Shown in pieces: positions 1-64,000 of a stretch of 64,000 bases of DNA (position 1 is the first letter of the stretch; every line of letters begins with the position of its first letter). The notes beneath the pieces are model-generated. The model had not been told where the DNA came from. It saw only the letters and a list, made by a program, of their open reading frames with translations, and did not search any database. A program made the position numbers and the translations under genes. This DNA is from Gymnodinialimonas sp. 202GB13-11 (GTDB lineage Bacteria > Pseudomonadota > Alphaproteobacteria > Rhodobacterales > Rhodobacteraceae), in NCBI RefSeq assembly GCF_040932485.1, contig NZ_JBFRBH010000001.1:2046001-2110000 (forward strand), written 5' to 3'.

Positions 1-224
1 CGATACATCTCCAGCGAATAGCGCTGCATGTTCAGCACTGCCCAAGAGGTCGAGAAGTTCGGGCAGTTCCCCGCCGCGTGCCAGGTCGAGCCTGCCGTCA
101 GCTCGTTCTTCTCCAAGAGCACGCAATCGGTCCAACCGGCTTGCGCCAGATGGTAAAGCGCCGAGGTCCCGACGGCCCCTCCCCCGATGATAACGACGCG
201 TGCGGTGCTTGGCAGATCAGCCAT
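1..224 (-). CDS. FAD-dependent oxidoreductase, N-terminus only (runs off the left edge)
   Basis: The first ~74 residues are visible. The protein starts MADLPSTARVV and has the dinucleotide-binding motif GGGAVG followed by an acidic residue at the end of beta-2 (LLEK), then a GSTWHAAGNCPNFSTSW stretch. That stretch is typical of the DAO-fold half of dimethylglycine/sarcosine dehydrogenase-like proteins, which often carry a C-terminal GcvT domain. Such enzymes oxidatively demethylate N-methylated glycines derived from betaine. The start at 224 is the ATG just before the GGG motif, with a purine-rich tract upstream. The gene diverges from the LysR gene at 485. Only the FAD-binding start is present, so the substrate cannot be read. 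Confidence 0.85.
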   Translation of the reverse strand, partial: MADLPSTARVVIIGGGAVGTSALYHLAQAGWTDCVLLEKNELTAGSTWHAAGNCPNFSTSWAVLNMQRYSLEMY

Positions 225-394
225 GTTTCTCTCCCCTTGCGGGCGCTGCCATCCCGGCGCGCCTCCTGATTGTCTCGCGCGAAAGTATCGTATCGGAAAC
301 TCCGCAGTTCAATTCGCAATCAGCATCTGTTTTAATCGGACAAACCGATTAGACCACATCCCGCTCGCCCGCCGTCTTCCTTGTTTCAAAAATA

Positions 395-464
395 CCTCGG
401 GGGAGTCGCTTCAGCGACGGGGGTGGAACCCCCAAACGGGGTGGGTGGGCGGGCCCACCCACCC
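395..464 (+). repeat. Modular G-rich hairpin repeat, copy 1
   Basis: Three consecutive inverted repeats sit in the 225-484 intergenic region. The first is GTCGC-TTCA-GCGAC (405-418). The second is five G, a five-base loop and five C (419-433). The third is a 12-bp arm GGGTGGGTGGGC with a 2-nt loop and its complement (439-464). The order and the leading CCTC(C)GGGG block match the copy at 10638-10708, so this is a dispersed element rather than a gene-specific terminator. The remainder of 225-484 should hold the divergent promoters of the FAD oxidoreductase and the LysR gene; I cannot place them. Confidence 0.65.
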
Positions 465-484
465 GGCAAAAGGCGACACGGCCC

Positions 485-1342
485 ATGCAGATCGAACAGG
501 TCCAGACCTTCCTAGACCTCCTTGAAACACGGAGCTTCAATCGCACCGCCGACCGCCTCGACGTCACACAATCCACGATCTCGGGCCGTGTGAAAGCGCT
601 CGAAAAAGCCCTTGGAGAGCGGCTTTTTGAGCGATCCCGCTCCGGCACACAGCCAACGACCGCGGCCCTTCGGTTCGAAACCCACGCCCGTGTTCTGCGC
701 CGGGCCTGGGCCGACGCGCAGGCCGACGTCAAACCCTACGGCGCAGCCGTGATGCTCCGCATCGGCATTCAGCACGATCTTCTCGATAACCACGTGGCCG
801 ATTGGCTGACCGCACTACGGTCTGCCCTGCCGGATTGCGGCTTCTATGTTGATGGCGACTACTCCCGGCAGATGTGCCGCGACCTTGAAAACGGCGCCCT
901 TGACCTCGGCGTCGTCTTCACGCCGCGCCCCTCGCCAGATCTGTATTTCGAGTCGATGGGTGAGATCCCATATCGCATGGTCTCGCTTACCGCAGACACG
1001 CTCGCTCAAGTCAAACCAACCGAATACATCCTGCCCAACTACGCCCCGGCCTTTGCGCAAACCCATGCAACACTCTTGCCGGGCCTCAGCGAAGGCACGA
1101 TTAGCTCTGGCCAGGCCGCTGCCGTTCGCGGTCTGTTGATCGCTTTACAAGGCACCACCTACCTGCCTGCCGAGATGGCCGATGCCCTAATCGCCGATGG
1201 CACCGCGCAGGCGGTTGAAGACGCCCCCATCATCGCACAGCCAGTTTTCACCGCCATGCACCTGCGCAACCGCCACCGCGCGGGGTATCGTCGTATGGCC
1301 AAGGTTCTGCGCGGGCGAATGGCCTTAACCGGCCGCCGCTGA
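485..1342 (+). CDS. LysR-family transcriptional regulator
   Basis: 285 residues, the normal LysR length. The N-terminal winged helix-turn-helix lies at roughly residues 1-60, with the typical SFNRTADRLDVTQSTISGRV recognition helix followed by the linker helix (KALEKALGERLFERS). The rest is the periplasmic-binding-protein-like effector domain. The gene starts just after the hairpin repeat and diverges from the FAD oxidoreductase at 1-224, so regulation of that gene is the natural guess. The ligand is not recognisable. Confidence 0.9.
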   Translation: MQIEQVQTFLDLLETRSFNRTADRLDVTQSTISGRVKALEKALGERLFERSRSGTQPTTAALRFETHARVLRRAWADAQADVKPYGAAVMLRIGIQHDLLDNHVADWLTALRSALPDCGFYVDGDYSRQMCRDLENGALDLGVVFTPRPSPDLYFESMGEIPYRMVSLTADTLAQVKPTEYILPNYAPAFAQTHATLLPGLSEGTISSGQAAAVRGLLIALQGTTYLPAEMADALIADGTAQAVEDAPIIAQPVFTAMHLRNRHRAGYRRMAKVLRGRMALTGRR

Positions 1343-1351
1343 CACGCGCAC

Positions 1352-1924
1352 TCAGTAAAGGCCGATCTCACGCACCATCAACTCCGCCTCGTGGTCGCGT
1401 CCGTACGCCACTAGTCCTATGCTGATCACCTGATCCGGAGTGAAACGCGGCGCCATTCCGGCGTGGGAGGGCGTAAACTCCGCAAAAGGCAGCGAGATCT
1501 CAGTCCAATCCGCTCCGGCGGTGAACGACGCACGGTAGGAATGCCAAACCCGCGTCAGCCCCGTGATACGCAAAAACACGTAGTACGTCTCGCCGTTGCC
1601 CCGCACCGTAAGGCGCAGGCCCTCTGTCTGCTCCGGCCAGCCGCCCTCAAACCGTCGTCGCACCTGAATGAAGCCACCATTGTTCGCGGTGCTCACCTGC
1701 CCGCGCAGTGCTATAGCCCCGTCTTCCAGCACCGCCCCTCCTTCGGAGACGCCGCCCATCACACCGTCGGCGACGTAATCCCAACGCGAGTCTGCGCCCG
1801 CATCAAACGCGTCCCAAACCTGTGCCATCGCCTGCCCCATCCCAAATACACTCCACAGTGCCAAGCCAAACAGGCCCGCGCGGAAAGCCTTCCTTGTCGC
1901 TAAAGTCCACTCCATAATCGTCAA
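1352..1924 (-). CDS. CIA30 family protein with signal peptide
   Basis: 190 residues. The hydrophobic N-terminus (GLFGLALWSVFGMGQAMA, then QV) looks like a Sec signal peptide cleaved after AMA; an internal Met at residue 4 is an alternative start. The mature part matches the CIA30 (complex I intermediate-associated 30) family: a D-rich WDYVADGVMGGVS segment, then alternating beta strands including NNGGFIQVRRRF, as expected of a galactose-binding-like jelly roll. Bacterial members have no settled role; involvement in complex I assembly is by homology only. It converges with the LysR gene, leaving 9 bases between them. Confidence 0.8.
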   Translation of the reverse strand: MTIMEWTLATRKAFRAGLFGLALWSVFGMGQAMAQVWDAFDAGADSRWDYVADGVMGGVSEGGAVLEDGAIALRGQVSTANNGGFIQVRRRFEGGWPEQTEGLRLTVRGNGETYYVFLRITGLTRVWHSYRASFTAGADWTEISLPFAEFTPSHAGMAPRFTPDQVISIGLVAYGRDHEAELMVREIGLY

Positions 1925-2103
1925 GTTAGCTCACAACGGGTGACGACAAAGAAGAATGTCCGCGGTTAGTTTGTAGCTATAGAAGTCGCCGAAACACTTC
2001 TAGAAATGTAGAAATATTCTTCTGCGCTTATCGTTGATTTCGTTGAAGAAAATCGCCCCAACCCCGTTTGATCACGCGTGATCAACATTGAGACCCAACA
2101 CGG

Positions 2104-3051
2104 TCAGCCGCGTGTTACGACAACCTCGTATCCCTCTTCCTCCGGCTCGTCGTCGACCAGTTCCATCGGAAATCCATCCGCCCGTACATCCAATCCCGTC
2201 GCCGCCTCCAGCAACTCAATCATCCGGTCGCTCTGCGCGGCCTCGCCCAGCACGCGCTGCCCGTCGGTCAACATCTCGATCATCTTCGGGCTGATCTCCA
2301 ACGGCACGTTATTGCGCTCAGCAATCGCCTGGAACAGCCCCACGTCTTTCTGGATCAAATCAAGAGTGAAGTTCACATCGCGAGAGCCCGAGAGGATCAA
2401 CTGGCTTTCCGTCTCATGCACAAAGGAGTTGCCGGACGAAACCGCTATCGCCTCGTACGTTGTCGCCAAATCTACCCCCGCCGCCCGCATCACGGTCAAC
2501 GCCTCGCACAGCATCAGCAGATGCCCCGTCGCCAGATAGTTGGTCATCACCTTCAGGGTCGATGCCGCGCCCAAAGGCCCCGTGTGCAGCACACGCCGCC
2601 CCATCTTCGTCAGCAGCGGGAACACCTGATCAAAGACGGACCGCTCCCCACTCATGTAAATCGAGATATTGCCTGTATCCGCCCTGTGGCACCCGCCAGA
2701 AACAGGGCATTCTGCTACTGCACCGCCGCGCGCCTCAACAAGTGGCGCGATACGCAGGATCTCTGCAGCATCGGTCGTGGACATCTCCATCCAGATCTTG
2801 CCAGCTGTAACCTCGGGCAACATCGCGTCAACTACCGCGGCACTCGCAGCAGGCGATGGCAGGCATGTGATAACCACGTCGCAGTCGCGCATCATCGCGG
2901 CAGGATCAGCGCCCGCAACAGCCCCCCGCGCCACGAACCCCTCAACCAAATCCGCATCAAGATCGTGGACCCGCAAATATACGCCGTTGCGCAACAGCGA
3001 GCCCGCCAGTTTACCACCGACGGAGCCCAAACCGATAAACCCTACCTGCAT
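2104..3051 (-). CDS. NAD(P)-dependent oxidoreductase, 3-hydroxyisobutyrate dehydrogenase family
   Basis: 315 residues. An N-terminal Rossmann fold carries GxGxxG (FIGLGSVGGKLA, residues 5-16). This is followed by the TCLPSP segment (61-66), the substrate-binding PVSGG motif, the catalytic-lysine region (GAASTLKVMTNYL) and an all-helical C-terminal domain, the standard beta-hydroxyacid dehydrogenase layout. It oxidises or reduces a small beta-hydroxyacid in the cytoplasm; the exact substrate is not readable. A purine-rich ribosome-binding site (AGGAAGGG) precedes the ATG. It lies downstream of the methyltransferase and hypothetical pair on the same strand, with a 75-base gap, and may share their transcript. 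Confidence 0.85.
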   Translation of the reverse strand: MQVGFIGLGSVGGKLAGSLLRNGVYLRVHDLDADLVEGFVARGAVAGADPAAMMRDCDVVITCLPSPAASAAVVDAMLPEVTAGKIWMEMSTTDAAEILRIAPLVEARGGAVAECPVSGGCHRADTGNISIYMSGERSVFDQVFPLLTKMGRRVLHTGPLGAASTLKVMTNYLATGHLLMLCEALTVMRAAGVDLATTYEAIAVSSGNSFVHETESQLILSGSRDVNFTLDLIQKDVGLFQAIAERNNVPLEISPKMIEMLTDGQRVLGEAAQSDRMIELLEAATGLDVRADGFPMELVDDEPEEEGYEVVVTRG

Positions 3052-3126
3052 ATGCCTGTCCCTTCCTGTGCGCCGCCACGCTCCCCCAGCACGCCGTACG
3101 CCCGCCCGCCTGTTTCCGACATCCCG

Positions 3127-3855
3127 TCAGCCAACGGAACCGCCAAGCGCCTCCAACTCCGCGACAAAGCGGCGATGTGCTGGTCCACCATGGGCCAAAA
3201 GCTTAACCTCGATCACGTGTTCGGGGTCTTCCTGCACCACGGACAAGAGAAGCGCGGGCTGACCATTCGGGGGCCAATAGCCCACAGCGCAATCGGCCTC
3301 GTACGCGATGGTCGCAACCTCGGACCATTCATCCTCTTCAGCAATCTCGTCATAGACGTCGTCCGGGATTGCCACCTGCAAAGGCCCACGCCCCCGTTGC
3401 GCGGTGATTTGGCGGGCCAGAGCATCGGTGAGGCGCATGACCTCGGTATCGATTGTTTCATAATCGAGGGAGAGTGACCGGGGCGGAAAGGTCAGAGCCA
3501 GGGGCAGATCGAAGGCGAAAAGCTGATCCTCCGCCGCGTGCGAAGGCGCGGAGGGGGGCTGGCTCGTCCAACCATGCCGCCATTCATCCCATTTGTCCTG
3601 AAGCCGCTCCCACAAGCTCGGGCGCAGGACGCGGTCCACGTCAAATGCGATCCCCTTGGCCTTTAGATCTGCAGCAAACGCACGCGCTTCAGCCATAGAA
3701 CGCTCCGCCTGCCGTTCCATTGCGCTGGCAGCCGCGTCCTGCCGCGCGCCCGATAAGGCAGAAAGCTCCGCGACCGTTTCCGCCTGCAACAGATCGGCAA
3801 GGTCCGGAACCGTGCCGCCGTGCGGATGGTTCCACAGCTCATCACAAACCCTCAC
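3127..3855 (-). CDS. Conserved-looking hypothetical protein
   Basis: 242 residues, cytoplasmic, no signal peptide or membrane segment. I do not recognise a domain. An Ala/Glu-rich helical N-terminal half (about residues 25-75) is followed by a Trp-rich segment and an acidic mixed alpha/beta C-terminal half. The start is a GTG whose last bases overlap the TGA of the upstream methyltransferase gene (GTGA overlap), a strong sign of translational coupling. The pair is therefore expected to act in one process. The function is unknown. Confidence 0.7.
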   Translation of the reverse strand: MRVCDELWNHPHGGTVPDLADLLQAETVAELSALSGARQDAAASAMERQAERSMAEARAFAADLKAKGIAFDVDRVLRPSLWERLQDKWDEWRHGWTSQPPSAPSHAAEDQLFAFDLPLALTFPPRSLSLDYETIDTEVMRLTDALARQITAQRGRGPLQVAIPDDVYDEIAEEDEWSEVATIAYEADCAVGYWPPNGQPALLLSVVQEDPEHVIEVKLLAHGGPAHRRFVAELEALGGSVG

Positions 3856-4472
3856 GTCAAAACCTCACAGACGTGCACAGCGTTCATGACCTCTGGCGCA
3901 CCCACCGGGATCGTATGGAAAACTGGCGTGCGAAAAATCTCGCGCCAAAGACCATCAGCCTCGTAGCGAGCAATAGCCTCTAGATAAGCAGGCTCCTGCC
4001 CTGCATCGTGACGCATGGAGTAGATCAGGAAGCCGCCCTTCTTTGTGACCCGAACAAGGTCCTCGAATGCGTTGGGCGGGGCATGGCCGGGCGTGATCGT
4101 GCCCGCCGTCAGTGTCGCCGCAAACTTGTCATCCGCAAAAGGCAACGAGCCGCCAAGGGCCGCTTCGACAAGATCGTCATAGAGGCCCTTGCCCCGCGCC
4201 ACGCCCAACATGCCCGGCGACAGATCCAGGCCAGTAAAGCCGCGATATCCCAGCAGATGCAACGGCTCCACTTGAAGCCCTCCACCGCAGCCAGCATCAA
4301 GAAGTGGTGTCGCAGAACGCGGAACGTACGAGGCGACTGCCGCTGCCATAATCCACGGCAAGCGGTAGCCGCCTGACATCAACTCCGTCTCATAAGCATC
4401 TGCCCATGCGTTATATTTCGCCTTCGCCGCTTCGGGCGTTGTTGCGTCATAGGCGTTGTCGAGCTCGGTCAT
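3852..4472 (-). CDS. Class I SAM-dependent methyltransferase
   Basis: 206 residues. Motif I is clear (LLDAGCGGG, around residues 56-64), followed by motif II (GLDLSPGML) and motif III around ATLTAGTITPGHAP; the N-terminal helices include YNAWADAYE, common in small-molecule methyltransferases. It transfers a methyl group from S-adenosylmethionine to an unknown acceptor in the cytosol. The stop overlaps the GTG of the next gene by four bases. The start at 4472 faces the divergent BCCT transporter across a 266-base region. Confidence 0.85.
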   Translation of the reverse strand: MTELDNAYDATTPEAAKAKYNAWADAYETELMSGGYRLPWIMAAAVASYVPRSATPLLDAGCGGGLQVEPLHLLGYRGFTGLDLSPGMLGVARGKGLYDDLVEAALGGSLPFADDKFAATLTAGTITPGHAPPNAFEDLVRVTKKGGFLIYSMRHDAGQEPAYLEAIARYEADGLWREIFRTPVFHTIPVGAPEVMNAVHVCEVLT

Positions 4473-4738
4473 CTGTCCCCCGGTGTCCGGTGCGTGAAAC
4501 GACGATCACGCGCCCAATGGTGTGCGGTCAAGCAGCGTCTGGTGGATTTGGACTCATCAAAATCAACCCCTGGGCGAAAGAAATTACTTTGGGAATGAAA
4601 AGAATCGCGATTAGCCTTTTCGCCACAGACCAATAAACCCCGCGAAAAGCGGGTCAGAGGGCCGCCTAGGGCTTGCGACCAGCAAGTAAGGGACTGGCGG
4701 CACACTGCCATAAAGCGCGCTAGGACGAGGAGACCTGC

Positions 4739-6418
4739 ATGGCTATCGAACCCCCACTTACAGATCTACCGATCAAAACCGCAGAGAGCGGCTTTTATCG
4801 GGGATTTAGTGTCAACGTTGCAGTTGTAAGTAAAATCATCATCTCTGTCCTGGTGGTGTGGTGTATCTTCTGGCCGATCCAGGCCGGGAATGTCCTGGGC
4901 GACTGGAACGGAGCGATCCTTTCCGCCTTCGCCGGTTGGTACATCTGGGTCGTTGCAGCCTTCATCATTGTCTGTCTTGGCTTGGCAATTTGGCCCACAG
5001 CCGGGCGCATGACGCTTGGCCTTCCAGGAGAAAAGCCCGAATTCTCAAACTTCTCATGGTTCTCGATGATGTTCGGTGCCGGTATCGGCGTCGGTATGTT
5101 GACATGGGCCGTGGCGGAACCCGTCGCGCACTTCCAGAACAACCCGTCGGTCATCACGGGTGAAACGACCGCGCTGGATGCCAACAATGTGCGCACGGCC
5201 TACGTCTGGTCGTTCCTGCACTGGGGTCTGGGCGCGTGGGCGTGTTACGCTGTTGCTGGCCTTGCCCTTGCATTCTTTAGCTATCGCCGTGGTCTTCCGC
5301 TCACCATCCGGTCGTCGCTGACACCGCTTTTCGGCAAGTCGCTATCGGGCGTTTTGGGTCACATCATCGACATCGTTGCTGTGGTTGCGACCATCCTTGG
5401 TGTCGCGCAAACGCTCGGCTTTGGGGTGGAGCAGTTCGTGGCCGGCCTGAACCGGATCGGTATTGGTGGCCTCGTGCTTGAGGATGGCTCAGCGACAACG
5501 CTCGGTATCATCGTGGCATTGGCCGTGATCATGGGGGCTTCGACGCTGTCGGCGCTGTCCGGTGTGGGCAAAGGCATCAAATGGCTGTCGAACATCAACA
5601 TGGTGCTGTCGATTGTCCTGCTAGGCTTCTTCATCATCTTTGGTGCGACGTTCTTCGGGGCCTCGGCCTTCTTCGTGGGTATCTTCGACTACCTGCGCGA
5701 ACTGCCGTTCTTGAGCTTCAACGTCTATTCGTCCGACGGGGTTGAAGGGTCTGAGTCCTTCCTGCTGACGCAATGGCAGGGCTGGTGGCCAGTTTTCTAC
5801 TGGGCATGGTGGATCGCGTTCGCACCCTTCGTGGGACTGTTCCTTGCACGCATCTCCAAGGGTCGTTCGATCCGTGAGTTCGTCCTGGGCGCCATGATCG
5901 TGCCGTCGCTGATGTGCTTTGTCTGGTTCTCCTGGGCCGGTGGCACCGCCATCGATCTGGAGCTGAACGGCGACGCCAACGGTGTGATCCTGGATGCGGC
6001 CAATGGTGACAAGATCTTCGCCATGACCGAGTTCATGCTCGCGCCCATCGCGCAGGCTCTCGCCTGGGGTATGGCGGTGCTGATCGTGGTCTTGCTGATG
6101 ACGTTCCTTGTGACGTCGGCTGACTCCGCCGTTCTGATCGTGAACACGATCAACGCGGCCGGTGACGAAGGCCCCAAAGCACGTCCGCACATCCTGTTCT
6201 GGGGTGGAGCGCTGGCCCTTGTGGTTGGCGGCTTGCTGATCTCGGGCGGCACAGGCGCGATCCAGACCGCCATGGTCATCGGGGCGCTGCCATTCTCGGC
6301 CGTGATGGCCCTGATGTGCATCGCGCTGATCAAGGCCATCTTCAACGATGGTAGGCGTGAAGCGGCGGGCGTGGCCACCACCCATGATGAGGTGCCTTCG
6401 GCAACACCTGCTGAATAA
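4739..6418 (+). CDS. BCCT-family transporter (betaine/choline/carnitine type)
   Basis: 559 residues, about 12 predicted membrane helices. BCCT hallmarks are visible: the glycine-rich FGAGIGVGMLTWAVAEP unwound-helix segment (about residues 112-128), and the aromatic substrate box in WWPVFYWAWWIAFAPFVG followed by the GRSIREFV signature. It imports a quaternary ammonium or sulfonium compatible solute across the inner membrane, driven by Na+ or H+; the exact substrate (betaine, choline, DMSP) cannot be assigned. The ATG has a good GAGGAG-type ribosome-binding site. It diverges from the methyltransferase and ends at a clear intrinsic terminator. Start and end match a full-length family member. 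Confidence 0.92.
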   Translation: MAIEPPLTDLPIKTAESGFYRGFSVNVAVVSKIIISVLVVWCIFWPIQAGNVLGDWNGAILSAFAGWYIWVVAAFIIVCLGLAIWPTAGRMTLGLPGEKPEFSNFSWFSMMFGAGIGVGMLTWAVAEPVAHFQNNPSVITGETTALDANNVRTAYVWSFLHWGLGAWACYAVAGLALAFFSYRRGLPLTIRSSLTPLFGKSLSGVLGHIIDIVAVVATILGVAQTLGFGVEQFVAGLNRIGIGGLVLEDGSATTLGIIVALAVIMGASTLSALSGVGKGIKWLSNINMVLSIVLLGFFIIFGATFFGASAFFVGIFDYLRELPFLSFNVYSSDGVEGSESFLLTQWQGWWPVFYWAWWIAFAPFVGLFLARISKGRSIREFVLGAMIVPSLMCFVWFSWAGGTAIDLELNGDANGVILDAANGDKIFAMTEFMLAPIAQALAWGMAVLIVVLLMTFLVTSADSAVLIVNTINAAGDEGPKARPHILFWGGALALVVGGLLISGGTGAIQTAMVIGALPFSAVMALMCIALIKAIFNDGRREAAGVATTHDEVPSATPAE

Positions 6419-6439
6419 GGCTACTGACTGACCAACAGA

Positions 6440-6473
6440 AACGGGCCGCCATTAGGCGGCCCGTTTTCGTTTT
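6440..6473 (+). terminator. Intrinsic terminator of the BCCT gene
   Basis: An 11-bp perfect stem (AACGGGCCGCC) with loop ATTA and its complement, followed by TTCGTTTTG, starts 22 bases after the BCCT stop codon. GC-rich stem plus T-rich tail is the classical rho-independent form. Confidence 0.9.
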
Positions 6474-6685
6474 GATGAACAAATGTGCCGGACACCTCCC
6501 GCAAGCTTTGGAGCGACAATCGCGCGGTGTCAGTGGGAACCATTCCATATTGAAGCCCATTAGCACTCGCTTCCGGTTTTCCTTACCTTCTGCCATGCTT
6601 GATCCGTGAGGACCTCGGCATAAGGTATTGAACATCGTTCACGAAGCGATCACCGAGCCACATTGAGGACGAGGAAGGATAGCCT

Positions 6686-8176
6686 ATGGCCCAAACAGGA
6701 ACGCTTTCCCGCCGCGCCTTGCTGTTGGGCGCAGGCGCAGCAGGCGGATATTTCGCAGGTCGCGCTTGGGCGCCAGGCCTCAGCCAGCTTGAGGGCGTGA
6801 ACCGCATCGGCAGCACGCCTGAAGGATTGTTCCTCAACGACGCATCTGAGCTTCAAGCTACGCCGATCCACATCCACCGCCGCCCCACGGGCCACGACGA
6901 TGCCCTTGTTGAAGCATTCCGAAGCGAACTTCGCGCCGCCCAAGCCGAGGGGCGCCCGGTCTGCGTCTCCGCCGCGCGCCACTCCATGGGCGGGCAGAGC
7001 ATCCCCCGTGACGGCCATGCCATCACCGTCGACAATGCATGGTTAGAGCCCGACACTGCCAACGGCACTTACCGCGTGAACGGCGGTGCGCGCTGGCGCG
7101 ACGTGATCGCGGCCCTCGACCCGATCGGCTTCTCCCCCGCCGTCATGCAGTCCAACCACGACTTCGGCGTCGCCGCGACCTTCTCCGTCGGCGCCCACGG
7201 CTGGCCCGTGCCCTATGGGCCCATGGGCGCGACCGTCCGCAACATCCGCATGGTCCTGCCCTCGGGCGAGCTTGTCACCGCTTCGCGTACGGAAAACTCC
7301 CAACTCTTCCAGATGGCAATGGGTGGCTACGGGTTGACGGGCCTCATCGTCGATATGGAAGTCGAAATGGTCCCCAACCAGCGCCTCGCGCCCGCGTTTG
7401 AGACCATGGCCGCCACTGACTTCCCCGCAGCCTTCCAAGCTGCCGTCGACGACCCGACCAAACCCATGGCCTATGGGCGCCTGAACGTCACCCGCGACAC
7501 CCTCTTCGAAGAAGCGCTGCTGGTCACCTATTCCCCCACCGAGGACCAATCCGACATCCCCGCCGCCACCGAATCCGGCTGGATGTCCTACGCCGCCTCC
7601 TACCTCTACCGTGGCCAGGTCGGCCGCGAGGGCATGAAAGATTGGCGCTGGTGGGTCGAGACGTCACTTGGTCCGCGCTTCGCCGGCGAAAGCACTCGCA
7701 ACAGCCTGATGAACGAACCCATCGTCACCCTCGATGACCGCGACTCGACCCGAGTCGACATCCTGCACGAGTATTTTGTCCCGTTCGACGCCTTCGACGG
7801 CTTCCTTCAGGCCTGCCGCGACGTGATCCCCGACGCCTTCGTCGAATTCCTCAACGTCACGCTTCGCTTTGTGGACGCCGATACCGACAGCTTCCTGCCT
7901 CACTCCCCCACCCCGACGATCGCCGCCGTCATGTCCTTCACCCAAGAACTGACCGCGCGCGCCGAGGCCGACCACCAGCGCATGACGCAAGCCCTGATCG
8001 AACGCATCATCGCAATCGGCGGGCGCTACTACTTGCCTTACCGCCCCCATGCGACCCTCGATCAATTCACCCGAGCCTATCCCCGCGCGGCAGACCTCGC
8101 CTCGCTCAAGCGCGAAATCGACCCGACGCTTACCCTCCGCAACAATCTGTGGGACAGCTACATGGCCAACCTCTGA
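6686..8176 (+). CDS. Secreted FAD-linked oxidase (Tat signal, PCMH-type FAD domain)
   Basis: 496 residues. The N-terminus has a twin-arginine motif (SRRALLLGAGAAGG), predicting Tat export. The FAD-binding domain of the VAO/PCMH class covers roughly residues 50-230, with the SAARHSMGGQS flavin loop and the SVGAHGW segment. The C-terminal part (YLPYRPHAT ... NLWDSYM) is like aldonolactone oxidase or DHCR24-type proteins. It oxidises an unknown small alcohol or lactone in the periplasm. Two genes follow: a small membrane protein and an exported protein at 8354-9807 that overlap by ATGA. The three may form one unit, although the 177-base gap after this gene leaves room for a separate promoter. 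Confidence 0.85.
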   Translation: MAQTGTLSRRALLLGAGAAGGYFAGRAWAPGLSQLEGVNRIGSTPEGLFLNDASELQATPIHIHRRPTGHDDALVEAFRSELRAAQAEGRPVCVSAARHSMGGQSIPRDGHAITVDNAWLEPDTANGTYRVNGGARWRDVIAALDPIGFSPAVMQSNHDFGVAATFSVGAHGWPVPYGPMGATVRNIRMVLPSGELVTASRTENSQLFQMAMGGYGLTGLIVDMEVEMVPNQRLAPAFETMAATDFPAAFQAAVDDPTKPMAYGRLNVTRDTLFEEALLVTYSPTEDQSDIPAATESGWMSYAASYLYRGQVGREGMKDWRWWVETSLGPRFAGESTRNSLMNEPIVTLDDRDSTRVDILHEYFVPFDAFDGFLQACRDVIPDAFVEFLNVTLRFVDADTDSFLPHSPTPTIAAVMSFTQELTARAEADHQRMTQALIERIIAIGGRYYLPYRPHATLDQFTRAYPRAADLASLKREIDPTLTLRNNLWDSYMANL

Positions 8177-8353
8177 CTAACGCCACTCAAAAGACGCCCT
8201 GTCTCCCAAGATCCAGAAATATCTCCGGTCGAAGGCGATGCTTCTCATGCGCGAAAGGCCGGCGCAAACCGGACAACGAGGCAAAAGACTTGCGGCGCAA
8301 GCCACTCCTTGAGATCACGCCACACCAGGCCCCAAACGCAAAGACCCGAACCC

Positions 8354-8761
8354 ATGTCCCTGATCCGTCGCCTCTGCCTCATCTACGCTGTCGTCCTCCT
8401 TGCCGTGGCTGCGATCAACTACATCCCCGGGCTCACCGATGATGAAGGTCTCGCCTTCGGCATCTTCGCTCTCGACCCGTTCGACGACGCGCTCCACCTC
8501 GCCTCCGCCATCTGGGCGTTCCTCGCCGGCCTGATCTCAAACCGCTCCGCCCGGACGTTCCTTTTGATCTTTGGCGCGGCCTACCTCGCCGATGGCATCT
8601 TCGGCATCTTCACCGGCTGGGGCTTCCTCGATTTCGCGATCTTCACGAATGAGAGCCTCGGGCCTGAATTCACCTTCCTGCGCGTCGCGGCCAACGCACC
8701 GCATATCGGTCTGGGCGCCATTGCGCTTGGGGCTGGCCTCATAGCAGGCCGCCAGACATGA
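8354..8761 (+). CDS. Small integral membrane protein, DUF4383-like
   Basis: 135 residues with four predicted membrane helices: an N-terminal anchor (LIYAVVLLAVAAINYI), then HLASAIWAFLAGLIS, FLLIFGAAYLADGIFGIFT and a last helix near residues 110-130. The conserved DALHLASA and NAPHIGLG segments resemble DUF4383. I chose the ATG at 8354 rather than the in-frame start at 8309, because the extra 15 residues are Arg/Gln-rich and not membrane-like. The stop overlaps the next ATG (ATGA), so the two genes are translationally coupled. No known function. Confidence 0.75.
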   Translation: MSLIRRLCLIYAVVLLAVAAINYIPGLTDDEGLAFGIFALDPFDDALHLASAIWAFLAGLISNRSARTFLLIFGAAYLADGIFGIFTGWGFLDFAIFTNESLGPEFTFLRVAANAPHIGLGAIALGAGLIAGRQT

Positions 8762-9807
8762 AACTAATCGGCACTTTCCTGAAACGCGCGCTCCAGCTTC
8801 TGCTGATGCTGGTCCTCACGCTCGCCGCGCCCTCCATCTACGTCGAAGCCATGTGTCGCGGCTCTGGTGAACCTGCGCCCGCCAACCCGCTCAGCTCGGA
8901 AACGCGGCCCGAGATTCGCACGCTTCTGACCTATCCCGAATGGCACATCGTCCACGCCTATGACGATTACGCCACCGTCATTGACCAGGGCGATCCGCAC
9001 GATTTCGGCTATCTGCGCGCAATTGCTGGCTATTGGTCGTCTCTCTGCACGCTGACCCGTGCCAGCGCGGAGCTTGGGGAAATCGACGGCGGCACGCGCC
9101 AACTAGTGCACGTCATCGGCGTGTCCTTCACCTTCGAGATGCTGATGAAGGGCCTCTACGAAGAGACCATTGGCCGCGTCGCGACTTGGGTTCGCGGCCC
9201 GCAGCAGACCCGGCTCGACAACCTTTCAGCCCTGCAAGCCGCCGAATACGCGGCCTTCCTGCAGCAGGTCCCTTGGTACCGCTACGATTTTCGCGGCGAT
9301 GCCGCCACGCTGAACGCGGCGGCTACCGATGCGTTCCGTGATCAGGAGCGCGCGTTTGCCCTCGGCCTCGAACACCTGTCGCGCGCCGCTTACGCGGATG
9401 TCATCGCGCAAGCCGTTGCCGCCACGGGATTTGATGATCTGACCCTGCAAATGGTCGTCAGCGGCCTGACGCCCGTACAAATTGAAAGCATCGAAGGCGT
9501 CACGATCCTCGGCGATGTGCAAGGTGGCGGGATCGAGATCGAAACACCCCGCTATCGCGAACTGACGTCCATCCTCGCCTCATGGGCTGCTCAGGGCGCT
9601 AATTTCCTAGATATGGCGGGGAACGACCAAATCATGTTCACGGCCCTGTCTGAAAGCCCGGAATTTGCCGACGCGCTGGCCTCGCTTCCCCGGCAAGGCT
9701 ATGGCGACACGCGGCACCTGTTTCTTGTGCCAGTAACCTCCCTTGCCGATGCCCTGCGGGAGCTGGAAGCGGCGGGCCTGACGCTGGAACATATCCATGA
9801 TTATTGA
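8758..9807 (+). CDS. Exported or membrane-anchored conserved protein, unknown function
   Basis: 349 residues. A basic N-terminus followed by LLLMLVLTLAAPSIYVEA suggests a signal anchor or a signal peptide. The mature part is mainly helical and contains a YPEWHIVHAYDDYA segment near residue 60, and paired Trp/Tyr-rich motifs (VPWYRYDF). I do not recognise the family. Coupling (ATGA) to the DUF4383-like gene, and position after the Tat-exported FAD oxidase, suggest an envelope function shared by the three proteins. Confidence 0.75.
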   Translation: MKLIGTFLKRALQLLLMLVLTLAAPSIYVEAMCRGSGEPAPANPLSSETRPEIRTLLTYPEWHIVHAYDDYATVIDQGDPHDFGYLRAIAGYWSSLCTLTRASAELGEIDGGTRQLVHVIGVSFTFEMLMKGLYEETIGRVATWVRGPQQTRLDNLSALQAAEYAAFLQQVPWYRYDFRGDAATLNAAATDAFRDQERAFALGLEHLSRAAYADVIAQAVAATGFDDLTLQMVVSGLTPVQIESIEGVTILGDVQGGGIEIETPRYRELTSILASWAAQGANFLDMAGNDQIMFTALSESPEFADALASLPRQGYGDTRHLFLVPVTSLADALRELEAAGLTLEHIHDY

Positions 9808-9840
9808 GCATCTTGGTTGCAACGGCGTTTCGGTAAGATC

Positions 9841-10149
9841 GTGCTGAAACGCATTCTGATAGCACTTCCGGTCGTGTTGATCGGCTGGATTGCTATCCTC
9901 GCTTTGGTCATGCGTTTGGGTGGCGAGGCACCTGCGGCATTCGTCCCCTTTCCTCCAGCTGGTCTGATCTCAGCCCTGCCAGAAAATGTCACGATCACAG
10001 GACGTTCGCCCATTTCTCTCACTCTGAGGTCCGAGGCAGACAACCTTCCAGCACAGCTTTATGAGGCAGGCGCATACCTTGTTCTCCCTGCCGGGTTGGA
10101 GGCCTGTATCCCCAGATTTCTGCGCGATGATATTAGACGCAACGAATAA
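9841..10149 (+). CDS. Small membrane-anchored hypothetical protein
   Basis: 102 residues from the GTG at 9841; a TTG at 9817 is an alternative start. One clear N-terminal membrane helix (RILIALPVVLIGWIAILALVM) is followed by a ~75-residue probably periplasmic domain with a Pro-rich start (FVPFPPAG). No family recognised. It lies 33 bases after the previous gene on the same strand and may be the last member of that operon. Confidence is limited by the weak start. Confidence 0.45.
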   Translation: MLKRILIALPVVLIGWIAILALVMRLGGEAPAAFVPFPPAGLISALPENVTITGRSPISLTLRSEADNLPAQLYEAGAYLVLPAGLEACIPRFLRDDIRRNE

Positions 10150-10195
10150 ACGCCTCCGCTCACCCCCCCCTGACATTGCGCTGTCAGTACACTGC

Positions 10196-10612
10196 ATGAC
10201 GCAAGACCCGAAAGAAGCTAGCCTTCACGCCATGGACAGCGTCACCGAGACATACCAGGCCTTCAAAGGCCTGCACGGAAATCGCCTGCTTGAAATGCGC
10301 GACCTGATCTTCGCCGCAGCGGATGCCACAAACACCGCGCCACTGACCGAGACGCTCAAATGGGGCCAACCCGCCTATCTGCCTGCAAAGCGTGCCGGCA
10401 CAACGGTTCGACTGGGTGCGGATGCCGAACATCCAGCGATGTTTGTCCATTGCCAGACTGATCTCGTTTCCCGGTACCGCGTTCTCTTTCCCACGGAATT
10501 CACATACTCCGGAAACCGCGCCGTGCGGCTCCCCGCATCCGGCCCGTATTCAGCAGCTGCCTTCCAACAGATCGCTGCAATGGCGCTTACCTACCATCGC
10601 GACAAACGCTGA
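10196..10612 (+). CDS. DUF1801 domain protein
   Basis: 138 residues from the ATG at 10196; the ATG at 10232 is also possible. The sequence has the DUF1801/YdhG-like layout: helices, then ETLKWGQPAYLP, strands, FVHCQTDLVSRYR and a C-terminal helix. These small soluble proteins have no established biochemical activity. An in-frame start at 10061 would overlap the preceding gene by 89 bases and is unlikely. Confidence 0.75.
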   Translation: MTQDPKEASLHAMDSVTETYQAFKGLHGNRLLEMRDLIFAAADATNTAPLTETLKWGQPAYLPAKRAGTTVRLGADAEHPAMFVHCQTDLVSRYRVLFPTEFTYSGNRAVRLPASGPYSAAAFQQIAAMALTYHRDKR

Positions 10613-10637
10613 ACACCCTTTCATGTTGCCCAAAAAA

Positions 10638-10708
10638 CCTCCGGGGAGCCGCCCAAGGCGACGGGGCAGAGCCCCTGAGAAATGGGGGAGCGCGAGGGGG
10701 GCTCCCCC
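10638..10708. repeat. Modular G-rich hairpin repeat, copy 2
   Basis: It has the same layout as the element at 395-464: CCTCCGGGGAG, a short hairpin (CGCC-CAA-GGCG), GGGG-CAGAG-CCCC, then an 8-bp inverted repeat (GGGGGAGC ... GCTCCCCC, 10684-10708). It lies between two convergent genes, DUF1801 (+) and katG (-), where it could also act as a bidirectional terminator. Sequence similarity to copy 1 lies in the stems and the CGACGGGG core. Confidence 0.65.
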
Positions 10709-10802
10709 TCGCATTGGTCGACGACGCAGTCGGCGAAACACCAATAGGAAAGGGCGCGCCGATCCCTCAGCACGCCCCCATCCCTCAGATTATTCAACGG
10801 CT

Positions 10803-13109
<2,307 letters not shown>

Positions 13110-14003
13110 ATGAATAATCTGACGCTTAAACAATTGCGATATGTCGAGGCACTTGCACAGCACGGCCATTTCGGGCGCGCAGCGGATGCCTGCGCAGTGA
13201 CCCAACCTGCCCTTTCCATGCAGATTAAAGAGTTGGAAGAAAGTTTTGGCTTGGCCCTGTTCGAGCGCGGCGGAAAAAACGTGCGACTGACGGGTTTTGG
13301 TGAGCGGTTCCTGGAGCGGGCACGCAGGATTTTGCGTGACGTGGACGAATTGGGCGAGCTGGCCAGGGCCGCGGAAACCAGTCTTGTCGGGCGGCTGCGC
13401 CTTGGGATCATACCCACCATCGCACCTTATCTGCTGCCTCGCATCATAGGCGCACTCAGCAACAGCTACACAGACATCGACCTCCATATTCGGGAGACGC
13501 TGACCCCGAAATTGATCGAAGATCTTGGCGCGGGGCGGCTTGATTGTGCTGTGCTGGCTTTGCCGGTGTCCGAGCCTGGACTAACAGAAGTGCCGCTCCA
13601 TGATGAGGAATTCGTTCTGATCCGCCCGGCCAGCGATGCGGAAAAGCCGGTCCCTGACGCCGAGACACTGGCCCAGATGCGTCTGCTTCTGTTGGAAGAA
13701 GGGCATTGCTTCCGCGATCAGGCGCTGGAGTTTTGTAATATCCGCTCTCCCCTGCCGCGCGAGGGGTTGGATGGATCTAACCTGTCGACCTTGGTGCAAA
13801 TGGTTGGTGCTGGGATAGGCGTGACGCTGATCCCGGAAATGGCCGTGGGCGTGGAAACACCATCCGCCGATGTGTCTGTCGCACGGTTTGGACGGCGAAA
13901 GCCGAGACGCACAGTGGGTATGGTTTGGCGCAAAAGCAGCCCGCTTGGCCATCAGCTAAACGGGATGGCCGAGGTGCTGAGGGCCGCTGTTCAGGTCGTG
14001 TAA
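13110..14003 (+). CDS. oxyR: Hydrogen-peroxide sensor OxyR (LysR family)
   Basis: 297 residues. An N-terminal LysR helix-turn-helix (HFGRAADACAVTQPALSMQI) is followed by the effector domain. The diagnostic peroxide-sensing segment is EEGHCFRDQALEFC, with the two redox cysteines spaced as in Escherichia coli OxyR (Cys199 and Cys208 there). Oxidation to a disulfide switches the regulator on. It diverges from katG, its expected target. The 3' end overlaps the convergent gene at 13991 by 13 bases. Confidence 0.95.
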   Translation: MNNLTLKQLRYVEALAQHGHFGRAADACAVTQPALSMQIKELEESFGLALFERGGKNVRLTGFGERFLERARRILRDVDELGELARAAETSLVGRLRLGIIPTIAPYLLPRIIGALSNSYTDIDLHIRETLTPKLIEDLGAGRLDCAVLALPVSEPGLTEVPLHDEEFVLIRPASDAEKPVPDAETLAQMRLLLLEEGHCFRDQALEFCNIRSPLPREGLDGSNLSTLVQMVGAGIGVTLIPEMAVGVETPSADVSVARFGRRKPRRTVGMVWRKSSPLGHQLNGMAEVLRAAVQVV

Positions 14004-14644
14004 CGCCAAGCGCCGACGCGCGCCTTGGGCTTGCGCCGCCAGATATGGGGCAAAATGAAGGTGGCGAAGAAACGGTCCATCGTGTGCTTGCGCGTCATCT
14101 TGCGATGGCGACGGGACAGCAGCGGGAACGCGAAATCCGCAAACCGTTGATCAATCACGGCCGGGCGCATCCGCTTTTTCGGCTTTTCTGACAATGTGGG
14201 GATGCCAAAGGCCCGAGAAAAGCCGCGCGGTTTCAGATCGTTGCGCACATCCAACATGTTCGTCAGGAACAGGCGATGAGACGGCAAGATCGAAAGGAAG
14301 AGCTCCGGGTTCGGCTCTTCGGGGATGTTCATGTTCTCATTCGCGACGCCCGCATTGAAGGCCGGATAGCTGTCGGCGACTTCAATTGCGCGGCGTGCAG
14401 CGCCGAACGGGGCGAATGGCGCGCGCACCACCAAAAGGGCGCGATTGGCAGTAAGGTGCTGTGCGTATTGCTGTGCCGCGTCGGCGGGTACGCCCGCCTC
14501 TTCAATCATGTCCTGGGCAGACCGCCGCGAGGCTTGCTCCACAACGCTCATGCAGCTTTCAGGGAAGCCTTCTGCCTTAAGCGTTTCAACAGCAGCGTCG
14601 GCGTTGGCCGGATCCTCATAGAGCCGGGTAACAATCGTGGACAT
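13991..14644 (-). CDS. Fourth gene of the puc operon: YflT-like domain protein with basic tail
   Basis: 217 residues from the ATG at 14644; an upstream in-frame ATG at 14680 adds 12 residues. The N-terminal ~75 residues (VTRLYEDPANADAAVETLKAEGFP) resemble the YflT/general-stress alpha-beta domain. The C-terminal third is strongly basic (KPKKRMRP, RRHRKMTRKH, WRRKPKARV). It follows pucC on the same strand with a 67-base gap, where some purple bacteria have pucD/pucE, but I see no clear similarity to those. The role in LH2 is therefore inferred from position only. Confidence 0.7.
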   Translation of the reverse strand: MSTIVTRLYEDPANADAAVETLKAEGFPESCMSVVEQASRRSAQDMIEEAGVPADAAQQYAQHLTANRALLVVRAPFAPFGAARRAIEVADSYPAFNAGVANENMNIPEEPNPELFLSILPSHRLFLTNMLDVRNDLKPRGFSRAFGIPTLSEKPKKRMRPAVIDQRFADFAFPLLSRRHRKMTRKHTMDRFFATFILPHIWRRKPKARVGAWRYTT

Positions 14645-14711
14645 TCGAACGGGCCTCCCCAAATGAACGGACGGTGGCAATCTACGTAATCGAGACTACC
14701 AAATCCTTATG

Positions 14712-16103
14712 TTAGGGCTCAATGCCCAGATTTCGAGGCGCTTGTGCATGTAAACGCCAGATTACGCATAAAGCCGCCACCAAGAAGACAGCTTCGAGCA
14801 GGAAAACAGGTATATACGGTGTGGCGGGTCGGGATGTGCCGGGCATGGCAAGGATGACATCGCGGATCACGCCGCCGGCGGCGATTGCGATCCCGGCGGC
14901 AGTCGCTTGCACCGCGCCCCATGCGCCGAGCGCCAAGCCAATCTGTGACCGCGGCGCGCGGCGCATAGTGGCCGTCAGGGTGCCGTGCCCAAACAGGCCC
15001 GCCCCCACTCCTGAGACGAACGTGCCAAACGTGAAGAGGGCAACACCCCCCATCTGAGCGGCGATGGCAATCGCGATAAACGCAGGCACACCGATGGCGG
15101 CCCCGAAAGTGGCAACGTTCAGGGGCTCTGCCCCGCGCAAGAGAACGTGACTGGCAAACCAGAACCCCAGTAGGCCGCCGCCCGCCAAAACTGCGGTCAG
15201 CCGTGTGGTCATAGCGACCGACATCGAAAGGACTTCGCCGCCATAGGGCTCCAGCAGAACCTCGGCCATTCCGTAGGCCATCGTTCCAAGTGCGATAACG
15301 ATCAAAAGGCGCATTGTGCCTTCGCGGGCAGAGAAGACAGCCCATGCATCCGAGAACGCCTCAACCGGCGGCGGGTTGGCGGCGCGGGCGCGGTCGCGCG
15401 GCTCCTGCTTCCAGAGGGCGAGAAGGTTCAAAGCGATGGTTGTCACGGCCGCGCCTTGCACAACTTGAACAAGCCGCCCCGGGGTGTAGTCAGCCAGAAG
15501 ATAGCCAAAAACCAACGCGCTGACGATCATGCCGACAAGCAGCATCACATACATCAGGCCCACGACCTTTGGCTGCTCTTCAACCTCCACAAGGTCAGTC
15601 GCCAAGGCGAGGCCGACGGTTTGGACGGTGTGGACCCCTGCCCCAACCAGCAGGAAGGCGAGCGCAGCGGAGGTGCGGCCGATCCAAAGCGGCGCATCCG
15701 CCGCCTGATCGTAGCCGGACAAGACCAGCAGGGCAAAAGGCATGATGGCAAAACCACCAAATTGCAGCATTGTACCCTTCCAGATGTAGGGCACACGTCG
15801 CCATCCAAGGGCGGAACGGTGTTGATCGGATTTGAACCCGATGAGCGCACGAAATGGCGCGAAAATCAGCGGCAGAGCCAGCATGATTGCGACAAGTGAG
15901 GCTGGCACGCCAAGCTCCACGATCATCACGCGGTTGAGCGTGCCGACCAGCAAAACAAGGGCCATGCCCACGGAAACCTGGAATAGGGAAAGGCGTAGGA
16001 GCCGCGACAAGGGAGCCGTTTCGCTGGCAACATCGGCAAACGGCAGGTAGCGCGGCGCGATCCGAGTGATGCGGCGCAGGATATTGTCACGAATGCCGCT
16101 CAA
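14712..16103 (-). CDS. pucC: PucC, LH2 assembly MFS-type protein
   Basis: 463 residues, about 12 membrane helices, matching the PucC/LhaA (bacteriochlorophyll delivery) branch of the major facilitator superfamily. Visible family features are the N-terminal LPFADVASETAPLSRLLRLSLFQVSVG, the FRALIGFKSDQHRSALGWRRVP loop after helix 2-3, and the PYGGEVLSMSV loop. It is required for assembly of the peripheral antenna in the cytoplasmic or intracytoplasmic membrane. It follows pucA by 101 bases, a usual distance that often carries an mRNA-processing hairpin. Confidence 0.92.
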   Translation of the reverse strand: MSGIRDNILRRITRIAPRYLPFADVASETAPLSRLLRLSLFQVSVGMALVLLVGTLNRVMIVELGVPASLVAIMLALPLIFAPFRALIGFKSDQHRSALGWRRVPYIWKGTMLQFGGFAIMPFALLVLSGYDQAADAPLWIGRTSAALAFLLVGAGVHTVQTVGLALATDLVEVEEQPKVVGLMYVMLLVGMIVSALVFGYLLADYTPGRLVQVVQGAAVTTIALNLLALWKQEPRDRARAANPPPVEAFSDAWAVFSAREGTMRLLIVIALGTMAYGMAEVLLEPYGGEVLSMSVAMTTRLTAVLAGGGLLGFWFASHVLLRGAEPLNVATFGAAIGVPAFIAIAIAAQMGGVALFTFGTFVSGVGAGLFGHGTLTATMRRAPRSQIGLALGAWGAVQATAAGIAIAAGGVIRDVILAMPGTSRPATPYIPVFLLEAVFLVAALCVIWRLHAQAPRNLGIEP

Positions 16104-16158
16104 GAAGCTGCCCCGTTGCTGATGGTCGCTGGAGAAATCTGGCGACCGGGCCGGGTCA

Positions 16159-16175
16159 AGAAGCGACGCGCGCTT
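16159..16175 (-). promoter_or_regulatory. Hairpin in the pucA-pucC gap
   Basis: GAAGCG-ACGCG-CGCTTC is a 6-bp perfect stem in the 101-base gap between pucA and pucC. In other purple bacteria, stable structures here stabilise the abundant pucBA message relative to pucBAC. There is no T tract on either strand, so it is more likely a processing or stabilising element than a strong terminator. Confidence 0.45.
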
Positions 16176-16204
16176 CTATCCCCCGGTCGTGGAGAACAAG
16201 GCGC

Positions 16205-16567
16205 TTATTCGAGCGCCGTGTCGGTTGGTAGCAATGTCCTCGCGGAGGCCAGCGTCACCGGGTCTTCGATGACAAGCCTTGCTGTCCGCCCATCGGGCAG
16301 AATTACCGTCATGCCGTCATCGGCAGCGGCGTCGAGATACATTGGCGCGTCAGGTGTGACGTCCGCACTTGCGGGCAGGATATTCGTTTCCGTTTCCAGC
16401 GCCGCCGAGCCCGAGCCGAGTTCCTGTCCAGACAGGAAATCAGACACCCAGGTGGTGTTGCTGACAACGGCGACATGCACCGCAAACGAGCCGACGGCTA
16501 CCGCTGAAAGAAACAGCGGAATACCGACGGTGGGCTTAACAACAAGCCAGATCTTTGAATTGTTCAT
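16205..16567 (-). CDS. pucA: LH2 alpha polypeptide PucA with long C-terminal extension
   Basis: 120 residues; ordinary LH2 alpha chains have about 50-60. Residues 1-47 align without gaps to Rhodobacter sphaeroides PucA: KIWLVVKPTVG entry helix, one membrane helix, bacteriochlorophyll-ligating His31, TTW at 38-40. Positions 44-45 are Phe-Leu where B850 chains have two aromatic residues. Residues ~50-120 form an acidic Ala/Thr/Asp-rich tail, presumably periplasmic. It binds bacteriochlorophyll and carotenoid together with PucB in the LH2 ring. The start at 16567 lies 15 bases after the pucB stop. Confidence 0.93.
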   Translation of the reverse strand: MNNSKIWLVVKPTVGIPLFLSAVAVGSFAVHVAVVSNTTWVSDFLSGQELGSGSAALETETNILPASADVTPDAPMYLDAAADDGMTVILPDGRTARLVIEDPVTLASARTLLPTDTALE

Positions 16568-16582
16568 GCGATCTTGCTCCCG

Positions 16583-16738
16583 TCAGCCCAGCCAAGGCGT
16601 TGCAACAGCCACGAGGAAGTGAGCGACCAAAGCGATCCCCCCAAACACCCGCGTGCCATCGATGAGGTAGCTATGCACCTCTTCCGCCTCTTTGAGGGTC
16701 AGACCCGTAGGCCAGACTTTATCCGGATCATCAGACAT
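16583..16738 (-). CDS. pucB: LH2 beta polypeptide PucB
   Basis: 51 residues, the usual length. [14 protein letters not shown] and [24 protein letters not shown] match LH2 beta chains almost residue for residue. They include the His in IALVAHFL that ligates the ring bacteriochlorophyll and the outer His in EEVH. First gene of the puc operon. The ATG at 16738 follows an excellent AGAGGAGAGGAA ribosome-binding region; an in-frame ATG at 16843 would add 35 non-conserved residues and is rejected. Confidence 0.95.
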
Positions 16739-16865
16739 GATGTTCCTCTCCTCTTCGCTTCGAGATTTGGTCCGAAGGTGCAGGCACCTCAGAACCGGCG
16801 AGCGACGGGCCCGCAGAGGCGAAGACACATAGGCGTCTGGCATCCGGGTCCATCGAGATTAAGAA

Positions 16866-16908
16866 TGTCACACCAGTCTGACAGGTCAACTGTAAATTGT
16901 GATTTACA
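16866..16908. promoter_or_regulatory. Tandem PpsR/CrtJ-type operators upstream of pucB
   Basis: Two perfect TGT-N12-ACA palindromes: TGTCA-N8-TGACA at 16866-16883 and TGTAA-N8-TTACA at 16891-16908, separated by 7 bases. Closely spaced tandem TGT-N12-ACA sites are the known binding arrangement of the photosystem repressor PpsR/CrtJ. They lie about 130 bases upstream of the pucB start, suitable for aerobic or light repression of the puc operon. Confidence 0.85.
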
Positions 16909-17114
16909 CCACCTCCTCGCGTGAAACCGAAAGCCGTGTTGAGATCAAATCTCGGTCGGACGCACCTAAACCCTTGTCAATAAACGCTTTGCGAAGATTC
17001 AAAGCTGTTTCATCTGAAGTGATTTTTGTCCGTGGCGCCGCATCCAAAACCACGAAAAACCAACGCCTTGCTGTGTCTTTTGCATTGCGAAGACCGCCCC
17101 TTCACGATGTAAAG

Positions 17115-17132
17115 TGTCAATCCAGCATGACA
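17115..17132. promoter_or_regulatory. Third PpsR/CrtJ-type operator, on the kinase-operon side
   Basis: TGTCA-N8-TGACA, a perfect TGT-N12-ACA palindrome of the same subtype as the first puc site. It lies 202 bases upstream of the kinase start and 377 bases upstream of pucB. It could loop with the puc pair, as distant CrtJ sites do, or control the rightward operon directly. Confidence 0.65.
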
Positions 17133-17334
17133 GCAGAGTCGCCCTTTCCATAGCCTTTTGCGCGGTAGAGGAGGCGTTCAACCCTAGAAAAATCATCCTG
17201 AATTGCGCGCATTTGGCCTGAGTTACGCCACGGAGTGCCGCAATCGGGCCATGGTTGAAGCGCGACATAAGGGTCACGAGCGCGCTCCATCCGAATTGAG
17301 GGCGTTTACGCACTTTCGAAACCGCAGGAATTCA

Positions 17335-18669
17335 ATGAAACCGGAACCAACGCTTCAAGGAGATGAGCTGCCCCCCGGCGCAACCTTGTGTGCCGGTCAG
17401 TACACCATTGAAGGTTACCTCAACGCTGGCGGCTTCGGTGTGACCTATTTGGCCTGCGACAGCCTTGGGCGGCGCGTGGTCATCAAGGAGTGTTTTCCTA
17501 GCGCGATGTGCTTTCGCTCGCATCAGACGGTCTGCGTTCGCAGCCAGGGAAATGCAGTCGAATTCGATGCGATCCTCGAGTTGTTCGAGAAGGAAGCGCG
17601 CGCGCTTGCAATGCTACAAAACCCCTATGTCGTAGGTGTTCACCAGTATTTTCGCGACAACGGTACAGCCTACATGGCCATGGATTTTGTCGAGGGGCGC
17701 ACACTTCTCGACATTATTGAAACCACGCCTGATCGCCTGACGCCTGAGCTTGTGAAATCTTTGCTGTCGCAGCTTTTGCAAGCGCTCGACTACATCCACG
17801 AAAATGACATCCTTCATCGCGACATCTCGCCTGACAACATACTGGTGGATGATGACGACCTTCCCGTATTGATCGATTTCGGCGCGGCACGGGAAGACGC
17901 GACGCGGGTCAGCCGCGTGCTATCGAAACTGCAAACGGTCAAAGACGGCTATTCGCCCCAAGAATTCTATGTCGCAGGCAGCGACCAAACCTATGCGAGC
18001 GATCTATACGCCCTCGCCGCAACCTTCTTTCATTTGCTCACCGGAACCGCTCCGCCCAGTAGCCAGGTTCGGATGGCTGCCGCAGCGCGTGACGTGGCCG
18101 ACCCCTTGCCGCCACAGCCACACATCGACGGATATGATGCCGATTTCATCACGGCCATTTGGCAATGCCTCAGCCTGTTCCCAAAGGACCGGCTGCCGGA
18201 TGCCGATACATGGCTGTCAATGATCGACGATACGCGTCGTAAGGAGCGGCTGCTTGAACAAGCGGAACAGGATGAGACGCTGGACATGACAGTCTCTCAA
18301 CTCGTCCGCGACTTCTTTCGCGATTTCACGCCGAAGGCTTCTGAACCACCCAAACCAGCAAACGACCCGCCAAAACCAGTCGTGGCAAAACCCGAAGTGC
18401 GCGTCGTACAGCCTGAACCGCCGATTGATGATGGGGGCACCTTTCCGCCCGCAGAAGTCGCAACCGCGCATCCCAATTGGCCCCGAAAACCAAAACTGCA
18501 ACCGATTGAACGGATGCAGCTTCGGCACAGCCGTCCGGAAGTTTTGAACAGGAATGCGCCAGCAGAAGCTGCTTCGGGTCGCCCAAGCTGGCTGTCGCTG
18601 TTCGGGAAAGCCTCCAAAACCTCCCCCAGGGCGGTCGATGGGGATGATCAAACAGAGGAAATCGCATGA
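17335..18669 (+). CDS. Ser/Thr protein kinase (Hanks type), first gene of the dynamin-like operon
   Basis: 444 residues. The kinase domain covers ~22-290: glycine loop AGGFGVTYLA (31-40), catalytic Lys51 (VIKE), HRD at 161-163 with Asn168, DFG at 181-183, and an activation-segment end SPQE (207-210). The C-terminal ~150 residues are Pro/Lys-rich, probably a flexible partner-binding tail; no membrane helix is apparent. I use the ATG at 17335, which has AGGA upstream; the in-frame start at 17203 adds 44 residues unlike a kinase. The stop overlaps the FHA gene (ATGA). Probable targets are the FHA protein and the GTPases of the same operon. Confidence 0.92.
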   Translation: MKPEPTLQGDELPPGATLCAGQYTIEGYLNAGGFGVTYLACDSLGRRVVIKECFPSAMCFRSHQTVCVRSQGNAVEFDAILELFEKEARALAMLQNPYVVGVHQYFRDNGTAYMAMDFVEGRTLLDIIETTPDRLTPELVKSLLSQLLQALDYIHENDILHRDISPDNILVDDDDLPVLIDFGAAREDATRVSRVLSKLQTVKDGYSPQEFYVAGSDQTYASDLYALAATFFHLLTGTAPPSSQVRMAAAARDVADPLPPQPHIDGYDADFITAIWQCLSLFPKDRLPDADTWLSMIDDTRRKERLLEQAEQDETLDMTVSQLVRDFFRDFTPKASEPPKPANDPPKPVVAKPEVRVVQPEPPIDDGGTFPPAEVATAHPNWPRKPKLQPIERMQLRHSRPEVLNRNAPAEAASGRPSWLSLFGKASKTSPRAVDGDDQTEEIA

Positions 18670-19358
18670 GTATCAAAAGACTACGCAATGTTGCCGTGCG
18701 GATGCGTCCACCAGCTTCGGTGGAAGAACCAACCGCAGGCGCACGCACCTCGCATCCGGTCTCACAACCGCCAGCCAAACCCCGGCGCGTAGCGATTAGT
18801 CGACCGCGAACGGATCAGCCGCGCCAAATATGGGATCTTGAAGCGGACACAGCCAAAGTTGCGCCGGTGCCAGCACGAAGTGAAATTCCAGCGCCTGCTT
18901 CTCAAGATGCCCAACCGCCAGATCGCGCGAAGACGCGAGTCATTGGCTTTCTTGGCGCTGGTCCGGGGTCTGAGGCGGCGTCCGAAGTTTCAACAGATGG
19001 CCCGACCTACCCTGCCGGTTTTCTTGTCGTCATCGACGGGCCTGGCCGCGGCGCCTTCTTTCCGGTGACAACGCGGGTTTCATCCATCGGTCGTGGCGAC
19101 GATCAAGACATCAGCATGAATTTCGGGGATGAGAGCATTTCGCGCGCTGGACATGCTTCCATAATGTACGACGCCGAACAGAACCGCTTCTTCCTTGGGC
19201 ACGGCAACAAGGCCAACGCGGTCCGGCGCAACGATATGCCTGTGCTTGCCACAGAAGAAATCCAACACGGCGACACGATCCGTATCGGTAAAACCACCCT
19301 GCGTTTTCATGCGTTCTGCGATTCCGGCTTCACATGGAATGAGAGCGGCGATGACTGA
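18666..19358 (+). CDS. FHA-domain phosphopeptide-binding protein
   Basis: 230 residues. The N-terminal ~115 residues are low-complexity and Pro/Arg/Ala-rich. The FHA domain is at ~118-215: SSIGRGDDQDI with Gly142-Arg143, then ESISRAGHASI carrying the conserved Ser/Arg/His triad (Arg160, His163), then a GKTTLRF terminal strand. FHA domains bind phosphothreonine, so this protein is the expected reader of the upstream kinase. A KTRVIGF segment near residue 90 could itself be a phospho-acceptor (inference). Coupled to the kinase by a four-base overlap and to the phosphatase by an eight-base overlap. Confidence 0.88.
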   Translation: MSIKRLRNVAVRMRPPASVEEPTAGARTSHPVSQPPAKPRRVAISRPRTDQPRQIWDLEADTAKVAPVPARSEIPAPASQDAQPPDRAKTRVIGFLGAGPGSEAASEVSTDGPTYPAGFLVVIDGPGRGAFFPVTTRVSSIGRGDDQDISMNFGDESISRAGHASIMYDAEQNRFFLGHGNKANAVRRNDMPVLATEEIQHGDTIRIGKTTLRFHAFCDSGFTWNESGDD

Positions 19359-20235
19359 TCAGCCCGAGTTTGATTTCGACATTGCCTCAGCCCTCGCGCA
19401 AGGCACGCGATCACGCCAAGAAGATGCTGTGGCCGTTTCATTCCCGTTTGGTGCAAGGGATGGATTTGCTATTTTGTCTGATGGGATGGGCGGTCATGCA
19501 GCCGGAGATCTGGCCAGCCGCGCGATCGTTTCGGAGGTCTTCGCCGCCCTGACAATGCAGGAAAGTGCGCGCCAAGCCGCACCGTCCGACGCCCTGAGGG
19601 GAGCTGTCGAAAAGGCAAATACCGGGCTGAAGGCTTGCCTTGCAGCACGCCCGGACCATGAGGGCATGGGCGGCACGGTTGTGGCCACGTATCTCGCGGG
19701 GCGCGACCTGCACTGGGTCTCGGTGGGGGATTCCGTTCTTTATCTTTTTCGGGACGAAAAGCTTTCTCGCTTGAATGCGGATCATTCCATGGCCCCGCAA
19801 CTGGACCTGATGGCCGCAAATGGCGCTATGACCAAGGCCGAGGCTGCCGCTCATCCCCAGCGTAATTGCCTGACATCCGCTTTGACAGGCGAAACGCTCA
19901 CCGAAATTGACTGCCCGGACGCCCCGCTTGAATTGCGCGCGGACGATATATTGGTTTTGGCCAGCGACGGACTTCAATACCTGCCCGATCCTATCATCGA
20001 AGCGCTTTTGCTGCGCGCCCGCAATGAACCGAGTCGCATCATTGCGAACGATCTTCTTGAGGCTTTGGCGACCCTGAATGATCCAGATCAGGACAACACG
20101 TCGCTCGTGGTTATCCGACCGATGCTGCGGAAATGCGTGACCCGGAACAGCGGTTTGTTTCAGGCGCCGAGCGCCATGCTCAAAGCCATGCGCCGCGCCG
20201 TCACCCCGTCCATTTCCATTGAGCCGCGGGGGTGA
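19351..20235 (+). CDS. PP2C-family protein phosphatase
   Basis: 294 residues from the ATG at 19351, which overlaps the FHA gene by eight bases; an in-frame extension to 19195 would lie wholly inside the FHA gene. PP2C motifs are present: RSRQEDA (20-26), LSDGMGGHAAGD (42-53), GGTVVATYL, WVSVGDSVLYLF, LASDGL and DQDNTSLVVI. These supply the Asp residues of the two-metal centre. It dephosphorylates Ser/Thr-phosphorylated proteins and should counteract the kinase two genes upstream. Confidence 0.9.
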   Translation: MTDQPEFDFDIASALAQGTRSRQEDAVAVSFPFGARDGFAILSDGMGGHAAGDLASRAIVSEVFAALTMQESARQAAPSDALRGAVEKANTGLKACLAARPDHEGMGGTVVATYLAGRDLHWVSVGDSVLYLFRDEKLSRLNADHSMAPQLDLMAANGAMTKAEAAAHPQRNCLTSALTGETLTEIDCPDAPLELRADDILVLASDGLQYLPDPIIEALLLRARNEPSRIIANDLLEALATLNDPDQDNTSLVVIRPMLRKCVTRNSGLFQAPSAMLKAMRRAVTPSISIEPRG

Positions 20236-21392
20236 TGATGCAGGGCCTTGCGCCAGATCCACGTGAGACCGTCGCAAAGCTGGAAGCGCTTGTGACGAAC
20301 GCCCGCATCCCACAACGGGATGCGGATCGCTGCGTGCATCTGATCGACACACTGCGCAGGCCGGTTCGCGTTTGCCTGATGGGCCAGAGGGACAGCGACT
20401 TACGCACCTTGCTCTACACGCTGTGCGGCCGCGACATTGCGCCCGACGGTCTTTCCTTGCCGCCTGCCATTGAACTGCAATTCGGTCATTCTCCACAAAC
20501 ACATGCAACACTTGCGGACGGATCGCACTTAACCTGTGAGGGCTGGCCTCGCGCGGACCTGCTCGCGGAAGCTCCGGTTTTCCTGCGCATCACCGCGCCT
20601 TTAGACGCACTCACACGCATGTCGTTTCTGGCTTTGTCCCTGGATGTGAACCCAGCCATGCATCGCCCTGCTCTGGCATGGGCTGCACGACGCACTGAGA
20701 TAGCGGTTTGGTGCACGACTGCCTTTTCCGACCTGGATGCACGCATCTGGGCCAATGCGCCCGAGCGACTGTCACATCGGGCATACTTAGTGGAAACGGC
20801 GCCGAACACAGGCGTCTCCGACCACAAAGCAGCCGCCGATTTCACTGGGCACTTGCATTTAGCCTTGCCCGGCGAGGTCGCCCCCCTACTCAACCGTATC
20901 GGCGACGACATTGACGAAGCACGAATAGCCGATCTGGATGCTGCTCATTTGTTGCTACATCGGCTTGGACATCTGAACGGGCCAATCAGCACGGCGAGTG
21001 ACGTTGCAACAAAGGAGCCGCAGCGCAGCCCGGGACAGCTTTCGCGACTGCGCGACATCTTGTCGGAACCCACGATCTACCTGTCACGCCGCGTTCGAGC
21101 CCTGGCCGAAGATTTGGCATGGATCGACCCGGATGCGGAAGCAGCTTGGCACGAAACGGCGCTCATTCACTGCACAGAAACAGCTGAGGGTCTGAAAGAC
21201 CGATCCAGCGAGTGGCCGGACGATTTGGCGGAATTCACTGCTTTGTCGGAAATGATCGACGACGCAACAAATTTGCTTTTGCTTCTCCAAATGGATTCTG
21301 GTCCTGATCAAGTAGAAGACGCGGCCGGACTTTTGCACCAGATGCGTTGCGCGTTCGATCAATGCAGGCTTGGGCACGGGGTGGCGGCATGA
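20235..21392 (+). CDS. Pseudo-GTPase related to the downstream small GTPase
   Basis: 385 residues. A central segment (IAVWCTTAFSDLDARIWANAPERL) aligns with IAIWCTPATQAWRQSEAAIWDNMPDAV of the GTPase at 23446. The position of the P-loop is MGQRDSDLRTL (about residues 49-59), lacking the GK(S/T). The segment matching TRFDK reads VETAPNT. Nucleotide binding is therefore probably lost. The C-terminal half is helical. The start is ambiguous between GTG 20232, ATG 20235 and ATG 20238; 20235 gives a TGATG overlap with the phosphatase gene. It may be a scaffold or regulatory partner of the active GTPases (inference). Confidence 0.75.
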   Translation: MMQGLAPDPRETVAKLEALVTNARIPQRDADRCVHLIDTLRRPVRVCLMGQRDSDLRTLLYTLCGRDIAPDGLSLPPAIELQFGHSPQTHATLADGSHLTCEGWPRADLLAEAPVFLRITAPLDALTRMSFLALSLDVNPAMHRPALAWAARRTEIAVWCTTAFSDLDARIWANAPERLSHRAYLVETAPNTGVSDHKAAADFTGHLHLALPGEVAPLLNRIGDDIDEARIADLDAAHLLLHRLGHLNGPISTASDVATKEPQRSPGQLSRLRDILSEPTIYLSRRVRALAEDLAWIDPDAEAAWHETALIHCTETAEGLKDRSSEWPDDLAEFTALSEMIDDATNLLLLLQMDSGPDQVEDAAGLLHQMRCAFDQCRLGHGVAA

Positions 21393-23446
21393 AACATGAT
21401 CCCGCCCTTCAGGCGCCTCCGATGAACCAAGCTCTGCTGTCGCGTGCCTACCGCGGTTTCACGCCTCTCACGCGGGATCTTGCAAAGCTGGAAAAGGCCT
21501 TGGGCCATTTGCAAGTCGCGGGTGGGGACGCCCACGCGGATCATATCCGTGCCCTCCGTGCCGAGATGCAGGCCTTCGCGCCTTCGGTAACGTTAATTGG
21601 CCAAGTGAAGGCGGGAAAGACCGCGCTGGCTAACGCGATGGCCGGCACAGTTGGATTGCTGCCCTCCGATATCAATCCGTGGACGTCGGTGGTCACGTCC
21701 GTCCACCTTTCGCCACGCCGTACCAAAACGCAGGAGAAATCCAGTTATCGCTTTTTCACGGATACGGAATGGTCGAACCTGCTGACAACCGGCGGGCGGG
21801 TCGGAGAACTGGCAAGCCGTGCCGGTGCAGATCAAGAGCTTGAAAAGGTCCGCAAACAGCTTGAGGCCATGCGCGACGCGGCCCGCGCCCGATTGGGGGA
21901 CCAGTTCGAGATGTTGCTGGGGCAAACCCACGACTACGGCTATGCAGATTCCGAGTTGGTCCAGCGTTATGTTTGCTTGGGCGATGACAGCGACGGCATT
22001 CCCGCACAGGGCCGATTTGCAGATATCACCCGGTCCGCAGACCTTTACCTGTCGCAACCCGCCCTGCCCTTGCCCCTATGCCTGCGCGACACGCCCGGTG
22101 TGAACGACACGTTCATGGTGCGCGAACAGATTACGGTGAACGCCATTCGCGGCAGCCGGTTGTGCGTCGTTGTCTTGTCGGCACATCAAGCCCTGTCCAA
22201 CGTGGACCTTGCTTTGGTTCGGCTTATTGCCAACGTCCCGTTGCGAGATGTCGTGATCTTCGTCAATCGCATTGATGAACTCGCAGACCCCGCCAAAGAC
22301 ATCCCTGAAATCCGCGCCTCGATCGAGAAAACGCTGAAATCGCTCAGTATTCCGGCAGAGGCAGAGATTCTGTTTGGTAGTGCCCATTGGGCAAATGCGG
22401 CCCTTTGCGGTGATTTTGAACAGATGGGCCGTGACAGTGCGGCGGCCTTGCTCAACTACGCGCGATATCAAGATGGTGCGACGGGCCAGGAAAAAGACAC
22501 CGCTGCACTGATCTGGGCCCTATCCGGACTCCCTGCTCTTGGAGAAACAATCGCAGAACGCACCCGCTGCGGTGACGGCGCGCGGCTGCTTGCCGGTATG
22601 GCCGCGGCCGCGCGCAACACCGCCGGTGCAATTTCTGCCAAGCGCGCCATGCGGGAACGGCAGATTGTCGAACGGACAAGCGGCACGGCAAACATGCAAG
22701 ACCTCGCCGATGCCATTGATCGGATCTCATCCGATGCCCGCGCAACGCTTGATCAATCCCTCACGACCTTGACGGCTGATCTCGATCTGCGGCTCGGTAA
22801 AGCGCAAGAGGCTTTTGTCTCGCGCGGCACCACGTCATTGATCCGACACCTCGAGATTTACGGCGAAGACGTAGAATGGACGTATGAGCCCGCCGGACTG
22901 CGCCTGCTGTTGAAATCGGCATACAATGTCTATTGCGCGAAGACCCACAAAGCCGCGGACGCCATCTTGGAAAGGGCAGCGCGGCACCTTGAACGCCTAT
23001 TCGAGGCAACCTTCAACCTGAGCCATACGGGCTTCACGCTAGAGCCGCCAGCCACGCCAGAGCCGCCGGTACCGGTCATGTTGGGCCAAACCATTGCGCT
23101 CGACATTAGGGGCAGTTGGTGGACCCGTTGGTGGCGACGCCGGCGCAGCTATGACAGCTACGCCGCGGACTTTCGTTTGTTGATCGAGGCCGAAATTGCA
23201 CCCATCGTGACCGCCCTTTCGTCAGATCACGCAGCCCCGCATGCAAGTGCGGTGCGCAAGGCCCTCGACAACTTCCTCACCAGACAACGTGGCGTGATCC
23301 TTAGCCTTGCTGATCAAGGCGATGAAAATCTTGCACGTCTACGCGAGGAGCAAGGACAGACGGATGAACAGCAATCTCACGCGCTGAACACTGCGCAAGC
23401 GATCCTTGCAGATTTCGCGCCAGTTCAAAGAGAAAGGGCAAATTGA
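21389..23446 (+). CDS. Dynamin-like large GTPase
   Basis: 685 residues. GTPase motifs: P-loop GQVKAGKT (71-78), DTPG (234-237) and NRID (293-296), with a long insert between G1 and G3. Predicted helical middle and C-terminal regions are consistent with the stalk of bacterial dynamin-like proteins. A Trp/Arg-rich patch, SWWTRWWRRRR (~576-586), is a candidate membrane-binding paddle. Such proteins bind and reshape membranes in a GTP-dependent way. The start (ATG 21389) overlaps the previous stop as ATGA. Confidence 0.85.
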   Translation: MKHDPALQAPPMNQALLSRAYRGFTPLTRDLAKLEKALGHLQVAGGDAHADHIRALRAEMQAFAPSVTLIGQVKAGKTALANAMAGTVGLLPSDINPWTSVVTSVHLSPRRTKTQEKSSYRFFTDTEWSNLLTTGGRVGELASRAGADQELEKVRKQLEAMRDAARARLGDQFEMLLGQTHDYGYADSELVQRYVCLGDDSDGIPAQGRFADITRSADLYLSQPALPLPLCLRDTPGVNDTFMVREQITVNAIRGSRLCVVVLSAHQALSNVDLALVRLIANVPLRDVVIFVNRIDELADPAKDIPEIRASIEKTLKSLSIPAEAEILFGSAHWANAALCGDFEQMGRDSAAALLNYARYQDGATGQEKDTAALIWALSGLPALGETIAERTRCGDGARLLAGMAAAARNTAGAISAKRAMRERQIVERTSGTANMQDLADAIDRISSDARATLDQSLTTLTADLDLRLGKAQEAFVSRGTTSLIRHLEIYGEDVEWTYEPAGLRLLLKSAYNVYCAKTHKAADAILERAARHLERLFEATFNLSHTGFTLEPPATPEPPVPVMLGQTIALDIRGSWWTRWWRRRRSYDSYAADFRLLIEAEIAPIVTALSSDHAAPHASAVRKALDNFLTRQRGVILSLADQGDENLARLREEQGQTDEQQSHALNTAQAILADFAPVQRERAN

Positions 23447-24246
23447 TGAAACCGGAGCATAAAAAGCCCTGCATTGCCCTGCTTGGCGAATTCTCTGCAG
23501 GGAAAAGCACATTGGCCAACCTTTTGTTAGGTCGCACCCAATCCAGGGTGCGAGTGACAGCGACGCAGGTACCACCGCTTTGGTATCAACACGGCAATGG
23601 CGAGCCAGTCCGCATCCGAAACGATGATACGAAAGAACCATTAGGCCCCGATGCGGATATCGCGGTCGCCGTGGAGGATACAAAGGTCGTGCACGTGCCG
23701 TTGGACGCCCCCATCCTTGAACGGATCGATCTTCTCGATATGCCGGGAAGCTCTGATCCTAATATGGCGCCGGACGTTTGGGACAGTTTGCTACCAAGCG
23801 TCGACATAGCGATCTGGTGCACACCCGCGACGCAGGCATGGCGACAATCGGAGGCCGCAATTTGGGACAATATGCCGGATGCGGTCCAAAACCGGTCGAT
23901 GATGTTGTTGACCCGGTTCGACAAGGTGCGCATGCAGGATCAGACCCGCGTCCTGAAGCGCGTGCGCACCGAGGTCGCGGGACAGTTTCGACATGTTCTT
24001 CCCGCCGCATTGCTCGCGAAAGACGCGGCGGGGCGAAGTCCTGCGCTAAAGACGATTATAGCGGCCTTGGACGACCTTATCGAAAACGCTGTACCGAAGG
24101 TCGTTGCGCCAGTCGAAGCTTCAAGGGCACAGATACCAAAGTGCCCGCCCAGGCCGCTTCACGAAGCTGTAACGCCACGCCGCGTCACCGCCTTGTCCGC
24201 TGGCACTAAAAGCAAACGCCGCTCTGGGCCGAGCGCGCTTTTCTGA
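23446..24246 (+). CDS. Small dynamin/Era-like GTPase
   Basis: 266 residues. P-loop GEFSAGKS (14-21), DMPG (98-101), TRFDK (156-160). After the G domain comes a short basic tail (SAGTKSKRRS). It resembles the G domain of dynamin-like proteins without the long stalk. The TGATG overlap with the large GTPase predicts coupled synthesis. Bacterial dynamin-like proteins often work as heteromeric pairs encoded side by side, which fits this gene with its 685-residue neighbour. The relationship to the pseudo-GTPase at 20235 suggests duplication. Confidence 0.83.
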   Translation: MKPEHKKPCIALLGEFSAGKSTLANLLLGRTQSRVRVTATQVPPLWYQHGNGEPVRIRNDDTKEPLGPDADIAVAVEDTKVVHVPLDAPILERIDLLDMPGSSDPNMAPDVWDSLLPSVDIAIWCTPATQAWRQSEAAIWDNMPDAVQNRSMMLLTRFDKVRMQDQTRVLKRVRTEVAGQFRHVLPAALLAKDAAGRSPALKTIIAALDDLIENAVPKVVAPVEASRAQIPKCPPRPLHEAVTPRRVTALSAGTKSKRRSGPSALF

Positions 24247-24257
24247 TCGAACCCATT

Positions 24258-24611
24258 ATGAACGTTGATTGCCTCCATTCTTACCGCAACGCGCATCCAC
24301 AATGCGCACTCGTCATGCTCAGTGACACACGCTCTGGCACTGTCTTGGCCGCGGATGGGGAACTGATCTACCCCCAAGAACACCTTGATGCACTCAGCAT
24401 GCTCGCGTCCGACACGCTCGACGTTGTCAGCGTACATGCCATCCACGCCATCCTGCACACGCCCCATGCCACTCGCTTGTTTGTGCGGGTGCCGCATCTG
24501 GGCACCGTTGCACTTACGTGTATAGTCAATCCTGGTTCAGACATCACCGAGCTCCTTCCGGGATTGCTTCAATTCGCAGGCACCCTCGAGATTGGGGGCA
24601 TCGCCGCATGA
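24258..24611 (+). CDS. Roadblock/LC7-like small protein
   Basis: 117 residues. The pattern resembles the roadblock/LC7 fold: a first strand pair (CALVMLSDTRSGTVLAADGELI), a helix (DALSMLASDTLD), strands (TRLFVRVPHLGTVALTCIV) and a final helix (ELLPGLLQFAGTLE). Roadblock proteins of the MglB type bind small GTPases and regulate their nucleotide state, which would fit the gene order. The assignment is by pattern only and needs a profile search. ATGA overlap with the next gene. Confidence 0.55.
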   Translation: MNVDCLHSYRNAHPQCALVMLSDTRSGTVLAADGELIYPQEHLDALSMLASDTLDVVSVHAIHAILHTPHATRLFVRVPHLGTVALTCIVNPGSDITELLPGLLQFAGTLEIGGIAA

Positions 24612-25354
24612 CGAACCTTGCCCGCATTCAATCGACCCTGAACGCGGCTGCCAATGTGGGCAGCCCTGATGCACCGGTCGGTGACTTGTGGGGACTTTTT
24701 GAGAAGCTCAACCGCATTGTCCTCCCGCGGGAGGTCACACTCAACCTGACAAATGGCGCAGAACTAAAGCTGACCGCAGGCCATCGAAGACTGCTTGGTA
24801 TGACCTCCAACCGAACCGGTGCCGCGCCTTGGGGGGATGATTTGAGCGCTGGAGACGAAAAGCGCGTCGTGGACGCACTAGCGAAAGAGCTTTCGGAACA
24901 TGCCGTTGCCAACTCTTCCGAGATCGCGCTTTCGCAAGGCGCGGAGGCATCTGGGCTTGGTCTCGCAGTATCCCGATTGCTGGAGTTGATTGGTCCAGCC
25001 AGCGCGAACCCGACCCGTTCAGCCCTGCCATCATTACTGAAATCCTTCGTCGCTCGATATGCGGGAGAGATCGAAGCGAGCTTCATAGCGGACAGCCAGG
25101 AAATTGCGCCACTAACCGGAGAGCATCACGTTATTGAAGAACGCGGTCCTGAGGTCGCCGATATCCTTGCCCGAGCAACTTCAGAAGACAGTGCCTTGGC
25201 CTCCACACTGGAAACAGACGGTGCGCTCGCCTTTCCTCAGAGTACAGCGGAAGAGACTTGCATCTTGATCGTGGGATGCGTCGGCACCTACGGCGCGATA
25301 GTGTTTCGCCACACCAGCGCGCATCAAGCCATGGAATACTGGAAAGCAGCCTAA
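24608..25354 (+). CDS. Last gene of the dynamin-like operon, unknown function
   Basis: 248 residues, soluble, no motif recognised. The N-terminal ~75 residues look mixed alpha/beta (VTLNLTNGAELKLTAG), followed by an Ala/Glu-rich helical centre and a final strand-rich segment (CILIVGCVGTYGAIVFRH) that could be another roadblock-like or PAS-like fold. The start is the ATG at 24608 overlapping the stop of the roadblock-like gene. The 3' end overlaps the convergent lacI-type gene by four bases. Confidence 0.75.
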   Translation: MTNLARIQSTLNAAANVGSPDAPVGDLWGLFEKLNRIVLPREVTLNLTNGAELKLTAGHRRLLGMTSNRTGAAPWGDDLSAGDEKRVVDALAKELSEHAVANSSEIALSQGAEASGLGLAVSRLLELIGPASANPTRSALPSLLKSFVARYAGEIEASFIADSQEIAPLTGEHHVIEERGPEVADILARATSEDSALASTLETDGALAFPQSTAEETCILIVGCVGTYGAIVFRHTSAHQAMEYWKAA

Positions 25355-26379
25355 GTCGCTGGCACCGCACCAAGCGAGCCGCGCAAGCAAAGCTCAGTGT
25401 GCAAGTTCTCGCTTTCAAGCGGAACACCATCCTCCAACAACCCGATTAAAGACCGCGCCGCGCGGCGCCCCATTTCCCGATGCGGGATGCGCACCGTGGC
25501 AATCTCGGGCGATGTCACCTGCGCCAATTCGATATCGTCAAAGCCCGTCACGGATACATCACCAGGCACCGACAAACCCATCTTTGCGGCCTGCTTAATC
25601 GCGCCAACGGCTAGAACATCATTCGCGCACATTACCACCGTCGGCTTGTGCGGCGCCCCCATCACGGCTTCAAACCCTGCGGCCCCCGTCTCAATCCCGT
25701 ACCGAGTGCGATGGATCGTAAGGCTGTTTGCAGCCAGTCCGGCCTGCTGAATGGCCTCTGAAACTCCGCGCACCCGTTCGGCCACGCGGTCATTGGTATC
25801 GGTCTCTGCGGCAATCAGGGCGATCCTGCGATGGCCCAGCTGCAAGACCTCTTCCGTCAGGCGGCGCATGGCATGGCGATTATCGAACCCTATCGTCGGG
25901 TCCGTCTTCGCGGCGTCAAAGGCCCAAGTGATCAGCGTCGGTACGTTGCGCGCCTTGATGAAGTCGGTGATGGCAGGTCCGCGTTGATATCCGATCAACA
26001 AAAGCGCGTCCGCCCCTCGCGCGATCAGGGACCGGATCTGCTTCTCTTCAAGATCGGTCTGATACGCAGAACTGGCGACCAGTAGCATATAGCCGCGCCC
26101 ATCCAGCTCCTCCTGAAACGCCTGAATGCCTTGCGCAAATACGGCGTTTTCCATCGTCGGTATGATCGCCCCAATGGTGCGCGTGCGCTGCGCAGCCATG
26201 ACGCGGGCCCCGAAATTGGGGGAATAGCCAAGTGTGTCTACAGCGGTCTGAACCCGCTCCCGTGTCCGGTCGGAGACCAATTCGGGGAAATTCAAACTGC
26301 GCGAGACAGTCGCCGTGGAAACCGAGGCAAGTCGCGCCACGTCTTCCAGTGTCGGCGCAGATTTGGCGTCTTTGGTCAT
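25351..26379 (-). CDS. LacI-family transcriptional regulator
   Basis: 342 residues from the ATG at 26379; an in-frame start at 26448 adds 23 residues before the DNA-binding domain. The helix-turn-helix is at the N-terminus (TLEDVARLASVSTATVSRSLN), followed by the hinge helix (SPNFGARVMAA) and a sugar-binding-protein-like effector domain (TIGAIIPTMENAVFAQ). The domain layout with a C-terminal VTGFDDIELAQ segment is like GntR/GluR-type LacI regulators of sugar-acid use. No sugar gene is adjacent, so the regulon is unknown. It diverges from the DUF1045 gene. Confidence 0.9.
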   Translation of the reverse strand: MTKDAKSAPTLEDVARLASVSTATVSRSLNFPELVSDRTRERVQTAVDTLGYSPNFGARVMAAQRTRTIGAIIPTMENAVFAQGIQAFQEELDGRGYMLLVASSAYQTDLEEKQIRSLIARGADALLLIGYQRGPAITDFIKARNVPTLITWAFDAAKTDPTIGFDNRHAMRRLTEEVLQLGHRRIALIAAETDTNDRVAERVRGVSEAIQQAGLAANSLTIHRTRYGIETGAAGFEAVMGAPHKPTVVMCANDVLAVGAIKQAAKMGLSVPGDVSVTGFDDIELAQVTSPEIATVRIPHREMGRRAARSLIGLLEDGVPLESENLHTELCLRGSLGAVPAT

Positions 26380-26519
26380 GGGGTGCAAACGGTTAAAAGC
26401 ATCTGTTCTGCTTAATGAAAGGGCTTTCACTGTCAACTCTTTGGCCACGCCAACACGCAGTCCGCCTTGTGGTCATATCCGAACTGCGCGAGACACGCGG
26501 GGCGCAGAAGGGTTCGCTT

Positions 26520-27212
26520 ATGGCTTTATTCAAACGCTTTGGCCTGTTTTTCGTGCCCAACGGCGGCCTTTACGACCGCGGGGCATCTTGGCTGGGATGG
26601 GATAGTGTTGCCGGATGCCCGTTGCCCCATCCGTCGCTGCCCGAGCTTCGCACACCCGTAGAACGGCTAAGCCGCCGCCCGCGAAGATACGGCTTCCACG
26701 GCACAATCAAGCCGCCTTTCACCTTGGCGAAGGGGACGGATTTGGCAGAGCTTTCGACTGCAACGGCTGCGTTTTGCGCGGATCAGGCGTCGGTCGCCCT
26801 ACCCTCACCCATCATCCGTCGCGTCGGTCGGTTCATAGCAATCACGCCGTCTGAACCGATCGGTGCCCTTAGGGCATTTGCGGCCGCGGCAGTCGAAGCA
26901 TTGGACCCATTCCGCGCGCCCGCCACGGAAAGCGAATTAGCCAAACGGCGCAAGCACGGGCTGAGCACACGGCAAGAGGAAATGCTCCAGACCTGGGGCT
27001 ACCCTTATGTGATGGACGAGTTTCGCTTTCACCTGACGCTCACCGGCCCGACAGACCATGCGGATCATGTCTGCGACATCCTACGCAACCACTTCGCGGG
27101 CGCCCTCAGCGCTCCGCTCACCATCAACGCGCTCTGCCTTGTTGGCGAGGACGCGGATGGTTTTTTCCATGTGGTCGAGCGCGTCCCGTTGACCGGCAAA
27201 CGCGTGGGGTAG
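26520..27212 (+). CDS. DUF1045 protein, probable 2H phosphoesterase
   Basis: 230 residues from the ATG at 26520, preceded by AGAAGGG; an earlier in-frame ATG at 26415 lies inside the region divergent to lacI. Two His-x-Thr-type motifs, HGTIKPPF (~61-68) and HLTLTG (~181-186), mark the 2H phosphoesterase fold. DUF1045 proteins often accompany phosphonate (phn) genes, but no phn gene is present here. The likely reaction is hydrolysis of a cyclic phosphate, by family inference only. Confidence 0.8.
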   Translation: MALFKRFGLFFVPNGGLYDRGASWLGWDSVAGCPLPHPSLPELRTPVERLSRRPRRYGFHGTIKPPFTLAKGTDLAELSTATAAFCADQASVALPSPIIRRVGRFIAITPSEPIGALRAFAAAAVEALDPFRAPATESELAKRRKHGLSTRQEEMLQTWGYPYVMDEFRFHLTLTGPTDHADHVCDILRNHFAGALSAPLTINALCLVGEDADGFFHVVERVPLTGKRVG

Positions 27213-27276
27213 CAGTTTCCGTTTCCTCCCCACCCCAAGAGTGCGCTACGGATTTTGGCAAGAGGGAGGGTTCACC

Positions 27277-28902
27277 ATGGCCGACATCACTGTTTTCGAG
27301 GCGCGCAAGATCGTCACCATGGATCGTAACCGCCCCACCGCCACCCATGTCGCGGTAAAGCACGGGCACATCTTGGCCGTGGGGGATGCATCCTGTGCTG
27401 ACGCGTGGGGCGCGGTCACGCACGACACCACACTCGCCCACACGGTACTGATGCCCGGATTTGTGGAAGGCCATGCCCACATGATGGCGGGCGCGATCTG
27501 GGACTACGCCTATACCGGCTTCCACGACCGCATCGATCCCGATGGCAAGCTGTGGCAAGGGCTAGAAAGCCTTGACGCGGTTGTTGAGCGGTTAAGGGAG
27601 GTCGAGGCATCGTTGCCCGAACGCCAACCCCTGATCGGTTGGGGCTTTGACCCGATCTTCCTGCCCGATGAACGGCTCGGGGCCAGCCATCTTGATCGTG
27701 TGTCCACGACCCGCCCGATCGCAATCATATTCTCCAATTTCCACCTGATGTGTGTGAACTCCGTCGCGTTGGAGATGGCCGGATATGACGGCGGCACCAA
27801 CGTGGAAGGCGTCGTTAAAGACAGCGCGGGAACGCCAACCGGCGAGCTTCAGGAAATGGCAGCCATGTTCCCGATCATGCGCCGCCTCGGCATTGATTTC
27901 CGCGCCCTGTCCCAACGCGAAAGCGCGATCCGGTCCTACGGTGAAGTTGCCCGCCGGGTGGGTGTGACGACCGTGACGGACCTGTTCTCGCAATTGGAGG
28001 ATGAAGATCTCGCCACAATGCTCTCAGTCACGTCAGACACCGACTTTCCCTTGCGGGTCGTTCCGGCATTGGCTGCAACAGGCGACCCAAACGCGCTGGC
28101 TGAACGCGCGAAAGCCCTGAAGACACGTTCCACTGACAAACTGCGCCTCGGCGCGGTGAAGCTGATGACCGACGGATCAATCCAAGGCTGGACGGCGCGG
28201 GTAAAGTGGCCCGGCTATGTGGGCGGCCAGCCGAATGGGCTTTGGAACATGGCCCCGGACCAGATCTTTGAAACCTGTGCCGCGCTCCATGCTGCGGGCG
28301 TTCAGATGCACATCCACGTCAATGGCGACGAAGCCTCAGAGGTCGTCATCGACGCGCTGGAGGCCGCGATGCGTGCCTCGCCCTGGCCTGCCCACCGCCA
28401 TGTCCTGCAACACGGGCAGATGATGGACGACGCACAATTCCGCCGCTGCGCCGAACTGGGCATCGCCGTGAATCTGTTCGCCAACCATCTGTGGTATTTC
28501 GGGGATCAACACGTGGCCCTCACCATCGGTGAAGACCGCGCCAACCGCATGGATGCCGTGCGCTCTGCCCTTGATGCCGGTCTGACTGTAGCGATCCACT
28601 CCGACGCGCCGGTCACGCCAATGGGGCCGCTTTTCACAGCATGGTGCGCGGTGAACCGGGTCACGATGTCAGGCCGCACTTTGGGCGAGGCGCAGAAGAT
28701 TTCGGTGGAAGAGGCGCTCTATGCCATCACTTTGGGGGCAGCCCGAACGCTGAAGATGGATGCAGAAATCGGGTCTATCGAAGTTGGCAAGCGCGCGGAT
28801 TTCGCCGTACTCGGCAGCGATCCGACAGAAGCCGCCCCGGACGCGCTGAAAGACGTCGACGTTTTGGGGACTGTGCTCGACGGTCGGGTCCGTCTGCTGT
28901 GA
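27277..28902 (+). CDS. Amidohydrolase, YtcJ-like
   Basis: 541 residues from the ATG at 27277, with a strong GAGGGAGGG upstream. A short beta-sandwich start is followed by the metal-binding LMPGFVEGHAHMM (HxH), KLMTDGSIQGWTA, HVNGDEA, LQHGQMM and IHSDAPVTPMGP motifs, and the sandwich closes at the C-terminus (IEVGKRADFAVL). This is the pattern of the YtcJ branch of the metal-dependent hydrolases, which deacylate N-acylated or cyclic amide substrates. The substrate is unknown. The stop overlaps the GTG of the COG0523 GTPase gene. Confidence 0.9.
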   Translation: MADITVFEARKIVTMDRNRPTATHVAVKHGHILAVGDASCADAWGAVTHDTTLAHTVLMPGFVEGHAHMMAGAIWDYAYTGFHDRIDPDGKLWQGLESLDAVVERLREVEASLPERQPLIGWGFDPIFLPDERLGASHLDRVSTTRPIAIIFSNFHLMCVNSVALEMAGYDGGTNVEGVVKDSAGTPTGELQEMAAMFPIMRRLGIDFRALSQRESAIRSYGEVARRVGVTTVTDLFSQLEDEDLATMLSVTSDTDFPLRVVPALAATGDPNALAERAKALKTRSTDKLRLGAVKLMTDGSIQGWTARVKWPGYVGGQPNGLWNMAPDQIFETCAALHAAGVQMHIHVNGDEASEVVIDALEAAMRASPWPAHRHVLQHGQMMDDAQFRRCAELGIAVNLFANHLWYFGDQHVALTIGEDRANRMDAVRSALDAGLTVAIHSDAPVTPMGPLFTAWCAVNRVTMSGRTLGEAQKISVEEALYAITLGAARTLKMDAEIGSIEVGKRADFAVLGSDPTEAAPDALKDVDVLGTVLDGRVRLL

Positions 28903-29756
28903 ACCCTTTGCCGATGACCGTCATCTCCGGCTATCTAGGTGCGGGCAAGACGACGTTGATCAACCGCGTCCTTGCTGACCCGCATGGCTTGCGCATTTTG
29001 GTGATGGTTAACGATTTCGGCGCCATCAACATAGACGAGCATCTGCTGATCTCGCGTGATGAAGACACGATTGCCCTGTCAAACGGATGCGTCTGCTGCA
29101 CGATGGGTGCCGATCTGTTCATGGCCATCGGGGACGCGCTGGACCGTCGCCCGCGCCCCGATCACCTTTTCATTGAAGCCAGCGGCATTTCGGACCCTGC
29201 GCGCATCGCGAACGCGGCGTTGGCCGAACCGGACCTGAGTTATGCAGGTATTGTCACCGTTGTGGACGGCCAAAGCTTCACGTCGCTGAAACGCGACCCG
29301 CTCATCGGCCCGCAATACATGTCGCAGATCGAAAAGGCGGACCTGATCTGGGTCAGCAAGGAACCTCATACCGACCAGCTAAACCAAGTAAAGGCAGAAG
29401 CCGCTGCCCCGGTCGTTGAGGGCATGCCCGCCAATGTCTTCCTTGAGCTCATAGGAAACACCACGACACCACCGGAGCCCGGCCAGCCTCACGCAGACTA
29501 TTCAGCGTGGGGATCAAACGGCGCCTTCGCCGGGGATAAGGCAATGCTGCGCAGAAGGCTTGAGGAGCGCCCAACGGGTCTTTTCCGCGTGAAAGGGATT
29601 GCACAAGACCAAAGCGGCATTCACTGGCGCGTTCAGGTTGTCGGGCAACAGGTAGAAATCACACCCGCGCGAAACGCGGAACCGGGCCTTGTAGGCATTG
29701 GATTGTCATCACTGTGGGACGAAGAAGCCATCCAGTCGTGGTGGCCCATAACTTAA
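28899..29756 (+). CDS. COG0523 (CobW/G3E) metallochaperone-type GTPase
   Basis: 285 residues from the GTG at 28899, giving a GTGA overlap with the amidohydrolase; the ATG at 28914 is an alternative. P-loop GYLGAGKT at the N-terminus, the metal-binding CxCC motif (NGCVCC), the guanine-site region replaced by VSKEPH, and a C-terminal CobW-C domain. These GTPases deliver metals, mostly Zn or Co, to client enzymes. Tight coupling to a metal-dependent amidohydrolase makes that enzyme the obvious client (inference). Confidence 0.88.
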   Translation: MNPLPMTVISGYLGAGKTTLINRVLADPHGLRILVMVNDFGAINIDEHLLISRDEDTIALSNGCVCCTMGADLFMAIGDALDRRPRPDHLFIEASGISDPARIANAALAEPDLSYAGIVTVVDGQSFTSLKRDPLIGPQYMSQIEKADLIWVSKEPHTDQLNQVKAEAAAPVVEGMPANVFLELIGNTTTPPEPGQPHADYSAWGSNGAFAGDKAMLRRRLEERPTGLFRVKGIAQDQSGIHWRVQVVGQQVEITPARNAEPGLVGIGLSSLWDEEAIQSWWPIT

Positions 29757-29762
29757 GCTGAA

Positions 29763-29779
29763 TGGTGCGGGTGGAGGGA
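29763..29779. other. Possible attachment-site fragment (tRNA 3'-end-like)
   Basis: TGGTGCGGGTGGAGGGA reads, on the minus strand, like a tRNA acceptor end: CCA-tailed with GC-rich pairs, as in tRNA-Leu genes. The sequence to its right does not continue as a tRNA. It lies between the last core gene and the integrase, where attL is expected. I found no second copy in the window. Confidence 0.35.
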
Positions 29780-29918
29780 ACAGTTGCACGGCGCCTCAAC
29801 GTGTCACAGTGTTTCAAAATATTTTTTTTCAGACGTTTAGACGGTAGGCATCTCTCATAGTATTGCATGATGCGTCACGATATGCCACGCTCTTGGGTGG
29901 ACGGAAGGGTGGATAGAG

Positions 29919-31088
29919 ATGCGCGCACTGCACAAGCTTTCCTTTGCCCGCGCGAGAGCGGCGGCCCCAGGAAAATACTCTGACGGTGGTGGGCTTTGGC
30001 TGTTCAAGCGACAAGATGGGGGTGCGCAGTGGATCCTGCGCGTAACCGTACATGGACGACGCAGAGAAATGGGTCTTGGAAGGTTCCCTGAAGTCTCCAT
30101 TCAAGAGGCTCGTGTCGAAGCGGATAAGTGGAGAGCGGAGGTGCGTGCGGGGCGCGATCCAATCAAGGTTCGGGAGCGACGACGCCGCGATGCCAAAATA
30201 AACCTCTACCTGTTGGAGGATATCGCACGGGACTGTTTTGAGGCACGTAAAGCTGAGCTCAAGGAGGACGGCAAAGCAGGTCGGTGGTTTTCTCCACTCG
30301 AACTCCACGTGCTACCCAAACTAGGAAAGATTCCCATCGCAGAGATAGACCAACGTGACATACGAGATGTCCTGAAACCAATCTGGCATTCAAAAGCCGC
30401 AACAGCAAAGAAAGCACTGGAAAGGCTGTCAGTTTGTATCGAACACGGCGCCGCGCTGGGCTTGGATGTTGACCTACAGGCACCGAGGAAAGCCCGTGCG
30501 TTATTGGGGGCTCAGCGGCACACAGTCGCCCACATTCCGTTTATGCCATGGCAAGATGTACCTGGGTTCTTCAAATCTCTGGATCCCGACAGTGTCGCGC
30601 ATCTGGCGCTGAAGCTTCTAATTCTAACTATCGGGACCCGATCGAAACCGCTCCGTTTTCTCCACTTGGACCATATCCAGGACGATGTCTGGAACGTGCC
30701 AGGCGAGCTAATGAAATCCCGGCCTGGCGCTGCCGCGGATTTTCGAGTTCCGCTCTCTAGGCAAGCTTTGTCAGTCATCGAAAGGGCGCAGCCATTTCAG
30801 CGAGACGGCTTCCTATTTCCCAGTGCTAGAAAAGGAGTGATCTCGGATGCGACTATGGCGCGACTTATGGAGCGACGAGGCCTCGAAGCACGTCCACATG
30901 GGTTCCGATCCAGCTTCCGTGTTTGGTGTTCGGAAGTTGGAGATGTTACTTGGGAGGTTGCAGAAACCTGTATAGCGCATAGCACAGGAAACAAGGTCGA
31001 GCGGTCGTACAAGCGGACAGACCTTCTGGAGCAAAGGCGTGAGGTCATGCAACGCTGGGCTGATTTCGTAGATGGTTCAGAACCCTGA
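29919..31088 (+). CDS. Tyrosine-type integrase (P4/DUF4102 family)
   Basis: 389 residues. The N-terminal DUF4102 arm-binding domain (SFARARAAAPGKYSDGGGLWL, then GLGRFPEVSIQEAR) is followed by the core-binding and catalytic domains. Catalytic residues are visible: Arg in TIGTRSKPL, the HGFRSSFR box, His in CIAHSTGN, and the nucleophile Tyr in RSYKRTDLL. Normally a Glu follows the first Arg (RxxE); here it is absent. It integrates or excises the element that follows. The direction is away from the putative att fragment, as is typical for islands of this kind. Confidence 0.93.
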   Translation: MRALHKLSFARARAAAPGKYSDGGGLWLFKRQDGGAQWILRVTVHGRRREMGLGRFPEVSIQEARVEADKWRAEVRAGRDPIKVRERRRRDAKINLYLLEDIARDCFEARKAELKEDGKAGRWFSPLELHVLPKLGKIPIAEIDQRDIRDVLKPIWHSKAATAKKALERLSVCIEHGAALGLDVDLQAPRKARALLGAQRHTVAHIPFMPWQDVPGFFKSLDPDSVAHLALKLLILTIGTRSKPLRFLHLDHIQDDVWNVPGELMKSRPGAAADFRVPLSRQALSVIERAQPFQRDGFLFPSARKGVISDATMARLMERRGLEARPHGFRSSFRVWCSEVGDVTWEVAETCIAHSTGNKVERSYKRTDLLEQRREVMQRWADFVDGSEP

Positions 31089-31218
31089 ATAACGCGGATC
31101 TACGCAAGCCGCTGGAACGACGGCAAGTACGTTCTTGCGGCAATAAAAATAACGCTGTGCGCTGTTTTTGAAAATCTCCGGTCATAGGTGCCGGTTGCCA
31201 CGCAAAAGGAGAGAATTC

Positions 31219-31764
31219 TTGCGCAAAACGCTACCAATGTTCGACGGGTCTCATGGAAATGCTAAACCCTTCGATGGTCTTTTTTTGATAGCCGCGCTGG
31301 GCAGTTCAAATTTCGACGAGATCATGGATACCCATTCCATGATGAAAGGCCTTCAAGAGCAAGATCGAGATAGCGCAACCAATTCCAGCCGAACCTTCCT
31401 CAAAAAAATAATTTTGGACGACGAGACAAATAAGATGCATGCTGGACATGTCGTCCTTGAGATCTCTTCTTTTTATCTGAGAACTGGAGAGTTCCCAACC
31501 CTCGACAAGACCTACAAACTCGTCGCGACGGAAACAGCCGCAGACGAAGGCAAGCCGGCAACGGCCTCACTCCCAGAGAGCATCCGAAAGGCCTTTAAGA
31601 GATATCGACCGACATCCCACTACCTTGCAGCTTGGGCGCTTGATCCCGATGTTTTTTTTGAGAGTGGGTTCTCTGCCACGAAAGCCGACCATACGCTTCG
31701 CTTGATAAAGTGGTTTGAGACTACGCTGGATCATTTTTTTGAAGTTCATTCCAGCAGCCAGTAG
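31219..31764 (+). CDS. Hypothetical protein of the integrative element
   Basis: 181 residues from a TTG at 31219, supported by AAGGAGAG seven bases upstream; the ATG at 31237 is the alternative. Soluble, helical, no recognised domain, with a Phe-rich C-terminus (KWFETTLDHFFEVH). Codon use is less GC-rich than the core genes to the left. It probably belongs to the cargo or regulation of the element. The 31765-31971 stretch after it holds only a weak CCGGT/ACCGG hairpin at 31768-31783 and runs of T. Confidence 0.6.
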   Translation: MRKTLPMFDGSHGNAKPFDGLFLIAALGSSNFDEIMDTHSMMKGLQEQDRDSATNSSRTFLKKIILDDETNKMHAGHVVLEISSFYLRTGEFPTLDKTYKLVATETAADEGKPATASLPESIRKAFKRYRPTSHYLAAWALDPDVFFESGFSATKADHTLRLIKWFETTLDHFFEVHSSSQ

Positions 31765-31971
31765 CACCCGGTCCTGTTACCGGATGTAATCCCCAAGATC
31801 GAAGATGCCAACGCAAGAAAGCTTCTGGTCCCGCCGACTCCATAGCGCTCGCGTTCCACTCTGAAAATCAACTCACTCGGCTGGGCGGCAGAAAGGTGTC
31901 ATTTTTTTTATGACACTGCCGACAACCGATGTGCGGAAGTACTGGCTGCTCTTGAAAAAACAGGAGTAACC

Positions 31972-32151
31972 ATGAATTATCTTACCCTATCTGACCTGAG
32001 CACCAAACTCGGCGGCCGCAGCCGCAGCTCGATCTATCGCGACATTGAAGCAGGCCGCCTCCCCCTGCCGATCAAGTTCGGCCGCCGTCTCTACTGGGCA
32101 GAAGCCGATGTCGACCGCGCCATCCAAGCCTTCGTCAAAGGGTCTGAATAA
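31972..32151 (+). CDS. AlpA-type excisionase/regulator
   Basis: 59 residues. It has the AlpA/MerR-like helix-turn-helix pattern: LTLSDLSTKLGGRSRSSIYR, a DIEAGRLPLPIKFGRR wing and WAEADVDRAI. AlpA proteins activate excision of integrative elements and act as recombination directionality factors with the integrase. A good ACAGGAGT ribosome-binding site is seven bases before the ATG. The TAA overlaps the ATG of the next gene (TAATG). Confidence 0.85.
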   Translation: MNYLTLSDLSTKLGGRSRSSIYRDIEAGRLPLPIKFGRRLYWAEADVDRAIQAFVKGSE

Positions 32152-32456
32152 TGACCCGCAAGCCGGACCAGTGGATGTACGATCTAGCGGACGAGCGGCG
32201 TTTGGACGGCTCATTGCGCTTTCTTTTTATCGAGCTTTGCCGTTTTGCCGATCGCAAAACCAACTGTTGTTTCCCTGCCGTGGACACGCTTGCCAAGCGC
32301 GTCAAATCCCATCGCCGGACCGTGCAGAGCAACTTGCGCAAACTTGAAGAGCGCGGCGCTATCGAAACCCACAAGCAGTCAAAGAACAACGTTCAGCTGA
32401 CCAACAAGTACCAGATCTTGGGGGTGGCAAAAAAACCGCCCCGGGGGCGGCGCTAG
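32151..32456 (+). CDS. HTH_36-like helix-turn-helix protein
   Basis: 101 residues. A winged helix-turn-helix (FPAVDTLAKRVKSHRRTVQSNLRKLEERGAI) resembles the replication-initiator or plasmid-type HTH_36 domain, and a basic C-terminus follows (KKPPRGRR). It is coupled to the AlpA-like gene and precedes the primase, so a role in replication control of the element is plausible. Confidence 0.75.
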   Translation: MTRKPDQWMYDLADERRLDGSLRFLFIELCRFADRKTNCCFPAVDTLAKRVKSHRRTVQSNLRKLEERGAIETHKQSKNNVQLTNKYQILGVAKKPPRGRR

Positions 32457-32511
32457 GACCGCCCGAAGTAAACCCCTTCGGGGTTAGATTCTTACCAGAG
32501 AGAAAAGATCT

Positions 32512-33498
32512 ATGACCTATCAGTCCAAACAAGTTGTGGATGAATTCACTGGTCTTTGGCGTCGGATTCTAGTCAACGCTGGCATACCTTCGGAATTTCT
32601 TTCTGCCCGGCACGGCCCGTGCCCGCTTTGTGGCGGGAAGGACCGGTTTCGCTTCGACGATGTAGGCGGGAATGGGACGTGGTTTTGCAACCAGTGCGGT
32701 AACGGGAATGGTTACGAGCTTTTGAAACGGCGGCTTGGTATTCGTGGTTTTCCCGAAGCGAAAGACGAAGCACGTCGGTTGCTCGGTGCTACTACTGGGC
32801 CGGTGAACGCCTTTTTTTCTTCTGGAAAGAAAAATAACCCCGCTGATTTTGACCAGCAGAAACGGCTTTGGGAACAAGCGCACCAAATCACTCCCAGCTC
32901 CGAGGCAGGGCTGTACCTAACTTCGCGCGAACTCGACCTACCGTATGATGCGGAATACCTCCGCGTGTCTGCTAGCCCAATTTCCTATGACGGGTCCCAG
33001 CGCTTCGTTGCGATGCTCGCCAAACTCGTTGACCAAGATGGGAATTTTGTTGGTCTGCACAAAACCCACTTGCTGGGCGGCATGAAGGCGCCTGTGCCCA
33101 AGCCCAAAACATTCGGACGCGGTTCGAAATTGGATGGTGGCTTCGTGGGAGACGGGCTGCACAACAGCGAAATCTTCGGGATCGCCGAAGGTATCGAAAA
33201 TGCCATGGCGGCTTCCGTGTTGTTTGGTTGCCCCGTCGCAGCAGCAGTTACTGCAGACAACTTGAGCAAATTCAAGCCGCCCGTGGGCGTGCGCGTCGTG
33301 AACATCTATGCAGACAACGACCCCAGCGGTGAGGCTAAAGCGGAACGGTTGCGCCGTCGCCTTGAGGATGCGCACTTCGAGGTCCACGTCGAGTATCCGT
33401 GCGATGGCAAGGACTGGTGTGACGAACTATTAAGTTTGCCGGGAACGGGCCTGCGTGACACCGGCCAACTGCAGTTCAGATCAAGGGTAGTTAAATAG
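32512..33498 (+). CDS. P4-like DNA primase (zinc finger plus Toprim)
   Basis: 328 residues. An N-terminal primase zinc finger (CPLCGGKDRFRFDD ... CNQCG, ~38-70) is followed by a linker and a Toprim-like domain (FGIAEGIENAMAA, then VNIYADNDPSGEA with the acidic metal ligands). The helicase module of full P4 alpha proteins is absent. It would make primers for replication of the excised element. Preceded by a moderate ribosome-binding site (AGAGAG). Confidence 0.88.
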   Translation: MTYQSKQVVDEFTGLWRRILVNAGIPSEFLSARHGPCPLCGGKDRFRFDDVGGNGTWFCNQCGNGNGYELLKRRLGIRGFPEAKDEARRLLGATTGPVNAFFSSGKKNNPADFDQQKRLWEQAHQITPSSEAGLYLTSRELDLPYDAEYLRVSASPISYDGSQRFVAMLAKLVDQDGNFVGLHKTHLLGGMKAPVPKPKTFGRGSKLDGGFVGDGLHNSEIFGIAEGIENAMAASVLFGCPVAAAVTADNLSKFKPPVGVRVVNIYADNDPSGEAKAERLRRRLEDAHFEVHVEYPCDGKDWCDELLSLPGTGLRDTGQLQFRSRVVK

Positions 33499-33517
33499 TT
33501 TTGGGGGTAATTTCCTA

Positions 33518-33970
33518 ATGATTTGTGAAAACACTCCTCAAGTCGACATTCGCGATTACCTGCCGACCGGCCACGATATTTCGGCTCTTGGAACTAACCT
33601 CAGTGTATATCGTATAAGGTGCAACTACGGCGGCTACCGGTATTGGTTTCGGTGCCCAGCATGTCAGCGCAACTGCTGTATCCTGTATTTGGTCAATGGC
33701 TGCGTTCGCTGCCGGAAATGCGGTAAGCTTCGCTACCGCAGCGAGCTTCTTTCACCGCAAGCACGCCGGCTCCGCAAAGCGCTCAAGATCCGTGCAAGCC
33801 TAGGACAGACCTCTGGCGGTCTAGCAGTCCCGTTCCCTGAGAAACCGAAGGGCATGCACCGGAAAAGATACGAGCGGTTGAAAGAAGAGTGCATGACCAC
33901 TGAGGCGGCGTATATGAAAGAACTCGGTGCATTTATGATAAGGCTTCAAAGGAGAGTTGAAGCTTGGTAG
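33518..33970 (+). CDS. Small zinc-ribbon protein of the element
   Basis: 150 residues. Two cysteine clusters, RCPACQRNC and VRCRKCGK (~45-72), form a probable zinc ribbon, after which come basic helices (RLRKALKIRASLG). No assigned family. The start follows the primase by 19 bases. It could bind nucleic acid in replication or mobilisation of the element. Confidence 0.6.
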   Translation: MICENTPQVDIRDYLPTGHDISALGTNLSVYRIRCNYGGYRYWFRCPACQRNCCILYLVNGCVRCRKCGKLRYRSELLSPQARRLRKALKIRASLGQTSGGLAVPFPEKPKGMHRKRYERLKEECMTTEAAYMKELGAFMIRLQRRVEAW

Positions 33971-34600
33971 CGCGGAAGGCCGGGCCACATGCGGGCAGTC
34001 GTCGCTTGACCTACGCGATAGCTCATCACAACACTTTCAAAGAGGACCTGCGCCACAGCTATTTGACCGGGATTTCTTTCAGGACCGATGACAAAAACTG
34101 TCGCAAAATTTGCCGCTGATTATGATTGCTTCACTCTGTCTGCGGCCTTGTTCAAACGCACAGTGGGCGGGAAGCGGATATTCGCTGCGAGCGCGAACAC
34201 TGACACGAAGTTTACCGTGAGTGCCTCGGTTTGAGAATGTTGCCTTTCCTAGGCTACCTGTTCGTTTGCCATCCAAAGTCGCACCGGAACGACAAGCACG
34301 ACTGATTTTGAGCGCTCAGATAGCCGTTTCGCTTCCCCCGCCGTACTGGCACACCTATCACACGGCGGAAGTCCGGTGCCCGCACTCACCAAGTACAACG
34401 TTTTTCGGACTTTGAGCACAACTTCTTGTCAGTGGACACGAACTACCTTGTGTTTGCGTCGGTCATAGAATCACTCGCCATAGTCGGCAGTGGAGAGCCC
34501 GCGATACCGCAACCAAGGTTCTGCCAACCTTTGCTTTGCGCTGACGTTTAGGTTTATTCGTCTCAAAAGAACACAGTTCTTTTGACTTTGATAGCACGCT
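33971..34600. other. Gene-poor stretch with a dispersed-repeat copy
   Basis: No convincing gene is visible; short open frames lack start signals and family resemblance. Positions 34163-34198 carry a CGCTGCGAGCGCGAAC-type motif that recurs, inverted, at 40271-40306 and 47364-47399. This may be the right part of the integrative element or decayed sequence at its edge. Confidence 0.4.
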
Positions 34601-37600
34601 TTAGGCGGCAAATGCCGCGACTTTAGGTCGTTCGATTGCGAACCCCTGCAAGTAGTCAATTCCAAGGCTTGTCAATGCCTCAATCATTTCCTCACTCTCG
34701 ACGTGCTCTGCGACCGTTTGCAATCCGGCCACATGAGCCATTTTGATAAAGCATTCAAGGCTCGCGAAAGACACTGGGTCATGGTAGTTACGTATGAAGC
34801 TTCCGTCGATTTTTAGGTAGTCCGCAGGAAGATTACTGAAGTAACGAAATGATGACGCTCCTGCACCGAAGTCATCAATCGCTACTGACAAACCGTACTC
34901 CCGAAGTGTCGAAAGAAATGACGACATCTGCTCCATGTTCTCGACGATAGAAGTTTCAGTAACCTCGATGCAGACGCGGCCCAATTGATGAGAAGTGCCC
35001 GTTTGAAGGATAGCAAGAAAGTCCTTTTGGAAGCTTCGCGACGACAAAGAAGCGGGAGACAGATTTACGGAGTAAGTAACGCCTGGTTCTGCCGCCGCAG
35101 CAATTTCCAAGCATCGCCGGAACATCCAAAGGTCAATGTTGGGCATCAAGCCGTATCGCTCAGCCGCACCCAAGAATTGCTCGGGGGCTATGAGCTTTCC
35201 GTCCGGACCAGGGAGGCGGATGAGTAACTCACGCAACTCTCCTAAGCCTCCAACGCTGGCCACTGGTACAATTCTCTGTTCATGAATTTCCCAGCTGCCA
35301 TTTTGGTTCGCTCGCTCAATAACATCGATCAGAGATAACTGCATAGCCACATCGCGCATAGCGTCGTCGTCGGTTGACCATACACATATTTGATTTCGAC
35401 CAGCTGCTTTTGCTGAGTAGGCGGCGATGTCTGCTCTTCGCATATGCTCCGAACCATCAGGTGCAGGTATACTGATATCGGTTACGCCGATACTTGCTCC
35501 AATCCTTGCACAACCATCGGCAACATGAATTGAGTTTATCGCCGACAGCATCGTACCGGCGAACTCTTCGGCCTTAGCCGAAGTGGGGAAATGTCCAATG
35601 ACAACAAATTCATCTCCACCTTGGCGTGCAGCATGGATTTTCGAGTCAGTGAACCCGCTTAGTACCTCAGCAATCTGACGAAGTAAGTGATCACCAGTAT
35701 CGTGACCATGTGTGTCATTTACTCGTTTAAAGTGGTCGAGATCGATAAAGAATAGGAAACTAGAGTTTCTGGCGATCGGGTCGATCAAACATGCGTTTAA
35801 CCTTTGCTGGAACTCGTTTCGATTGAGAAGACCTGTCAGGAGGTCATGTGTCGCCCGGTACTCAATGTCACGAGATAGTTTTCTTTGCTCAGTTACATCG
35901 CGGAATACGATAACAGCACCTGCTGTCCGACCATCTGGACCGATTATTGGCGCTGCTGAGTCGTCGACAGGGGTTTCCTCGCCCGAGCGTTGCCTTAGAA
36001 CCGAATTTGGCTCCAAGGTCACCGTCTCGCCAACCTTGAGGCATTTTGCAATTGGGTCGGTGACGGGCGCACCGGTGGTTTCGTTGTAGACTGCGAAGAC
36101 TTCGGAAGAAGGACGACCAATTGCTTCTTCAACAGTCCAACCGGACAGATCCGCAGCAACTTGGTTTAGCCAAGTTACTCGACTGTCGCGATCAGTGGTG
36201 ATGACGCCATCGCCGATTGATGACATCGTAACGGAGAGTTTAGAGGTTTGTTCCTGCAACTCGACCAAAAGGCTTCGTTCCGGAGTAAGGTCGAAACACG
36301 CTCCGTGTATCCTGTCCAACTGGCCATCGTGGTCTTTGTAGGCCTCTCCCATGAGCTTCAAAGAGTGTGACAAGCCCTTACCGTCGTCGAAATCGATTTC
36401 TATATCGATCCTTGGACTCCCTGAAATTAGTCTTTTTACCTGGCTCTTGAATTTGGCAGCTTCTGCGTGCGGCAGAAGCGCCAACCATGCAGCCAGCGTG
36501 TGGGGCTTGCTTGCATCGGTCACCGCGAAGTGTTCGATCATGGTGTCGTCCCATGTGACGGTGCCGTCCACAATGTCCAGACTCCAAAGGCCTACTCCGC
36601 CGCTGCTGCTGGCAAGCTGCATCCAGTCTCTGGTTGCACGCAGCTCTTCATCTTTGACAACCCGCTCAGAAATATCCTGAAAGGCGCCAAAAAGCCTGGC
36701 CGGCTTGTTCCTTTCATCAAATTCCGCTTGACCGACCGCCCGCACCCAGATGCGTTCACCGTTCATCCGGTCAAATGGCAACTCGAGATCCCACGGCGTC
36801 CCATCGTCCATCGCTTGATTGACTGCGTCCGCAACGGTTTGGCGGGCCTCTGGTGCATAAAAGCTGATGCCATCTGCAACGCTTGGCAAAAAGTCTTCAC
36901 TGACGCCATGAATGCGACGCGTTTCAGCAGTCCAAAAAAGTTCATTCGTTTGCAGATCCAGCTCCCAACCGCCAACTCCAGCCACTTGACCCGTGCGTTC
37001 AAAAAGCTGCTTAAGTCGATTTTCTGTTTCTTGTGATTGTTTAAGTTGATCTATTGCAAAATGGGTTCCATACATCCATTCCGGTGCGCCATCGGCCGTT
37101 CGTGTGAAAACGCGGCCACGATCGTGAACCCAAACCCAGTGGCCGTCCTTGTGCTTCATGCGCGCCTCAATGTCGTAGAACGCTGTTTCCCCAGACCAAT
37201 GAGCGTTCAAAGCAGCCTCGGACTTTTCGAGGTCGTCAGGGTGCGCAAAATCCAGCCATGTTTGGATGGTGGTGGGCCCGAGCTCGTCCAAGGTATAGCC
37301 AACGATCTCAGCCCATCGCAGATTGAATCGTGTCTCGCCCGTCTGCACGTTCCATTCCCATGTGCCAGCGTTAGTACCTTCCAGGTAGGACTGTAGCCTG
37401 AACGACTTTTTTCGAAGCCGCTCGACAATAACGTTTTCGTCATCTGGCAGGGTGATGAAGGCAACAGCGCCAGCGTGCTCTCCGTCTTCATCGAAAAGCT
37501 TCGATGCCGAAAGGCAGCAGGAAACTATGGCACCGTCTTTTGCAACGAACTCTAGTCCAAGATCGTCGACATGGCCGGTTTTGAGTACCTCTTCGTATCG

Positions 37601-37807
37601 AGGGCGAACCTTTGTCTGCGCATCTTCCGCAAGAAAGTCAAAACTGCGGCGCCCGATCACTTCGTGACGTTCGTATCCAAACACTTGAAGCCAACGGTTG
37701 CTGACACGAACAATCAATCCGTGGGGATCCGAAACGTGGAAGATGGCCGGAAGATCTTCGGGCAGCTCAAATACGGAACCAAGTGGTTTCTGTTTAATCG
37801 CTTCCAT
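34601..37807 (-). CDS. Multi-PAS GGDEF-EAL cyclic-di-GMP protein
   Basis: 1068 residues from the ATG at 37807, which is preceded by GAAGGG; an upstream ATG at 37885 adds 26 residues. About five PAS/PAC units occupy ~20-650 (for example GTWEWNVQTGETRFN, VGGWELDLQTNELFW, SIGDGVITTDRDSRV). A GGDEF domain with intact GGDEF at 730-734 (ARQGGDEFVV) follows, then an EAL domain (~820-1060) with RELLIRL, VNLSPASL, VTETSI, DDFGAG, KIDGSFI, AEHVES and DYLQGF. Key catalytic positions of both domains appear present, so it may make or degrade c-di-GMP. No membrane helix is obvious. It stands alone on the minus strand. Confidence 0.9.
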   Translation of the reverse strand: MEAIKQKPLGSVFELPEDLPAIFHVSDPHGLIVRVSNRWLQVFGYERHEVIGRRSFDFLAEDAQTKVRPRYEEVLKTGHVDDLGLEFVAKDGAIVSCCLSASKLFDEDGEHAGAVAFITLPDDENVIVERLRKKSFRLQSYLEGTNAGTWEWNVQTGETRFNLRWAEIVGYTLDELGPTTIQTWLDFAHPDDLEKSEAALNAHWSGETAFYDIEARMKHKDGHWVWVHDRGRVFTRTADGAPEWMYGTHFAIDQLKQSQETENRLKQLFERTGQVAGVGGWELDLQTNELFWTAETRRIHGVSEDFLPSVADGISFYAPEARQTVADAVNQAMDDGTPWDLELPFDRMNGERIWVRAVGQAEFDERNKPARLFGAFQDISERVVKDEELRATRDWMQLASSSGGVGLWSLDIVDGTVTWDDTMIEHFAVTDASKPHTLAAWLALLPHAEAAKFKSQVKRLISGSPRIDIEIDFDDGKGLSHSLKLMGEAYKDHDGQLDRIHGACFDLTPERSLLVELQEQTSKLSVTMSSIGDGVITTDRDSRVTWLNQVAADLSGWTVEEAIGRPSSEVFAVYNETTGAPVTDPIAKCLKVGETVTLEPNSVLRQRSGEETPVDDSAAPIIGPDGRTAGAVIVFRDVTEQRKLSRDIEYRATHDLLTGLLNRNEFQQRLNACLIDPIARNSSFLFFIDLDHFKRVNDTHGHDTGDHLLRQIAEVLSGFTDSKIHAARQGGDEFVVIGHFPTSAKAEEFAGTMLSAINSIHVADGCARIGASIGVTDISIPAPDGSEHMRRADIAAYSAKAAGRNQICVWSTDDDAMRDVAMQLSLIDVIERANQNGSWEIHEQRIVPVASVGGLGELRELLIRLPGPDGKLIAPEQFLGAAERYGLMPNIDLWMFRRCLEIAAAAEPGVTYSVNLSPASLSSRSFQKDFLAILQTGTSHQLGRVCIEVTETSIVENMEQMSSFLSTLREYGLSVAIDDFGAGASSFRYFSNLPADYLKIDGSFIRNYHDPVSFASLECFIKMAHVAGLQTVAEHVESEEMIEALTSLGIDYLQGFAIERPKVAAFAA

Positions 37808-38373
37808 TTCACAACCCTTCAAGCTCACGTTTAGTAAGATTTCGCCAAAGATTCTTAAGAAAGTGTTTCTCCGCTCATTAAACATGGATAGGTCCGCCGC
37901 TCCTTCGATGGAGCTCGGATAATCCGTCGCCCATCTAGGCTATGTTGTTCTGAGCTGAAGTGGCGTTTGGCCATGAAAACGGATTACTTCGAACCCTGGC
38001 ACCAAAGCACGAAATCGGCGCTGCTACTGCGCTGGACTGCGAGTGAAACCTTCGCATTGAGCAACTCATTTCTTCGGCGGCAGTGCATCCCAGGCTGCAT
38101 CGGATGGGCCGATTTTGAATAGACTGGTTCGCGTGACACATCAAAGCTCCCGATCCCACTACATGTACAGATCGAATTTGGTCACACGTCGACACATACA
38201 GGGCTAATTTGGAGCCAAGTATTCTCAAGCCAGTCGAAGGGCGCTCAATTCGGAGAAGTCACTGCAGCAAACTGAGTAAATCGGAACGGCGGCTTCGGGA
38301 ACGCTGCAGTGCAGTACATGATCATATAGCCAACGACAGCTTTGGGCCGCTCCTTATAAACCGCCCAACTTCA
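37808..38373. other. Non-coding stretch between the c-di-GMP protein and recombinase A
   Basis: No supported gene. The promoter of the c-di-GMP gene should lie near 37810-37950. At 38342-38367, just after the recombinase A stop, is a degenerate form (TGGGCCG ... CCGCCCA) of the perfect palindrome found at the same place after recombinase B. Confidence 0.45.
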
Positions 38374-39006
38374 CTAGATTTCAATGGCTTCAGCTATGGC
38401 TAGGGCATCCTCGAGTTCGACGCCGAGGTATCTGACCGTACTGTCCATCTTGGTGTGGCCAAGAAGGAGCTGAACCGCCCGAAGGTTTCCTGTCTTCTTG
38501 TAGATCTGGGTGACCTTGGTTCTGCGCATTGAATGCGTGCCATAGGCGCTTGCCTCTAGACCAATCGACGTGACCCAGTCGCGGACGATCCGAGCATACT
38601 GACGGGTCGAAATGTGCAGCCGCTCATGAAAGCGGCCTGGCCAAAGGTACTCGGAGCCAACCATGAGCTCGTCTTCCATCCACTTCTCGACTGATGCGCG
38701 TGTGCCTTCGGATATCTCAAATCGCACTGGTTTCTGCGTTTTGCTTTGTAGGACGGAGGCGCGCTCCTTGATCTGACCTGATGCCATCACATCGACGACT
38801 TTCATCTTCACCAGGTCACAGCCGCGGAGCTTGCTGTCGATCGCCATATTGAACAGCGCCAGATCGCGATGGTTCTCGGCGAGTTCGAGCCTAACCCGGA
38901 TCGCCCAGACGTGTTTTGGCTTCAGGGGGCGCTTTTGGCCAACAATACGTCCTTTGTTCCAGGCGGGGCGAAGCGCACGAATGGCAGGTAAGTTTGGTGT
39001 TTCCAT
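38374..39006 (-). CDS. Core-only tyrosine recombinase, copy A
   Basis: 210 residues, lacking the N-terminal SAM-like domain of longer integrases. Catalytic residues: Arg61 (SKLRG), Lys89 (QSKTQK), His158-x-x-Arg161 (THSMRR), His184 (LLGHT) and Tyr193 (RYLGV). It differs from copy B (40372-41004) at only three residues (I98V, T146S, S153G), yet the DNA carries many silent differences, so both have been under selection. About 70 bases upstream of the ATG are also shared. It rejoins DNA at an unknown site. Confidence 0.9.
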   Translation of the reverse strand: METPNLPAIRALRPAWNKGRIVGQKRPLKPKHVWAIRVRLELAENHRDLALFNMAIDSKLRGCDLVKMKVVDVMASGQIKERASVLQSKTQKPVRFEISEGTRASVEKWMEDELMVGSEYLWPGRFHERLHISTRQYARIVRDWVTSIGLEASAYGTHSMRRTKVTQIYKKTGNLRAVQLLLGHTKMDSTVRYLGVELEDALAIAEAIEI

Positions 39007-39256
39007 GACTGATCCTCCGATCCGCCATGCCCTCCCACAACGACAACCCGACGTTGACGAGGCAACATATCACAGGATGCTGCGCCGCATTCGAGGTCTG
39101 GAACGAGCCCTCTCAAGACATTGATGGACTGGAAGTCCCAAAATAATTACCGAACTCTCAACCGCGTGAACTACAGATCAGGGTCAATATCAATTGCGCT
39201 GTAGCACCAAGCCTCTGAGCTGATCTTGCCCGACATTTATCAGGGCGGATTGCGGG

Positions 39257-40117
39257 CTAGACGGCTGACCGCCTTTTGTTCCACCACGCCCACAGTGCAA
39301 GTAAAATCAGGCCATAGATCGTCTCGGGCGAGAGCACGAGCGCAAGCAGTGGATCATAAGCGCTTTCGGCCCCTACAAGGGCTGTTTCCTCAGAAGCTAC
39401 CTCGCCACCATTTGCGATGGTTATCGTTTGATCCAGTGTTACCGCCGCATCCCACAGTCCATGCATGATGATTGATGGCCACAGTGATCCCGTCCAAAGT
39501 ACGAGCGCACCGAAGAAAACACCGCCGCCAATCGCGCCTGAAACCTGGAATAAGGTGATTTCGAATGGTTGCCCGCCCATCCAGTTCACAAAGTGGAACA
39601 GTCCAAAGATGACGGCGGCAACCAAGACAGCGGCAATGGCGGACAAATTTGACCGCAAACCGTGCAATAGCACTCCGCGAAACAACAGCTCTTCAAAGAA
39701 GCCGACGATGAGGGCTGCGAAACTTGCGACCCCTACTGTCCCCCATTGCGCGGGCGTTAGCGCAAAGTCATCATTCTCTAAAAGGGCGGCACCGTAGGTG
39801 ACAAAAACCAGCGCAAGAACAAACGCAATGTAGGGCAAAGTGAAAAGCGTCGCGCGCCACTGGGGCATGCTGAGTAGTCCCGTCTCCCGACCCCAGCCGA
39901 TCAGAAAAACGGCACCAACAAGAACGCTTGTCATTGCAGCCTCGGTCCAAAGGCCATCGGCGAATTCGGATGCACCCTGTTGCTGTCGTCCATGTCCGAA
40001 CAGATCAGAGGTATCTGCAAAAAGAATTGGCGCAACGAAGTAAACTGCGGCAATCACCAGAACTGCGAGAGCGACAAAAAGGGGCTGCGATTCAGCGAAA
40101 TTACGAATTCTGTTCAT
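39257..40117 (-). CDS. CPBP-family intramembrane metalloprotease
   Basis: 286 residues from the ATG at 40117; an earlier ATG at 40162 adds 15 residues. About seven membrane helices. The CPBP/Abi motifs are present: FFEELLFRG (EExxxR), FGLFHFVNW with the metal-ligand His, and the third motif HGLWDA. These proteases are related to CAAX prenyl endopeptidases and to bacteriocin-immunity proteins. The gene lies between two recombinase copies on the same strand, like cargo. Confidence 0.85.
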   Translation of the reverse strand: MNRIRNFAESQPLFVALAVLVIAAVYFVAPILFADTSDLFGHGRQQQGASEFADGLWTEAAMTSVLVGAVFLIGWGRETGLLSMPQWRATLFTLPYIAFVLALVFVTYGAALLENDDFALTPAQWGTVGVASFAALIVGFFEELLFRGVLLHGLRSNLSAIAAVLVAAVIFGLFHFVNWMGGQPFEITLFQVSGAIGGGVFFGALVLWTGSLWPSIIMHGLWDAAVTLDQTITIANGGEVASEETALVGAESAYDPLLALVLSPETIYGLILLALWAWWNKRRSAV

Positions 40118-40342
40118 GCGATTGAGCCTAAGTTTGTCTGGAAGAAATTCAATGCAAGGCATTTAAGCAGCGGATTCGCCGATGTAAACGATCGGTGCCG
40201 TGTTGGAAGTTTGGCTGTTCACTAAAGGCAGCTATGTCCCGCAGACTGTTAATTCGAGTGGTGTCAGATCTTGCATTTGCAGCGAATGGCGGCTCTGACG
40301 GGCCGCGATGCAGCACCTTGACCCACTGGCCAAGGTCCGCAA

Positions 40343-40366
40343 TGGGCCGTTCGTACGAACGGCCCA
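40343..40366. repeat. Perfect 24-bp palindrome after recombinase B
   Basis: TGGGCCGTTCG-TA-CGAACGGCCCA, fully self-complementary, lies six bases from the stop of recombinase B. With no T tract on either strand, it is a poor intrinsic terminator. It could be a recombination or binding site. A decayed counterpart follows recombinase A. Confidence 0.7.
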
Positions 40367-40371
40367 AGTGT

Positions 40372-41004
40372 TTAGATTTCGATAGCTTCAGCGATGGCTA
40401 GAGCGTCCTCAAGTTCGACGCCCAGATATCGAACGGTGCTGTCCATCTTCGTATGTCCAAGAAGCAACTGTACGGCGCGCAGGTTGCCAGTCTTCTTGTA
40501 GATTTGGGTGACTTTCGTGCGTCGCATCGAATGTGTGCCGTATGCGCCTGCTTCTAGGCCGATGGAAGAAACCCAGTCCCTGACGATCCGTGCGTATTGG
40601 CGTGTGGAGATGTGCAAACGCTCATGGAAGCGGCCTGGCCAAAGATACTCTGAGCCAACCATGAGTTCATCCTCCATCCACTTCTCAACCGAGGCCCGGG
40701 TGCCTTCCGAAACCTCGAAGCGGACTGGTTTCTGAGTTTTGCTTTGCAGTACGGAGGCGCGCTCCTTGATTTGACCTGACGCCATCACGTCGACGACCTT
40801 CATCTTCACAAGATCACAACCGCGCAGCTTGCTGTCGATTGCCATATTGAACAGCGCGAGGTCGCGATGGTTCTCGGCCAGTTCAAGTCGGACACGGATT
40901 GCCCAGACATGCTTTGGCTTCAGCGGCCGTTTTTGGCCGACGATACGTCCTTTGTTCCAAGCGGGGCGTAGTGCGCGGATTGCTGGTAGGTTTGGTGTTT
41001 CCAT
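40372..41004 (-). CDS. Core-only tyrosine recombinase, copy B
   Basis: 210 residues from the ATG at 41004; an in-frame upstream start at 41043 adds 13 residues read from the shared 5' flank and is not supported. All catalytic residues are as in copy A (Arg61, Lys89, His158, Arg161, His184, Tyr193). The substitutions relative to copy A are conservative. The flank from the ATG to about 41060 matches the flank of copy A with small changes. The duplicated unit is thus gene plus 5' flank plus 3' palindrome. Confidence 0.9.
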   Translation of the reverse strand: METPNLPAIRALRPAWNKGRIVGQKRPLKPKHVWAIRVRLELAENHRDLALFNMAIDSKLRGCDLVKMKVVDVMASGQIKERASVLQSKTQKPVRFEVSEGTRASVEKWMEDELMVGSEYLWPGRFHERLHISTRQYARIVRDWVSSIGLEAGAYGTHSMRRTKVTQIYKKTGNLRAVQLLLGHTKMDSTVRYLGVELEDALAIAEAIEI

Positions 41005-41579
41005 GACTGATCCTCCGATCCGCCATGCCCTCCGCAACGACAACCCGACGTTGACGAGGCACTATATCACGGGATTTCTGCGCTGCCTCCGACGTCCGCT
41101 GTGAGCCCAAACCTACCAAGATGACGAAGTATCGCGAATGGCCGGTCTTACGAAGGTGGAGAAGAACCATTCAAAACTCCCCCGACGTTTTTGGCTAAAA
41201 GTTTGTGACGTAGGAAATCTTAACGATCACAGTGTAGTGCTCAAGGTGAACAAGACGGAGACTTTTCCTAAAGGTTGCGGAGAAGGGTTTCTTTTTTTGT
41301 TAAGCAATGAGCCGCGAGTCAGATTACGAGAGCTGGCTCCGAGCCAAATGTTGGCTGACGTAGGCTCGCTGCGCCCTGCTTGTCATGCAGGCTGATCAAC
41401 ACTCCTAAAGCTTCCCCCGAACCCGACCGTATACGGAAAAAATCGGTAAAACCTTAGCCGGGACCCTAGGCCTGTCGAAATGTGCCGACCTCGCCGCACA
41501 GGATAATGAGCGGATATGAACACGCTCATCTATCAAAAGGTTCCAGGACGACTTTGTCCTGACGGGAAAGGAAATTCCG
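41005..41579. other. Non-coding stretch before the DGPF genes
   Basis: The first ~60 bases repeat the 5' flank of recombinase A. The remainder shows no supported gene. The promoter of the DGPF-sigma operon should lie within 41400-41570, but no clear element can be named. Confidence 0.4.
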
Positions 41580-41939
41580 ATGAGATACATGTTGCAGTTC
41601 CGCGAAGTCGCCGAGGAATGGGGCAAGCACAAAGACCCCTCTCAGCACGAGGCCTATTTTGGTGCCTGGGGCGCGTTCATTGGCGAGATCGCGCAATCCG
41701 GGGTCATGGTCAGTGGCGAAGGGCTGCTTTCGCCGGAAACAGCGACGACGCTGCGTATTGAGAATGGGACGCGTCAGGTCTCCGAAGGCCCGTTTGCCGA
41801 CACCAAGGAGGCACTCGGAGGTTATCTCATCATCGACGTGCCCGACCTCGATGCCGCGCTCGACTGGGCCGCAAAGGCGCCCTGTGTGGCCGTCGGATCG
41901 GTCGAGGTCCGTCCGGTGCTGCCATCGTCTGACGCCTGA
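41580..41939 (+). CDS. DGPF/YCII-domain protein 1
   Basis: 119 residues, alpha-beta YCII fold. The family motif reads EGPFADTKEALGGY (~69-82); the first residue is Glu instead of Asp. Start MRYMLQF with an AAAGGA ribosome-binding site. A close paralog follows at 42057, and both precede an ECF sigma factor with a long C-terminus, the arrangement known for ECF42 sigma factors. The biochemical role of DGPF proteins is not established. Confidence 0.85.
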   Translation: MRYMLQFREVAEEWGKHKDPSQHEAYFGAWGAFIGEIAQSGVMVSGEGLLSPETATTLRIENGTRQVSEGPFADTKEALGGYLIIDVPDLDAALDWAAKAPCVAVGSVEVRPVLPSSDA

Positions 41940-42056
41940 GGAATGGTGCGTGCAGCGACGCCGCGACGATTGCGGCACGCACTTTCAAACTGCGCAAAAG
42001 CTTATCTGTCGACAGGCCGTCGGCAAACGATCATGATCAAACGAAAGGAGCTTACG

Positions 42057-42419
42057 ATGAACTACATGTTGCAATTCTATGAAACTGCCGATGAACGCGG
42101 CAAGAGACAGGATCCGGCACAGTCTGACGCCTATTGGGGCGGATGGAACGACTTTATCGGTGCGCTCGCGCAATCCGGAGCAATGGTAAGCGGCAACGTG
42201 CTGCAGACGCCCGATTCAGCGACGACGATGCGCGTCGAAAACGGAACGAGGCACGTTGTCGATGGCCCATTCGCCGACACCAAAGAGATGCTGGCTGGCT
42301 ATGTCATCATCGATGTGCCTGATCTAGACGCTGCTCTCGAATGGGCCGCTCGGGTTCCTTGCGTGACGGGTGGGTCTGTCGAAATCCGCCCGGTTCTGCC
42401 GCAGTCGTCCGACGACTGA
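42057..42419 (+). CDS. DGPF/YCII-domain protein 2
   Basis: 120 residues, similar along its whole length to the protein at 41580 (MNYMLQF start, NGTRHV, DGPFADTKEMLAGYVIIDVPDLDAALEWAA). The canonical DGPF motif is intact. The ATG at 42057 follows AAAGGAG by seven bases. The TGA overlaps the sigma-factor ATG (TGATG), so the two are coupled. Confidence 0.87.
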   Translation: MNYMLQFYETADERGKRQDPAQSDAYWGGWNDFIGALAQSGAMVSGNVLQTPDSATTMRVENGTRHVVDGPFADTKEMLAGYVIIDVPDLDAALEWAARVPCVTGGSVEIRPVLPQSSDD

Positions 42420-43648
42420 TGGACCCATCGCGCCGCGAAGTAGACGCGCAGGCAACACTCGCGGCGCGCGAATCCTACGGTAAGCTCATTGCGATCCTCG
42501 CCGCGCGCACGCGCGATGTCACGGCCGCCGAGGACGCGCTGGCCGACGCCTTCGCTGCGGCGATCGCGCAGTGGCCGCGGGACGGCGTGCCGAATAACCC
42601 GACAGGCTGGCTTGTGACTGTTGCGAGGCGCAGCGCTGGCCACGCAGCTGCGCGACGCGAGACCGCAGACCGGGGGACGGCGATGATCCAAATGCTGGAG
42701 GATGAACGGAGAGATGCGGATTTGAACGACTTTGGCGACGACCGGCTGAAGTTGATGTTTGCCTGCACCCATCCGGCGATCGCGGTGGACGCACAGGCAC
42801 CCTTGATGCTCCAGACAGTCCTCGGCCTTGATGCTGCGCGGATCGCGAGTAGCTTTCTTGTTGCGCCAGCTTCGATGGGTCAGCGGCTGGTGCGCGCCAA
42901 ACGTCGCATCCGCGATGCGGGCATCGCTTTCGCAATCCCCCAGCCTGACGATATTCCTGATCGTTTATCGGCTGTTCTGTCTGCGATCTACGCGGCCTAT
43001 GGGACGGCTTGGGACGATATTGCTGGTGCCGACCAGAGGCTGGCTGGCCTCGCCGATGAAGCGATTTGGCTCGCGCGGCTGACGGTGCAGCTTGCGCCGG
43101 GCGAGCCAGAAGCCCTTGGCCTTCTGGCCATGATGTTGCACTGCGACGCGCGGCGGGCTGCACGGCGAGGACCCGATGGCGCCTTCATCGCGCTGCACAA
43201 CCAGGACGCAAGCTTATGGTCTCGGGAGATGATGGCTGAGGCCGAAGCGGCCCTGCGCGCCGCCGCTCGTGCGGCAAAGCCGGGGCGGTTCCAGACAGAG
43301 GCCGCGATTCAATCACTCCACGTGCAGAGCCGAATGACTGGCGAGCGCCTGAACGGCCCACTCGCACAGCTTTACGACGTGTTGGCTCGGTTCGCGCCGA
43401 CCACGGGTATCTTGGTGGCGCGGGCAGTTGCGCACGCGGAAAATGGAGAGGCCGACGCTGCGCTGTCACAGCTAGATGGGATCAATGGTGCCGAGACCTA
43501 CCAGCCGTGGTGGGCCGCGCGCGCCCGCATTCTTTGGCTTTGCGGTCAGGAGGTTGCCGCCCGCAACGCCGCGTCCCACGCGGCCGGTCTCACCAGCGAT
43601 CCTGGCATCCGGCGCTTTCTGTTGACCGATGGGTATCGCGACGTTTGA
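42419..43648 (+). CDS. ECF sigma factor with C-terminal extension (ECF42 type)
   Basis: 409 residues, far longer than a basic ECF sigma factor. The sigma-2 region (EDALADAFAAAIAQWPRDGVPNNPTGWL) and sigma-4 region (LMLQTVLGLDAARIASSF, MGQRLVRAKRRIRDAG) are followed by ~220 helical, TPR-like residues (LAPGEPEALGLLAMMLHCDARR). Association with DGPF genes and this extension are the marks of group ECF42, in which the C-terminus controls activity. No anti-sigma factor is adjacent, as expected for the group. The start at 42419 overlaps the DGPF gene. Confidence 0.9.
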   Translation: MDPSRREVDAQATLAARESYGKLIAILAARTRDVTAAEDALADAFAAAIAQWPRDGVPNNPTGWLVTVARRSAGHAAARRETADRGTAMIQMLEDERRDADLNDFGDDRLKLMFACTHPAIAVDAQAPLMLQTVLGLDAARIASSFLVAPASMGQRLVRAKRRIRDAGIAFAIPQPDDIPDRLSAVLSAIYAAYGTAWDDIAGADQRLAGLADEAIWLARLTVQLAPGEPEALGLLAMMLHCDARRAARRGPDGAFIALHNQDASLWSREMMAEAEAALRAAARAAKPGRFQTEAAIQSLHVQSRMTGERLNGPLAQLYDVLARFAPTTGILVARAVAHAENGEADAALSQLDGINGAETYQPWWAARARILWLCGQEVAARNAASHAAGLTSDPGIRRFLLTDGYRDV

Positions 43649-43733
43649 TGCAGGGCTGCAGGATCCTGGGTTGGTTCAAAAGTTACATCATTTTGCGTTT
43701 CGACGAAATTCCGGTCTCGTAGTGAGCTCGTAG

Positions 43734-44369
43734 CTATTCAACTTTTCCCAGTTGCCACACAAGCCATTCGACCGAAATCTCGATCTGCTCATCAAGTTCG
43801 GCCTTCGTCCTTTGCGTTGTCGTCCCTGCGAGAAGCCGATCATACGCATCACCTGGTAGCATTGTCAGAAACATGCGCGCCAAAGTCATCGCGCGGTCTT
43901 TCGTCAGACCCGGCGTGACCGCACGCAAATAGCCGGATAGTTGCGCATACCCTTCTTCATACCCCCGATCGAAGAAAACATCGGCGATTTCCGGATTACG
44001 CCCGCCCTCGGTATAGACGATCCGGGAGAGGGCAAGGACATCTTCACCCCAAAGCATCTCAAGAAAGCGGCGCGCAATTTCTGTTAGCAGGTCTTTTGGC
44101 GTCCCGTTTTTCGGGAAGCCTTCGGACAACGGACCGAATGCGGCCTGACACAGCTCTATGACGACCGTGTTGAACAAGCCTGCTTTGTCACGAAACTGGG
44201 CATAAAGCGTTGATTTCGACCCGCCCGCCCGCTCGATGATCTGCGCGAGCGACGTTCGCTCATACCCCTGCTCCAAAAACAATTCAGCACTGGCCTTAAG
44301 CACAGCAGCGCGCCGCGCGGACCCCTTGTTTGTCAGTGGCGTGTCTTCGGGTTTGTCTGTTTTGGACAT
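43734..44369 (-). CDS. TetR/AcrR-family regulator
   Basis: 211 residues. The N-terminal helix-turn-helix (AELFLEQGYERTSLAQIIERAGGSKS, then TLYAQFRDKAGLF) is followed by an all-helical ligand domain with a TetR_C_7-like middle (ALSRIVYTEGGRNPEIADVFFDRG). It diverges from the flavin monooxygenase gene at 44498, its likely target, across a 128-base gap with a palindromic candidate operator. Confidence 0.9.
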   Translation of the reverse strand: MSKTDKPEDTPLTNKGSARRAAVLKASAELFLEQGYERTSLAQIIERAGGSKSTLYAQFRDKAGLFNTVVIELCQAAFGPLSEGFPKNGTPKDLLTEIARRFLEMLWGEDVLALSRIVYTEGGRNPEIADVFFDRGYEEGYAQLSGYLRAVTPGLTKDRAMTLARMFLTMLPGDAYDRLLAGTTTQRTKAELDEQIEISVEWLVWQLGKVE

Positions 44370-44408
44370 CTAGTCTCTTAGTACTTGTCTTTGCTTCAAA
44401 CTCATTTA

Positions 44409-44424
44409 TGTACCGTACCGTACA
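44409..44424. promoter_or_regulatory. Candidate TetR operator
   Basis: TGTAC-N6-GTACA lies between the divergent TetR and monooxygenase genes, made of three overlapping GTACC/GTACG-like units. Position and symmetry fit an operator controlling both promoters; binding is inferred. Confidence 0.55.
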
Positions 44425-44497
44425 TTACAGTGAGGTGCAGCGGATTGATGTTCCCTATCACTGATACAACGGAAACGTAAGAAGACTGGACTTTGGA

Positions 44498-46081
44498 ATG
44501 AACGAGTTTACCGCTGATGTCTTGATCGTGGGGGCGGGCCCGACCGGTCTGGCGACGGCAATGGCCTTGTCTCATCTCGGCACATCTTTTGTCCTGATCG
44601 AAGCCAAACCAACGACCTCGGTTCATACCAAAGCCACGAACCTGATGCCCGGCACGCTTGAGCAGCTCGATATCTTCGGACTGACAGAGCGGATGTACGA
44701 CACCGGCGGCATCATGACCCGCTACATGATGCATATGTATGGGTCCAACGTGGGGCCACGACCGATGCACATGGAAGGTAGTCCGCATCCGAATGTTCTG
44801 TTTCTGGGTCAGGATTTGATCGAGAAGAACCTTATGGCCAGTCTTCCAAATGAGGGTGCTGATATTCGGTTTGGCCATCGGCTTGTGTCGTTGGATCAGG
44901 ATCTCGACGGTGTCACCGCGACGGTATCCGAAGGCGAGGCCGAGACGCAGATGCGGTTCAGGTACGTCGTCGGGTGCGACGGGCCGCGCAGTGTCGTGCG
45001 GCGCGGGACCGCCTGTGACTTTGAGCCCGTGAGAACCGGAAAATACGTCTGGCAGGCCGATGCGAAACTGTCATGGGCCGGGCTGCAAACGATGAAGCAG
45101 ATGTGGCTTTACTACTACGATGAAGGATTTGGGGCCGTCATACATCTGCCCGGTGGCATCACAAAAGTCATGGTCTTTGAGGAAAAGGGCCGACTTCCAA
45201 ACCGCGAACCCACCCTTGCGGAAATACAAGACCGATTGCGGATGATGACCGGGGATCAAACTGCGACGCTCACAGATCCAGTCTGGCTAAGCCACGGTGA
45301 ACTGCTGACCGGTGTGGCTCCGTCGCTGATCGACGGTCGCATCCTGCTCGCTGGAGATGCGTGCAATCCGATCCTGCCCAACGGCGGCCAAGGACTGAAT
45401 ATCGGGATTCAGGATGGGATCAATCTCGCCTGGAAACTGCACGATGTCGTTCAGCGCTACGCCTCGCCTGCGCTTTTGCAGACCTACGACGATGAACGCC
45501 GTGCACTGCGGCTGGCTTTAGAGAATGTCCAAATCAATACCCTGAAATACACGCTGCCTGCGCCCAAAATGAACCGTTTCATTTTGCGCAAGTTTGGCGA
45601 CCGCCTCCTTAATCGGTTTTGGCCGCTCATGGCGCGTGCCTTTAGCCAGCTTGGCCAGAAATACGACAAGAGCCCGCTGACCGAAGAGGGTGGGAGAAGG
45701 AAGGGCATTCGCGCCGGGCAACGTGCAGTGGATGCGGATGTTCAGTTGTGCTCCGACGGCACTGAGCTCTCGCTGCTCGAAACTCTCTGCAAGCCGCGTT
45801 GGAAGATTGTCGTTTTTGATGCTGGCAACGACGTCGCTTTGTCCGAGCTATTTGACGATGCAGCCTATCCATTTGCTGACAAGCTGGTCATCCGCTCGCA
45901 TGCGTCAGTCCGCGGCCCCAGGACGCACATCGACCTCGATCAGTTGGCGCATAAGGCTTATGGCATCAAAACGCCGACAGTTCTGTTGATAAGACCCGAC
46001 AATTATGTGGGTGCGCGTTTCACGGACGACATGGAAAAAAGTGTGAAGGCCTATTTCAAGACTTGGTACCCCGACGTCTGA
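44498..46081 (+). CDS. FAD-dependent aromatic monooxygenase (PheA/TfdB/UbiH type)
   Basis: 527 residues. GAGPTG (11-16) for FAD, the DG motif (VVGCDGPRSVVR) and the GD motif (ILLAGDACNPILPNGGQGLNIGIQDGINLAWKL), then a C-terminal thioredoxin-like domain as in phenol hydroxylase-type enzymes. It hydroxylates an aromatic substrate with NAD(P)H and oxygen. Divergence from a TetR regulator suggests induction by its substrate. Followed by a short terminator. Confidence 0.92.
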   Translation: MNEFTADVLIVGAGPTGLATAMALSHLGTSFVLIEAKPTTSVHTKATNLMPGTLEQLDIFGLTERMYDTGGIMTRYMMHMYGSNVGPRPMHMEGSPHPNVLFLGQDLIEKNLMASLPNEGADIRFGHRLVSLDQDLDGVTATVSEGEAETQMRFRYVVGCDGPRSVVRRGTACDFEPVRTGKYVWQADAKLSWAGLQTMKQMWLYYYDEGFGAVIHLPGGITKVMVFEEKGRLPNREPTLAEIQDRLRMMTGDQTATLTDPVWLSHGELLTGVAPSLIDGRILLAGDACNPILPNGGQGLNIGIQDGINLAWKLHDVVQRYASPALLQTYDDERRALRLALENVQINTLKYTLPAPKMNRFILRKFGDRLLNRFWPLMARAFSQLGQKYDKSPLTEEGGRRKGIRAGQRAVDADVQLCSDGTELSLLETLCKPRWKIVVFDAGNDVALSELFDDAAYPFADKLVIRSHASVRGPRTHIDLDQLAHKAYGIKTPTVLLIRPDNYVGARFTDDMEKSVKAYFKTWYPDV

Positions 46082-46095
46082 TTGGTTGAAAGATT

Positions 46096-46113
46096 AAGCC
46101 TCCGGCTTTTTCT
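46096..46113 (+). terminator. Short terminator after the monooxygenase
   Basis: AAGCC-TCC-GGCTT followed by TTTCTTT, 15 bases after the stop codon. The stem is only 5 bp, so it is moderate in strength. Confidence 0.65.
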
Positions 46114-46124
46114 TTGCCCCGTCC

Positions 46125-46586
46125 TTAGGTGCCATCTGTGGCGGTCATGACCTCATATGCCGATGATGCATCATTCAGGTGTCGTACTGCCGCTTCTCTT
46201 TCTTGAGGCGAGTATGCTGCTGCAATCCGTTCGATCTCTGCCGCGACACCGGCATAGATTGGCCCAAGTGTCTTAAATAGGAAGGGCGTCGGATAAACAA
46301 TGATCCCTCGCCGATCGTCCGGATCACGTTCGCGCTTCGCCAGGTTTGCCTTCTCCAGTCGGTCCAATAGGGTCGTAACGGACCCGGTGGTTAAGCCCAA
46401 TTCTGCTGCGATCGTGCTCGGCTTGACCGGCGCTTCGGCAAGCATGTTCAAACACCGCAAATCATTCCGGCTTACCCCCACAGTGTTGGCGGCCTTCGTG
46501 TCCAGTCGATCAATGCTCGCATACAGCCTGCGGCAAGCTGCGACGAGGTCTTGAGGCGTCGTTTCGTCAGGAGACGGCATTTCCAA
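46125..46586 (-). CDS. MarR-family regulator
   Basis: 153 residues. Winged helix-turn-helix: DLRCLNMLAEAPVKPSTIAAELGLTTGSVTTLLDRLEKANL, with the wing RERDPDDRRG, all typical of MarR. It diverges from the SRPBCC gene at 46670, with a perfect palindrome between them. Confidence 0.9.
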   Translation of the reverse strand: MEMPSPDETTPQDLVAACRRLYASIDRLDTKAANTVGVSRNDLRCLNMLAEAPVKPSTIAAELGLTTGSVTTLLDRLEKANLAKRERDPDDRRGIIVYPTPFLFKTLGPIYAGVAAEIERIAAAYSPQEREAAVRHLNDASSAYEVMTATDGT

Positions 46587-46604
46587 AACCCATTTAGCTT
46601 GACA

Positions 46605-46619
46605 ATCAAGTTACTTGAT
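46605..46619. promoter_or_regulatory. Candidate MarR operator
   Basis: ATCAAG-TTA-CTTGAT, a perfect 6-bp inverted repeat with a 3-base centre, the usual size for MarR sites. It lies 18 bases upstream of the marR start and next to a TTGACA/TATAGAT-like promoter (46599-46624) on the plus strand, so binding could block both genes. Confidence 0.7.
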
Positions 46620-46669
46620 ATAGATCATCGCCCAAGTAAAACCTGAACGCAAGAACCGTGGAGATTTAG

Positions 46670-47269
46670 ATGGAAATCGCGCTTTATGTCCTGCTGGGGC
46701 TGGCTGCCCTTATTGCCCTTTTGTCCGCGCTCGCGCCCATAAAGGTGGAGTACACCGAAGAGATCACGGTCGATGCACCTGTCGCAGACGTCTACGACGA
46801 CATTCGCCTTCAAGAGCACCTGATGCGTTGGTCGGCTTGGCCGAAAGAGACCAAATCAACCTGTACTGTCGAAGGCACGGACGGTGAAACAGGCGCCAAA
46901 ACGGTGTTCTTCACCAAAGGCAAACGGGTCGGACATCAGGAAGTTGTGCGTCTGAAAGAGAACGAAGAAGTCGTCCTCACTCTTGTTGGTCCTGGACCTC
47001 CACATAGGCCGAAACTTACGTTCGAACTGCGTGCCATGGGCGAGGGATGCACCCGCGTTCTTGCCCACTTCGTCAATGAACTGCCGCGCCCTTTCAACGC
47101 GATTTGGAAGTTCGCGGGTTTGACCAAATGGACGCGGGAGATGCATCGAAAGGACCTTGCAGGTCTCAAGGCATTTTCCGAGCCGCCGCACCGCGATATG
47201 AACGGTGACGTTGTTGGGCGCCCACCGAAGGGCGATAACCCGTACGAGCACAACAAACGGGCGGCGTGA
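46670..47269 (+). CDS. Membrane-anchored SRPBCC (START-like) protein
   Basis: 199 residues. One N-terminal membrane helix (LYVLLGLAALIALLSAL) is followed by a polyketide-cyclase/START-like domain: ITVDAPVADVYDDIRLQEHLMRWSAW, GPGPPHRPKLTFELRAMGEGCTRVLAHFV and a long C-terminal helix. It likely binds a hydrophobic ligand at the inner membrane. Regulation by the divergent MarR protein is inferred. Confidence 0.8.
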   Translation: MEIALYVLLGLAALIALLSALAPIKVEYTEEITVDAPVADVYDDIRLQEHLMRWSAWPKETKSTCTVEGTDGETGAKTVFFTKGKRVGHQEVVRLKENEEVVLTLVGPGPPHRPKLTFELRAMGEGCTRVLAHFVNELPRPFNAIWKFAGLTKWTREMHRKDLAGLKAFSEPPHRDMNGDVVGRPPKGDNPYEHNKRAA

Positions 47270-47648
47270 TTGACACATAAATTGCTTCGGAATCGGTTCT
47301 GATAAATCGACATTCGCGAAATAGCATTGAAATTTCGCTGTTTTTATCCGAATGGGTCTGGAGTTCGCGCTTGCAGCGAATGACTGCAAAGCGGGCTGCG
47401 GCCGCAGCATCCGAATTGGCTGCTGGATGTCGGCTATGGGCCGACTGCCGCCGCAACACTGGTGGTTCGCCCCTCATAAGAGGACTATCGTACCTTAGGC
47501 GACTTGATCAGCACGTTCTGCGTCGCTGCCTTGGCATTGGCGTGGCAATTTCGATTTCTGCCAATTGCAACAATGTGCCGATTTAGACAACTTTCGCCTC
47601 GCTCCGTCTTTCGCTCTTTAGGTAAGGCAACTACGGAACTGCTTGACA
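47270..47648. other. Non-coding stretch with dispersed-repeat copy
   Basis: No supported gene. Positions 47364-47399 carry the TTCGCGCTTGCAGCGAATG motif, shared with the inverted copy at 34163-34198 and a third copy near 40275. A TTGACAATG start context at 47643 belongs to the following kinase. Confidence 0.4.
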
Positions 47649-49004
47649 ATGAACTACAATCAGGAGCTCGACGCACTCTTCGTCGTTGACTTCGGTACTC
47701 CGCTGGAAACCGCCTTCCGAGTGCTCGGAATGTCCGTCGGTTCAGCATTGGTCTTCAAATACGTTGGATGGATAGCTGCGCCAGTTTGGGCCGTCGGGTT
47801 CTTTATGATGTTGGCGATTTATTGGCTGTTCCTGACCTATTGGCGGGGTCGAGCCAATCTGTGCGTTGTTCGAATGGCGCAGGTAGGTTTCCTGATTCAG
47901 GCGGCTTGGTTTTTGTGGTTCCCTGTCTTGATGGTGGTTTCGGGTGATGTCCCCCTCGCCGCAGCCGGGCTCACAATCATGGCGTGCATATATTTTTTCT
48001 TCATGCGCCAGTTCGACTATGAATTCTGGCTCGTTGTTGCGCGGATACTTTTGGTTGGCCTGTCTAGCGCCGTTGCGATCGGCGGTTTGGTTTTGCAGCT
48101 CGATGATGCACTCGCAATCGCTGGCTTGGGCTTCGCTTGGGTCGTGATGACTGCTTACTACGCCCAAGTGATGTTGGTTATTCGAACCGACAGACAGCAG
48201 GTCAAGCTTTCAGTGGAGAGGGCGGCGCAAAGCCAAAAGATGGAGGCACTAGGCCAAATGGCCGGAGGCGTCGCCCATGATTTTAACAACATTTTGGCTG
48301 CTGCTATGGGACACTTGGAGCTGGCACAGATCGAAGAAGACGAAGCTTCTCGCAATGACAGCCTAAAGCAAGCAAACGCCTCACTCGGTCGAGCTGCAAT
48401 TGTGATCAAGGACTTGTTACAATTCGCGCGCCCCAGTCTGCAAAGTAAGTCACAGCTGCCAGTCAACACTCTACTGACAAGGATCGAAGCGCTTTGTCGG
48501 TCTGCTCTACCAAGTTCCGTAACAATCGGTGTTTTTCCTTCGTCAACGCATCTCAGCGTCGAGGTCGAGGAAGACCATTTTCTCGCCGCGGCCATGAATT
48601 TGGTGATCAACGCGCACCAAGCGATGAATGGCTCAGGACGCATCGAATTGCGGGCGGAGGTAACTAGCCTATCCGACGATCAACGTGACCTTTCAGGTGA
48701 CCTATTGGAACCCGGATCTTATGTGGCCGTAACGGTCCGCGACAATGGGCCTGGAATCCCCATGGAGATTGCCGACAAGGTCGGCGCACCTTTCTTTACA
48801 ACGAAGTTGGAGGGCAAAGGCACTGGACTTGGACTCCCCATGGTAGCTGCCTTCGCTCGACGGGTTGGCGGCGGATTGATTTTGCGGAGCAAGCCAGGAG
48901 ACACTCGCTTTACACTGCTGATCCCGCAAAGAGATCGACACGAAGTCCAACGGAAACCCTCGGAGGGACCAAAGCCTCGGCTACACAACAAGGGGCGCGG
49001 CTAG
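47649..49004 (+). CDS. Orphan membrane sensor histidine kinase 1
   Basis: 451 residues. Six N-terminal membrane helices (~25-185), then HisKA with the H-box [13 protein letters not shown], and HATPase_c with NLVINAHQAM (N box), DNGPGIP (G1) and [10 protein letters not shown] (G2). No response regulator is adjacent. The layout, down to the N-terminal start (ELDALFVVDFGTPLETAFRVLG), parallels the kinase at 53148. The start is the ATG at 47649; a TTG two codons earlier is not needed. Confidence 0.88.
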   Translation: MNYNQELDALFVVDFGTPLETAFRVLGMSVGSALVFKYVGWIAAPVWAVGFFMMLAIYWLFLTYWRGRANLCVVRMAQVGFLIQAAWFLWFPVLMVVSGDVPLAAAGLTIMACIYFFFMRQFDYEFWLVVARILLVGLSSAVAIGGLVLQLDDALAIAGLGFAWVVMTAYYAQVMLVIRTDRQQVKLSVERAAQSQKMEALGQMAGGVAHDFNNILAAAMGHLELAQIEEDEASRNDSLKQANASLGRAAIVIKDLLQFARPSLQSKSQLPVNTLLTRIEALCRSALPSSVTIGVFPSSTHLSVEVEEDHFLAAAMNLVINAHQAMNGSGRIELRAEVTSLSDDQRDLSGDLLEPGSYVAVTVRDNGPGIPMEIADKVGAPFFTTKLEGKGTGLGLPMVAAFARRVGGGLILRSKPGDTRFTLLIPQRDRHEVQRKPSEGPKPRLHNKGRG

Positions 49005-49415
49005 CTAATACCACAAGCGAGTTGATATGAGCCGAGCCGAGTTTGCAAGAGACCCCAACTCTGGAGTACGGGGGAGCATTGCAAGCAAGCTGACCTCTAA
49101 GCGTCTGTGTTGCTGCAAGGGTGTTTAAGTGACCGCTTCTGGGAAGCTGCATCGCAGCGATGTTGACTGTCACGAACGTCATGTGTGGATGGCTCCTGCA
49201 TTGCAAGAGGTTTTTTGCGATTGCGATGGTCTGTCAGTACAGTCGTGTGTCCGGCCTTTTTGCGTGGCGGTTGCCACTGGCCCTGATGAGTTCCGCGAGT
49301 AAGGTTCCTATCGGCTAAACGACCTCGAAGGCCGCGACATTCGTCGGAGTGTCCTTACTCTTGGTTGACTTCGTTTCGCATCATCACAGCAAGCGTCTTG
49401 CATCTCTTGGCAGGA
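49005..49415. other. Gene-free stretch left of the IS110 transposase
   Basis: No supported gene. It probably includes the left end of the IS110 element, but without terminal repeats of IS6/IS3 type the border cannot be read. Confidence 0.4.
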
Positions 49416-50435
49416 TCAAGCGATCGGCTGCCGGTATTCCTCCCCCTTGGTCAAGATTGCCCAGATGATCCGGGCGGATTTGTTGGCCATGGCGACGGTG
49501 GCGAGCCTGAAGGGCTTCTGGTCGAGCAACTTCGCGGTCCAAATGTCAGCCTTCTCTGGCTTGTTCCTCGCCATGAGAGCCCGTGATGTCATCCCGACGA
49601 TCAGCAGCTTTCGGATGTAGCGGTCGCCTTTCTTTGTGATGCGCCCCAGACGTTCCTTGCCGCCGCTGGATTTATTGAGCGGCGTAAGGCCCAGCCACGC
49701 AGCAAAGTCGCGACCAGTCTCGAACTGTTTTGCATCGCCGATGGTGGCAACGACAGCTGAGGCTGTGATCGGGCCGATCCCTGGCAAGCGCATCAACCGC
49801 CTTGCATCGGCATCGAGCCAGGCGTGCTGCTCGATCAGCTTGGTCAGCCCATCGACACGTGCGTTGAGTCCATTCAGCTGATGGCACATCACGCCGAGGA
49901 TACCGTCCGCGATCTCGGGCATTTCCAACTGCTCTCCGGTTCCATGCTCTCCGGCGAACTTGGACACGGCCTCGATGCCGGTCGGCAGGATGTGACCAAA
50001 CTCGCGAAGGATGCTTCGGATCATGTTGACGACCTGGGTGCGCTGGCGGACAACCAGATCCCGGGCGCGGTGTATGGCAAGGACGGCCTGCTGGTCTTCC
50101 GATTTGATTTCGACGAAGCGCATCGTGGGGCGACGCACCGCTTCGCAAATCGCCTCGGCATCCGCCGCGTCGGTTTTGCCGCGCTTCACATAGGGTTTGA
50201 CATAGGCTGCTGGCATGAGCCTAACGTCATGGCCAAGCTTGCACAACTCGCGCGCCCAGTGATGGGATGAACCACAGGCCTCCATCCCAACAACGCAAGG
50301 CGGCAATGTCTCGAAGAAGCTAATCAGCTTCGCGCGTTTGATTTTCTTGTTGATGATCTTGCGCCCCGTTGCAGAAACACAGTGCACCTGAAAAACGTCC
50401 TTGGCCAAATCCAGGCCCACGGTCTTTACTGTCAT
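49416..50435 (-). mobile_element. IS110-family transposase (IS1111 group)
   Basis: 339 residues, apparently intact. The N-terminal DEDD RuvC-like domain (VGLDLAKDVFQVH, GMEACGSSHHW, KTDAADAEAI) and the C-terminal transposase-20 domain (LMRLPGIGPITASAVVATIGD, GRDFAAWLGLTP, with a Ser-rich KSSGGKERLGRIT) are both present. It has a good AAGGAG ribosome-binding site. Upstream, TGGCTCCT (50440-50447) and AGGAGCCA (50500-50507) form an inverted repeat, of the subterminal type seen in IS1111 elements. Confidence 0.92.
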
Positions 50436-50654
50436 TGGGTGGCTCCTTTCCTAGCAGTCGATGACAACTGCACTTTGGCACGTTCGATGCCGGTGGAGCA
50501 GGAGCCATCCACCTCATCCGCTTTGGACCGTCATCGAGTGAACTAACCAGACTACAAGCAGCGAATATATTCCGTCGGCCTCACCAATGCCAAGGAGCCC
50601 GAAGCCGTCGAAGGTAGGTTTTGGCAACGCCTAGAGTTTCCGAGTTCGACGGTT

Positions 50655-51599
50655 CTAAGCCCCGCGTGCTTCACCCATTTTGTCGAGCCGCTCGGCGAAG
50701 GTATGCTCTTCAATGCCCTCTGCTAAAGCGCGTCGAAAGAAGGCTGCTTGGGTTTCTGGAGCAAGACCGTTTTTCGGCGGATCACGATCAAGGTTGGTAG
50801 GGAACGAGTATCCTTCGGCAGTCGCGGAAATTGCGGCGGATAACTCAGCTGCATTGAGCGCGTCTTCCTGTTTGGCCCGAACCGCGTGTGGATAAAGCAG
50901 CTTGCACATCTTATCCCGGTCAACCGTTTCCATTGCGCGACCGAAAGCCGATGACATCTGCAAAAGGTTGGCGAAACGATGAATGTCTTGGCTCGTGTTC
51001 GCACCCGCCGCGTGAAACAGCGCGGGCGAGAAGAAAACCGCTTATAGTGCGCGGAAATCCTCGCGGCGCCATGCGGCATAACCTGGACGATAGGCTTGCG
51101 AGAAAGGCAGCAGTTTGGTCGGGCCGCTTTCCAAAGGCATGTCGCAATGTGCAACAGCTCCCTGAAGCGTCAGAATAGGCGAGACGTCGTGGACATGCGC
51201 AGGATAAGACGCGCTGACGGCTGGGGTTTGAAATCCCAGATGGTAGTCGCGATGCGCCTGCTGAGCTGCGCCGCCTGGGTGCACGAGGTTTACCTGCGCC
51301 GTCATCTGATAATTCGGCCCGAGCCAAGCTTCGCAGACTCCCGCGATAGAAGTGTTTGCGAAGTAGTTCAGAAAAACCTCGGGCGAGGCTTCGCAGAGCT
51401 TTTGAAGCGAATTCCAAATCCGATGGTTCGCTCCCGACGCTGCAAAATGATCGCCTCCGCCTCCGGTTCTCTGCTTCTCTTCCGCAATTATGGCTTCGTA
51501 GATGCGGGTTGCCTCATCCAGAACTTCTGTATCGGCAAAGGCTCCTTTCAAGGCCATAACCCCCGCACCGGAGCGCAGGACCTGCGCCCATTCCGCCAT
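50655..51599 (-). pseudogene. Phytanoyl-CoA dioxygenase family gene, broken
   Basis: The reading frame runs from the ATG at 51599 to a TAG at 50655, but a TAA at 51042-51044 interrupts it. Before the stop lie the PhyH motifs (AHRDYHLGFQTP with the HxD iron ligands, LESGPTKLLPFSQ). After it, in the same frame, are AVFFSPALFHAAGAN with the second His and SSAFGRAMETVDR. About 20 residues usually found between DFRAL and AVFF are missing, so a deletion probably created the stop. The original product was a non-heme Fe(II)/2-oxoglutarate hydroxylase. It diverges from the membrane-protein gene at 51651. Confidence 0.8.
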
Positions 51600-51650
51600 G
51601 ATCGCTCGACGGGTTGGGGCATCTACAATCGCATGACAAAGCGCTGACCC

Positions 51651-52175
51651 ATGCGGAAGCTCCTCCATTTCGTGCATGAAATCGGGACCATCATGTATGT
51701 GGGCGGCATCCTGTCCCAAATCGTGATTGGCATCCTGTTTACCCATGCCGCGCCCGAGGTGACGGTCACGGTCTACACCTACAAGCTGCAAAGTGCCTAC
51801 ATCCTGATCCTTCCTGGCCTGGGGCTGAAGATCGCGACTGACCTGATCCAATGGTTTGCTTGCCGGGAGAGGGCGTGTTCGATGCGGATCAAGTTGGCTT
51901 GCACCGCGTTCCTGACGATCAACGCCTTCGTGTTCCTCGTTCCGATGATGCCGGACCTTCTGGCACTGGCCGAGGCTTCCATCCCTGATGGCCATTTGAG
52001 TGATGCGTTTCTGAGCCTGGAGGGACGTGAACAACTGGTGGGGATGTCAAACGTTATTCCCTTGGCAGTGGAGATGATCATGGGGTCGTTCCGGCCCGCG
52101 ATTTCCAGGTCCGAGCGGGTCGCAACCCATGCGGTCCGAACACCGCCATCAGCGCGAAAACGCCGATATTATTAA
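51651..52175 (+). CDS. DUF2269-like membrane protein, altered C-terminus
   Basis: 174 residues, about four membrane helices (for example IGTIMYVGGILSQIVIGILF, ILILPGLGLKIATDLIQW, LACTAFLTINAFVFLVPMM). The sequence resembles DUF2269 predicted membrane proteins. The last ~25 residues (RSERVATHAVRTPPSARKRRYY) are polar and do not continue the family pattern. The gene ends 40 bases before the IS6 element, so its original 3' end was probably lost. Confidence 0.6.
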   Translation: MRKLLHFVHEIGTIMYVGGILSQIVIGILFTHAAPEVTVTVYTYKLQSAYILILPGLGLKIATDLIQWFACRERACSMRIKLACTAFLTINAFVFLVPMMPDLLALAEASIPDGHLSDAFLSLEGREQLVGMSNVIPLAVEMIMGSFRPAISRSERVATHAVRTPPSARKRRYY

Positions 52176-52214
52176 TACTATCAGTCCTTTAAATGGAGAT
52201 GGCTTGAGATAATT

Positions 52215-53035
52215 GGCGGTGCTGTCAGACGAATTCGAACTAATCTCAGCTAGGACAGTGGACCTGCCGCCCATTCAGCGAAAGGAGTCCGCCACTCGGA
52301 AAGAGTGGCGGTTCGGCTATGTTTGAAGTGGCTTTGACTTGATAGACTGCGGTCATGGTTGAAGTGGTTGGAGACAGATGCGTGAACGGAGGCGAACTTC
52401 TGCAGGCATCGCATTCGTCGGAACCGGAGCATTGCTCGCTCTCTTCGTCGAAACGGCAAGTGAGAATTCTCCTCTCGATTGTTGACCCAGCGACCAGTCT
52501 CTCGCATATTTGCGCCGCCTAGTTCCTTGAGAGCTGCGCCGTAAGAGCGGAGCCTATCAGTCACGACCACCTTGGGCCGGCCGTGCTTGCGCATCGCTTT
52601 TCTGCGGAATTTCAGTGCTGCCTTCTTGTCGCGGCGCTTGGTGACATAGCTTTCCAGCACCTCGCAATCGTGATCCACGGCTCGCCAGAGATAGTGCGTC
52701 CTGCCCGCGATCTTCACGAAAACCTCGTCCAAGTGCCAACGCCACTTGCTTGATTTCAAGCCCTCGATCCGCCGTTTCTTAATCTCCGACGCAAACATCG
52801 GGCCAAACCTCTGTCACCAATACCGCACCGTTTCATGGCAGACATCGATGCCGCGCTCATGGAGCAGATCCTCCACGGTTCTGAGCGAAAGTGGGAACCG
52901 CACGTAGTACATCACCGCGAGGCGGATGATCTCAGGGCTGGTTTTGAAGTAGCGAAATGCGGATGGGCTGGTCGTCTAGAAAGGCTACGAAACCACCCTG
53001 CCCTCTCCTAGCGATGCTCATCTGACAGGGCAATG
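52215..53035 (-). mobile_element. IS6-family element, copy 1 (decayed)
   Basis: About 820 bp, the usual IS6 size. The ends carry inverted TGTCAGA (52223-52229) and TCTGACA (53021-53027). The single transposase frame (52250-52969) reads FRYFKTSPEIIRLAVMYYV, LRTVEDLLHERGIDV, then RYW, a TGA stop at 52814-52816, then QRFGPMFASEI and the DDE domain (WHLDEVFVKIAGRTHYLWRAVD, VTDRLRSYG, NNREENSHLPFRRRER). The stop replaces an expected Trp and splits helix-turn-helix from catalytic domain. Confidence 0.85.
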
Positions 53036-53147
53036 CTTCTGCTATGACAGCGCACCAATCGATCCCGCTTATCTAGAAATTGCTTGCTTACCGCAGATGG
53101 AAGTGCACATCTAAGCTGCCAATGAGTATAGCAAAAACGCAACAGCC

Positions 53148-54455
53148 GTGCATCCCGTAGACTTTATCGATCCGCGTGACGAACTGGAAGAATTGTACCA
53201 GGCTGAATACGGCAATCCTGTTGACATTCTATTGCGCGGACTCGGTGTGCCTTTGGGTGCACTACTACTCCAACTGTACACAGGTTGGCTTGCCCCAGTT
53301 CTTTGGGTACTGATCTTTGCAGGTTTCCACGCAGTACAATGGCCCTTTCTTACTCTACGCAGGAAAGCGGCATCTCAGCTTGATGCAGTTGTCGGAGGCT
53401 TGCTCTTCATTGCCGTGCAAATCTCATTCCTATGGCTTCCAACAGTGTTGGCCGCAAACGACGACTCGAGTCTGATGCTCATCGGAATGATGGTTTTTGT
53501 GATTACAGCGATGTACCACGTTCGCCGGGCTGACCGGTCGAGGTGGCTCGTGCTAACACAAGTTGCCATATTTGCAACTTCGCTTGCCTACATTTCATAT
53601 GCATGCATTGAAAGAAGCGACGATCCAATTGTCCATGCGGGCGTCGTCATGGTCACATTGTTTGCCATCATCTTCATTTCCGTAACAATGCTTGGTGCCC
53701 ATCATCGGCGCCTTGAAATCATCCAAGCATCTGCAAACCTTGCACACGAACAAAAAATGTCTGCCATCGGCAAGCTGGCTGGTGGCGTTGCCCACGATTT
53801 CAACAATTCACTTACAGTCATCAAGGGAAATCTTGAGCTATTTGACGAAATCCATGAGGCAAGCGAGCGGAGAGAGGTGATGTCTGAAGCTCTACGTGCC
53901 GCTGAGCGCGCCGAAGGCGTAATTGAACAGCTACTGATCTACGCTCGCAAGGCACCTTCAAAATCGTCCAAAATAGATGCCAACAAAGCACTGGAGGATT
54001 TAGAGGCGTTTGGCCAAACGATGGTACCCGAACGAATCCAGCTTGATGTCACCAAACTACCGCACCCGGTGATGATTGAAGTCGATCACCGTCAGTTGTC
54101 GGCTGCGCTCCTGAACCTTGTGAAGAATTCAGTAGATGCCATTGAAGCTAACGGCACAATCGTCGCCAGCCTAGCGGTAAGTAACACAACCGCTTCTCGG
54201 AAAAAAGAGAGTGAAAGTGTGCCGGGCGACGGTAGATTTGTTACTTTCAGCGTGTTCGATACAGGGTCAGGCATTCCTCCTGAAATTCTAGGTAATGTCT
54301 CTGACCCTTTCTTCACGACGAAGGAACCTGGGAAGGGGACTGGCCTTGGACTTTCCATGGCCAGTGGGTTCGCAACGGAAAGTGGAGGGAAGATGGAAAT
54401 CGAAAGCACAAAATCCGGGACGTTAGTTTCGCTCATACTTCCGCTATACTTATGA
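53148..54455 (+). CDS. Orphan membrane sensor histidine kinase 2
   Basis: 435 residues from a GTG. Six N-terminal membrane helices, then [17 protein letters not shown] (H-box), [12 protein letters not shown] (N box), DTGSGIP (G1) and [14 protein letters not shown] (G2). It shares with the kinase at 47649 the N-terminal EL-x5[14 protein letters not shown] pattern and overall plan. No adjacent response regulator; its downstream neighbour on the other strand is an EAL protein. Confidence 0.88.
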
Positions 54456-54509
54456 CGCCTCCCCGAGGGCGGCCGCAAACCCAACGAGGTAGGTCCAGTG
54501 GCTGAACGG

Positions 54510-55274
54510 CTATGGCAGAGCATTGAGCCCCTCAAGATGGTTCCTTCTTTTCAAACTGTCTAGTAAGTTAGGCACCCTAGAACCTGGTACTGCTTCGAAA
54601 AAGAAGTGGCCTTGGACAAGGTCACATCCGAGGTCACTGATTGCTTCGAATTGAGTCTCGGATTCCACACACTCAGCTACCACCAGAACGCCCAGCGAAT
54701 GGGCAACCCCAACAATACCCTCAACTATCGCGGCCACTCGCCAGTTCACTAGAACGTCGTCGACGAACTCTCCGGCAATCTTGATCGCCGTGCATGGAAC
54801 GTCACGGAGAATGGAGAGAGACGATCCACCTGTCCCGAAGTCATCTAGCGCTATTTTGCAACCGAACGCCCGAGCGGCTTCAATGTTGGACAACTTCTTT
54901 TCGTAGGAATGGCCTGACAGAGCTGCCTCAGTTATCTCAATGGCCAGTGCCTTCGGATCCATATCGATACTTGTCAAACAGCAACTTAGTTTTTCTACGA
55001 AAGAGTCTGAGCCCAGACAGCCACTTCCAACATTCCAGCCGACGCTCTCAAACGACACGCCGTCCGCAATCCATTCCCTACAATTCTCGACCACCCTCTT
55101 AAGCATCAACCAATCAAATGCTGCCTCTCGTTCTGGGTTGCCTTTCATGCCATTCATGAATTTCGCTGGAGCATAAACACGTCCACCGCGGTTGTACCTC
55201 GCTAGCGCTTCCAATCCCTCAAAGCTTCCGGTCTGAACTCGGATCAACGGTTGAAAGTATGGCACAACCGGCAT
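54510..55274 (-). CDS. Stand-alone EAL-domain protein (c-di-GMP phosphodiesterase type)
   Basis: 254 residues, an EAL domain only. Visible positions: [34 protein letters not shown] and LVQGHFF. The NLS-type Asn is in WNVGS. The usual KID reads KIA, keeping the catalytic Lys but losing the Asp. It may hydrolyse c-di-GMP, or be a degenerate sensor. Convergent with histidine kinase 2 and divergent from the LysR gene. Confidence 0.87.
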
Positions 55275-55436
55275 GGCAAAAATCCCAGTTAAGGTTTCAT
55301 GGTGTTTCTAACGTGCATGAGCCAGCTGCGTCTTTGCAAAGTGGAACCCTACTCACTCGCGAGCTGGCTTTGTGTTGATGCTAGTGACACTAACAGCTAC
55401 GGAACAGCCAATCCATCGATGGGAGGGCAATTTCGT

Positions 55437-56351
55437 ATGCGAGAAATCGATATATATCGGCTGGACGCCCATTCGCTACGTGTATTCGTGACGGTTTTTG
55501 AACTGAACTCGGTGAGTCGAGCGGCAGGATCATTGAACCTTAATCAATCAACCGTGAGCCATACCTTGGACAAGCTTCGTTCGGCGCTCAGCGACCAGCT
55601 TTTCGTTAGAGCGGGTCGAGGGATCACTCCAACCGAAAAGGCAATTTCCATCATGCCAAGGATTCAGAGGATAGTAGCTGAATTTGAAGGATTGGAGGCA
55701 CCTGAAGAATTCGACCCAACATTGGAAACGAGACCGCTAAGGATCGCTATCTCGACGCCTGCTTTGATTGAAGACATGCGGGCACTACGGGCGGAGCTCA
55801 GATTTGTTGCGCCTAGATCAAGTCTTCACATTCGAAGGTTAGCCCCTCGTAGTGAAGTCAAAGCAATGTTGACGGAAGGCGAAGTCGATCTGGCGATTGC
55901 GGTTGCTGGTCTTCAATACTCGCCGGCCCTGAACAGCTGCCGGTATGGTCACGATGAGCTCGTGATCTTCTTTGACCCAACGGTGAGACCACCCATTACG
56001 AGCATTGAACAGTATTTTGATGCGTCGCACGCTGCGGTTGATTTCGGCGGCCACGCCAAAAGTGTTGTAGAGACCGCATTCGAAGAGAGGGGTTTCAAAC
56101 GTAGCTATAGTTTGCTGGCCCCAACTACCTCGATGCTGGGTGATTTGATGGTCGGCACGGAATTGGTAGCTACTATGCCAAAGCGACTCCGCGAAGCGGC
56201 GTTTGCCGGACTGGATTTTTGTCCAACTCCCTTCACATTGCCGAAACTCCAGTACGAGCTCGTTTGGCATAGGAGGTTGGATCATTCGGGACGCAACGTG
56301 TGGTTTCGCAGATTATTATTGAAAGTGAGTGCGCGCCTTCACAAACGCTAG
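55437..56351 (+). CDS. LysR-family regulator (NodD-like N-terminus)
   Basis: 304 residues from the ATG at 55437, with GGGAGG upstream; a longer in-frame version from 55299 adds 46 unlikely residues. Helix-turn-helix: LRVFVTVFELNSVSRAAGSLNLNQSTVSHTLDKLR, then LFVRAGRGITPTEKA. The effector domain follows (TRPLRIAISTPALIEDM). It diverges from the EAL gene. Confidence 0.88.
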   Translation: MREIDIYRLDAHSLRVFVTVFELNSVSRAAGSLNLNQSTVSHTLDKLRSALSDQLFVRAGRGITPTEKAISIMPRIQRIVAEFEGLEAPEEFDPTLETRPLRIAISTPALIEDMRALRAELRFVAPRSSLHIRRLAPRSEVKAMLTEGEVDLAIAVAGLQYSPALNSCRYGHDELVIFFDPTVRPPITSIEQYFDASHAAVDFGGHAKSVVETAFEERGFKRSYSLLAPTTSMLGDLMVGTELVATMPKRLREAAFAGLDFCPTPFTLPKLQYELVWHRRLDHSGRNVWFRRLLLKVSARLHKR

Positions 56352-56445
56352 CTCCCCACGGCCGCAAGAAGGTCCTCTGGTTCCGAAACGCACGGTCAAT
56401 TGATGGTCATGGCTTTGCATACCTACCGAAGAGTTATTGCACGCT

Positions 56446-57060
56446 TCAAAAGATGTTAGGGACAGTGGCAAACTTCTGCAAACTTCGCATTTTTCGGAGC
56501 CGAAGCACTGCGCGCTCTCTTCGTCTGAACGGAAGATGCGAGTGCACTGCCCGATTGTTGACCCAACGACCGGTCATTTGGCGTTCAGTGCCATCAATCT
56601 TCAAGAGTGCCGCGCCATAGGAACAAAGCACGTCGGTCACCAACTCTTCCAGCCGCCCATGCTTTCGCATTGCTTTTCTTAAAAATCTCGGCGCTGCCTT
56701 CTTGACGCGGAGCTTGGCGACATAGCTCACCAACACCTCGCCCTCGTGATCCACGGCTCGCCAGAGATCGTGAGTCCTGCCGGCGATCCTCAAAAAAGCC
56801 TCGCCCAAGTGCTAGCGCCACTTGCTTGTTTTCAAACCCTCGATCCGCCGCATCTTGATCTCGCACGCAAACATCAAGCCGAACCTCTGTCACCAGTATC
56901 GGATGGACTCTTGGCTCACTTCCACACCACGTTCATGCAGCAGATCTTCGACGCGCCAGAGCGAAGGTGAAATTGAATATAGAAAATAACGTGAGACGGA
57001 CGATCTCCGGGCTCGTCTTAAAGTATTTGAACGGGGATCGTTTAGTCGCGACACAAGTCC
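56446..57060 (-). mobile_element. IS6-family relic, copy 2
   Basis: Recognisable transposase pieces on the minus strand: PFKYFKTSPEIVRLT near 57030, RYW-stop-QRFGLMFACEI (stop TGA at 56890-56892), KWR-stop-HLGEAFLRIAGRTHDLWRAVD, and LPFRRRERAVLRLRKM. There is at least one further TAG at a Trp position, the N-terminal region is out of frame, and the C-terminus is truncated. It is clearly diverged from copy 1, hence not a recent duplicate. Confidence 0.8.
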
Positions 57061-57148
57061 ATAAAGGCAGCCTGTCTATCTCAATAAAGCTTCGTCTGAA
57101 AGCACTACAGGTTTTGTCAGGTTGACACCAGATGTAAGGACTTCGCCG

Positions 57149-58453
57149 TCAGCTCTCCCGCAGCGCCCGTCCAAAATACGCCGTGAAGGGCTCAATCAAA
57201 TACGTCATTGGCGTACGCTCCTCAGTCCTGATAAAGGCATCTACAGGCATACCAGGCACAAGTGCTCGTTCCCCTAGCAATGCCGCTTGATCCTCTGGGA
57301 GAGTAATCTCCACGCGGTAGAAGCTGCTGCCGCTGACGTCGTCTACAAACGCATCCGCTGAGACCTGGCTGACCAGACCCCTGATCTCAGGCAGCTCATT
57401 TTGGTTGAAAGCCGGAAACACCACTATGACTTCTTGGCCTGCGAAGACCTGGTCAACGTCGATGGCTGGCACGCGCGCTGAGATCACGAGCGGGCGCCCT
57501 TCGGGCACCAGATAGGCAAACGGATCAGCTGGACGCAGAACCGACCCTTCGCCAAAGATCGTCAGACCATGAATGCGTCCAGCAACCGGGGCGCGAAGTT
57601 CCATACGCGAGATGCGTGTGGCCAGGTTATTGGCCCGCTCCGTCAGCTCCTGTTCGGTGACACGGATTTCCCGGAGCTCAGTGATCGCTTGTTCCCGTCG
57701 CTCGGTTTGCAGCTGCAAGATGGCCAGTTCGTTTTCAATTATCCGTTCCGCAGCCTCTGCCTGACCAGCCGCCACTTCTCCCGCCGACCCCTGGAGTTGA
57801 ACAAGTTCCTGCTGCAAGTGGACCACTGGTTCACGCGTGCCGCCCCCGCTGTCCAGCAGCGCTTGCCGCCGCTCTAGCTCTTCCTCTACGAGCGCGACTT
57901 GGCCTGCCAACGCATCTTGCTGTGCTTCAAGTGCACGGACTTGCGCATTGATTTGCGTGACACGCCCACGCAGTTGTTCCATCTCTCGTGCAGTCGTTTC
58001 TGCACGCGCAGCAAAGAGGTTTTGTTGACCAGTCAAGAGATCCGCCATCTCCGGATCGACATCGGCGAATGCAATGAGGTCTTGCGCAAAGATGACCGTT
58101 TCACTGCCATCTCGCTCGGCCTCTAGCCGCGCCCTACGGGCCTGCACTTCGGCAAGATTGGCTAGGACAATTGTGAGTTCAGTCTGCAATTCTGAGGGGT
58201 CGAGACGGACCAAGACTTGCCTTGCGGCTACACGTTCCCCTTCATCGACGAGAAGCTCTGCCACCAATCCGCCATCAGGGTGCTGGATTGCCTGTCGATT
58301 AAGATCGACTTCAATTTGCCCAGAGGCCAGAACGGCTCCTGACAGAGTTGTTGTAACAGCCCAAGTTCCAAAGCCGCCAACAAGTACGAAGAGCGATAGA
58401 ATGCCAAGCCGCATTGGACCGGCGACCGACCAGCTGTGGTCACTCTCGCTCAT
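57149..58453 (-). CDS. Type I secretion membrane fusion protein (HlyD family)
   Basis: 434 residues. One N-terminal membrane helix (LGILSLFVLVGGFGTWAVTTTL), a lipoyl-like half (SGQIEVDLNRQAIQHPDGGLVAELLVDEG), a long coiled-coil hairpin (~100-290), the second half-lipoyl and a beta-barrel C-terminus (APVAGRIHGLTIFGEGSVL, PVDAFIRTEERT). It bridges the ABC exporter to an outer-membrane TolC-like channel, not encoded here. ATGA overlap with the ABC gene. Confidence 0.92.
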   Translation of the reverse strand: MSESDHSWSVAGPMRLGILSLFVLVGGFGTWAVTTTLSGAVLASGQIEVDLNRQAIQHPDGGLVAELLVDEGERVAARQVLVRLDPSELQTELTIVLANLAEVQARRARLEAERDGSETVIFAQDLIAFADVDPEMADLLTGQQNLFAARAETTAREMEQLRGRVTQINAQVRALEAQQDALAGQVALVEEELERRQALLDSGGGTREPVVHLQQELVQLQGSAGEVAAGQAEAAERIIENELAILQLQTERREQAITELREIRVTEQELTERANNLATRISRMELRAPVAGRIHGLTIFGEGSVLRPADPFAYLVPEGRPLVISARVPAIDVDQVFAGQEVIVVFPAFNQNELPEIRGLVSQVSADAFVDDVSGSSFYRVEITLPEDQAALLGERALVPGMPVDAFIRTEERTPMTYLIEPFTAYFGRALRES

Positions 58454-60210
58454 GTTAGGCCTCCTTTGCCGGGATTGTCTGAAACCAACCGTACATCCGC
58501 CGTATTTTTCAAGACGCGCGCCAGCACTTCATCCCGTGGCCCAAAGGCCTGGGCCACGCCATCCCGTAGAACAAGGAGCTTGTCACATTGCTGAATGGCA
58601 TTGGGTCTGTGCGCCATGATGATCACTCCTAGGCCTCGTTCCTTCATGCCCTGTACTGCTTTGTTGAGGGCGTCCGAGCCTGCGCTGTCCAATGCGGAGT
58701 TCGGCTCATCCAAAACTAGGAGGACCGGATCGCCATAGAGTGCACGGGCGAGGCCGACGCGTTGGACCTGTCCGCCCGACAGCATGGGCCCGATCCCAGA
58801 GACCTGCGTCTGATACCCATCCGGAAGGGCGCGGATCATGGTATCGGCATCCGCCGCCACGGCTGCCATCGAAATGGCATCGGCATTAGGAGAGGCCTCA
58901 AGCCTAGCAATGTTCTGCGCAATCGTCCCGTCAAAAAGCGAGACGCTTTGTGGGAGATATCCGATCAGCTTTCCAAGCCGATCTGGCTCGTATTGGTCGA
59001 GGGTCGCCCGGTCGAGGCGGATAGACCCGCCTGAAGGTTGCCAAAGACCCGTGATCGCACGAGCTAAGCTGGACTTGCCGGAGCCGGACGGACCAATCAC
59101 GCCAACCGCTTCTCCAGGCTCTACCCGAAACGAAATACCCCGCAGCGTCGGCGCGCTCGCCCCGGGCGGTACGACCGATAGGCTTGCCACTTCGAGCGCT
59201 GCTTTCGGTCGCGGCAGGTCCAGCTTTGGGGACGGCACAGGCTCGTCCGCCAGTAGTCCGTTCAATCGCCCCCATCCACGTGCGGCCTCTGAGATCATCG
59301 ACCATTGGCCGATGGCGAGATCAATCGGCGCCAAAGCGCGGCCCATCAGAATGGATCCTGCAATCATCGCTCCAGCCCGAAGCTCTCCACGCAAGACCAG
59401 CAATGCTGCCAGACCAAGGATCGCGGATTGCAGGAACAGCCGAAGCGTTTTGGACAAGGTGGAGAAGCCGCCGACCTTGTCCGCTGCTCGCATAGAGACA
59501 CTCAGTGCACGCTTTCGCTGACTATGCCATCGCGAGAAGGCCGCATCCTGCATGCCGAGGGATCGTATGACCTCCGCCTGCGACTGCATCTCACCTGCCA
59601 TGCGGTCGGCAAGACGCACAGTCTCAGCCGCTTCACTTAGCGGCTTTGCCGTTGTCTGACGGTTGAGGATTGTGACGACAACCAACAACACCGCGCCGCC
59701 GAGCGCGAGCCAGCCAAGCCATGGGTGAAAGATAAAGATGACAGCGATTAAAAGCGGCGTGAAAGGAAGGTCGAACACAGCCATGAAAATGGGCGATGAG
59801 GTAAGACGCTGGACAGAAGCCAAATCAGACAAAGCTGTTTGCGCCTGACCCGTGCGTTGCGCCCGCGAGAGCGCCGCGCGGAATACCCGTGCATCGAATG
59901 ACTGTTGCAACTTCGCCCCATAACGCGCAGCCACGCGAACGCGTGCGAAATCTAAAAGGCCCATCATGATGAACAAGAAACCGACGAGGACAGTGAGAGC
60001 CAGAAGCGTTTCTTCACTGCCAGATCCCAATACACGTTCGTATACCTGTAGCATGTACAGCGGACCGGTGAGGATCAGCACGTTTACGAACAGGCTGAAA
60101 AGAAGCACGGACCACAAAAGCCACGCATTGCGGCGCCGAAAAGTATCGAGTTCGTCTGTGTGGTTCGACTTTCCTATAGGCAATATCTGAACCCATTCAC
60201 TCCAAGACAT
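58450..60210 (-). CDS. Type I secretion ABC transporter (PrtD/HlyB class)
   Basis: 586 residues from the ATG at 60210; an ATG at 60279 adds 23. Six membrane helices (~30-300), then the ATPase domain: Walker A GPSGSGKS, signature LSGGQVQRVGLARAL, Walker B VLLVLDEP, H-loop IIMAHR. No peptidase C39-like domain at the N-terminus, so PrtD rather than HlyB. Exports RTX-type proteins with a C-terminal signal. A candidate substrate is encoded at 63088. Confidence 0.93.
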   Translation of the reverse strand: MSWSEWVQILPIGKSNHTDELDTFRRRNAWLLWSVLLFSLFVNVLILTGPLYMLQVYERVLGSGSEETLLALTVLVGFLFIMMGLLDFARVRVAARYGAKLQQSFDARVFRAALSRAQRTGQAQTALSDLASVQRLTSSPIFMAVFDLPFTPLLIAVIFIFHPWLGWLALGGAVLLVVVTILNRQTTAKPLSEAAETVRLADRMAGEMQSQAEVIRSLGMQDAAFSRWHSQRKRALSVSMRAADKVGGFSTLSKTLRLFLQSAILGLAALLVLRGELRAGAMIAGSILMGRALAPIDLAIGQWSMISEAARGWGRLNGLLADEPVPSPKLDLPRPKAALEVASLSVVPPGASAPTLRGISFRVEPGEAVGVIGPSGSGKSSLARAITGLWQPSGGSIRLDRATLDQYEPDRLGKLIGYLPQSVSLFDGTIAQNIARLEASPNADAISMAAVAADADTMIRALPDGYQTQVSGIGPMLSGGQVQRVGLARALYGDPVLLVLDEPNSALDSAGSDALNKAVQGMKERGLGVIIMAHRPNAIQQCDKLLVLRDGVAQAFGPRDEVLARVLKNTADVRLVSDNPGKGGLT

Positions 60211-61452
60211 ATGTAGCAACAGGCATCCATCAGCTCCGGGACTGTGCTTGAAAGAACTAACTAGCCTAACATCACTCAAACTCGTTTAGAGAAGGTGAAA
60301 TCATCATAATCGAGTCTGCTTTGGCAGTTTTTAGACTGTGAACATGCGTGCGCAACCGATAGATTTCGTTGCCTTCGCGTAGCGCCATCCCCGTGAAAAC
60401 CGCCATGAAATCGGCTTGTTTTGTCCACGGAGAGCAGTTTTTTCTTTCACATCGATGGCGCAGATGTCCGTGAGCGCGAAACTCATTAGGCTAACTTGTT
60501 TGATCGCGTGGGCCTCTAAACTAGTTTCTTCGAGCAGTTTTCGAAGCAAAACGGCGGAATGGCGTTTCGCCTCAGTCGTAAGAGACATTGACTGTGCATC
60601 TCAAGCGAGAGACACATGCTACGGAGGCGAAGACGACCCTTGCGTCACATTGTTTTCGGCCATGAGCTCGTAAGCTCCCGCTACGCTGGACCCTCACAGG
60701 GGTCAGGGCATAAGAGTCCCCAAAACGAGGCGCGCCAGAGAGCAAACACCCCCTTCAACCACTTACACTAGAGCATTCAAGACTGGCCGGGGACGTTCGA
60801 AAAGCCCCAAAAGCTGGAACGGCTTGATTGATCCACCCCCACGCTCCCTCATTCACAACGAGAGCTTAGTAGATAGTTAATTCCGTTTAGGTACCATTCT
60901 CATCCTGCACTTTGGAGTTCAGTATGCAAGGTAAACAAGAAGACGTAGCAGAGAAGAGGCTAAAACTTATGGCGCTTTGGAGGATGGAGCCCCCTGCACG
61001 CGACAACCGATTGGACATATGTTTTTCGAATAGCCAAGAAACCAGCATGGATGCAAGAAAAGGCTATGACCTTTCCCCTTCGCTCCCAACGCTCAGGCGG
61101 TCATCCACCGCTCGTTCGTTTGACCAACGTTTTGACGCTTCTGATGAGTTTAGGTTTGCTTGGTTGTAGTCACAACTATGCTGTAGACCTCTCCCCTTCT
61201 CCGCGGCGCGCGCGCCGTTAATGATCCTGTATTTGGATTCCAATACATGGTGATACAAGGACCTCAAAAAGTCCGTAGAGAGATTTTCAAAGTAGACCTA
61301 GAACAACTTCAAATTGCGAGCCTCTGCGCTCAGCATTGATCTACGATGCACGCACTAGGGGCAGCGTTCCATTGCTGGCTGTTTTCTCATTGCTGCTTCT
61401 AAGCTTTGCTGTTTCGCTTGTTTTTGTCGGAGACGACAATGATGAAACTGAG
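60211..61452. other. 1.2-kb gene-poor stretch before the IS3 element
   Basis: No convincing gene. Two short open frames (60331-60588 minus, 60912-61169 plus) lack clear starts and similarity. Small hairpins occur near 60664-60677 (GAGCT-CGTA-AGCTC) and at 60689-60704 (GACCC ... GGGTC). The AT content is higher than in the core genes. Confidence 0.4.
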
Positions 61453-62658
61453 TTGACCTGCTCCACTGAAAAGTCCTCGGTTTGAGGTTGGTCTGTTCTT
61501 CAACTGAGGAGACAGACGAAGAAGAGAAGCCGTTTCAGCAAAGCGCAAATCATTGGCTTTTTTAAAGAACACGAGGCTGGCGTGTCGGCGCAGGATCTGT
61601 GCCGCAGGCACGGGATCAGCGACGCGTCGTTCTACAACTGGCGACGCAAATTCGGCGGCATGGAGGTCGCCGATGCCAAAAGGCTGAAGGCGTTGGAAGC
61701 TAAGAACGCAAAACTGAAGAAGATGCTGGCCGAACAGATGCTGGTTGTGTCCACGCTGAAAGAGATGCTCGGAAAAAAAGCTTTTAAGGCCCGGTTCGAG
61801 GAGGAAGGCTGTGGACTAGGCCATGAAAGAGAAGAGCTTCTCCCAGCAGTGGGCCTGTGCGCTAGCCGGGATCGATCCGCGTGTCTATCGGCGCAAGTCG
61901 AGACGTCCCGCTGACACGGAACTGCCGGTTAGGATGAAAGAGTTGGCCTCAGAGCGACGGCGGTTCGGCTACCGGCGGCGGCATATCCTACGGACGCGGG
62001 AGGGCTGGGCCGTGAACTGGAAAAAGCTCTACCGGCTCTACCGCGAAGAAGGGTTAACCGTCCGTAAACGGGGCGGACGTAAGCGCGGGATCAGGACCAG
62101 GGCGCCGATGACGATCCCGCGGGGACCAAACCAGAGATAGTCGCTCGACTTCGTGTCGGATGCGCTGGCCGATGGTCGCCGGTTCCGCATCTTTTGCGTC
62201 ATCGAAGACTTCGGCAGGGAGTGCCTGACCTCTATGGTCGATACATCGCTGTCCGGACATCGCGTTGCCCGTGAACTGGACTGGATCGCCGAGATGCGTG
62301 GCTTTCCCTGCCTTGTGGTCAGCGACAACGGCAGCGAGCTGTCCAGCAACGCCATGCTCAAATGGCACAAGGATCGCCAAGTGGAATGGCACTACATCGC
62401 GCCGTGCAAGCCAATGCAGAACGGCTTCATGGAACGCTTCAATGGCCGCCTGCGGGACGAATGCCTGAACGAGCACCTGTTTCCGACCCTGCACCATGCC
62501 CGCCATTTAATCCACGCATGGCGCGACGACTACAATCACCACCGCCAGCATTCGAGCCTCGACAAGCGCACCCCGTGGCAGTATCACCAACGGTCAAAAA
62601 AGGACCAAACCCTAAACAGGGTTAGCCCATAAACGCCGACTCTAAGGGGAGCAGGTCA
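61453..62658 (+). mobile_element. IS3-family element (decayed)
   Basis: 1206 bp bounded by TGACCTGCTCC (61453) and GGAGCAGGTCA (ending 62658). orfA (about 61504-61914) begins with a CTG or GTG codon and holds the IS3 helix-turn-helix (QIIGFFKEHEAGVSAQDLCRRHGISDASFYNWRRKFGG) and leucine zipper. orfB (61823-62632) holds ERRRFGYRRRH, then a TAG where SLDFVSD is normally preceded by Trp, then the DDE segments VSDNGSE and [18 protein letters not shown]. An A7G run at 61773-61780 is the usual frameshift signal, but orfB here is in the +1 frame. Confidence 0.87.
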
Positions 62659-63087
62659 GCGTGAAAAAAAGAGACCTTTTTCAGAGACCGTCAGAGCAGC
62701 TTCACGAAATCGTTGTCCAAGCGGCGCTACCTGCCATCCAATGAGATCCTCAAGGTGGGTGTCTGCAATCGATCTGTCGAGGCAAAAGACGTCACTGGCT
62801 GTCCTGAACGGTATACATGATCGCGCGATGGGGCGCTGGCCACAATCACCAACGCCCATAATCAAGCCTCGAAAGGCTAAACACGTGGGAGTATTTTTGA
62901 CGGTCAAAAAAATGGATCAAACCGCGAATTGCGCTCACAAAAAAACGTCTACTAGAAGTGGGGCCGGTCAGTCGAAGTGTTCAAACGCCGCCACTTTTTC
63001 AAACCGGAGGTGGGTTTCTGGAGCTAGATGGCGCCCACAAACAGGAGAAACTTGAAGCAGCTTGGCCATTCAAGAAAAAGCTGTGTG
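62659..63087. other. Non-coding stretch between IS3 and the RTX gene
   Basis: Contains the IS3 relic at 62825-62925; otherwise no supported gene. Confidence 0.4.
62825..62925 (+). mobile_element. Relic of a second IS3 copy (3' end)
   Basis: The stretch repeats the orfB end at 62536-62620 with many changes: AATCACC, CAAGCCTCGA, ACGGTCAAAAAA and GATCAAACC occur in the same order and spacing. No reading frame remains. It directly follows the IS3 element and predates it. Confidence 0.65.
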
Positions 63088-63963
63088 TTAAGCTACGCTT
63101 GCCACTCTAATGTCCAACTCAGCAGTCTGAGAAACGCCCTCCAAAAGGACAACTGGCACTCCGTTCACGACCACTTCGACGCCGTGCTCTACTGGCCGAA
63201 CATCGAGATGAAGCTCGCCTCCAGTTTGGTCATCCCTCATTTCTATCAGCAGAGACTCAGCTGAAGCGTCAAAATCAGAAACTCTTGCAGTCTTGGGAGT
63301 GGCTCCATCGTCAGAAAAAATATAGAAAAAATCGGTTCCATTCCCCCCGACTAAGAGGTCGTCGTTCTCGCCAATGAGCGTGTCATCTCCATCGCCTCCG
63401 TATAACTCAGAGGCAGGGGCTTCGTCTTCAAGATATGGGTTTGAGACCGCCACAATAAGATCGTTACCGTCTCCTCCAAGAATAGTATCGGACCCTTCCC
63501 CACCGTATAGGTAGTCATCACCAGAACAGCCAACGACTGTATCAGAAACACCCCCTCCTACGAGCAGGTCGCTTCCACTTGTACCAATGATCTCATTGTC
63601 GGTGTCTTGAGCGAACTCGACAGACTCAAAGGCGTCAAGATCGAAGTCATTTTCGTAGGGAGCATTCGATGCGCCGGTTCGGTTGTTATCTGCTTCGCTC
63701 TCGTCAGCAACAACAACTTCCGCCGCCTCTGGCCCCGAGATGAAATCAACGCATGTATCGTCAATCGCCACATCACGAGAACCTGACGGCAAAAGATCAA
63801 GTAACTCAGTCTGATCAGGCGACACTGCGCTTGCATCTGTTTCTACAGAAGGCTCATCCGAGGCGACATCGCCTCCGAAATCTGAACTGCCGTCCTCAGA
63901 GCCGTCCGGCAACATCAGAGAAATTCCCACACCCAGCAGCAACAATCCAAGAATGCCAATCAT
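63088..63963 (-). CDS. Membrane-anchored RTX (calcium-binding repeat) protein
   Basis: 291 residues. An N-terminal hydrophobic helix (GILGLLLLGVGISLML) suggests an uncleaved anchor or signal; an acidic Ser/Asp/Glu-rich spacer follows to ~120. RTX nonapeptides then lie at 127-135, 136-144, 145-153, 154-162 (GGEGSDTIL), 163-171 (GGDGNDLIV), 189-197 (GGDGDDTLI) and 206-214 (GGNGTDFFY). The C-terminal ~75 residues are a beta-rich domain that could be the type I secretion signal. It is co-oriented with the ABC/HlyD pair but separated by ~2.9 kb including an IS3 insertion. Confidence 0.85.
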   Translation of the reverse strand: MIGILGLLLLGVGISLMLPDGSEDGSSDFGGDVASDEPSVETDASAVSPDQTELLDLLPSGSRDVAIDDTCVDFISGPEAAEVVVADESEADNNRTGASNAPYENDFDLDAFESVEFAQDTDNEIIGTSGSDLLVGGGVSDTVVGCSGDDYLYGGEGSDTILGGDGNDLIVAVSNPYLEDEAPASELYGGDGDDTLIGENDDLLVGGNGTDFFYIFSDDGATPKTARVSDFDASAESLLIEMRDDQTGGELHLDVRPVEHGVEVVVNGVPVVLLEGVSQTAELDIRVASVA

Positions 63964-64000
63964 GATAAGGGTCTCGCAAGTTGAACCTCATAAGACACTT

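Follow-up and report, generated by a model that had tools for sequence, protein, structure and literature searches.

A conserved operon of Rhodobacteraceae that unites dynamin-like GTPases, a roadblock-fold protein and a threonine-phosphorylation module

In Gymnodinialimonas sp. 202GB13-11, one operon encodes a kinase, a phosphothreonine reader and a phosphatase together with dynamin-like GTPases and a roadblock-type protein, and this gene order recurs across the Rhodobacteraceae. Such an arrangement is suggestive, though not proof, of a membrane-remodelling machine under phosphorylation control.

Bacterial dynamins are known mainly as pairs, and to our knowledge little is known about how they are controlled. 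In dozens of genera, the dynamin described here is wired to a roadblock protein as well as to a phosphorylation module that can write, read and erase. Among the matches listed from the open-access literature, no description of the gene set or of dynamins in this family was found. This agrees, weakly, with the view of an earlier note on this DNA that no system with these genes has been described.

Gene set and conservation

The window is the whole stretch of DNA that was analysed, 64,000 nucleotides in length. Its open reading frames and Pfam matches confirm the eight co-directional genes of the earlier note on one strand, with their coordinates and named domains (Table 1). Nearly all of these genes had been described as joined by stop-start overlaps. 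Six of the seven junctions do overlap; with the start codons adopted in this analysis, the overlaps measure 1 to 8 bases. GTP is separated from R7 by an 11-base gap.

Table 1. Genes of the operon and the conserved motif in the FHA tail, in window positions
Feature	Position	Strand	Description
KIN	17335..18669	+	Hanks-type Ser/Thr kinase, 444 aa; Pkinase 5.2e-29; HRD and DFG present; Pro-rich tail
FHA	18666..19358	+	Phosphothreonine reader, 230 aa; FHA 9.3e-7; variable tail, then FHA domain
FHA-tail motif R87-A-K-T90-R-V-I-G-F95	18924..18950	+	Conserved; T90 is the candidate phosphosite
PP2C	19351..20235	+	PP2C-type phosphatase, 294 aa; PP2C_2 1.4e-8
U4	20235..21392	+	385 aa; no Pfam match; predicted DLP2-like G-domain, decayed P-loop; C-terminal part of unknown fold
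DYN	21389..23446	+	Large dynamin-like GTPase, 685 aa, DLP1-like; Dynamin_N 1.1e-10
GTP	23446..24246	+	DLP2-like dynamin G-domain and short tail, 266 aa; Dynamin_N 1.2e-10
R7	24258..24611	+	Predicted roadblock/LC7-fold protein, 117 aa; no Pfam match
X8	24608..25354	+	Two-domain protein; no Pfam match; C-terminal half is residues 140-248

Relatives of DYN are found in 77 of the 295 genomes of the family. The other 218 have no DYN match, so the protein is dispensable. Gene order was compared in loci from the best 80 of 87 relatives, counting genes on the DYN strand; a later recount took both strands. Of 79 loci, 39 preserve the complete order kinase-FHA-PP2C-U4-DYN-GTP-roadblock-X8, and the number rises to 40 if a locus whose DYN frame is split is included. 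Because the same order recurs in 39 loci, the eight-gene arrangement is not a product of chance. The synteny check across the family that the earlier note had proposed thus found the genes kept together.

Evidence for co-inheritance comes from two comparisons. The family HMMs were built from first-round clusters and lean toward the members of those clusters. The co-occurrence table covers 56 stretches, each 19 kb or longer; loci L116 and L117 and the 21 of the 77 DYN-positive genome stretches that are shorter than 19 kb were left out. The phosphorylation module and R7 are both present in 41 stretches, R7 alone in 4, the module alone in none, and neither in 11. This association (Fisher 9e-9, uncorrected for relatedness) cannot tell a functional tie from linkage and common descent. 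Distances between the proteins are correlated in 28 of 28 pairs of matrices (r 0.39 to 0.82), a result reached in 0 of 200 permutations, and here too linkage and shared ancestry are not separated.

The gene set is not a fixed unit. Kinase, FHA and PP2C are absent from both strands in 23 of the 79 loci, some loci being cut by contig ends. In 12 of those 23 (12/79), the stretch that was read contains, over both strands, DYN and GTP but no other frame of the set. The dynamin pair is therefore not always tied to the phosphorylation module and can exist without it. A clean empty site could not be demonstrated within the genus: in G296, a genome without a DYN match, about 138 kb separates the two genes that flank the operon.

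Dynamin-like GTPases and roadblock-type proteins

Conserved residues were counted in the 51 of 79 loci that carry PP2C, U4 and DYN in order. The P-loop is intact in 51/51 DYN and 50/50 GTP proteins. As a single sequence DYN is matched best by 5OWV_A (Cj-DLP1; 1.4e-4), and as a profile it matches 2J68 (BDLP; 5.9e-13) and 5OWV_A (8.8e-13) about equally well, which bears out its description as a large dynamin-like GTPase. GTP, which had been labelled a small GTPase, matches 5OWV_C (Cj-DLP2) at 1.1e-10 as a single sequence and at 6.1e-18 as a profile. A Ras-like small GTPase is ruled out by this match, and the label is corrected to a short DLP2-type dynamin G-domain. Judged by sequence, DYN and GTP, which are encoded by adjacent genes, correspond to the two different subunits of one solved hetero-tetramer, a heterotypic DLP1/DLP2 pair.

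The closest known example is the Cj-DLP1/Cj-DLP2 pair of Campylobacter jejuni (5OWV), whose genes also lie side by side and encode a larger DLP1 and a DLP2. According to the available text of PMC6104087, assembly into the tetramer induces both GTPase activity and the binding of lipids, and there is tethering of liposomes. The operon described here differs in having three GTPase-type proteins rather than two, and in the addition of kinase, FHA, PP2C and roadblock genes. The match of GTP to Cj-DLP2 spans the G-domain only, and the protein is, judged by its length, too short for the helical trunk, so the geometry of the tetramer cannot be the same. GTP is not classed here as a complete DLP2, since neck and trunk helices would be lacking from one of the two subunits.

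U4 appears to be a third, DLP2-like member of the GTPase set. Its profile matches the GTP family (probability 99.4, 3.4e-21), and its best solved chain is 5OWV_C (4.8e-6). The earlier note called it a pseudo-GTPase. This holds for the P-loop of the window protein but not for the family, where 35 of 51 relatives keep an intact GxxxxGK[ST]; a pseudo-GTPase by design is ruled out by these relatives.

R7 had been described as roadblock-like, which stands at the level of fold. Its AlphaFold2 model (pLDDT 91.1) has the element order H-EE-H-EEE-H, and the top Foldseek matches are 3KYE (1.4e-5), 9JUE (TM 0.79), MglB (1J3W) and Ragulator, so that a roadblock/LC7 fold can be predicted with confidence. 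The description does not extend to Pfam sequence models: none of 37 R7 family members matches a Roadblock model at E 0.1. MglA/MglB and Ragulator share with the operon this fold and the presence of GTPase genes beside a roadblock gene. Their GTPases are of the Ras type, whereas those encoded here are of the dynamin type.

Searching Pfam with the X8 family members gave nothing useful. In the AlphaFold2 model (pLDDT 80.6, pTM 0.53), the C-terminal half has a roadblock-like element order. Foldseek matches to X8 are weak (best 3.3e-3), and many are longin/roadblock complexes; Mon1-Ccz1 and Rag complexes are among the matches. The C-terminal domain may be similar to roadblock. Compared with R7 by hhalign, X8 reaches a probability of 6.7. 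The proteins C16 and C4 of other loci belong to the same family as X8.

The phosphorylation module

The FHA domain retains its binding residues G142-R143, S159-R160, H163 and N184 (numbered from the ATG) in 50/50 aligned relatives. In the tail before it, the motif RxKTRxxGF is present in 48 of the 50, with T, R and G each conserved in 49 and F in 48. It is also present in 29/29 proteins of a second FHA set, although the two sets are not independent and may share species. This second set was restricted to proteins with FGDxxISR. Of 66 FHA-labelled frames, the remaining 37 were taken to be wrong or cut and were dropped.

In GarA and OdhI, the FHA domain binds the phosphothreonine of its own tail, which lies in an ETTS-like motif. 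A conserved threonine motif in the tail, followed by an FHA domain with intact binding residues, is common to those proteins and to the one described here. The motif itself differs, and the neighbours here are dynamins instead of metabolic enzymes. The match of the FHA region to the OdhI model (6.2e-6) is below the cut-off.

PP2C matches the Stp1 family at 9.9e-41, yet below the curated cut-off. The motif DG[MV][GS]G is kept in 49/51 relatives; DNx[ST] is kept in only 39/51, its D and N in 51/51.

HRD and DFG are retained in 45/46 relatives of KIN. The window kinase has no transmembrane-like segment (hydropathy maximum 0.97), and 8 of 46 type A kinases lie above the hydropathy mark. Kinases of Ruegeria-type loci are longer and do have such a segment. 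Among the 68 kinases of the compared loci and the window, it is found in 50/50 long proteins (at least 640 aa) versus 1/18 short ones. Only four of 81 loci (L117, L139, L173 and L228) have, together with the kinase, a pair of secreted binding-protein-like genes. Long kinases with this pair resemble GlnH-GlnX-PknG-OdhI, as far as the available text of PMC9769921 describes it; in those four loci, as in GarA/OdhI with PknG, GlnX and GlnH, binding-protein-like genes are linked to the kinase.

Proposed mechanism and alternatives

The best explanation, which we hold with confidence poised midway between belief and doubt, is a dynamin assembly controlled by an envelope signal, switched by threonine phosphorylation and scaffolded by roadblock-type proteins. 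An envelope signal would stimulate the kinase, which would phosphorylate the single conserved threonine of the FHA tail (T90 in RAKTRVIGF). The FHA domain would then bind a phosphothreonine, its own or a neighbour's, as in GarA/OdhI, and this would change the partners that it holds. PP2C would reset the switch. R7 and X8 could act as roadblock-type scaffolds or GTPase regulators, linking the switch to the G-domains. Under the control of the switch, DYN, GTP and the accessory U4 would be assembled or released at the membrane, and the output would probably be membrane tethering or repair. The earlier note's proposal of a membrane-remodelling GTPase machine governed by phosphorylation thus finds partial support.

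If this reading is true, the operon offers a genetically tractable system in which to study how phosphorylation gates the assembly of a dynamin, together with a bacterial example of dynamin-type GTPases served by roadblock proteins. With a single conserved threonine, the control step would be addressable by one point mutation, and this in a marine bacterium that is harmless. A more ambitious proposal is tentative and rather doubtful: that an envelope-sensing Hanks kinase and a single-threonine FHA switch direct a three-GTPase dynamin assembly on two roadblock-type scaffolds, as a new kind of bacterial membrane machine. It would be a bacterial counterpart of the roadblock platforms that couple signals to GTPases on eukaryotic organelles.

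Alternatively, the GTPases may be signalling switches and not membrane remodellers. R7 and X8 would serve as a platform comparable to Ragulator or MglB, nucleotide state would be reported by the DLP-like G-domains, and the output would be a regulatory decision. GTP (266 aa) and U4 (385 aa) are mainly G-domain, and the structural matches of R7 and X8 include Ragulator, MglB and, weakly, Mon1-Ccz1 and Rag complexes. This explanation is unlikely: DYN is full length, with bacterial DLPs as its nearest solved relatives, and a Ruegeria-type GTP, at 547 aa, has room for a trunk.

Defence against phages or membrane damage is improbable. In this reading the kinase would be the trigger, and the dynamins would keep the membrane intact so that lysis is delayed. 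The PADLOC profile of LeoA matches DYN (6.5e-12) and GTP (1.4e-5), but LeoBC matches GTP only at 3e-3, and no convincing LeoBC match is found here. We know of no kinase or roadblock genes in LeoABC. KIN resembles the kinases of mad6 (6.5e-46) and PD-T4-6 (1.8e-44), although these matches may only mirror the common kinase fold, as Pkinase, PASTA and other kinases are matched as well. A precedent exists in DynA of B. subtilis, which delays lysis by phages (available text of PMC8844932). The patchy presence of the operon (6/8 genus members in the order sample) also fits defence. No known defence gene was recognised by annotation in five plasmid neighbourhoods or among ten flanking genes of the window that were scanned with Pfam.

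That the operon serves photosynthetic or other internal membranes is very improbable. In the window the operon is flanked by PucC (14712-16103) and the antenna gene LHC (16205-16567), and reaction-centre genes are found in 40/77 DYN-positive versus 82/218 DYN-negative genomes of the family (odds ratio 1.8, p 0.03, uncorrected). However, 37/77 DYN-positive genomes have no reaction-centre match, and a photosynthetic role as the main function is rejected on this ground. In three of six DYN-bearing genus genomes, the pucC orthologue is distant from the operon: about 131 kb in G307, 134 kb in G372 and 2,690 kb in G402.

Hardly credible, and rejected, is the idea that the genes are what remains of the threonine-phosphorylation pathway of a type VI secretion system since lost. 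The trio of kinase, FHA and PP2C is shared with PpkA-Fha-PppA, but the sheath gene VipB has no match in the whole genome (an E. coli positive control was detected), which also supports, by one marker, the earlier statement that tss genes are absent. Against TagH the FHA protein reaches only 13.9 bits, where the cut-off is 120.25, and in different genera the triad is tied to R7 and to dynamins.

A paralogous triad is present in the same genome, its members being 45-46% (kinases), 43% (FHA) and 47% (PP2C) identical over the aligned parts. Its FHA protein keeps a similar motif, PKTRIHGYG, and the conserved threonine thus goes with the triad.

Operon layout and inheritance

The operon encodes a kinase (KIN), a phosphothreonine reader (FHA), a phosphatase (PP2C), a DLP2-like protein (U4), a DLP1-like protein (DYN), a second DLP2-like protein (GTP), a roadblock/LC7 protein (R7) and a two-domain protein (X8). 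The earlier note described eight co-directional genes, most with overlapping ends, and this holds: six of the seven junctions overlap (KIN/FHA, FHA/PP2C, PP2C/U4, U4/DYN, DYN/GTP and R7/X8), with GTP and R7 separated by 11 bases. Pfam matches the kinase, FHA and PP2C domains, and finds Dynamin_N twice, in DYN and in GTP; in the same scan no domain was recognised in U4, R7 or X8.

Positions of the operon, its neighbours and the second cluster of the same genome
Feature	Position	Strand	Remark
Eight-gene operon KIN-FHA-PP2C-U4-DYN-GTP-R7-X8	17335-25354	+	ORF reading
PucC and LHC antenna gene	14712-16567	opposite to operon	adjoin operon
Second kinase/FHA/PP2C cluster	G000:C1 about 2022400-2036500 (L264:3410-17502)		about 10 to 24 kb before window start

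The operon is real and conserved. Among 79 loci (76 genome stretches of up to 20 kb, two plasmid loci and the window), GTP-type and DYN frames are found in all 79, R7 in 63, PP2C in 54, FHA in 53 and KIN in 51. The full eight-gene order occurs in 39, or 40 if one split DYN frame is counted. KIN, FHA and PP2C are absent on both strands in 23 loci, 12 of which hold DYN and GTP alone. Among the 56 stretches of at least 19 kb, 41 hold both the KIN-FHA-PP2C module and R7, 4 hold R7 alone, 11 hold neither, and none holds the module without R7. Protein distance matrices correlate in 28 of 28 pairs, and the observed value is attained in 0 of 200 permutations. Co-occurrence and correlation together show that the operon genes are inherited as a unit; they are not evidence of interaction. 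The flanking genes vary. Setting aside clusters judged to be system parts or antisense frames, no cluster recurs in more than 10 of 81 loci (the window and the best 80 of 87 named DYN relatives).

A phage-type integrase (Arm-DNA-bind_3; 29919-31088) lies a few genes downstream of the operon; no tRNA gene was found in the window.

GTPases and roadblock proteins

By profile, DYN resembles BDLP (5.9e-13) and Cj-DLP1 (8.8e-13), GTP resembles Cj-DLP2 (6.1e-18), and U4 resembles both Cj-DLP2 (4.8e-6) and the GTP family (3.4e-21). The P-loop is intact in 51/51 DYN and 50/50 GTP relatives. U4 had been called a pseudo-GTPase, which fits the window, where the P-loop is gone, but not the family, since 35 of 51 relatives retain it. 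The loss is shared by L118-L121, the four stretches whose DYN ranks next after the window's own in the search of 295 family genomes; a further eleven of the 51 relatives lack the exact motif, some by one residue. The two DLPs of C. jejuni are reported to assemble into a 2:2 tetramer, which thereby becomes active as a GTPase, binds lipid and tethers liposomes (PMC6104087). The window's GTP is too short to hold the trunk, so a complex here must differ from that tetramer.

The "roadblock-like" gene is well named. The predicted R7 structure (pLDDT 91.1) runs helix, two strands, helix, three strands, helix, and its best Foldseek matches, with E from 1.4e-5 and TM reaching 0.79, are roadblock/LC7 proteins, MglB and Ragulator subunits. 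X8 is probably also a roadblock-type protein: in its predicted structure (pLDDT 80.6, pTM 0.53) residues 140-248 follow R7's element order, and its weak Foldseek matches (best 3.3e-3) include many longin/roadblock complexes, and phytochromes too. Profile comparison places X8 in a single family with C16 and C4, protein clusters of other loci (prob 98.8 and 99.2).

Distribution and other architectures

The operon is nearly restricted to the family in the samples searched. DYN relatives occur in 77 of 295 family genomes; each of these represents its own genus, and some hold two or three copies. In the order sample 97 of 292 genomes have a DYN match, and every one of them is marked as own, same genus or same family. 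In the class sample 2 of 385 match at 1e-20 (the window's genome and one same-family genome). At 1e-8 the phylum sample gave 10 of 398, eight from the family. Another comes from a different alphaproteobacterial family (G1199, 4.5e-92), where DYN-GTP stands alone within the 20 kb read; the tenth is weak (2.1e-9). The best 80 of 87 named loci carry mostly Rhodobacteraceae or roseobacter names (Ruegeria, Roseovarius, Aliiroseovarius and others), with two MAGs labelled just "Alphaproteobacteria"; the closest DYN among named loci, 78% identical, is labelled uncultured Roseicyclus. Matches on plasmids come from Leisingera (12), Ruegeria (5) and Rhodobacter (1).

The operon is apparently undescribed so far. 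As the earlier note had supposed, no description of the gene set was found among the matches listed in the literature searched, a scope outside which subscription papers and preprints fall; this is weak evidence of novelty. The dynamin papers found for Roseobacter and for Rhodobacteraceae do not concern such a locus, judged by title and start of abstract. KKP kinase-phosphatase modules have domains in common with the operon, and the available part of PMC11341870 does not mention dynamin. The kinds of parts are known and their combination is new; the function proposed here is read from the genes.

Three arrangements can be distinguished. Type A is the window's order. Type B, found in Ruegeria and Aliiroseovarius, is C5-DYN-GTP-R7-C4-DYN-GTP-KIN-FHA. 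In R. conchae, PP2C comes after FHA, and then two proteins with a substrate-binding annotation (one with a sub-threshold SBP_bac_3 match, the other with none). Judged by eye from the sequence, each of the two appears to start with a signal peptide and a LysM-like stretch. Relatives of the pair occur in 4 of 81 loci (L117, L139, L173, L228), many stretches stopping short of the expected site. The DYN half in Leisingera sp. S132 lies opposite the genes for the kinase, FHA, PP2C and the binding proteins. A transmembrane-like segment is present in 50 of 50 long kinases (640 aa or more) vs 1 of 18 short ones, among the best 80 of 87 named loci; in R. conchae it spans residues 398-416. Type C consists of DYN-GTP pairs in repeat, as in Rhodobacter sp. 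CZR27.

Some features of these loci may be recorded. In the Ruegeria/Leisingera version (L117:28684-35259 and L228:19532-23925), the kinase lies near two secreted-looking, LysM-start, substrate-binding-like proteins, and the L117 kinase combines a transmembrane-like segment with a long C-terminal region. C5, a conserved small protein of about 134-209 aa present in 45 loci, stands directly before DYN in many of the Ruegeria-type stretches L055-L115; the single member scanned has no Pfam match, and its family profile matches neither R7 nor X8. A Rhodobacter sp. CZR27 plasmid (L227:817-11267) carries two DYN-GTP pairs, then a histidine kinase, DUF6781 and an AarF/UbiB kinase-like gene; a Hanks kinase module is absent from the part read.

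The phosphorylation triad and a possible mechanism

The catalytic and binding residues of the triad are kept: kinase HRD and DFG in 45/46 relatives, the PP2C motif DG[MV][GS]G in 49/51, and the FHA-domain G-R, S-R, H and N in 50/50. The FHA N-terminal tail is variable in length and little conserved, frames having been taken stop to stop with true starts uncertain. It nevertheless holds a nine-residue motif, R-x-K-T-R-x-(L/I)-G-F, in 48 of 50 FHA proteins. All 29 members of a second set, which may share species with the first, have it too (RVKTTFLGF in the Ruegeria-type version). A stricter pattern finds 47 of 50, and none in the other seven protein sets. The motif threonine is T90 in the window.

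The second cluster encodes two kinases (776 and 1184 aa), FHA proteins (669 and 218 aa) and a PP2C protein of 810 aa. A 287 aa protein has an FHA-like look and a zinc-ribbon end, with no Pfam match at 1e-4; FHA proteins number three by our own reading and two by Pfam. Over the aligned parts, identity to the operon's proteins is 43-47% for its kinases, small FHA and PP2C. Since the small FHA has a similar motif (RPKTRIHGYG), the threonine accompanies the triad, which has the look of a reusable module, in this operon joined to dynamins.

GarA and OdhI provide a model in which tail phosphorylation lets FHA bind the phosphorylated tail. By analogy, phosphorylated T90 would be bound by the protein's own FHA domain or a neighbour's, altering its hold on a partner, for which the GTPases or R7/X8 would be natural candidates. 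The type B loci suggest an envelope signal as input, as in GlnH-GlnX-PknG-OdhI (PMC9769921). The output may be membrane repair or tethering, by comparison with other bacterial DLPs: DynA, for example, is reported to delay phage lysis (PMC8844932) and IniA to mediate membrane fission (PMC6715688).
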